Assembly: GCA_001687465.1 (NCBI GenBank)
Contig: LVLI01000335.1
Location: 1 to 29,889 of the forward strand
DNA: 29,889 nucleotides
Source: Halocafeteria seosinensis
Lineage: Eukaryota > Sar > Bigyra > Bicosoecida
Direction: 5' to 3'
The position numbers and the translations under genes were made by a program. Of the stretch, positions 1 through 29,889 are shown piece by piece. Positions within the stretch are counted from its first letter, which is position 1, and every line of letters starts with the position of its first letter. Below the pieces are notes generated by a model. The model saw nothing but the letters and a program-made list of their open reading frames with translations, was not told where the DNA came from and ran no database searches.

Positions 1-980
1 TTTTGGGCCTGTGCATTGAAGCTACGCGCCCATGGTGAACAGTAGCGGAAACAACAGAAAACGGAGATTTTCGTCCTGTTTTTCGTTTCAAGAAACTACA
101 AGTAAAACAGCAAAAGTCTCTAGGATAATTTTGGCGCGCTAGTCTCGCCCGTCGGTGTAGTCGTGTATTGTTTTGGCGCGTCGCTTTCGCTATCTTCTGT
201 GAACCTACGGGTAGTGTCATTGGAACGGCGATGTGAGACAGGTGCTTAAAGCTGTCCCAGAACGTCCAAGGCTCCGATTTGTCATCCTCGTCCTGTAGTA
301 AAACCGACTTTTCCTCCGGGTTCTGTTTACCGTCGCATAGCATTCTTGGCCCAAGAAGCGGAATTCCTAGTTGGCGATACAACCAGGTAGATTCGAGCGC
401 AGCGGTAGTTTCACAGATACACGTACAACCAATGGTGTAGTGCGCACCGGACACCGTATTCGGTTCTCATGTGATACCAAAGACAGACAATGGCTATGGT
501 GGATAGCGTTCAGTCAAAGGCGTCTTGCGCTGTGTGGTACTTCTACGTCGCAAACGGCGTTTCGGAGACTACCGGTACTGTATGTACTCCTGGCCTCCAG
601 GATTCAGATCGAGGATTTACCAACTTCGCAAACCCTTCAACAGGCTTATGCTCCATGTTGCTGCGCATGAAAACCAATCACACAATAATTCATAATTAGT
701 TGTATACTGTGCAGTGTACAGTACAGTACAGTCCACGCTGATCACCGTGTGGGCGTTCGGTCCGGTCCGAAATTCGGACCGAATCATTCCAAACTACAAA
801 AAAAGTCGATACTGTAATCGTGCACGTGGAGATGAGATGTTAAAACCGTTGTCAGAAGAACTTAAATGATAAAATTAAAACAAGAAACTACTTATCGATT
901 ATGTTAGTGAATTGGACTAAAAAGTCAAACCTTTTTGTAATCACCATTAGCATGAATACTGTACATGTATTAGCTCCTTT
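1..980. other. Intergenic, no gene recognised
   Basis: Nothing here looks like a real gene. The short open frames at 371-699 overlap each other and resemble no family I know. A perfect hairpin lies at 763-781, with a 7-bp stem (CGGTCCG/CGGACCG) and loop AAATT. Several GTACA/TGTAC motifs cluster at 710-735. Confidence 0.5.
763..781. repeat. Perfect 7-bp stem hairpin
   Basis: The sequence CGGTCCG, loop AAATT, CGGACCG forms a perfect inverted repeat. A second copy of the left arm starts a few bases upstream (TTCGGTCCG at about 757-765), giving two alternative pairings. It is GC-rich inside an AT-richer stretch. It could be the end of a degraded transposon or a chance hairpin. No T-run follows it directly. 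Confidence 0.4.
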
Positions 981-1015
981 TTCATACACACACACAAATG
1001 TGACAGACAGCCCAA
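981..1015 (+). mobile_element. Fragment of the miniature-element left end
   Basis: This stretch carries a CA-rich leader, then ACAAATGTGACAGACAGCCCA. It closely matches the left flank and first bases of the copy at 2621-2660. It stops after about 12 bases of the element proper. It lies only 35 bases from an inverted complete copy at 1050-1137, so it is either a truncated copy or the trace of a rearrangement. Confidence 0.55.
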
Positions 1016-1049
1016 CTTAAAAAAAAGAGTAGGCAGGGGTTACCTGAGG

Positions 1050-1137
1050 ACAGCGGGCCCGTCGCTGCTTAACACGGGCGCATACCGCTACTCATTAAGA
1101 GGATGCGGTCAACTCCCCGGCCCGTGGGCTATCTGTC
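1050..1137 (-). mobile_element. hAT-like miniature element, 88 bp, with 8-bp target duplication
   Basis: This complete 88-bp copy is inverted relative to the other copies in the window. It is flanked by a perfect 8-bp direct repeat ACCTGAGG (1042-1049 and 1138-1145), read as a target-site duplication. On its own strand it begins GACAGATAGCCC and ends GGGCCCGCTGT. The ends form an imperfect 11-base terminal inverted repeat, ACAGnnnGCCC, with 8 of 11 matching. Inside are a CCTC/GAGG-type hairpin (imperfect here) and GCCCGT/ACGGGC. An 8-bp duplication with CAG...CTG ends is typical of hAT transposons. With no coding capacity it would be a non-autonomous MITE. Assignment to hAT is inference. Confidence 0.7.
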
Positions 1138-1238
1138 ACCTGAGGGGTGGAAAGTTTCGGGGGAAAAGACAGTTTGATCGGGGTGCTAGATAGCACTTGC
1201 AAGTTGCAGTTTATGGATTATGTTAGTATTGTTTGTCG

Positions 1239-2435
1239 ATGGTGTACGCCGAGCAAGGGCTAGCGGCACATACCGTTGAGGAACGGTACAGAAGGATTGG
1301 TGGCATACCGAGATACATATTTGAGAAGCCACATGCGATTGATGCAATAGTGGATGACGCTGTGAGGGGAGTATATCCACTGGACGTGATGAAAGACACT
1401 GGCGACCTTGGTTATGTAACTGTTGGCGAAAGGGAAGAAAAGGTGACGTTTAAGGCTGTACAATTTTGGCACCGCAAGGGAGATGACACGTATAGTTACG
1501 AATTTGGCAGAGCGAGGTATGCTTCTCAGGAAATTATGGACAGACTGTTGAACAACTGGGGTGCGATGGAGTGGCAGAGAGTCTTGGACGTTATCTTCAA
1601 GAGTGCAGGAAACGCTTATATTCGTGGGAGATATTTTGAGGGAGCTATGCACAAATTGATCCCGCAGCGCGCTTCTAAAGCCCCTCTTCGTGAATTTCCA
1701 AACGTTGTCAAGCTGGTTTACGGGGATGATGGATGGGAACAAAAGGCCAAGGAGTCAACTCTCTTTCTGCCAACAAGCAAGGAAGAAAAAATTTTCGGTA
1801 CTAAAATTGACAATGTAGTTGCAAAGGCGATTAATGTTCGCGAGAACGGGTTTGATGGTGTTTACGGCAAACCTACGATGAAGATCTTTGAAACAGTGGA
1901 TGCTATCCTTGTTACGAGTGCTATGGCAGGCAACGTGTTCCAGTTTCCACTTCTGCTTTTTCAATACACCGTTTCTAAACGTCATACGTTGAAGATGGCA
2001 GGAGTAAATAGTCTATGGAAGCAAGTGCGCCACCACTACAAAGTAGGTCGTGGATACCGGTATCCTCATTTCTACTTCATGGTCCCTCAATATCAATGCA
2101 TCTTCCTCCCTAATGCTCCGAAATACTCGAAGAAGGAAAAAAAGGAAGAGAAAACATTATTCAAGAAGATGACGTTCCACGTAGTTTTCGTTGACAGAGG
2201 TAAGCCTCCCAACGAGGAGTAACAGCAGCAGAAGTAATGAGCGTGTGTATCATGTACTTCGTATGTTTTGCTTTTCCTTGCAGATATGCTTACTCCAGAG
2301 TTTGAAGACCAGCCGCCGGGAGAAATCGACGAGAGTGACGAGTCAGCCGATGAAATGGGTGAAGGGACAGAATATGACACGGAAGAAGAGACGGATAGCG
2401 AATTGGATGAATCGGAAGATACAGATGATGAATAG
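1239..2435 (+). CDS. Crinkler/RHS-like protein, C-terminal part, two exons
   Basis: Predicted 370-residue protein from exons 1239-2199 and 2284-2435; the intron 2200-2283 has ends gtaagc and ttgcag and is phase 1. Motifs typical of Crinkler / retrotransposon-hot-spot proteins appear in family order: GGIPRYIFEKP near the start, RGRYFEGAMHKLI in the middle, FQYTVSKRHTLKMAGVNSLW, then HFYFMVP. Family members usually carry a P-loop NTPase followed by a nuclease-like region, and some are secreted effectors. Here the NTPase is absent: the first ATG comes just after an in-frame stop, and a miniature element lies 100 bases upstream. The gene therefore looks 5'-truncated, or lacks an upstream exon I cannot find. 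Splicing adds an unusual acidic tail of about 50 residues rich in D, E and S. Family call is good; whether the gene works is uncertain. Confidence 0.65.
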
Positions 2436-2620
2436 GAAGATGCGAATAAAGAGTCGGCGGAAGAGATGACTCTATAGTGCGCCCTGCACGCCGTGCATAA
2501 ACAATACTTCTACACCCTCCCGCATAAGCGGTTAGGCTTAGTCTCCCAAACCAACGCATACCTTTATATGACACGCTCTTACGTACTTCTGGTGCATGTC
2601 GGAGACCCCACTTGATACAG

Positions 2621-2735
2621 CATTCACGTACACACACAAATGTGACAGATAGCCCACCGGCCGGGAAGTTGACCACATCCTCTTAACGAGGAGCGGTAAG
2701 CGCCCGTGTTAAGCAGCGACGGGCCCGCTGTTCCT
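2621..2735 (+). mobile_element. Miniature element copy, tandem unit 1
   Basis: The 88-bp core runs from 2644 (GACAGATAGCCC) to 2731 (GGGCCCGCTGT). It is preceded by the CA-rich leader GCATTCACGTACACACACAA seen also near 981. No 8-bp target duplication is visible at the core edges. The leader motif GCATTCACGTA recurs at 2736-2746 in front of the next copy, so this copy and the next form a head-to-tail tandem pair. Confidence 0.6.
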
Positions 2736-3149
2736 GCATTCACGTATGTCCACGATAGACAAACACTTATTTGACAGATAGACCACCGGCAGGGCAGTTG
2801 ACCGCATCCTCTTAACGAGGAGCGGTATGCGCCCGTGTTAACCAGCGACGTGCCCGCTGTTCCTGCAGGAGATGCGAAACTTCCGCATGCTGATGACGGC
2901 GAAACTGTCAGTCACCGTGTCACGTTGATGCGCCACGACGTGAAGATGTTGGACCGGTCCCGGATGGGGTTCACCCCTCACACGGCTTAGCATAGCCTAC
3001 CATGTATGGCAGACACGTCTTCCGGTAGGAACAGTACCAATACACACCCCCTGCAGCCTTGCTGCCATGTGCCATGAGGGAACGCAACACTGGCTTTGCT
3101 AAGGAGGCATCGGGGGAGGCGCGCCATGCGTGCGCCAACGAAGTCAGGA
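2736..3149 (+). mobile_element. Miniature element copy, long form, tandem unit 2
   Basis: The 88-bp core is 2773-2860, with several substitutions against the other copies. Unlike the 88-bp form, homology to the polymerase-embedded copy resumes from CCTGCAG at 3050 through GTCAGGA at about 3149. The 188 bases 2869-3056 are absent from the polymerase copy. CCTGCAG occurs at both 2862-2868 and 3050-3056, so the shorter form can be derived by deletion between these 7-bp repeats, or this one by insertion. I see no protein-coding gene in it. Confidence 0.5.
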
Positions 3150-3953
3150 TTACTGACAAGGTTCAGTCCGGGAGCAGAACTGCCGCAGCGACGAAATGTA
3201 CTACAATCTGGGCTATGTTGACGAAACTGAGGTGGAAGGAACTCCTTGGGCGCCACGTCCCACGTCGGGTGGCTGCATGTCAACGGACACAACTGCTTCG
3301 TCTAGACCAACACTTACAGTAATCCTAACTGCGCTCCTGCAACCGGTCCTGGCCTGCTCGAGGCCAAAGAAGATGTGGCTTAGCGGCTACCCAGGTCCCG
3401 TGCTGCCCCCTTTCGGTGGTGAGTTGGTGAGTGGACGAGGATCCGCTCGTCGTGGAACCTGAAGTCGATAATCATCTACCGTGTGTGTAGCTCTAAGCGG
3501 CCAGTCTAAGCAAGAAAAACTATTTCCCATACAGTGTATAGGGTTGTTTGACGCGGTCTTAGCCAAGCGGCTACTAACCGCGCTAGTCGGCACTGCGACT
3601 CGGCAGTCGACTTTGAAGATACTAGACGGGTACAAAAAAGCAGGGTTTAGAAGCTACCTTGATGGTACAGTATTCGCCTACTTGCACACTATACATGTAC
3701 TTCCCGTGAGGCGATGTTCGGGACGACGTCGTTGAGTCATTATCCACGCGCGTTGTTCGAAGCTATGCTTGAACAGCTATTATGTAGCGTGTCTAACTAT
3801 GTAGTTCCCTCAGCCGCGATAAGTTGTGACAAGTTCAGCGTGTGGAAATTTGCAGAACGTGATTCACCCGATGCAAGCTGATTATCCTTCAGAAGTATTG
3901 CGCGTACACGAAAAGCCGTTGAAGACAGTAACCTGCGTATATCAGCCTAGTGT
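3150..3953. other. Intergenic, no gene recognised
   Basis: No gene is supported. A plus-strand open frame (about 3481-3735) reads smoothly but matches nothing I know. A nested stem-loop lies at 3552-3582 (outer CGCGGT/ACCGCG, inner TAGCC/GGCTA), followed by AGTCG/CGACT at 3585-3600. The part near 3953 should hold the 3' untranslated region of RTCB. Confidence 0.4.
3552..3582. repeat. Nested stem-loop
   Basis: Outer arms CGCGGT (3552-3557) and ACCGCG (3577-3582) enclose inner arms TAGCC and GGCTA around loop AAGC. A smaller hairpin AGTCG/CGACT follows at 3585-3600. Part of it resembles a tRNA A box (TAGCCAAGCGG), but no cloverleaf or convincing B box can be built. The role is unknown. Confidence 0.4.
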
Positions 3954-5890
3954 TTATCCTTTGATAACCGAGATGGGACGCATCTTAATGCACTTCTTGC
4001 TGATCCCAGCCTGATGGCATGTGTCAACAACTTGGTCAACGTCTTTATAGCTCTCGGGCGCTTCTTCCATGACAAGCTTCGGGGAGGCAACTCGAATACT
4101 AATTCCCTTTTCTTGCAAGTGTTCAAGAACCTCCTTGTAGTCCAAGGATCTTCTTGATTTCGCTCTTGAAGAGGCTCGCCCGGCCCCATGGCAAGTCGAG
4201 CCAAATGTTTCTTTCATACCTTTTTCAGTTCCAGTCAGAACGTAAGAGTTCGTACCCATTGTACCTCCGATTAAGACAGGTTGCCCGGTGAACTGGTAGT
4301 CTACGGGAATGAGCGGGTGCTGAGGTGGGAAGGCACGAGTGGACCCTTTCCGGTGTACGAGCAACTTGCGAGGCCTTCCATCAATCATGTGCTCCTCGAT
4401 CTTGGCAATATTGTGAGACACATCGTAAACTAGATGCTGCATCGCGCGTATTCGGGGATCATGCACGGTTGAGCAACAAGAGCTTACAGGCTAAAAAAAG
4501 AGAAGCTTACCATGTCCAAGTCATCCGGGCTGCTGTTAAACATTTTTGCAAACGCTTGCCGGGTCAAAAATGTCATCGTCGAGCGATTTAACCATGCGTA
4601 ATTGGCTGCTGCTGCCATACCGGCCAGATAATCCTGTCCTTCTTGACTGTTGATGCGTGAGCAGGCAAGCTGCCTGTCGTTGGTCTGGATTTTATCTCTA
4701 GCCATAGCAGTCTCCATCTTTTGTAGTGCATCTGTCGCTACTTGATGTCCCATCCCCCTGCTTCCACAGTGGAGCATGACGCAAACTTGACCTTCACGTT
4801 CTATTCCCATACGCGCCGCGGCATGCTTGTCGTATATTTCATCCACCACTTGGATCTCTGCGTAGTGATTCCCAGCTCCAAGAGTTCCCAACTGTGGCAG
4901 TCCTCTTTTCTTCGCTCGTTTCGACACCTGTGCGTGTAGTAGTTTACCTACGATCATCAGTATACATTCATCAGCAGATAAGTCAACGAACGAACCTTGC
5001 TCGGATCTGCGCTCAACATTCTCCCATACTCTTCGCAATGTTCCTTGTCTTCTGCCCATGCATAGCCGGCTCGAAGGGCCCAATCAATTCCCATCTCCTG
5101 CAAAGTGTGTAGAGCAAATAACCAGCTCTGCAAAGGTGTGGAATGCAATGTACCCTTACCAATCCAGCTTCCAAGTCTGCCGCGGTCATAGGGAGAATGC
5201 CTTTGGATCCCACTCCGACAGGAATATGATCAAACAGCGATTGGCTGAGTTCTTCCTTGACTGGAAGCACATCTTTCTCGTCCAAATTCGTGCGAATCAG
5301 CCGCACACCGCAGTTGATATCGAACCCCACACCACCTGCGCACCACCATCGAGGAATCCAAAATAAAAAAATAAAAATTTCAGACTGATTCCATTCCTGC
5401 CTACCTGGTGAGACCACTGCCTCAGGATCTTCCATATCGACTGCAGACGCGAAATAATGCGGTGATGGAGCATCATCATTATCATGCGAGTTACCTACAG
5501 GCTGCTACATTTCCAATGGCGAAGCCGTACCCAGAGTGCACGTCAGGGAGTCCGATCGATTTCTGCGGTCCATATTAGTACACACAATGAACCCTCCATT
5601 GTAAATGTACGTGCTATCAGCTACCATACATTGACGATGCCAGGGAGACTGGCAACATTACTGATTTGCTTCATGGCGGGCAGAAAGCCTCCCACATTCT
5701 TATGTCTCGAATACTGCTCTAGCTCCTCAAACATTAATGTACGCAGTTTGTCGTTGACGTAAAAGGTCCCCTCGACATTCATATTGGGGACGAAGCCCTT
5801 CTTGATCCGGAACTCGCAGGGGGACACTTGCTCCACATACTCGAGCTCCTGCTCGTAGGTACGCACCACGCTGTTCGTGTTAGTCGCCAT
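3954..5890 (-). CDS. RTCB: RNA-splicing ligase RtcB homologue (tRNA ligase catalytic subunit)
   Basis: RTCB joins tRNA exon halves, and in animals also XBP1 mRNA, through a GTP-activated 3'-phosphate. I place seven exons: 5890-5630, 5562-5499, 5440-5405, 5335-5160, 5097-4996, 4927-4511 and 4436-3954. They join in frame into 512 residues, close to the 505 of human RTCB. Introns are 58-75 bases. All have AG acceptors and GT donors, the weakest being gttcgt after exon 5. Visible conserved blocks include [98 protein letters not shown] and [15 protein letters not shown]. These include the metal- and guanylate-binding Cys, Asp, His and Lys positions. The start is MATNTNSVV because the alignable N-terminus begins there. 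It appears intact. Confidence 0.95.
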
Positions 5891-6283
5891 CGTTACTCTC
5901 AATGATCTAGAGTAGAGTGTGTACATTAATTATCGGACTCGGATGAGTCAACACTACCATGACAAACCAGTTCCGGCTGCAGCAACTACTACTGTACGCA
6001 TTGACTCCAGCAGGAGCTGGAACTTCAAGGATATGTCACACTGCAAGACTTCCAGACGGGAAGTCCCAGTGAGTGTAGCGACGTGCACAGCAAGCATTCA
6101 TACGCAATGGATTTGCGGCAAAGGCAAGGTGAGAAGGTTCGTGCCGTTTCGGCACTCTCAGTTGTGATGGCAATCTTCCAAGCCGAGTATCGGATGCTTG
6201 GATTGATTATTTACGGTGCTTAATGCCAACAACAAGGCGCACGCGTTTCCGATTCTCAATCCTGTGTTGAAGTCCATAGTGTC
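5891..6283. other. Intergenic between RTCB and the GT18 gene
   Basis: This is the upstream region of the minus-strand RTCB gene and the downstream region of the minus-strand glycosyltransferase gene. It should hold the RTCB promoter and 5' leader, but I see no clear TATA box or known regulatory site. Confidence 0.4.
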
Positions 6284-8125
6284 TTACGTGCATAGGTCTT
6301 GCTGCTCTATGAGGAGATAAACTCGTTCTAAGAACCCCATTGCAGAATACGAATACGGGACGTAACCCTCACAAGTCTGGAGAGATTTGCTAGAGTCAGT
6401 CTCCTCAAAGTAAAGTCGTTTCAGTTCCTTCATGGCCTGCCGAACTTCAGTAATGTTATTTGGGTCTACTGTGTACACCCATGGCTTCCCGACGTAGTTT
6501 TCAAGAAAAGGATGTTGGGAAGTCAGACCCAGCCGAGTAGGCTTCCCTTCCATGGCTGTGTGCGTCTCAGAGCTGGCAGGCGGATTATGTTTCACGTTTA
6601 GCACAGCCGTTCCATGCGTGACAGCTTCGATTCCGGAAGGACCGTTGAAAGGAGTACCCAGTCCCACCAATAATGCAGTATCTTCGTATAATTCATGAAT
6701 CCCCTGTGGACTCTGCAGTCCTTTGTTTCTCACAAAATTCGGGATGTTCCGAGCTTGACGTTCCTGTACTGTGCTTACCAAAGGGATATACTCATTGATA
6801 ACTTCTAGGTACTCTGTCATTCCTTCAAAGTATTTGTCACTCTTCGCCCAAATCAAACCTTGCCATGTACGTTTTCGTTCCTCGACCTCCTTGTGAGGGA
6901 CCGCATACCCTAGGAAACTATTTTCGGGTGCGAAGTCTGGAATGAACGTAAAATACTGCCTCAAGTCGAGGTTCAAGCAGCAGAACATGGTCGCTGGCTT
7001 TGGCGCAGGCGCCATATTGAATTCCTCCTGAGTTCCAAATGTATCCAATATCCGGAATTTACATCTCTGTGCAATGCCTGGAACATCCGCAGTAGTCCCT
7101 TGCTTCAGCCCCAGGTGGTAGGCCCCAGCATAGTCCGTTAGCACGAGATCATACTGTGCCCATCGCTCAGGAATCCAGAATCTCGTTTCGTCCTTTTCTC
7201 TGGCGACATGTACGTCATATCCGAGGAACACAAGAGCAGCGTACAGATCCGTCCATTGGACCAAACCTCCTTGGGGATTGCCTTGCAGGCCATCCATTTT
7301 GAAAATCAGAAACGTGCCTATAAACATCAGGATTCTCTTTCGACTACAGTCCGACGACTCTGTGGACGGTTGCGCAGTGAGAGGTGATAGTTTTGAGAAG
7401 GACCATTGCAAACCATCTCTTCTGCTCTTGTCTCGCAATTTCTTTACTCCATTTTTCCATCCGCTGTACATATTCCGAAACCTATCATACATGTACTTGA
7501 TCTCCTTGGGTGGCATTGGAAGTGTTTCCAGATTGCGATTATCACAGAAAGTAACATCGTCACCCACTTCCTGATACTCTGTTTCCGAAGGCTGCTTCGG
7601 AATGCCGAGTTTGCTAATAGAGCTAGTTGTGTGCGTGTCTCTTCGATACCTGGTAGTTTCATCCGATTGTCTCTGCGGCCATCGGGGGAATGTATTCTGC
7701 TTAAGCGAGGTGGTATCAGGCTTTGTCGCTCGCTGGAAGGAAGCACCAGTTCTCTTGAGTTTGCCATTCTTGCCAGACCATAGTTCGTCTTTCTGCGGAA
7801 GCGAACGCAGACGCTGCTGAACACTGGGTCCGGTCTCCTGACTGCGAGGTCGTGAACGAACGGGAGGCTCTGCCCTTCTATGCAATGCAGGTGCCTCAAC
7901 AGCGTCACCTCTCCTGTTCAGTTCACTCTCCGGCAGACTCGGTGGAGACGCAGAGATTCTAAACATGAGCAATAGTCCCAGTATGAAGCCAATCAGACAG
8001 GTGAATAGAGGAAAGACGGAAGGCATATGCACAGGCTTGATGCTGATCCTCTCGCAGATTCCATTGGTTTTATCAGCGAAACCAGAGGATCTCTTTCCAG
8101 GGAAAGCGCTATTTCGGGATCGCAT
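6284..8125 (-). CDS. GT18 glycosyltransferase, MGAT5-like (beta-1,6-GlcNAc-transferase V)
   Basis: Intronless frame of 613 residues with the layout of a type II Golgi enzyme: a basic cytosolic tail, a membrane anchor at about residues 36-55 (SVFPLFTCLIGFILGLLLMF), a long basic low-complexity stem to about residue 200, then a catalytic domain to the end. The C-terminal third carries the GT18 signature region, with FNGPSGIEAVTHGTAVLN, KHNPP, LTSQHPFLENYVGKPWVYTV and a final CEGYVPYSYSAMGFLERV...LIEQQDLC. This parallels human MGAT5 block for block. MGAT5 adds beta-1,6-GlcNAc to the alpha-1,6 mannose arm of N-glycans from UDP-GlcNAc. Family assignment is good; the exact acceptor is inference. Upstream ATGs were not considered because the reading frame closes before 8125. 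Confidence 0.85.
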   Translation of the reverse strand: MRSRNSAFPGKRSSGFADKTNGICERISIKPVHMPSVFPLFTCLIGFILGLLLMFRISASPPSLPESELNRRGDAVEAPALHRRAEPPVRSRPRSQETGPSVQQRLRSLPQKDELWSGKNGKLKRTGASFQRATKPDTTSLKQNTFPRWPQRQSDETTRYRRDTHTTSSISKLGIPKQPSETEYQEVGDDVTFCDNRNLETLPMPPKEIKYMYDRFRNMYSGWKNGVKKLRDKSRRDGLQWSFSKLSPLTAQPSTESSDCSRKRILMFIGTFLIFKMDGLQGNPQGGLVQWTDLYAALVFLGYDVHVAREKDETRFWIPERWAQYDLVLTDYAGAYHLGLKQGTTADVPGIAQRCKFRILDTFGTQEEFNMAPAPKPATMFCCLNLDLRQYFTFIPDFAPENSFLGYAVPHKEVEERKRTWQGLIWAKSDKYFEGMTEYLEVINEYIPLVSTVQERQARNIPNFVRNKGLQSPQGIHELYEDTALLVGLGTPFNGPSGIEAVTHGTAVLNVKHNPPASSETHTAMEGKPTRLGLTSQHPFLENYVGKPWVYTVDPNNITEVRQAMKELKRLYFEETDSSKSLQTCEGYVPYSYSAMGFLERVYLLIEQQDLCT

Positions 8126-9122
8126 TTACCCATGTACCACCTTCTTTTTTGACGTGGATGTACCCTCATGCATGCGGATGTGTACGTCGTCGAACCCAAA
8201 TGAAGCCGTAACCAAACTTTTTTTTTTTGCCGCAATGAACTGTCAATTTAATATCAAAGAGAGAAGGACAACAAATATCTCAAGCTGGCAAGGGGGCACT
8301 TCATTCCATTCGTCCAGCAAACTGGTGACTCAGGCTCCTTCTGCTGTGAGTACTGTAATCTTAGGGTAACAGATCCGGTCCTTTTGGTCGACTGCGCCTA
8401 CGCCGTCTGGTGCAAAGGAGTAATTTTTAACATGTTGCGCAAGTGGTTGCATTTAGTACTGCCCAATACAAACTGATATACAGCGTATGAGGAGGTACAA
8501 CTATAGTTGAAGTTGACGATATCAACTGGCCTGGAAGCAGTGCGTAGTACCTCTCAACACCTTCTTGCCACTCTTTATGTATCTATCCCAGGATATCCGT
8601 AGGACAAGTTGTACGCGTGGCCAAATATATCGTGTTTTGCCAATTTTTGTTTCTCTGACTTTGTGAACGTTGCGACTTCGGCCAAGTTCGATTGGCAAGT
8701 CAACAGGCCTCTGACTGTAGATTGCGTCCATAACGCAAGGACGGGTGAATCCAATCCGTATGTCAAACGGGACATATATGCTGTACTTCACTGGAGCCTA
8801 GGAATTAGATGATGGAAGCACAAGTTGCGCAGCTGGTGACCACAGCTGCGGAACTGGAACGTGACTGGTAGACATACAGTGTATGAGTCCCGGAATTAAA
8901 CAGTGTTCCAGTTTCTGTGCGCGTTCGACAGAGATTAATAGTTGGTGAGTAGTGTGCAGCGACAGTGAATTATCTAAGCCACATACACTTGATGAAGCTG
9001 AGCCTTCAAGTACGGAGAAGCTTCGCAGACTGTCTACTAGTGTCTAGTTCTGCTGCTACTGGATGGGTTGATACAAAAGAACTGAAAATTTATCAATACG
9101 AATTTCTAGTGAAGAAGTGGCT
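8126..9122. other. Divergent intergenic region
   Basis: About 1 kb separates the minus-strand GT18 gene from the plus-strand LAMTOR3 gene, so both promoters should lie here. A T-run occurs at about 8217-8228. TACAGTGTA-type words occur near 8478 (variant TACAGCGTA) and 8876. I see no convincing coding region; the overlapping open frames at 8522-8812 are on both strands and unrecognised. Confidence 0.4.
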
Positions 9123-9780
9123 ATGGAGGAAGATACCACGAATGGGGGAGACGGTCTCCTGGACTTTGGGGATGGATCCCATCGAGCTCTCACGACGAGT
9201 AGCAGTAGTTTCGGGGGAGACGATGCCGAAGGGATGCATCCCAGTTTATACAGAGCCCTACAGATGGTGATCGCGAGGATACCCGGTCTGCGTCTCATTA
9301 CAATAAGCAATGCGTTCGGACTGCCGGTCGTACGAGGTAGGTTTGGATGTCTTGAGGGCCATTATAGCACTGTCTGGAGGTAATCATGGTGCTTGCCCGT
9401 GCAGTATGTGGTCCCAAAGTGGCCCCCACAGCTGATGACAAACAATTAGAGTCTCTCTTTTCGACGGCCTTTGCTATGATAAACCCCAAAGTATGTTATG
9501 AAGCCTGTAATTATAAGGAAAAGTCCTCTCATATCTGTATATGGGGGACCTGCAGATGGATAAAATAGGCATGGGGAAGCTCAAGACGACGACAGCGTTT
9601 TATAATGATAAAGTTCTCTTTCAAATGAGTATGTACCCCTTGGTGGTGTCATTGATTGGAGAGCATGATGCGAACGTCGCCATCATGAGAGAAATGGCTC
9701 CACGGATTACGAAAATGCTGGAACCTCTACAGCTCAAGGCTGAAGAAGTGGAAGAGGAGGAGGAAGCAGGGCCTGAGTAA
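9123..9780 (+). CDS. LAMTOR3: LAMTOR3/MP1-like Ragulator subunit
   Basis: Three exons, 9123-9336, 9405-9490 and 9556-9780, join to 174 residues. Donors are gtaggt and gtatgt; acceptors are gtgcag and ctgcag. The core is roadblock/LC7-like and follows human LAMTOR3: PSLYRALQMVIARIPGLRLITISNAFGLPVVR, then LESLFSTAFAM, then KIGMGKLKTTTAFYNDKVLFQMSMYPLVVSLIGEHDANVAIM. LAMTOR3 pairs with LAMTOR2 in the Ragulator complex, which anchors Rag GTPases and MAPK/mTORC1 signalling on late endosomes. Compared with the usual 124 residues there is an extra Ser/Gly/Asp-rich N-terminus of about 37 residues and an acidic C-terminal tail (EEVEEEEEAGPE). The first in-frame ATG of the exon was used; the ATG at residue 38 would give a more standard N-terminus. 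Confidence 0.8.
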
Positions 9781-9867
9781 GCAGACGGGGAGGATAAATA
9801 ATGGGTAGTAATAGTGTTCGAAATGACGTGGACATTAGCTAGGGTGTATTCGTTTATCAACCAGTGG

Positions 9868-12117
9868 CTAGCACGAGTTCACTGTAACGACTTGGCGCAT
9901 GCTGTGCCATAGCGGCTTCCTCCGGGGTTTTCCCAACCTTCCCTTTTGTTGCAGCCGCTGTTCTTTCCTCTTTACTTTTGCTAACAACTCATCCAACAGT
10001 TGTGACATCTTAGCAGCAGTGGATGTATCTTTTAGCTCTATGAGGTAACAATTGACCTGAGGAGCATATAGACGTTCTTCGCTGACAATTATACCGATCT
10101 TGTTTCCAAGCGAGTGGACTCGAAATAGCAATTCACCGTTCACATAAGTTTGCTCTTCTGTTCCAATATATTTCCCGAACCATACCCGCGTTTGTGAATT
10201 GTCGGGGCTGTGCATTATTCGAAGAGTTGCAATGCCGGTATGCGGCGCACAACGAATCAAACGGTTGCATTTGTGTTTCATCAACCGTGCTTGGTCTTTG
10301 AAACTTTGCTGACATGACAGACTACCGAGATGTGCAAACCATCCGTTGTTGGTGTCGTCGTCATTATCAGCGATCTCGTCTTTGCCGCCCTCGGTATCTG
10401 ATGAAGATTCTTCACCGTTCGACGACGGAGCACTCTCAGAATCCATATTTGACTGCACCGGTGCAGGGTGTTGTGTGTCCTCAGTCTTCTGTCTCTTGAT
10501 GATATCCCCAACTATCTGGTCCTGCTCGTGTCGTTCTCCTAACGCACGTTTTTTGTTTTGCATTGGTAAGCCGTCCTGAGGAGCCTCAAATAGACGATTG
10601 GTCGGCGCCTGGAGACTTTTGCTCACCATCCGTACTCTAGCAAAACATTCCAGTGAGGAACCAAACATAGTTGCTGGAAGCGAAACATGCTCTGCTGTAT
10701 TGCCCAAAAGGCGTTCGATTGAACGTGTGACTGATCTCGAAGCCGGAGTTGGTCCTTCTTCCCCGTTGCCATTTGTTGGTGTGTGTGTAGCTGATTCGCA
10801 CACCGATGTATGGAGACCGATTCTCGTACCGCCTCGTTCTTGAACCGTCGTAGAAAATGATTGGGAACATAAAGGCATAGGATCTCCCGCACTCAACTTG
10901 TGCTCGAGTTTTCCGTTCGCATAAGATATTGTGCTTGGTTCATTATTGGCCGCGATAGAACCGATCGATGCAGCGCCACCGCCACTCGCGTTCTGAGCCT
11001 GCTTGGTGGTACCACGTTTCAGCTCTTTTTGCAGGCCAGTGGTCGATACATTCGCCGTTTTTCCTTTCAGTGTACATTTCCCTCCTTCTTCAACCAAAGA
11101 AGATGAAGATGTTCGGCAATGTTTTTCAATTCTAGTTGTTTCCGAAGAGCGGAGAGGATCGTCACTACTATTTCCCCCACCGACCTCATCTCGTTTACTT
11201 CCGAGTGTAATAAACCCATTAACACCAGTATTTTCTCCATGATGGTTTGCGGATTTTGGAATAGAAACGCTTTTATAACCAATTCCGTATACGCGTTTCC
11301 GCACGGATTCTGATAAGCACTTGGACAGAAACCGTTTTCGTTTCCCCTCACCAATCGCAGCTTTTCTGGCTGCCTTTGTTTCTGTACTGTTCTCGGTTGA
11401 AGAACCAATTCCGTAAACGCGTTTTTGCGAGGATTTCGACAACCATTTGGGCCGAGTCCCTTCTCGTTTCTCCTCATCAATCGCAGCTTTTTCGGCTGCC
11501 TTTGTTTCTGCACGGCTCTCGGATGAAGTACCAGCTCCGAACACATAGAACCTCTTCACCGACGCCGATATCTGACTTGAAACGTTGGTGCCTTTGGGGC
11601 GCTTACAAAAAAGCTTCTTGGATGACAAGTTGCATTCCTGTCTTGGCTTCATATCCGCGCGGCTAGTTTGCGCAGCAGCATTCGATGTACTTCGTTTGGT
11701 ACCTGACCTCTGTGGTCCACGGTACCGAGTTTCTTCGACTTCTTTAGGTATTACGGGCTTCTTGTCTGTCTCCTGTTGCATTCTTTGCCTTCTGCTTGGC
11801 TTTCCCCTTCCACATGGTACGTGGCGTTTAATCATCGGTGCTGAATTAGGCTCTTGAGGGCGGCTGACTGTCTCAGAAAGGTCCTCCTGGGATCCTATTC
11901 GACGGTGTTTTTCCGTTTCTCGCTTTATTTCATTATGTTTACGGGGCTCCCTAGTTGCTGTGCATTCATTTGACTCTCGCCTCACCTTGACCCTCTTGGG
12001 AAACAACTTATACAGAGGCTTTGAGGGCGAAGAGCTCTTCTCCAACCGTATCCGTGACGGGCTGTCTTGGCTGGATCCGAACATATTCGCCTCAATTTCC
12101 TGCTCTTGGGCATCCAT
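9868..12117 (-). CDS. Large basic/acidic protein with internal repeats and RanBD-like C-terminus
   Basis: Intronless, 749 residues from the first ATG at 12117. Most of the chain is low-complexity, rich in K, R, S, T and E. Residues about 184-280 hold repeats of about 43 residues: a motif like RVYGIGSSTE followed by ETKAARKAAIGEGKRK, with a first diverged copy RFYVFGAGTSSE...ETKAAEKAA and a last copy cut after RVYGIG. MFGSS occurs twice (near residue 12 and in the middle), resembling nucleoporin FG motifs. A nuclear-localisation-like stretch KRQKTE sits before an acidic segment (SSDTEGGKDEIADNDDD). The last ~150 residues, with TGIATLRIMH, VNGELLFRV and YLIELKDTSTAAKMSQLLDELL, resemble the PH-like Ran-binding domain of Nup50/Nup2. 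That identity is inference; the gene itself is well supported by its length. Confidence 0.6.
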   Translation of the reverse strand: MDAQEQEIEANMFGSSQDSPSRIRLEKSSSPSKPLYKLFPKRVKVRRESNECTATREPRKHNEIKRETEKHRRIGSQEDLSETVSRPQEPNSAPMIKRHVPCGRGKPSRRQRMQQETDKKPVIPKEVEETRYRGPQRSGTKRSTSNAAAQTSRADMKPRQECNLSSKKLFCKRPKGTNVSSQISASVKRFYVFGAGTSSESRAETKAAEKAAIDEEKREGTRPKWLSKSSQKRVYGIGSSTENSTETKAARKAAIGEGKRKRFLSKCLSESVRKRVYGIGYKSVSIPKSANHHGENTGVNGFITLGSKRDEVGGGNSSDDPLRSSETTRIEKHCRTSSSSLVEEGGKCTLKGKTANVSTTGLQKELKRGTTKQAQNASGGGAASIGSIAANNEPSTISYANGKLEHKLSAGDPMPLCSQSFSTTVQERGGTRIGLHTSVCESATHTPTNGNGEEGPTPASRSVTRSIERLLGNTAEHVSLPATMFGSSLECFARVRMVSKSLQAPTNRLFEAPQDGLPMQNKKRALGERHEQDQIVGDIIKRQKTEDTQHPAPVQSNMDSESAPSSNGEESSSDTEGGKDEIADNDDDTNNGWFAHLGSLSCQQSFKDQARLMKHKCNRLIRCAPHTGIATLRIMHSPDNSQTRVWFGKYIGTEEQTYVNGELLFRVHSLGNKIGIIVSEERLYAPQVNCYLIELKDTSTAAKMSQLLDELLAKVKRKEQRLQQKGRLGKPRRKPLWHSMRQVVTVNSC

Positions 12118-13320
12118 TTTTCGCCCCACTCCCTTTCCTTATACAGACACACTGTCTGCCGCAAAAACTTACAACACTTATGGCTTGCACAACTCATAGG
12201 GAGACAGAGGCGGAAAGTCACTGCAGGAAGTGCGTTTCAACTTTCACTCGATCAGTACTATAACAATATAAATAGTAACTATATGCTAGCTTTTGATGTT
12301 ATAGTTGTGGCTCCCAACTGTGAGTTGACAAGCCGTCAATGAAAGAAGGTAAGTTGGGTTGAGCGATAAATTCTAGAAACTCGTTTTCATGTTTCTCAGT
12401 TTTGCTCATTGGGTTTGCCTAAGTGAAACCAAAATAATCCATTGGGGAGTACAAATCCTCTGAGCGTTCAGCGTCTGGTAGAAGCACTTGATATGAATAC
12501 ATTCGCCTTTTCTTGATGCCTTATACTTCGACCGTCAAAAGCTTGGTGCACGACGGAAGAATAATTACCGGTCGCGCAAATACACGTACTGTACACTGTG
12601 ACTTTGTACAGTAGGGTTTAGCATTGCTGAGGAGGGAGTTTTTCAAGTCTCTATATGGTGGTTTGGTCTCCTGCAAATTTGTTCGAAACCTGTGACAGCG
12701 CTTCGTTGGTGCTTTGGCCCAGCACACCATCGGGAGCATACCCACATATCCATATGATATCGCTACAAGAAGTTGTGGAGAGCTGACCGTTTTGCTCGGG
12801 GCTAGCTGGATGTAAATGGCTGTACTTGTTCGAGTAATGATCCAGAATCAATCCACAATTGCTGGGTGTATATGCTCGGGCCCTACGCTACTGATTGCAG
12901 TACTAAATAGTTCAGTATAGCATATTAACCATGTCCCAGGACGCTGTAATTCGTGACCAGTCGCTGACTACTCACGACTCGTGAGTCACTAGACGATTAC
13001 GCGGTGGTTTTGATAGAGAAGAGTGCTTGTGCCAGTTTTACTTGAATCCGAATTCCTAAATCAAATTTGAGGAACTGACATAGCTCCCTGCCTGCCGTCT
13101 CTTCTGGCAACATCGTCCTTCACCAATTGCGTTCAGCCGAGGACGCCAACTTCAACTTCCTAGAATACAAGTGCGTATACTGCTCGATTGGTAAAGAGCA
13201 AATCATTGTGTGTTTGAGTTTTGTACAGTTTTCATCACACGCCAGTGTGGTAGGTGTGGCCATAGTGAGGAGTCGTCTTTCGGAGGGATCCCGACCCCAG
13301 GGGTGGTCGCTCGCAAGGAC
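12118..13320. other. Intergenic, no gene recognised
   Basis: This lies between the divergent RanBD-like and first Rab genes. It contains GTACTGTACACTG near 12585 and TTTGTACAGTAGG near 12603. Open frames here overlap on both strands and match nothing. The 3' part (13080-13320) is probably the Rab leader. Confidence 0.4.
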
Positions 13321-14369
13321 ATGGGAGGTCGTAGCTCCAAAGAGAGCCATACACAAGCGCATAATGACGATTCGCAGTCTTCGGGCGACCCGAAGAAGCG
13401 GCACCAACGTGACTGTGATATGCAATTCAAAGTACTACTCTTGGGAGACGCTGGTAAGCTTCTGGACCTGCGTTGTTCGGAGTGATGGATACATGTCTGG
13501 TGGAATTCATCCATTCGCAGCTGTGGGGAAGTCGAATTTGCTGAATCGGCTTGTCGATGACAAGTTCACTCACATCTATGTACGTGCTGGAATGCCGTCC
13601 GTATGCAATGTTTGATCGAGTGATTGAAGGCGAGTTGGTTACGGAAGCAGGCGGGAACCATTGGGATCGACTTTAGGACGTATATCACCAGAGTCAATGG
13701 AACTAGGGTGAAGCTACAGGTACGCATCGGATGCGTTATATGTGTGAATAGCATACTTGTACAAGATTGCGATATGATGACTATTGTTCAGATCTGGGAT
13801 ACTGCCGGACAGGAGCGATTCAGAGCGCTTAACTCGCAATATTATCGGGGAGCAGACGCTGCTCTATTAGTTTTTGATGTAACGAACAGAAAGTCGTTTG
13901 ACCGAGTGGAAAATTGGGTGAAAGACATAGAAAGCGTAAGAAAGAAGTACAGCTACCCTAGTTTATGCATTGGCCTGTGGTTGACCCTACGTTTGTGACT
14001 CTGAACAACAGCATAACAACAAGACGGTAGCCATGCTTGTGGCGGGCAACAAATGCGATCTCTCAGAACAAGTAAGAGCGNCGGGCAATCTTATTCCGTT
14101 GTTGTAAACGACTTGCTTAAGATGGTACACAGAGAGTAATCGCTGACTCGGAAGGCAGAAACCTGGCCAGGACAATTAACACAAAGTTTATGACAACGAG
14201 TGCGATACAAAAAGTAAACGTACAAGAGGCGTTTGATGAATTAGCGAGGCGAACTCTTGAACTAAAGCGAAGAATCGAACCCGAAAGTCATTCAGAAGCG
14301 AAATCCTCCAAAGTGCAGTTGGGGAATGCCGAGAGGGAACCTGTGCGGAGTCGCAGCAAGTGTACTTAA
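13321..14369 (+). CDS. Rab-family small GTPase, paralogue A (atypical ends)
   Basis: Six exons, 13321-13453, 13521-13579, 13651-13719, 13792-13935, 14012-14071 and 14133-14369, give 233 residues. GTPase motifs: G1 GDAAVGKS, with the loop split by intron 1; G2 Thr in AGTIGIDF; G3 [10 protein letters not shown]4 NKCD; and G5 TTSAIQK, where the usual SAK lysine is Ile. The effector and YYRGA regions place it in the Rab1/8/18-like group. Two oddities stand out. The N-terminus MGGRSS fits an N-myristoylation motif (Gly2, Ser6). The C-terminus ends SKCT, a lone penultimate Cys, in place of CC or CxC. Exon lengths 2-4 equal those of the Rab at 15585, so the two are tandem paralogues. An ambiguous base (N at 14081) lies in intron 5. 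Alternative splicing at the last exon could supply another tail. Confidence 0.85.
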
Positions 14370-15584
14370 ACCATGTATCCTCACTTCCCGTTGCTAGGCC
14401 GGTCAGTACACAGCTTGCCTGCTTGCCCTTGTCGAGTGGGACGGAGTTGACCGATGCCCGTCCAAACTTCGCCATAAAGCACCGTGCAGTGATTGCTGCT
14501 TGGCGATCATCCTTCATCGGCGGTTGCCGATATTGTTGTCATTACCAAAGGATCCTGAAAATGCCGTGAACCTCGAGCGGAGAATTGCTGCTCATGGTGA
14601 TGGTCAATCTTCACGAATTAATCTATCGAGCACACGTCCCTCTATTGAGTATTGCACGATGCTCGTTGTTCCGATTTTGCCCCCAGAATGTAGGAGTATA
14701 ACTTGGAACGTTTTCATTTTTCTCCAACAGGATTCATCAGGGGTAGAGGTGAAGTTTCTTGGTCTTGCTGTGCAACCAATGTCAATATAGACTGGACGAT
14801 TGACACAAATATCACTTTTTCTTATACCACGAATACTCCTTACATGCATGTTCGCTTCCCCTACTCTTAATGAGCGCCTGCTAGGCGTCGTCTCATTTCC
14901 AGACGAGAAGAAGGCGCTGCCAACTACACCGTGCGTGTATTAGTAAGTGCCCGTTGCAAGATGCTACACTCCTCTCGCACAGCTGGGTGCAGGATACCCA
15001 ATTGACATTTGGAGATGAGGATTCGATTCGGCTTCTACCCTTCTTATGACTGGTCCCTTTTGTCTCACTACAGTCGTTTTAGAACACTGTACCAGAAATG
15101 GTGTCAAAAGGCGGGTCTTGTGCCTGGCTAGCGGGAGGTTACAGAGTCTGTTGTAGCTCTGGTCACTCGGTTGGCACGCTTCCATGAAAAAGTTCGCAGA
15201 TAGGCATTCCCAGAAAATTTATCAATCGATCAACAACTCACAACTGCGGGCTCTAAAGTACAGTATGTCATCCTACTTGCCGATGTGCGTCCCAAGACTT
15301 GTCGTCTGAATTGCCAAGTTCTCTTGCAATATGTTATGTACTGACATGTTTCCGTGACTGAAGTCTTGCACTTGCACCTCCCCTGTTGCCGTTCCGAATG
15401 TAAAGGGTGGTAGTGAGCCAACCTGTGTCTTCCTTCACAACGGAGTTGAGTTTGCTGCCCTGATACGAACAATAGGCTATTTAAGACACTTTTATTGGCA
15501 CAATTTTCGTCAGATTTGACTAAGTGCATCGATAGAGGAATAAAGAAGCTGAAAATGTTTGCCAAAAAGGGGGTAGAGTAGAAT
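14370..15584. other. Spacer between the two Rab genes
   Basis: About 1.2 kb. Open frames (for example 14500-14790 plus) are short, unrecognised and matched by antisense frames of similar size. It should hold the 3' end of paralogue A and the promoter of paralogue B. I see no repeat shared with other parts of the window. Confidence 0.4.
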
Positions 15585-16611
15585 ATGGCCAATAAAGCGA
15601 GTGAGACTGGATCTGGAGCTTCAGCGACCTCAGCTGGAGGGAAGAGGAGCTTTGATAAGCAATTTAAGGTGCTTTTACTGGGCGATAGTGGTACGTTTTC
15701 CGCGCATTATGTGCGCAAGGGAGTATGTCATTTCATCCGATTCACAGGTGTGGGGAAAACCAACCTACTGACGAGATACATTGATGATTCGTTCTGCAAG
15801 ACCTTTGTAAGTTGTGACGGTTGGGGGTAGAATCCAAGCGGCAGGCGTATCCGACCGTAATGCTCTCCATGGACACATAATTCGCAGGTTACAACGATCG
15901 GCATCGATTATAAAGTTAAAACGCTGAATGTGGATGGATATAAAGTTAAATTGCATGTAGGTTCTTCGGATCGGCCATACCTGTGATTCATCAGCATGAT
16001 GGTATCTTTGGCTCGTGAATGCAGCTATGGGATACAGCTGGTCAAGAGCGCTTCCGGACGATTACCTCCTCCTACTATCGAGGAGCTAATGCTGTCCTTC
16101 TTGTATTTGACATGACCAAAAGAGATACATTTGAGAAAGTGGAAACGTGGGCCCAACAGATCCGAGAGGTACGTGATCAAGATCTGCTTGTGTGCACTCT
16201 GGTACTTGTCGATGGCCAGCCTTCACTTTATAATAACAGCATAATGCACATGAAATTACAATGCTAGTGGTGGGCAATAAGTGTGATGCAGATAGCACCA
16301 CAAGGGTAAGGGAGGAGATGTGAAGTGTTCACTGTTTCGGTCCTCGAATGACTACTCTTTCCTTCTTTGACAATTCTCAGGAAGTGTCGGACGCGGATGG
16401 TGAACGTCTTGCCAAGTATTTAGGAGCAGATTATGTCAGCACAAGTGCGAAAGATAACATCAACGTGGATGAAGCGTTTAGAACGCTCGCTACACATACT
16501 CTCAGGGCAGCTCTTGCTGCTTCGGGAGAGGGACAAAGTGGCAAGGCAGGTAGTGGTTTCAAAGTTGGAGAAGCAGAAAAGGAGGAGAAAGGTAAATCAA
16601 AGTGCTGTTGA
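15585..16611 (+). CDS. Rab-family small GTPase, paralogue B (Rab1/Rab8-like)
   Basis: Six exons, 15585-15690, 15748-15806, 15888-15956, 16025-16168, 16240-16305 and 16381-16611, give 224 residues. All five G motifs are present: [39 protein letters not shown] and TSAKDN. The tail ends KSKCC, a standard double geranylgeranylation signal, so this should be a membrane-cycling Rab of the secretory or exocytic pathway. The split in the P-loop (GDSG|VGK) and the following junctions fall at the same codons and phases as in paralogue A. Exons 2, 3 and 4 are 59, 69 and 144 bases in both. A Ser/Gly/Ala-rich N-terminal extension precedes [12 protein letters not shown]. Rab1 versus Rab8 cannot be decided by eye. 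Confidence 0.92.
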
Positions 16612-16909
16612 TTCGAAACAACCGAATGGCTGATTGGGGAGTGATCGTTGGAAGTGGTGTTCACGCGGTGCTTTGTGGAGCAGAGAGACACACTTTGCTT
16701 GGAATAGGTTCCTCAATTGTATACAGATTGTCCAGACGATCTCAGTCCTTCATACTTCAACTTGTAATAAGTCGTCAGTGGTAGTTCTTGGCACACAATG
16801 AAAATTCGAAGCGTGCTACTATGAAAGGTTCATTTTTATTATATTGTATATCCATTTTTGGCTGTGAGAGGATTGGTTGGGGCAGATCATCCCAATTCCT
16901 CATCGTACA

Positions 16910-17869
16910 ATGGACCTGTTGGAACTGGCTCGGTCTCTCGCAACCTTCTTTAATGAGACTGAAGTTGCTAATGCGATTCCACACTATGGATAAAGCTGAT
17001 CGATCGACAGACTAAGCGAGTCGGCCATGGGGATGTTGAGGGAATCGATGCAGTGGAACAGCTTATTTTACAAGAAAGAACAATATTTGTGTAACAAGTG
17101 TGAGGCTGCTGGTTGAAGCTTAGAAATTCTGTTGGAATGTTCTGTGACCGATTGCTGGGACTCGCCAAGGTACAAGTAGTACACATGTCTGAGGATTTGG
17201 ATCGTTGGGCTTGCGTTCGTGTCTGTGCCATTGCTGAGTTTTCTTGAAGCTCGCGAACTGGGAATTTTCCAGACAGTAGCGCACTTTTCTTCGCTTGTTT
17301 TATTAGGTACGTATTTCTTAGTGTACAGATCGAGAGATTCTGAACTTCCTTCGGCAGCATGTTGTAGAACACACACCGAAGGGGGGGGAGGGGTAGACGC
17401 GCGCGGCTTACCACTTCCAAGAACTTCTATCTTCGACTACTCGCTTGTCGTGCTCTGAAACTGGTACAATGTACATTGTAGCCTTGTCCCGAAGTTTAAT
17501 GACCTGTTGTTCATGTGTAACGAATCGTTACTATCGTTGGCGAGTGTAGCTTCCGGCTATCCCGAGAAAACGTTTACCGAAGAGCTCATTCTACCACTCT
17601 GTGTGGAGACTAGTTCGAGGTACTGTTTCATTTTAGGCGACGCAGAAGATGTGGGAACTTTCAGCTTATCGGTTTTTTAGGTAGCCGTGTTGTGTACAGA
17701 GTTCCTGCTTTTGACTGTGTCAGCCCTTCCAAGTTCTTAACTCTCCGTTGCGATGTCTCCTACCATGTAGGAACTACTGATGGGCATTGAGGCCATTATG
17801 ACGCTCGCTAATGAGGCAGCAACAAAAGTGGATCAAATGGATCGTCTTGCTTGTATGGAGTCTTAAATC
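16910..17869 (+). pseudogene. Possible multi-exon gene or pseudogene, unidentified
   Basis: Several plus-strand stretches look like exons of a helical, HEAT/ARM-like protein, although I cannot join them in one frame. They read MDLLELARSLATFFNETE (from 16910), GHGDVEGIDAVEQLILQE (near 17025), ILLECSVTDCWDSP (near 17130), EDLDRWACVRVCAIAE (near 17190), FNDLLFMCNESLLSLA (near 17490) with a continuation to CVETSSR, and a terminal ELLMGIEAIMTLANEAA...LACMES-stop (17771-17866) after a good acceptor (accatgtag). The segments are rich in Leu and amphipathic. Some junctions lack compatible phases, and the second segment meets a stop at its end. This could be a real gene with unusual splicing, or decay. 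No family is assigned. Confidence 0.3.
17465..17480. repeat. 16-bp perfect palindrome
   Basis: TACAATGTACATTGTA is identical to its reverse complement. It lies inside the possible gene at 16910-17869, between candidate exons. Related GTACA words recur through the intergenic parts of the window, so it could be a dimeric protein-binding site. No function is claimed. Confidence 0.4.
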
Positions 17870-18058
17870 ACATCTCAACCAAATGCGTGCTGGCACCACA
17901 GCGATTTCAACAAACCCGTTAAACCGTCCCGTCAATGACCCATTAATACCACTCGCACCTTCCTCGTGTATTTTTCCACTGGAAAGCACTATTGACCGTT
18001 CCGCAGGTGCTGCGTACATTCTCCCACTACCGGTATTACACTACACGTACAATGGAGT

Positions 18059-19480
18059 TCATCGGATTACTCTTTGGGGAAACTGAACAGAAAGGCTGAG
18101 GTAGCGTTCCAAAGTAGGCGATGAAGGGGGTAAATGCGAGGGTATCACTTTTAGCCATTGCAGCTCCGGATATTGGTCACTCCCCGGTACGAACCAAGTG
18201 CTATTCGACCACTGGTGCGCTTCTCCTTTGTCTGTCATTACACTGTACAATTTGCCGCGGATTGCGTCAAGATCTCCTGAGTTGTGTTTTTCCCATAGGA
18301 TACTATCTTTGTCTTCTCCGACGAGGTAAGTTGAATTCGTATGACCAGCGGTCGCGTTATAAACTGAGTACCGAACTTCTACTGCGTCTGCGGCTTTCTC
18401 TCCGGAAGCTATGGATCCAATGAGAGCTCGTCTTCTCCCCGAGGCTAGAGTGTATACATTCTCGATGGTTATGCTTCCACCGCTTGCACCACTTTGTGCT
18501 CCACAAATCGCACCACTACGCTCACTACCGGTATTGCATCCCAAGTTGCCTGTTGTGTAAGAGTTTGCGATTGTGACGAGCCCACCTGTCGGACCTGCGT
18601 AGCTGCCAATTATCCCTCCAGCGTTTCTTGAGATTTGACCCGTTGTTGCGCACTGTGATATGTCCAAACGTCCCGAAGCCCACGCACCAGAGGCGCCCGC
18701 AATACCGCCAGCATCTGGCCCAATATTTCCCGTTGTAAGGCACCGCGTGATATGCACCTGCGAATTCCTGCGGGCTCCAGTCTGTAAGCCACAGATACCT
18801 CCTGCATGAGAACCAATAACTCCAGTTGTGCGACAGTTGCTAATACGCATCACACCTCCACTCTTTCCTGCTCCCCGGCCGACGATTCCACCACCGGAAC
18901 TTCCGATACTACCGGTAGAGTAGGAATTCGTAATGGCTGCTTCACCGGTGTAACCGGAATGTAACCCTGCAATCCCTCCACCCGCGTTTTCAACTTGGCC
19001 TGTGGAGCTACAATGGTGCACTTTGAAGAATCTCTGTTGTTTCCGAAGGATAAAACCTCCCTTGCGTACGGTAATTCCTCCTGTTGTATGCACATGTGTG
19101 ATCAATGGAGCTTCGGTGAAGCTCTGAACAGCATCGTCGACCATGAAGAGCCCATGAACCTCCATATTGTCTGTCAAATCAATCGTAAAATTTTGCCCGT
19201 CGAAGATTTCATTTGCCTTTAACTTCATGTAATGTGTTCCATTGTAGCCACGGTCCCCCCACTTGATATTACATACCAGCTTTAGCAGCAGAGGATCCTC
19301 TGCATCAACCTCAACACATTCCTCTTGTTCCCGAATATCCGTACCTAGCGTGGTGACCGAAAGTCCTATCGACACAAGTATCCAGGTTAAGGGCAACACC
19401 AAATTCAGAGGCGAGAGCCGGTATTGTGTCGGAAGGAAGCGTGGGGGAAGCGTTTCGCGAGCCATGGCAGGGCATTCCAT
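18059..19480 (-). CDS. Membrane-anchored or secreted beta-helix (GLUG-like) repeat protein
   Basis: Intronless, 473 residues. A hydrophobic segment at about residues 23-45 (LSPLNLVLPLTWILVSIGLS) can act as signal peptide or anchor. Residues 50-150 form a non-repeat domain, FTIDLTDNMEVHGLFMVDD, of the type that caps right-handed beta-helices. Residues about 155-350 hold six to seven imperfect repeats of about 33 residues, with consensus xTTGxIGxxAGGIxGxxxGxxGG followed by an I-x-N/Q-S/C strand. This GGI-G pattern resembles GLUG/polymorphic repeats of surface adhesins and similar proteins in algae and large algal viruses. Regular N-x-S/T sites suggest glycosylation. The likely place is the cell surface or wall; the ligand is unknown. 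Two start codons, residues 1 and 6, are possible. Confidence 0.75.
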   Translation of the reverse strand: MECPAMARETLPPRFLPTQYRLSPLNLVLPLTWILVSIGLSVTTLGTDIREQEECVEVDAEDPLLLKLVCNIKWGDRGYNGTHYMKLKANEIFDGQNFTIDLTDNMEVHGLFMVDDAVQSFTEAPLITHVHTTGGITVRKGGFILRKQQRFFKVHHCSSTGQVENAGGGIAGLHSGYTGEAAITNSYSTGSIGSSGGGIVGRGAGKSGGVMRISNCRTTGVIGSHAGGICGLQTGARRNSQVHITRCLTTGNIGPDAGGIAGASGAWASGRLDISQCATTGQISRNAGGIIGSYAGPTGGLVTIANSYTTGNLGCNTGSERSGAICGAQSGASGGSITIENVYTLASGRRRALIGSIASGEKAADAVEVRYSVYNATAGHTNSTYLVGEDKDSILWEKHNSGDLDAIRGKLYSVMTDKGEAHQWSNSTWFVPGSDQYPELQWLKVIPSHLPPSSPTLERYLSLSVQFPQRVIR

Positions 19481-20690
19481 TCATTTGAGCTCTTCCTCAG
19501 CGATTCCAGTCCGACCGTATAGGGTCTGAACGCACTCTAATAATACGTAGATTGTAAGAGAACACCGCACCGGAAGCAACTCTGCATGGTGATGCTGACG
19601 CCTTCTACAAATAGATAGGGCATCCTGATAACGCGTGTGTACCAAAATATACTGGTGTAGTACGAGTTATTCAAACCCGATATGTCATGATCCTATACTG
19701 CTTCCAATCGCGGCGCCCAGCATGGGCCAATGTGAGGCACTGTACTTCACGCAACGGAACTTTTGGGCTCCAAGTTGGCGGGCGAACCAGAACTTCCGGG
19801 TTTGTAGACATCCGGTAATTACTAAAAGGAACAGAGCGAACACCAGAAAGTGTATGTGTATGTTAAAATGTTTCTACGACCCAGCATGGGGCGAGAAAAC
19901 TTAAGGACGCCGGAGCGGAAGTCGAGAATCTAGTGAGTGGACTGCCTGTCGATTGGATGCTGAAGCATGTACCACCTCAAGAGCATAAACTAGTACGAAA
20001 ACCATTGAATCATCTGACACAGACCGTAGATAACGGTTATAAGAAACTCTGCAAACAAGGGATGGCGCCTGAGAAGCGTCAAAGATCTGGCTTCTGCCAC
20101 TTCGAGTCGCGATCTACCATGGAACATACGGGACAGTACCTCGGATCTCCATATGGAACTGACGTTGCAAATCATGAGCATCTACGGCAGCGATCGAACT
20201 ACTTGCAACCGACCAGCGATGACCCGCTTCGGCTCGAGGAACCAAGCGACGAGTAAGGCCGAAACGGCCCTCGCCCGAGTGCGAGTGCTGAATGTGCCTC
20301 TGGCTGCCTCTGGCGTTGCGAGAGTTCGATTTTATCGGGTTTTACTGTATCCCTCAAGAATCGATGTTCCCGAAATTCTCGTGGTTAAAGCCAGCATTCC
20401 CTTTGAACAGCTTTACATTCATATACAAGTTTTGTGGCCGTTTATTGTCAGTAAACTGATGTGCATTTTCTAACATACCAAAGCGGCAGCCTGCTAGGCA
20501 CGGTGAGGCACCCCAGACGGAGCGGTTAAGGCCGCTTGACGTGACTCAACCATTATCCATAGCCCAGGCGGGACACCACGGAGCGTTCCGACTGAGATAC
20601 CGTGTACAAAAGTTTGATTCTCATTTACACAGGCTTGGACTTGTCAGCCAAGTTGTCACCTTACATCGACCTTAGCAGTGATAGGAGGGT
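19481..20690. other. Intergenic with one possible coding stretch
   Basis: No confident gene. A plus-strand open stretch of about 400 bases (19866-20256) is listed separately. At about 20490-20600 there is a GC-rich segment with AGCGGTTAAGGC, reminiscent of a tRNA A box, but no complete tRNA can be folded. Confidence 0.4.
19866..20256 (+). CDS. Possible coding exon, unidentified
   Basis: An open frame runs from a stop at about 19863-19865 to TAA at 20256. It reads ...KLKDAGAEVENLVSGLPVDW, MLKHVPPQEHKLVRKPLNHL and ends LRLEEPSDE. Composition looks protein-like (charged, few rare runs). There is no good ATG before residue MLKHV (19957). A potential acceptor (acgacccag) lies just upstream of CATGGGGCG, so this may be a last exon or a gene remnant. 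No family is recognised. Confidence 0.28.
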
Positions 20691-21506
20691 TTACAACTTG
20701 AGAGATTTTGTAGGTTTCAGGGCATCTATACGAAAATTACTCAAGTCGACCTCCACGGACTGTAAAGTGTTCTTCTCCAAGTACTGTTTGTAGTCAGGAG
20801 AGGATGTCCATCCTCCGAAAGAAACTGAACCGAAACTTGAGTCTCCATCCAAGAGTACATTCCACAGTAACCTGCCATTGTCAGCCGGTTCTGTCCAGTT
20901 TCCCATTATATTGTGCCAAGCCAGCTTGTTTGTCCGAATCCCCAGGGCAGAATTGGGAACATTGTTATCGAGGCGTTCCATCAAAGTACCGAGAAACTTC
21001 TGATTTGCTGATACAGGACCTGGCCAATACGAAGCATCGATCACATCAATCGAGATGTATCCAATGTTGCTGTGAGAAACATTGCTCACAGCCTTATCTG
21101 CCTGGCTCTTAGGGTCCCCGAGACGTGCATTCGGGTTTAAAGAAATGTCTGGAATGTAACCAACGTTAGATGACATAGAATTCTTGACATTTGACTCGCA
21201 GGTTTCGTCGGCCGTATTATCGGGCAGTAAACAGGAGATTATATGATTGTTGATGTTATCTTGATCATACATCGAATTCATCGTATCCGTAGATACAACC
21301 TGCCCCGGATAAAAACTCGCAGCCTTCCCGGAGGCAGTGCGGGAAGGCCCATATCCGCGAACCGAAAGTCCCGCCGCTACCGATACAATTTGGGCCCAGA
21401 TAGCGAGTCCTGTTAGGCAACAAACAACATAAAAGCGTAAGGTTTAGTTACTAACTTATCTCTGAGCATAATTTGACTTACCCAGCAAGGAAGATAGGAC
21501 TTTCAT
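20691..21506 (-). CDS. GH25-like lysozyme (putative), secreted, two exons
   Basis: Exon 1 (21506-21482) encodes MKVLSSLL; exon 2 (21409-20691) continues GLAIWAQIVSVAAG, so the intron (21481-21410, ends gtaagt and taacag) splits the signal peptide. The product is 247 residues. The C-terminal half follows animal and amoebal GH25 lysozymes: ALGIRTNKLAWHNIMGNWTE, then LLWNVLLDGDSSFGSVSFGGW, then PDYKQYLEKN and a final VEVDLSNFR. GH25 enzymes cut peptidoglycan beta-1,4 links. The catalytic D-x-E motif expected near GYISIDVIDAS reads D-V-I, so the key Glu appears replaced and activity is doubtful. Family call is moderate. A role in feeding or defence is inference. Confidence 0.65.
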
Positions 21507-21813
21507 CTTTGGTCCTATAGTGTCGAACACAGTTCGCAAGCTGCACAAGAACAGCATACCCATCACGATTGATCTCTACAGCTCATTACACACGTTTTCC
21601 AAACATGTTATGCAATTTGAGCTTCATTGTTCCCACGTTTTTTATATCCGTGGGATACTTCTAGTACCGGTAGTCGCCCACCGGTTTGTCAAACCGAATT
21701 CGCTTCTTAGCAAGCTCTGCCACCAGAACTTTCCCCCACAGAGGCACGCATAGTGAGGGCAGAGCAGAAGGCTCAAAATGTCCAAACTCAGCATACGCTA
21801 CTACGACGAGTCA

Positions 21814-22857
21814 TTACCTTTTCTTCTTCTTAGTGGACCGTTTCTTCTTCTTTTGGGCGTTCGTTTTTTCTCCCTTCGCCCCACAGCTGATTGAAGGATC
21901 AGCGGAGATATTCCGCATCGCATTCATCATCCGAAGCCAATCCTCCGGCATGGCCTCTGCTGCGCAAAATGATGCCCCGGTGTTCCATCCCAAGCATTCA
22001 AGTACATCAGAGAGGTTGTTAGAGTATTGCAGTAACTCTTGTAATCCCGCGGCCCGCTGATATTGTTCCTCAATTTGCTTTACACTTTCTTCTAGATCAT
22101 CAGGTGTGTCAGCATCCGCATGTACCTGCGGCTCAGGTTCCCAAAGTCTTTCGATGCATACTTCCCAGATCTGCTGAGCAACATCTTTCCATTGTTGCTC
22201 GTAGATTTGTTTGATATCAGGATCAGAAATGCCTCTCGTCTGCTTCTGTAAAAGGGTTTGGATCTTTGGTACCTCACAGTGCGAAACAGTATCGAATTCC
22301 CGTTGCAGTTGTTCCAATTTTATTTGCTTCTGCTGACGCTGAAGCAACGTAGCCTTTTCACGTTCAGCTTGCTCCAAAGCTTTGTTGAGTTCTTCGTCCT
22401 CCTCTGCTGTTGTAGCAACATAGGTTGGAGCGAAAGTGCCAGTCTTGGATTTCTCTGATGTCTGAGATTGGGAGGACTGGGGGGCCACGTTCTGTCGTGT
22501 CCCGGGTGCGGACATTGAGCCAGCTTGACCGCTCCTTTGTTCACGAAAACGCACTTTAAGCTCCTGGAGTAGTTCGCCAAGGAAAGCGCGGACAGCAGAT
22601 GCAGTCTCAGGAACACTACATTGTACCCTTCTACCGTAGTGCCGTAGGCAACGGCAAAATTCAAGTGTATCCGTGACGCCGTCCGAGGTTTCTGCGATTA
22701 CACCAGCCAAATGATCAGCAATTGCATACGCATTTGCCCTCCATGAGGATGCTTCATTCGTAGCAGTCGCTGATAGTCCTTCCACCATGGCTCTACAGAG
22801 TAGCTCCAATACAGCATAGTCGACTCTGCCCGTCACCATAAGAACGTTCTCTACCAT
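21814..22857 (-). CDS. Unidentified protein with coiled coil and lysine-rich tail
   Basis: Intronless, 347 residues. Residues 1-105 are helical and hydrophobic (DYAVLELLCRAMVEG, ANAYAIADHLAGVI), followed by a Ser/Gln linker. A charged coiled coil occupies about residues 150-210 (EELNKALEQAEREKATLLQR), and a second helical region extends to about residue 320. The end is KKKKRSTKKKKR, a likely nuclear or nucleolar signal. I do not recognise the family. The start codon is only about 4 bases from the left edge of the AT-rich polymerase island, so the promoter and leader must lie in island sequence or the N-terminus has been lost. Confidence 0.6.
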   Translation of the reverse strand: MVENVLMVTGRVDYAVLELLCRAMVEGLSATATNEASSWRANAYAIADHLAGVIAETSDGVTDTLEFCRCLRHYGRRVQCSVPETASAVRAFLGELLQELKVRFREQRSGQAGSMSAPGTRQNVAPQSSQSQTSEKSKTGTFAPTYVATTAEEDEELNKALEQAEREKATLLQRQQKQIKLEQLQREFDTVSHCEVPKIQTLLQKQTRGISDPDIKQIYEQQWKDVAQQIWEVCIERLWEPEPQVHADADTPDDLEESVKQIEEQYQRAAGLQELLQYSNNLSDVLECLGWNTGASFCAAEAMPEDWLRMMNAMRNISADPSISCGAKGEKTNAQKKKKRSTKKKKR

Positions 22858-23935
22858 TCTATAAATATTGTGTTTTTATTCTTTATGTTCTTTTCAAATA
22901 AATCAATTTTTAAATGAACATTTTTTTTAAAAAACCCAAGATAGAAAAATGATTTAAAGTTTTTTTTGTTAATATAGGAAATACACACAAAAGAGAAATG
23001 GTAACAGTAGCCGAATTAAAGCTAAAAACAAAGCGTCAGCTTGTTCATATATACCGTCAATTAATACAACAAGGACGTGTTCCGGTCAAGAATCAAAGTT
23101 GGTATAACCAGTCCAATAAGGACACATTAGCGAAAGCCATTCAACCACATTATCAAAGCCAGTTGGGAGTAAGTGAAATTTTATCCAGTCGTCAGACGAC
23201 TAAAAACCAGCTTATCCAATTGTATAACGAATTGCGAAATGAAGGGGCAGATATACCTAATTTAACTCCAAGAGGATTAAAAGACCTGACCAAGTCTCAA
23301 TTAGCACAGATGTTGAAAACGCGATTAGGACAACGAGAAAGAGAACATATTTTGAACAATATTACTAGTTTTCGGGTAGAAAACCCGATATTTAAGTATG
23401 AAGAAGCGTTTTCCTATGTGCCTAATACAGAAATGGGGGATTTGAATATGGTAGAAAGGCGATTTTTGCTGGATAAAGATTATCGGGTCTTGTTATACGG
23501 TATTGATTTAGAAGATTATCAACAATTTTACCCAGAACAACGTAGCATTGAAGATTTGGCACAGACACTAATGAAACAAATTGACCGATATGGAATAAAC
23601 CTTGGATATACTCACGGCTATATTCGGTTAATATTGGTCAATCCCCATGTTGAAGAAGAAGAAGGGGAAACGGCAACGATAGTAAAGAATTTATTTGCGG
23701 AACACTTGGCTTTGAATGAGATTAATGAACAGGATATTTTAAATGCGTTACAGATGTTAGCTGATGAACATAGAGATAATGAGATGTATATCTCGTTTGT
23801 TAGTGGATATGAACTCGGTTTTTATTCACCAGAAAGGGCGGGTGGTTGTCATGTGGGGCAGAGAGAACAGAAGTGTAACAAGTTTGGGTATTCTGTTTAT
23901 AGACCGCAACAACAATCAGCGAATAATGACTGTGC

Positions 23936-24050
23936 GATTCGTTGATTTCAAAAATTCTGTCAATGCCCCAAAATAGGAAAAGGAAGGAGGGAAGGAGAAA
24001 CTTGTATTCGTTGCCTACAACAATGCTGTCAATGCCCCAAAATAGGGATA
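23936..24050 (+). repeat. In-frame 69-bp tandem duplication in the polymerase
   Basis: TGTCAATGCCCCAAAATAGG occurs at 23958 and again at 24027, exactly 69 bases apart, with diverged flanks. Both copies read C-Q-C-P-K-I-G in the polymerase frame and are preceded by A/C-I-R. The first copy has TGA where the second has TGC (Cys). The unit therefore duplicates a Cys-rich segment without shifting the frame. The divergence between copies shows the duplication is not recent. Confidence 0.7.
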
Positions 24051-25610
24051 GAAAGGAGATGTGCTAAGATTCGCAGAGATTGTGGTTTAGCTAAAGGAGA
24101 ACCTGTGACACTAAATCAATTAGAAACTTTAGCGGAATACGGAAAGGTTAATATGCAGGTGTATAATAGTGATAAAGAACTGATAAAGGAGATTAATAAT
24201 CCGAATGCTGAGGCTGAGAGGCCGTTAAAATTGCTATTAGACGACGGTCATTATGATATAATTTTGAAGGAAGTTGAAGAAGCTGTTGAATCCGTGACCT
24301 GTTCAATTTGTGGCCAGACAATGAAAAAGACATCGACTCAAAGGTCGCATACTTGTCGGAGTTTCATAGCATATAACGCCAATCGTCAAGGTCACAGTTT
24401 TATGTATCACAGGAAAAATCAGCACGTGGAGGATTTAATACCAGACGATGATAGTTATTCGTTGGATTTTGAAACGTTTCCGATGGAAAAGGGAAATCAT
24501 GAAGTATATGCTTGCGGAATTGCTCAAGGGAGAAAAGAACCGACTATATTGGATGGAACATATCAGGGTGAAGCATTGAAGAAAACGGTAGATTATTTGC
24601 TGAATATTGATAATCCGAAGAACCAGAAACTATATTGTGTGGCGTTCAATGGGAGTTGTTATGATTTTCACTTTATTTTTGGAGATTTGGCTTCACGTGG
24701 GTATCAGTGTCAAAATATTATTCAAACAGGGCAAACGGATATATCGCTTTACATTACCTGAAAGTAATTTAACCTTTTGGGATTTATCGCTACATTTAGC
24801 GGGTAGTTTAAAGAAATGTTTACAGGAGTTTGATTGTGAATGTGCGAAAGGGGATTTTGACCATAATAAAATTAAGAACTATTAAGATGTAGCAACTTAT
24901 AGGTCAGAATGGTTGCCTTATTTAGAACAGGATGTGCGGGGTTTGGCGGAACTGACAATTAAATATCGTCAAACAATCAAAGAGGTTTTGGAAAAGGGAA
25001 GTCTACGGTTTATTGAACCACTACATAACGTTACTTTACCGGCAATGTCAGAAGTTATTTGGCGAGCGACGGTAGAACAAATACCGATAGACAGCACAAG
25101 ACAGTCAAAGTTAAAACAATTAGTTCATATTCCACGAGAAGAGAAGCTGATAAGGAACATTCTTAGTGCTACTTATGGAGGACGCGTATGCCCACAAGTT
25201 AGAATGTATGTTAGCCAAGATTGGAACAAGTTTGAAAATCTTTATCGTGACCAGAAGAATGGGGTTCAAAATCAGGAAGAAGTTAAAAAACTATATCAGG
25301 AGTGTCAAGACTATTTATTCAAAGGGGATATTACCAGTTTGTATCCATCAGCAATGCGATTATTTGAATACCCCTTAGGAGAGCCGATACTATTGAAATC
25401 AGGAGAATATGAAAAAATAGCAAGGAGTTTGAATGAAGGAGAAAAGCAAGATGAATTCTATTTGTTAAACGTAGATATGGAATCAACTAACAGAAGCTTT
25501 ACAGTAAGCCCAATACCTCGTCCCAAGTATGACCATAGGAATAAGCGGGTTGGTCTTGATTGGAATATTGAGGATATCAAGAATAAATGGTATAGTCATG
25601 TAGATTTGGA

Positions 25611-25803
25611 TGACAGATAGCTCACCGGCCGGGAAGTTGACCACATCCTCTTAACGAGGAGCGGTATGCGCCCGTGTTAAGCAGCGACGGGCCCGCTGTT
25701 CCTGCAGCCTTGCTGACATGCGCCGAGAGGGAGCACAGCACTGGTTAAGCTCAGGAGGCATCAGGGGAGGAGCCATGCCTGCGCCCACAATGTCAGAGGA
25801 ACC
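25611..25803 (+). mobile_element. Miniature element inserted in the polymerase gene
   Basis: This 193-bp insertion starts TGACAGATAGCTCACCGG and contains the family's 88-bp core (to GGGCCCGCTGT). It then continues through CCTGCAGCCTTGCTG to GTCAGAGGAACC, which matches 3050-3149. A perfect 8-bp duplication, GATTTGGA, flanks it (25603-25610 and 25804-25811). Element plus duplication is 201 bases, so the polymerase frame resumes unchanged after it, although the element itself carries TAG at 25618-25620. The right end extends beyond the 88-bp form, so two length classes exist. Confidence 0.8.
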
Positions 25804-26525
25804 GATTTGGAATTGGCTATACGTCACGGATACCAAATTACAGCTGTTAATGAAGGTTATAAGTGGCGAGGTAGTGGTCGAATATTTGACCAGTTTGTTG
25901 ATTTGTTTTATGAATTGAAATCCAATGAAGATGCGAAAGAAAAACGAGGAGAACAATTCAATTCATCACTGCGAAAGACGGCAAAAAGCATATTAACTAA
26001 TTTGTATGGGAAACTGTTAGAAAAAATACACAATGAAGAAACAGAAATCATATTAAATCAAGACAAGTTCAAAACGTTTTTCAAAGAGCACGCCTATATA
26101 ACGGAGATTAGTTATTTGTCAAAAAAAGCATTGGTAACAGGAGGAATAAATCAAAAAGAAAGGGCAAAGTTGAATACTAAACCATTTCACATAGGAATGT
26201 TTTTATTGAGTTATTCACGTAAGATAATGCCAGAATTGATGGAGTCGATAGACCCGACCTTATCAAGTCATTTTTTCCCTTATACTGATACTGACTCGTT
26301 GTCGATTCCAAGTCATTTAATATCACGATTGGAAGGGAAAATAAACCCATATACGGGTAGAGAATGGTTATCAACAGGTTTATGTGGATTTGTGAATGAC
26401 TATAAAAGAGATGGGAAAGTTTTATTAGAAAAGGCGTGTAGCCCGAAGAATTATTTTGACATTGTAGTAGATTGTGACGGCAATTTTAAGGAGAGTTTCA
26501 AATAAAAAGGAATTCCACTAAAGCT

Positions 26526-26829
26526 GCGTATCCGTGCAACTTCGCCAGTCTACCGGAGCTCATGCACCTACAGCAGCTAATTTAGCATCCATCTGAAGGC
26601 ATGATACGATACCAATATGAATGAAAAAGGGTGGGAACCGATTGTTACACGAACAATCCGATGATTATGGTGCTTTCTGACCGATCTTCCGGGTCTCTCT
26701 TCTTGGCTCTCGACTTCACAGGAGTACCAGGTAACCTGTACCTTTTTTGCCCCCTGTAGTCTACCGCTTCAAAGTTTCCGGACTCAACTCAGACTCAAAA
26801 AGTTACCAGTAAAGCCTCCCGCAGGAGCG
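26526..26829. other. Spacer between island and repeat region
   Basis: Composition returns to the genomic average at about 26525. No gene is visible. An imperfect palindrome CAGGTAACCTG lies near 26728. Confidence 0.4.
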
Positions 26830-27310
26830 TGAGGAAGTCCCTCTGAACGGAGGGGATTACGCATTTTTGATGCCGTCCGCTAGGAGGACCTTTCGCGCAA
26901 GCGCGATCCTGATGAATGGATGTCCGCTGGGAGGACCCTCGTACCAAGTGCGTTCCTCTCGACGAGGGGGTTCCTGCCAGAACTTCCTGGAGTCATCCGC
27001 TGCAAATCCCTACTGATAGAATTGATTTCCCCTGGGAGGACCCGCTGACGAGGGAGTTCCTGCCAGAAGTTCCTGGTGACATCCTACTGATAGAATCGAT
27101 TTCCGCTGCAAGGACCCTCCGAAGTACGTGGAAGTACAGTGTACCACGTTGCTGGAACGCGACTGGCTGCAAGGCAAGCGCGAACCTAATGCCATCCTCT
27201 GGGAGGACCCTCTTACCAAGCGTGCTCCTCTCGAAGAGGACGTGCTGATAGAACTGATTTGTCGCTGGCAGGATCCTCCGAAGTACACGTTGCTGGAACT
27301 CGACTGATAC
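26830..27310 (+). repeat. Degenerate tandem repeats (GGGAGGACCCTC type)
   Basis: Related units of about 70-105 bases recur. GGAGGACC-like words occur near 26883, 26930, 27033, 27200 and, altered, at 27108 and 27269. CTGATAGAAnTGATTT occurs at about 27013, 27087 and 27246. GTTCCTGCCAGAAnTTCCTGG occurs at 26969 and 27056. On the plus strand many units read W-E/Q-D-P, as in VRWEDPRTKCVPLDEGV and LWEDPLTKRAPLEEDVLIEL, so they may descend from a coding repeat, now broken. No family is recognised. Confidence 0.55.
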
Positions 27311-27399
27311 TGGACCAAGAAGTCCTTCCTGCTTGCTAATGCACTGGCCACAAGTTGAGTCTGTGTGATGTGTATTGTTTGCATGTTTGCTAGATGTAC

Positions 27400-29889
27400 C
27401 AGAGGTCGAAAATGAACGTTCATCCGGCGTCTTGTAGTCAACTTGTGGACAATGAATGTAGTACAGACTGTACAGTGTAAACTCCTTTCGTATTTTGTTG
27501 AAGTTCCAGAACAGAGACTGTCTACGAGAGACAGACGGAAAGACGTTGACAAGTAATGTGTTGTTGTGTAGGCCGGAAGGAGAAAACGTTATGAATAGAT
27601 GAGGAGTGCCCAAGGCTGCTTTTAGGCCGAAGACCTGTTTGCGATAGTTTACGCGTTCTTCCGGAGAGTTAAACATGTGTTTTGACGCAATCGAACAATG
27701 ATGGAGGAGCGATAGAGCTTTTCGTACTTGGGCATTTTCTGGTGGAGGTGGAGGAGTCTTTCCTTGTTAAAGGTGTTGTTCTCGCGACCCTTTGTATTCA
27801 ATTGCTTGGTGTAACGACTCCTGAGTGAGTTGGCTGAATTCTTGGAATCGTTGTCCTGGCAGTGTAAGTAAGGCTGCCTGGGTTGCATTTTTCCGCGAAA
27901 GTTGGTCAAATGCGTATGAAATGAACGTCTTGTTTTGGAATTGCTTAGAGCTAACCCGCAGCAAACGTTTGTAGATCGATGCGTCAGAGAGAGGTACCCT
28001 TCTAGTTTCGTCAAGTCCGCCTCTCCCGAAAGGGAACAGCGTTGGAAAGATTTTTGTGAGGTTGTCCACGTGATACTGGGGAACGAACTTGCCAAGCTTT
28101 TGAACAAATGCATGAGAAAAGTGTAAAAAAGTGGGTCGATGCGAAGGGTTTGTGTGTACCATGTCTCGGTGTTCAAGCTGCTCGTCGCTCGGTATGGGGT
28201 TCGCGTGGTTGTCCTGATGAGTTTTCGTGGACTTGGAGGCGTCAATGTGTACCTCTTGAAGTACGCGAGTTGGGAGAGAAGTGGATCGGTCAATGGAGTT
28301 TTCCAATTCTTGCAGGTTTGGTTCGCTGAATTCAATATTGGCGTAGTGTTGATGATGCTCGCGCAAGAAGTGTATCGTTCCTGTGACGTTTCGAATACGC
28401 ACTTGACAGAAGTTTAAGCTATCCCATTTGTGAGCAAGGCTTTGCAAGTTTTTAGCCGAAATAACGTGTATCGACTCCAATGCTTGTAAGTTTGGCAACT
28501 GATTGACTACCTGCTCTATTGGAGCCTCCAAAATTGCGACATGGGACTGCAGATTTGATTGATGGCTCTGAAGTGTTTGCAAAATGAAACGCGGAACAAA
28601 TATAGAACAAAGCCGTCTTTCCATTTCTGTAAGGTCTTCGAGGGATCGAGGAAGCGAACCGATTGCATTGTTGTTAGCTATTGCCAGAGGGGGGAGCGTT
28701 CCATTCAGCATGTGGCTACTGCATGTCTTGCACATAAAGACGTATCCTCCGGAGACTGCTCGAGGACTTAACAAGAGAGAATCAAAGTGCTCTTTAGCTG
28801 TTGCACGGGGAATGGATGTCGTCTGCATGACGATCGGAACGATGTTATAGTCATTGAGCAGCAAAGGATCAAGTGTCGGCGTCAGAGCATTCGCATGTAG
28901 ATGATGTTTCATAGTGTCGAGTATATCGCTTTGTAGCAACTGCCGAACGGGCGTCCAGTCTCCTTCAGATGTTGTGTAGAGCAAATCGCAGATAAGACAT
29001 GCAAATTCCAATGCTTTTGCAGGACTGAAGTCTTGTTGGATATCGCGGACGAGGGCATCATAGTCACGAGGTTGAACATATTGATTTTTGCTGTGAAGTT
29101 CAATCAGTCCGTCAACATAGGTTTCCTTTACGGTCTGATACTTGTGAGGACAATGCCGTTTTGCTGCTCGTGTATTATATAAAAGATTGCTCATATGTCG
29201 TTTGTGGCTCTTCAGTCGCTCCGGATAGTCTTCTCCCCATTCTTGCTTACTGCGGCGAAGAATTCGATCCCTAGCGAGCTTGCTTTGTCGTTGTAGTTGT
29301 TGTGAACTGTCCTCCGAATAAGTGACATTTGGTGTACCGAATACAAATTCAAGCAAATGAAGGTAAGCGGGATCATCGAATGCTTGCTTGGGATTGTTTC
29401 TACTATAACGAAGGAACTGTTCGTCTATTTGTGAAGTGTTGCAATGCCACGATTTGCGATATAGAAACTCAAGGGCCTTTTCCATTGAGTGAAACTGTTG
29501 ATCAATGCTTTGTAGTAGTAACTTCCTTATATGTCGTTTGTGACTCTTCAGTTGCTCGGGATAGTCTTCTCCCCATTCTTGCTTACTGCGACGAAGAATT
29601 CGAACGCTAGCGAGCTTGCTTTGTCGTTGTAGTTGTTGTGCACTTTCGTCCGAATAAGTGACATCTTGTGTACCGAATACAAACTCAAGCAAATGACGGT
29701 AAGCGGGATCATCGAATGCTTGCTTGGGATTGTTTCTACTATAATGAAGGAACTGTTCGTCTGTTTGTGAAGTGTTGCAATGGTACGATTTGCGATATAG
29801 AAACTCAAGGGCCTTTTCCATTGAGTGAAACTGTTGATCAGAGATTTGTAGTAACTTCCTTATATGTCGTTTGTGAGCCTCTAGTTGGT
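27400..29889 (-). pseudogene. Helitron Rep/helicase-like protein, N-terminal part, frameshifted, open at window end
   Basis: The largest frame runs from beyond 29889 to 27767. It carries tandem 112-residue repeats (about 29215-29889), then a DUF6570-like region with GGYVFMCKTCSSHMLNGTLP and IGSLPRSLEDLTEMERRL (near 28740-28620). Then comes a Helitron-like N domain beginning FPTLFPFGRGG (~28030). The protein continues in a second frame (KERLLHLHQKMPKYEKLYRS, about 27770-27690) and a third (MFNSPEERVNYRKQ, then GTPHLFITFSPSGLHN to about 27570). Two frameshifts near 27790 and 27675 therefore break it. Downstream Rep HUH and helicase motifs are not seen before the degenerate repeats, so the C-terminus is missing. 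Helitrons move by rolling-circle replication. Family call is good; a live copy should exist elsewhere. Confidence 0.8.
29215..29889 (-). repeat. 336-bp in-frame tandem repeats inside the Helitron protein
   Basis: TCCATTGAGTGAAACTG lies at 29481 and 29817, exactly 336 bases (112 codons) apart. GGATAGTCTTCTCCCCATTC recurs with the same spacing at about 29222 and 29558. Two nearly complete units are visible and a third begins at the window edge. The encoded unit contains EKALEFLYRKS, NPKQAFDDPAY, HLLEFVFGT and RILRRSKQEWGEDYPE. Small substitutions separate the copies, and the frame is open throughout. Confidence 0.8.

What the first reader, a model, noticed from the sequence alone, without database searches (positions are those of the whole stretch)
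22861..26525. Relic of a protein-primed DNA polymerase from a linear plasmid or virus, lodged in nuclear DNA
An AT-rich, intronless block with exonuclease and polymerase motifs of the organellar/viral family B type lies among GC-richer, intron-bearing host genes. The N-terminus has SAP-like repeats and a Cys-rich segment, an arrangement I cannot match to one known plasmid or virus. It may represent an undescribed linear element of this host lineage.
Basis: partly seen in the sequence, partly recalled or inferred. Interest (0 to 1): 0.75.

Follow-up and report, generated by a model that had tools for sequence, protein, structure and literature searches.

The report
Broken virophage-type DNA polymerase gene remnant
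A decayed piece of a DNA-copying gene from a small integrated virus, most likely a virophage-like one, is stranded in the DNA of a small-genome eukaryote that also carries better preserved relatives; it is a real and instructive relic but of a known kind.

Summary
Window 22,853 to about 26,526 is an AT-rich, intronless, broken gene for a protein-primed family B DNA polymerase. Its pieces, searched apart, are 65-85% identical to one intact 1,161-residue environmental protein, P0003, from its first residue to residue 1,078, or about 1,086 by eye. Apart from the helical units and the motif, this is the layout published for virophage and polinton polymerases (PMC11071308). The copy is inactivated by stops, a frame change, a duplication, a 192-bp SINE-like insertion with an 8-bp direct repeat, and C-terminal loss. 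The same 30.6-Mb genome has polymerase matches on 12 contigs and virophage major-capsid matches on 18. The relic's nearest kin there, on C71 and C526, sit beside Sputnik-type capsid genes. Both junctions cut through other repeated sequences, so it is a rearranged fragment. Best reading: remnant of an integrated virophage-like virus, a new member of a known kind. Linear-plasmid origin is not supported. Read coverage and the host's name could not be checked.

The parts
22853..22997 (.). AT-rich stretch between the cut multicopy ORF and the polymerase start; probably viral upstream DNA (inference)
   Evidence: Left repeat ends at 22852; the P0003-like frame starts with the ATG at 22998
22998..23360 (+). 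Two tandem SAP-like helical units (protein residues about 1-121)
   Evidence: Internal repeat, 11 of 5,000 shuffles reach the score; helices from H4-7 to H99-121 in the AF2 model
23430..23840 (+). Terminal-protein domain with little-finger/PAD-like fold (residues about 145-281)
23845..24270 (+). Viral OTU protease domain, interrupted by a stop and an internal duplication; the Cys and His of the conserved columns are still present
24298..24360 (+). Zinc-finger-like C-C-H-C motif between OTU and exonuclease
   Evidence: Columns C411, C426 invariant and C408, H424 at 90% or more in A4; P0003 itself lacks the first Cys
24440..24970 (+). 3'-5' exonuclease region, with a change of frame at about 24,735-24,745 and a stop at 24,883-24,885
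   Evidence: Pieces w2, w2b and the start of w3 against P0003; frames
24886..25610 (+). Last exonuclease motif and polymerase palm, first part (motif A)
   Evidence: PF03175 E 2.2e-16; 73% to P0003
25611..25802 (+). 192-bp SINE-like interspersed repeat inserted in the gene
   Evidence: 41 places listed, the window's own included (40 of 423 candidates scored); 39 of the 41 are 94-98% identical; 8-bp direct repeat GATTTGGA on both sides
25803..26526 (+). Polymerase palm, second part (motifs B and C), with a stop at 26,503-26,505 and loss of about the last 75 residues
   Evidence: PF03175 E 1.5e-14; 84% to P0003 up to its residue 1,078, a few residues more by eye; next repeat starts at 26523
21695..22852 (-). 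Left neighbour: truncated copy of a multicopy ORF (493 aa in the copy on C381), cut at the junction
26523..26724 (.). Right neighbour: roughly 200-bp repeat, cut at the junction
   Evidence: Copies on C69, C81, C310, C116 at 91-96%; the three copies fetched (C69, C81, C310) run on past the junction point, by eye
26805..29889 (-). Roughly 737-bp repeat, then ORFs with Helitron_like_N and DUF6570 matches

Best explanation
It is a dead fragment of the replication gene of an integrated virophage-like virus (phylum Preplasmiviricota). In living relatives the protein is inferred to work as published for this class: the terminal-protein domain carries the first nucleotide and primes synthesis at the ends of a linear DNA genome, the OTU domain cuts the primer domain free (a hypothesis of the paper too), and the exonuclease-polymerase extends the strand. 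Such an element was probably integrated by its retrovirus-type integrase; this copy was then cut at both ends by rearrangement among repeats, lost its frame and received a SINE-like insertion. Shown: gene identity, likely domain folds, lesions, repeat-cut junctions, relatives in the same genome. Inferred: integration route, order of events, and that the parent element had a virophage capsid.
For: P0003 matches each of the five pieces at 65-85%. Terminal-protein-like fold in the window piece and OTU fold in the intact C71 relative. phi29 polymerase is the only strong hit among solved structures, E 1.7e-11. Trees of two separate pieces (SH-aLRT support): window with P0003 at 100, inside a 4-row clade with C71 and P0001 at 96 (w4) or a 5-row clade with C71, C526 and P0001 at 99 (w3), inside a 12- or 13-row clade at 99 and 100. 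C71 has a Sputnik-type major capsid match; C526 has that, a V18/19 minor capsid match and an rve integrase with a chromodomain. Elements of the same broad kind adjoin GC-richer DNA on C345 and C294 and an HSP90 ORF on C447.
Confidence: 0.78

Rival explanations
1. The parent was a polinton-like virus with a different capsid (as on C429: A32-type ATPase, VLTF3-like factor, integrase; similar ORFs by eye on C294 and C447), not a virophage.
For: C294, C429 and C447 carry polymerases of the same 12- or 13-row clade and rve matches; on C429 neighbours match Pox_A32 and Pox_VLTF3; none of the three has a Sputnik-type capsid match.
Against: The window pieces group with C71 (and C526 where it could be placed), which do carry Sputnik-type capsid matches.
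Confidence: 0.15
2. Relic of a cytoplasmic or mitochondrial linear plasmid.
For: Cytoplasmic linear plasmids share the TP-vOTU-polymerase layout (PMC11071308, passages).
Against: The nearest kin in this genome lie on contigs with capsid and integrase genes. No plasmid polymerase was placed in the trees, so this is indirect.
Confidence: 0.03
3. Assembly chimera: viral sequence misjoined into host DNA.
For: Both junctions cut through other repeated sequences; reads could not be inspected.
Against: The block carries a repeat that is spread through this genome, with a direct repeat on both sides, which implies residence in host DNA, and it is decayed.
Confidence: 0.04
4. A host gene recruited from a virus and still working.
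For: Motif residues are largely kept: of 178 columns conserved in eight relatives, 138 are kept by both the window and P0003, 8 changed only in the window, 4 only in P0003, 28 in both (one-sided p 0.19).
Against: Stops, a frame change, a SINE-like insertion and C-terminal loss; the kept residues also fit recent inactivation.
Confidence: 0.01

Closest known systems
Protein-primed polymerase (pPolB) of virophages such as mavirus, and of polintons, as dissected in PMC11071308
   Same: Terminal-protein domain of little-finger fold, vOTU with Cys and His, exonuclease, palm with family B motifs
   Different: A tandem SAP-like helical pair at the N-terminus and a zinc-finger-like motif after the OTU, neither mentioned in the passages I read; this copy is broken and truncated
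Endogenous virophages and polinton-like viruses of protist genomes (PMC10120064; passages only)
   Same: Multicopy virus insertions with capsid genes in a microbial-size eukaryote genome
Environmental protein P0003 (1,161 aa, 4.1-kb contig, source ena)
   Same: 65-85% identical across the five pieces
   Different: Intact; neighbouring genes not available
phi29 DNA polymerase (1xhx and others)
   Same: Only strong sequence match among solved structures (E 1.7e-11)
   Different: phi29 has a separate terminal protein and no OTU domain (recalled)

Membership tests
Virophage/polinton-type pPolB | Family B polymerase domain (PF03175) | tested here: met
   E 2.2e-16 and 1.5e-14 on two pieces
Virophage/polinton-type pPolB | Fused N-terminal terminal-protein domain of little-finger/PAD fold | tested here: met
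Virophage/polinton-type pPolB | vOTU domain with catalytic Cys and His | tested here: met
Virophage/polinton-type pPolB | TPR1 and TPR2 insertions | tested here: inconclusive
   Profile matches phi29 residues 249-397; the insertions were not mapped
Virophage/polinton-type pPolB | Working open reading frame | tested here: not met
   Stops, frame change, insertion, truncation; this makes it a relic of such a gene
Virophages (Maveriviricetes) | Sputnik-type major and minor capsid genes in the element | not testable with these tools
   Parent element not preserved. Nearest kin C71 and C526 have the major capsid match, C526 the minor one
Virophages (Maveriviricetes) | Packaging ATPase and cysteine protease genes | not tested
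   Not sought on C71 or C526
Polinton-like viruses | PLV-type capsid in the element | not testable with these tools
   Parent element not preserved; the capsid candidate of C429 (509 aa) has no Pfam match at E 0.01 or less
Linear plasmids | Capsid-less linear replicon with protein-primed polymerase | not testable with these tools
   Parent element not preserved; no plasmid reference was placed in the trees

The most novel reading that the evidence does not exclude
The relic belongs to a distinct polymerase lineage with a tandem SAP-like front end, shared in one host genome by two kinds of integrated viruses: virophage-capsid elements (C71, C526) and elements of the C429 kind (VLTF3- and A32-bearing; C294, C429, C447). 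That would mean the replication gene has moved between capsid lineages inside this host, and the relic records a third branch that has no other copy in this assembly.
Probability: 0.35. Interest if true: 0.5.

Novelty: new member of a known kind. Interest (0 to 1): 0.3.

Why it matters
It identifies a fossil of virophage-type infection in a host that still carries relatives with open reading frames, so decay, SINE-like insertion and replacement of virus lineages can be followed in one genome.

Tried and rejected
Linear plasmid origin: not supported by the company the relatives keep. Helitron capture of the fragment was considered because Helitron-type ORFs lie to the right; no second copy of the fragment was found and a 200-bp and a 737-bp repeat lie between, so it was not adopted. 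RNA-family origin of the 192-bp repeat: one Rfam match in the block, far below its cut-off and outside the repeat, and folding no better than shuffles (z 0.08), so it is called SINE-like only. A multiple alignment of its copies used the wrong parts of the loci and was useless; redone. The N-terminal piece had no match among phage records. Three scans of viral contigs gave no relatives, which shows only that those short patterns found none. The Rfam SSU search for the host failed twice and an rRNA pattern found nothing. An HSP90 ORF beside the C447 element resembles animal forms best among solved structures (organisms recalled), which does not name the host. Neovahlkampfia was considered because PMC10120064 reports 21 virophage capsids there (passage) against 19 matches here; this is no identification.

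In one search piece w4 was translated in the wrong frame and gave no match; corrected. One search finished the w4 tree (84 rows, mixture model, quick search) and then ended with an error before the w3 tree; one search built the w3 tree (85 rows) with the simpler LG+G4 model. C526 was dropped from the w4 tree (under 100 residues in that region). The polymerases of C524, C217, C589 and C337 were not put in the trees, and of C447 and C531 only one ORF each.

Full report
What is there. Two pieces of the block match DNA_pol_B_2. An intact environmental relative of 1,161 residues, P0003, came from a search with residues 330-1250 of the C71 polymerase (77 hits among 2,443 candidates). All five window pieces, searched apart, match it at 79, 65, 85, 73 and 84% identity. 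The match starts at that protein's first residue and runs to residue 1,078; by eye about eight residues more can be followed after a stop. GC is 0.36 without the insert, against 0.48 and 0.47 outside.

How it is broken. By description only: stop codons at three places, a change of frame within the exonuclease region, a duplicated stretch (53 nt, 85% alike, 69-nt spacing) in the OTU region, a 192-bp repeat with an 8-bp direct repeat on both sides, and loss of about the last 75 residues. The same repeat is spread over the genome: 41 places listed, the window's own included, after scoring 40 of 423 candidates; 39 of the 41 are 94-98% identical.

Junctions. On the left, the neighbour is a copy of a multicopy ORF cut at 22,852. 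Of three other copies found (C381, C194, C244), two (C381, C244) run on past that point with the same sequence; the C194 match stops earlier. Nothing elsewhere in the window matches the missing part of the C381 copy. On the right, a roughly 200-bp repeat begins at 26,523; the three other copies fetched run on past that point, by eye. Beyond it come a 737-bp repeat and ORFs with Helitron_like_N and DUF6570 matches (that DUF6570 goes with Helitrons is recalled). No element terminus was seen. The fragment therefore lies in a rearranged, repeat-rich stretch.

Relatives in the same genome. PF03175 matches lie on 12 contigs, the window's included (22 matches, one of them, on C337, below the cut-off). 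Sputnik-type major capsid matches lie on 18 contigs (19 matches). C71 and C526 are in both lists. C526 also has a V18/19 minor capsid match and an integrase with a chromodomain. C294, C429 and C447 carry polymerases of the same clade and rve matches. On C429 the neighbours match Pox_A32 and Pox_VLTF3 over the cut-offs, while rve and Chromo are below theirs in the protein scan and rve is just over it in the genome scan. C345 and C531 are a separate polymerase group in the trees; C345 carries an Endonuclease_7 match below its cut-off.

Trees. Two trees were built from separate pieces: w4 with 84 rows and w3 with 85 rows and a simpler model; support is SH-aLRT. In both the window pairs with P0003 (100). 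In the w4 tree this pair joins C71 and P0001 (4 rows, 96); in the w3 tree it joins C71, C526 and P0001 (5 rows, 99). The clade holding C71, C294, C429, C447 and the window has 12 rows (99) or, with C526, 13 rows (100); the rest are P0001-P0007.

Age. At 178 columns conserved in eight relatives (at least six present), 138 are kept by both, the window alone changed at 8, P0003 alone at 4, both at 28 (one-sided p 0.19). Third-position GC is 0.28-0.33 in the pieces, against 0.23-0.24 in four relatives of the genome. Both fit a lineage that was working until fairly recently, but neither dates it.

Function. The mechanism given for living relatives is taken from PMC11071308 and general knowledge of protein-primed replication. 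The relic itself cannot make the protein.

Limits. Host unnamed; reads not available; parent capsid type inferred from kin; genome counts are lower bounds by the tool's own statement.

Noticed in passing
G000 contigs C19, C448 and others: Of 18 contigs with Sputnik-type capsid matches, 16 have no PF03175 match; C448 has an AEP_C962R primase-type ORF and an integrase, C19 a DUF5906 ORF, so other replication modules seem to be in use.
   Followed up: partly
L020 (C217:66000-75900), around 5338-5532: A second broken polymerase, unlike the window's, holds the same 192-bp repeat, also flanked by TTGGA-containing sequence by eye.
   Followed up: partly
L017:3851-5176 and L019:1-2091: Laminin G/concanavalin-type ORFs on virus-like contigs, possibly fibre proteins.
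   Followed up: no
L055:273-1802 (C429): A 509-aa candidate capsid (guess from position and size) without Pfam match; six environmental relatives, 45-85% identical, among the 7,999 candidates scored.
   Followed up: partly
window 27770-29887 and 26996-27766, minus strand: Helitron-type ORFs (DUF6570, Helitron_like_N) with a 336-bp unit present twice at 29193-29876.
   Followed up: partly
window 1050-3147: Four further partial copies of the 192-bp repeat.
   Followed up: no
L014, L011, L012: ORFs that look like GIY-YIG endonucleases (by eye only) beside the polymerase genes.
   Followed up: no
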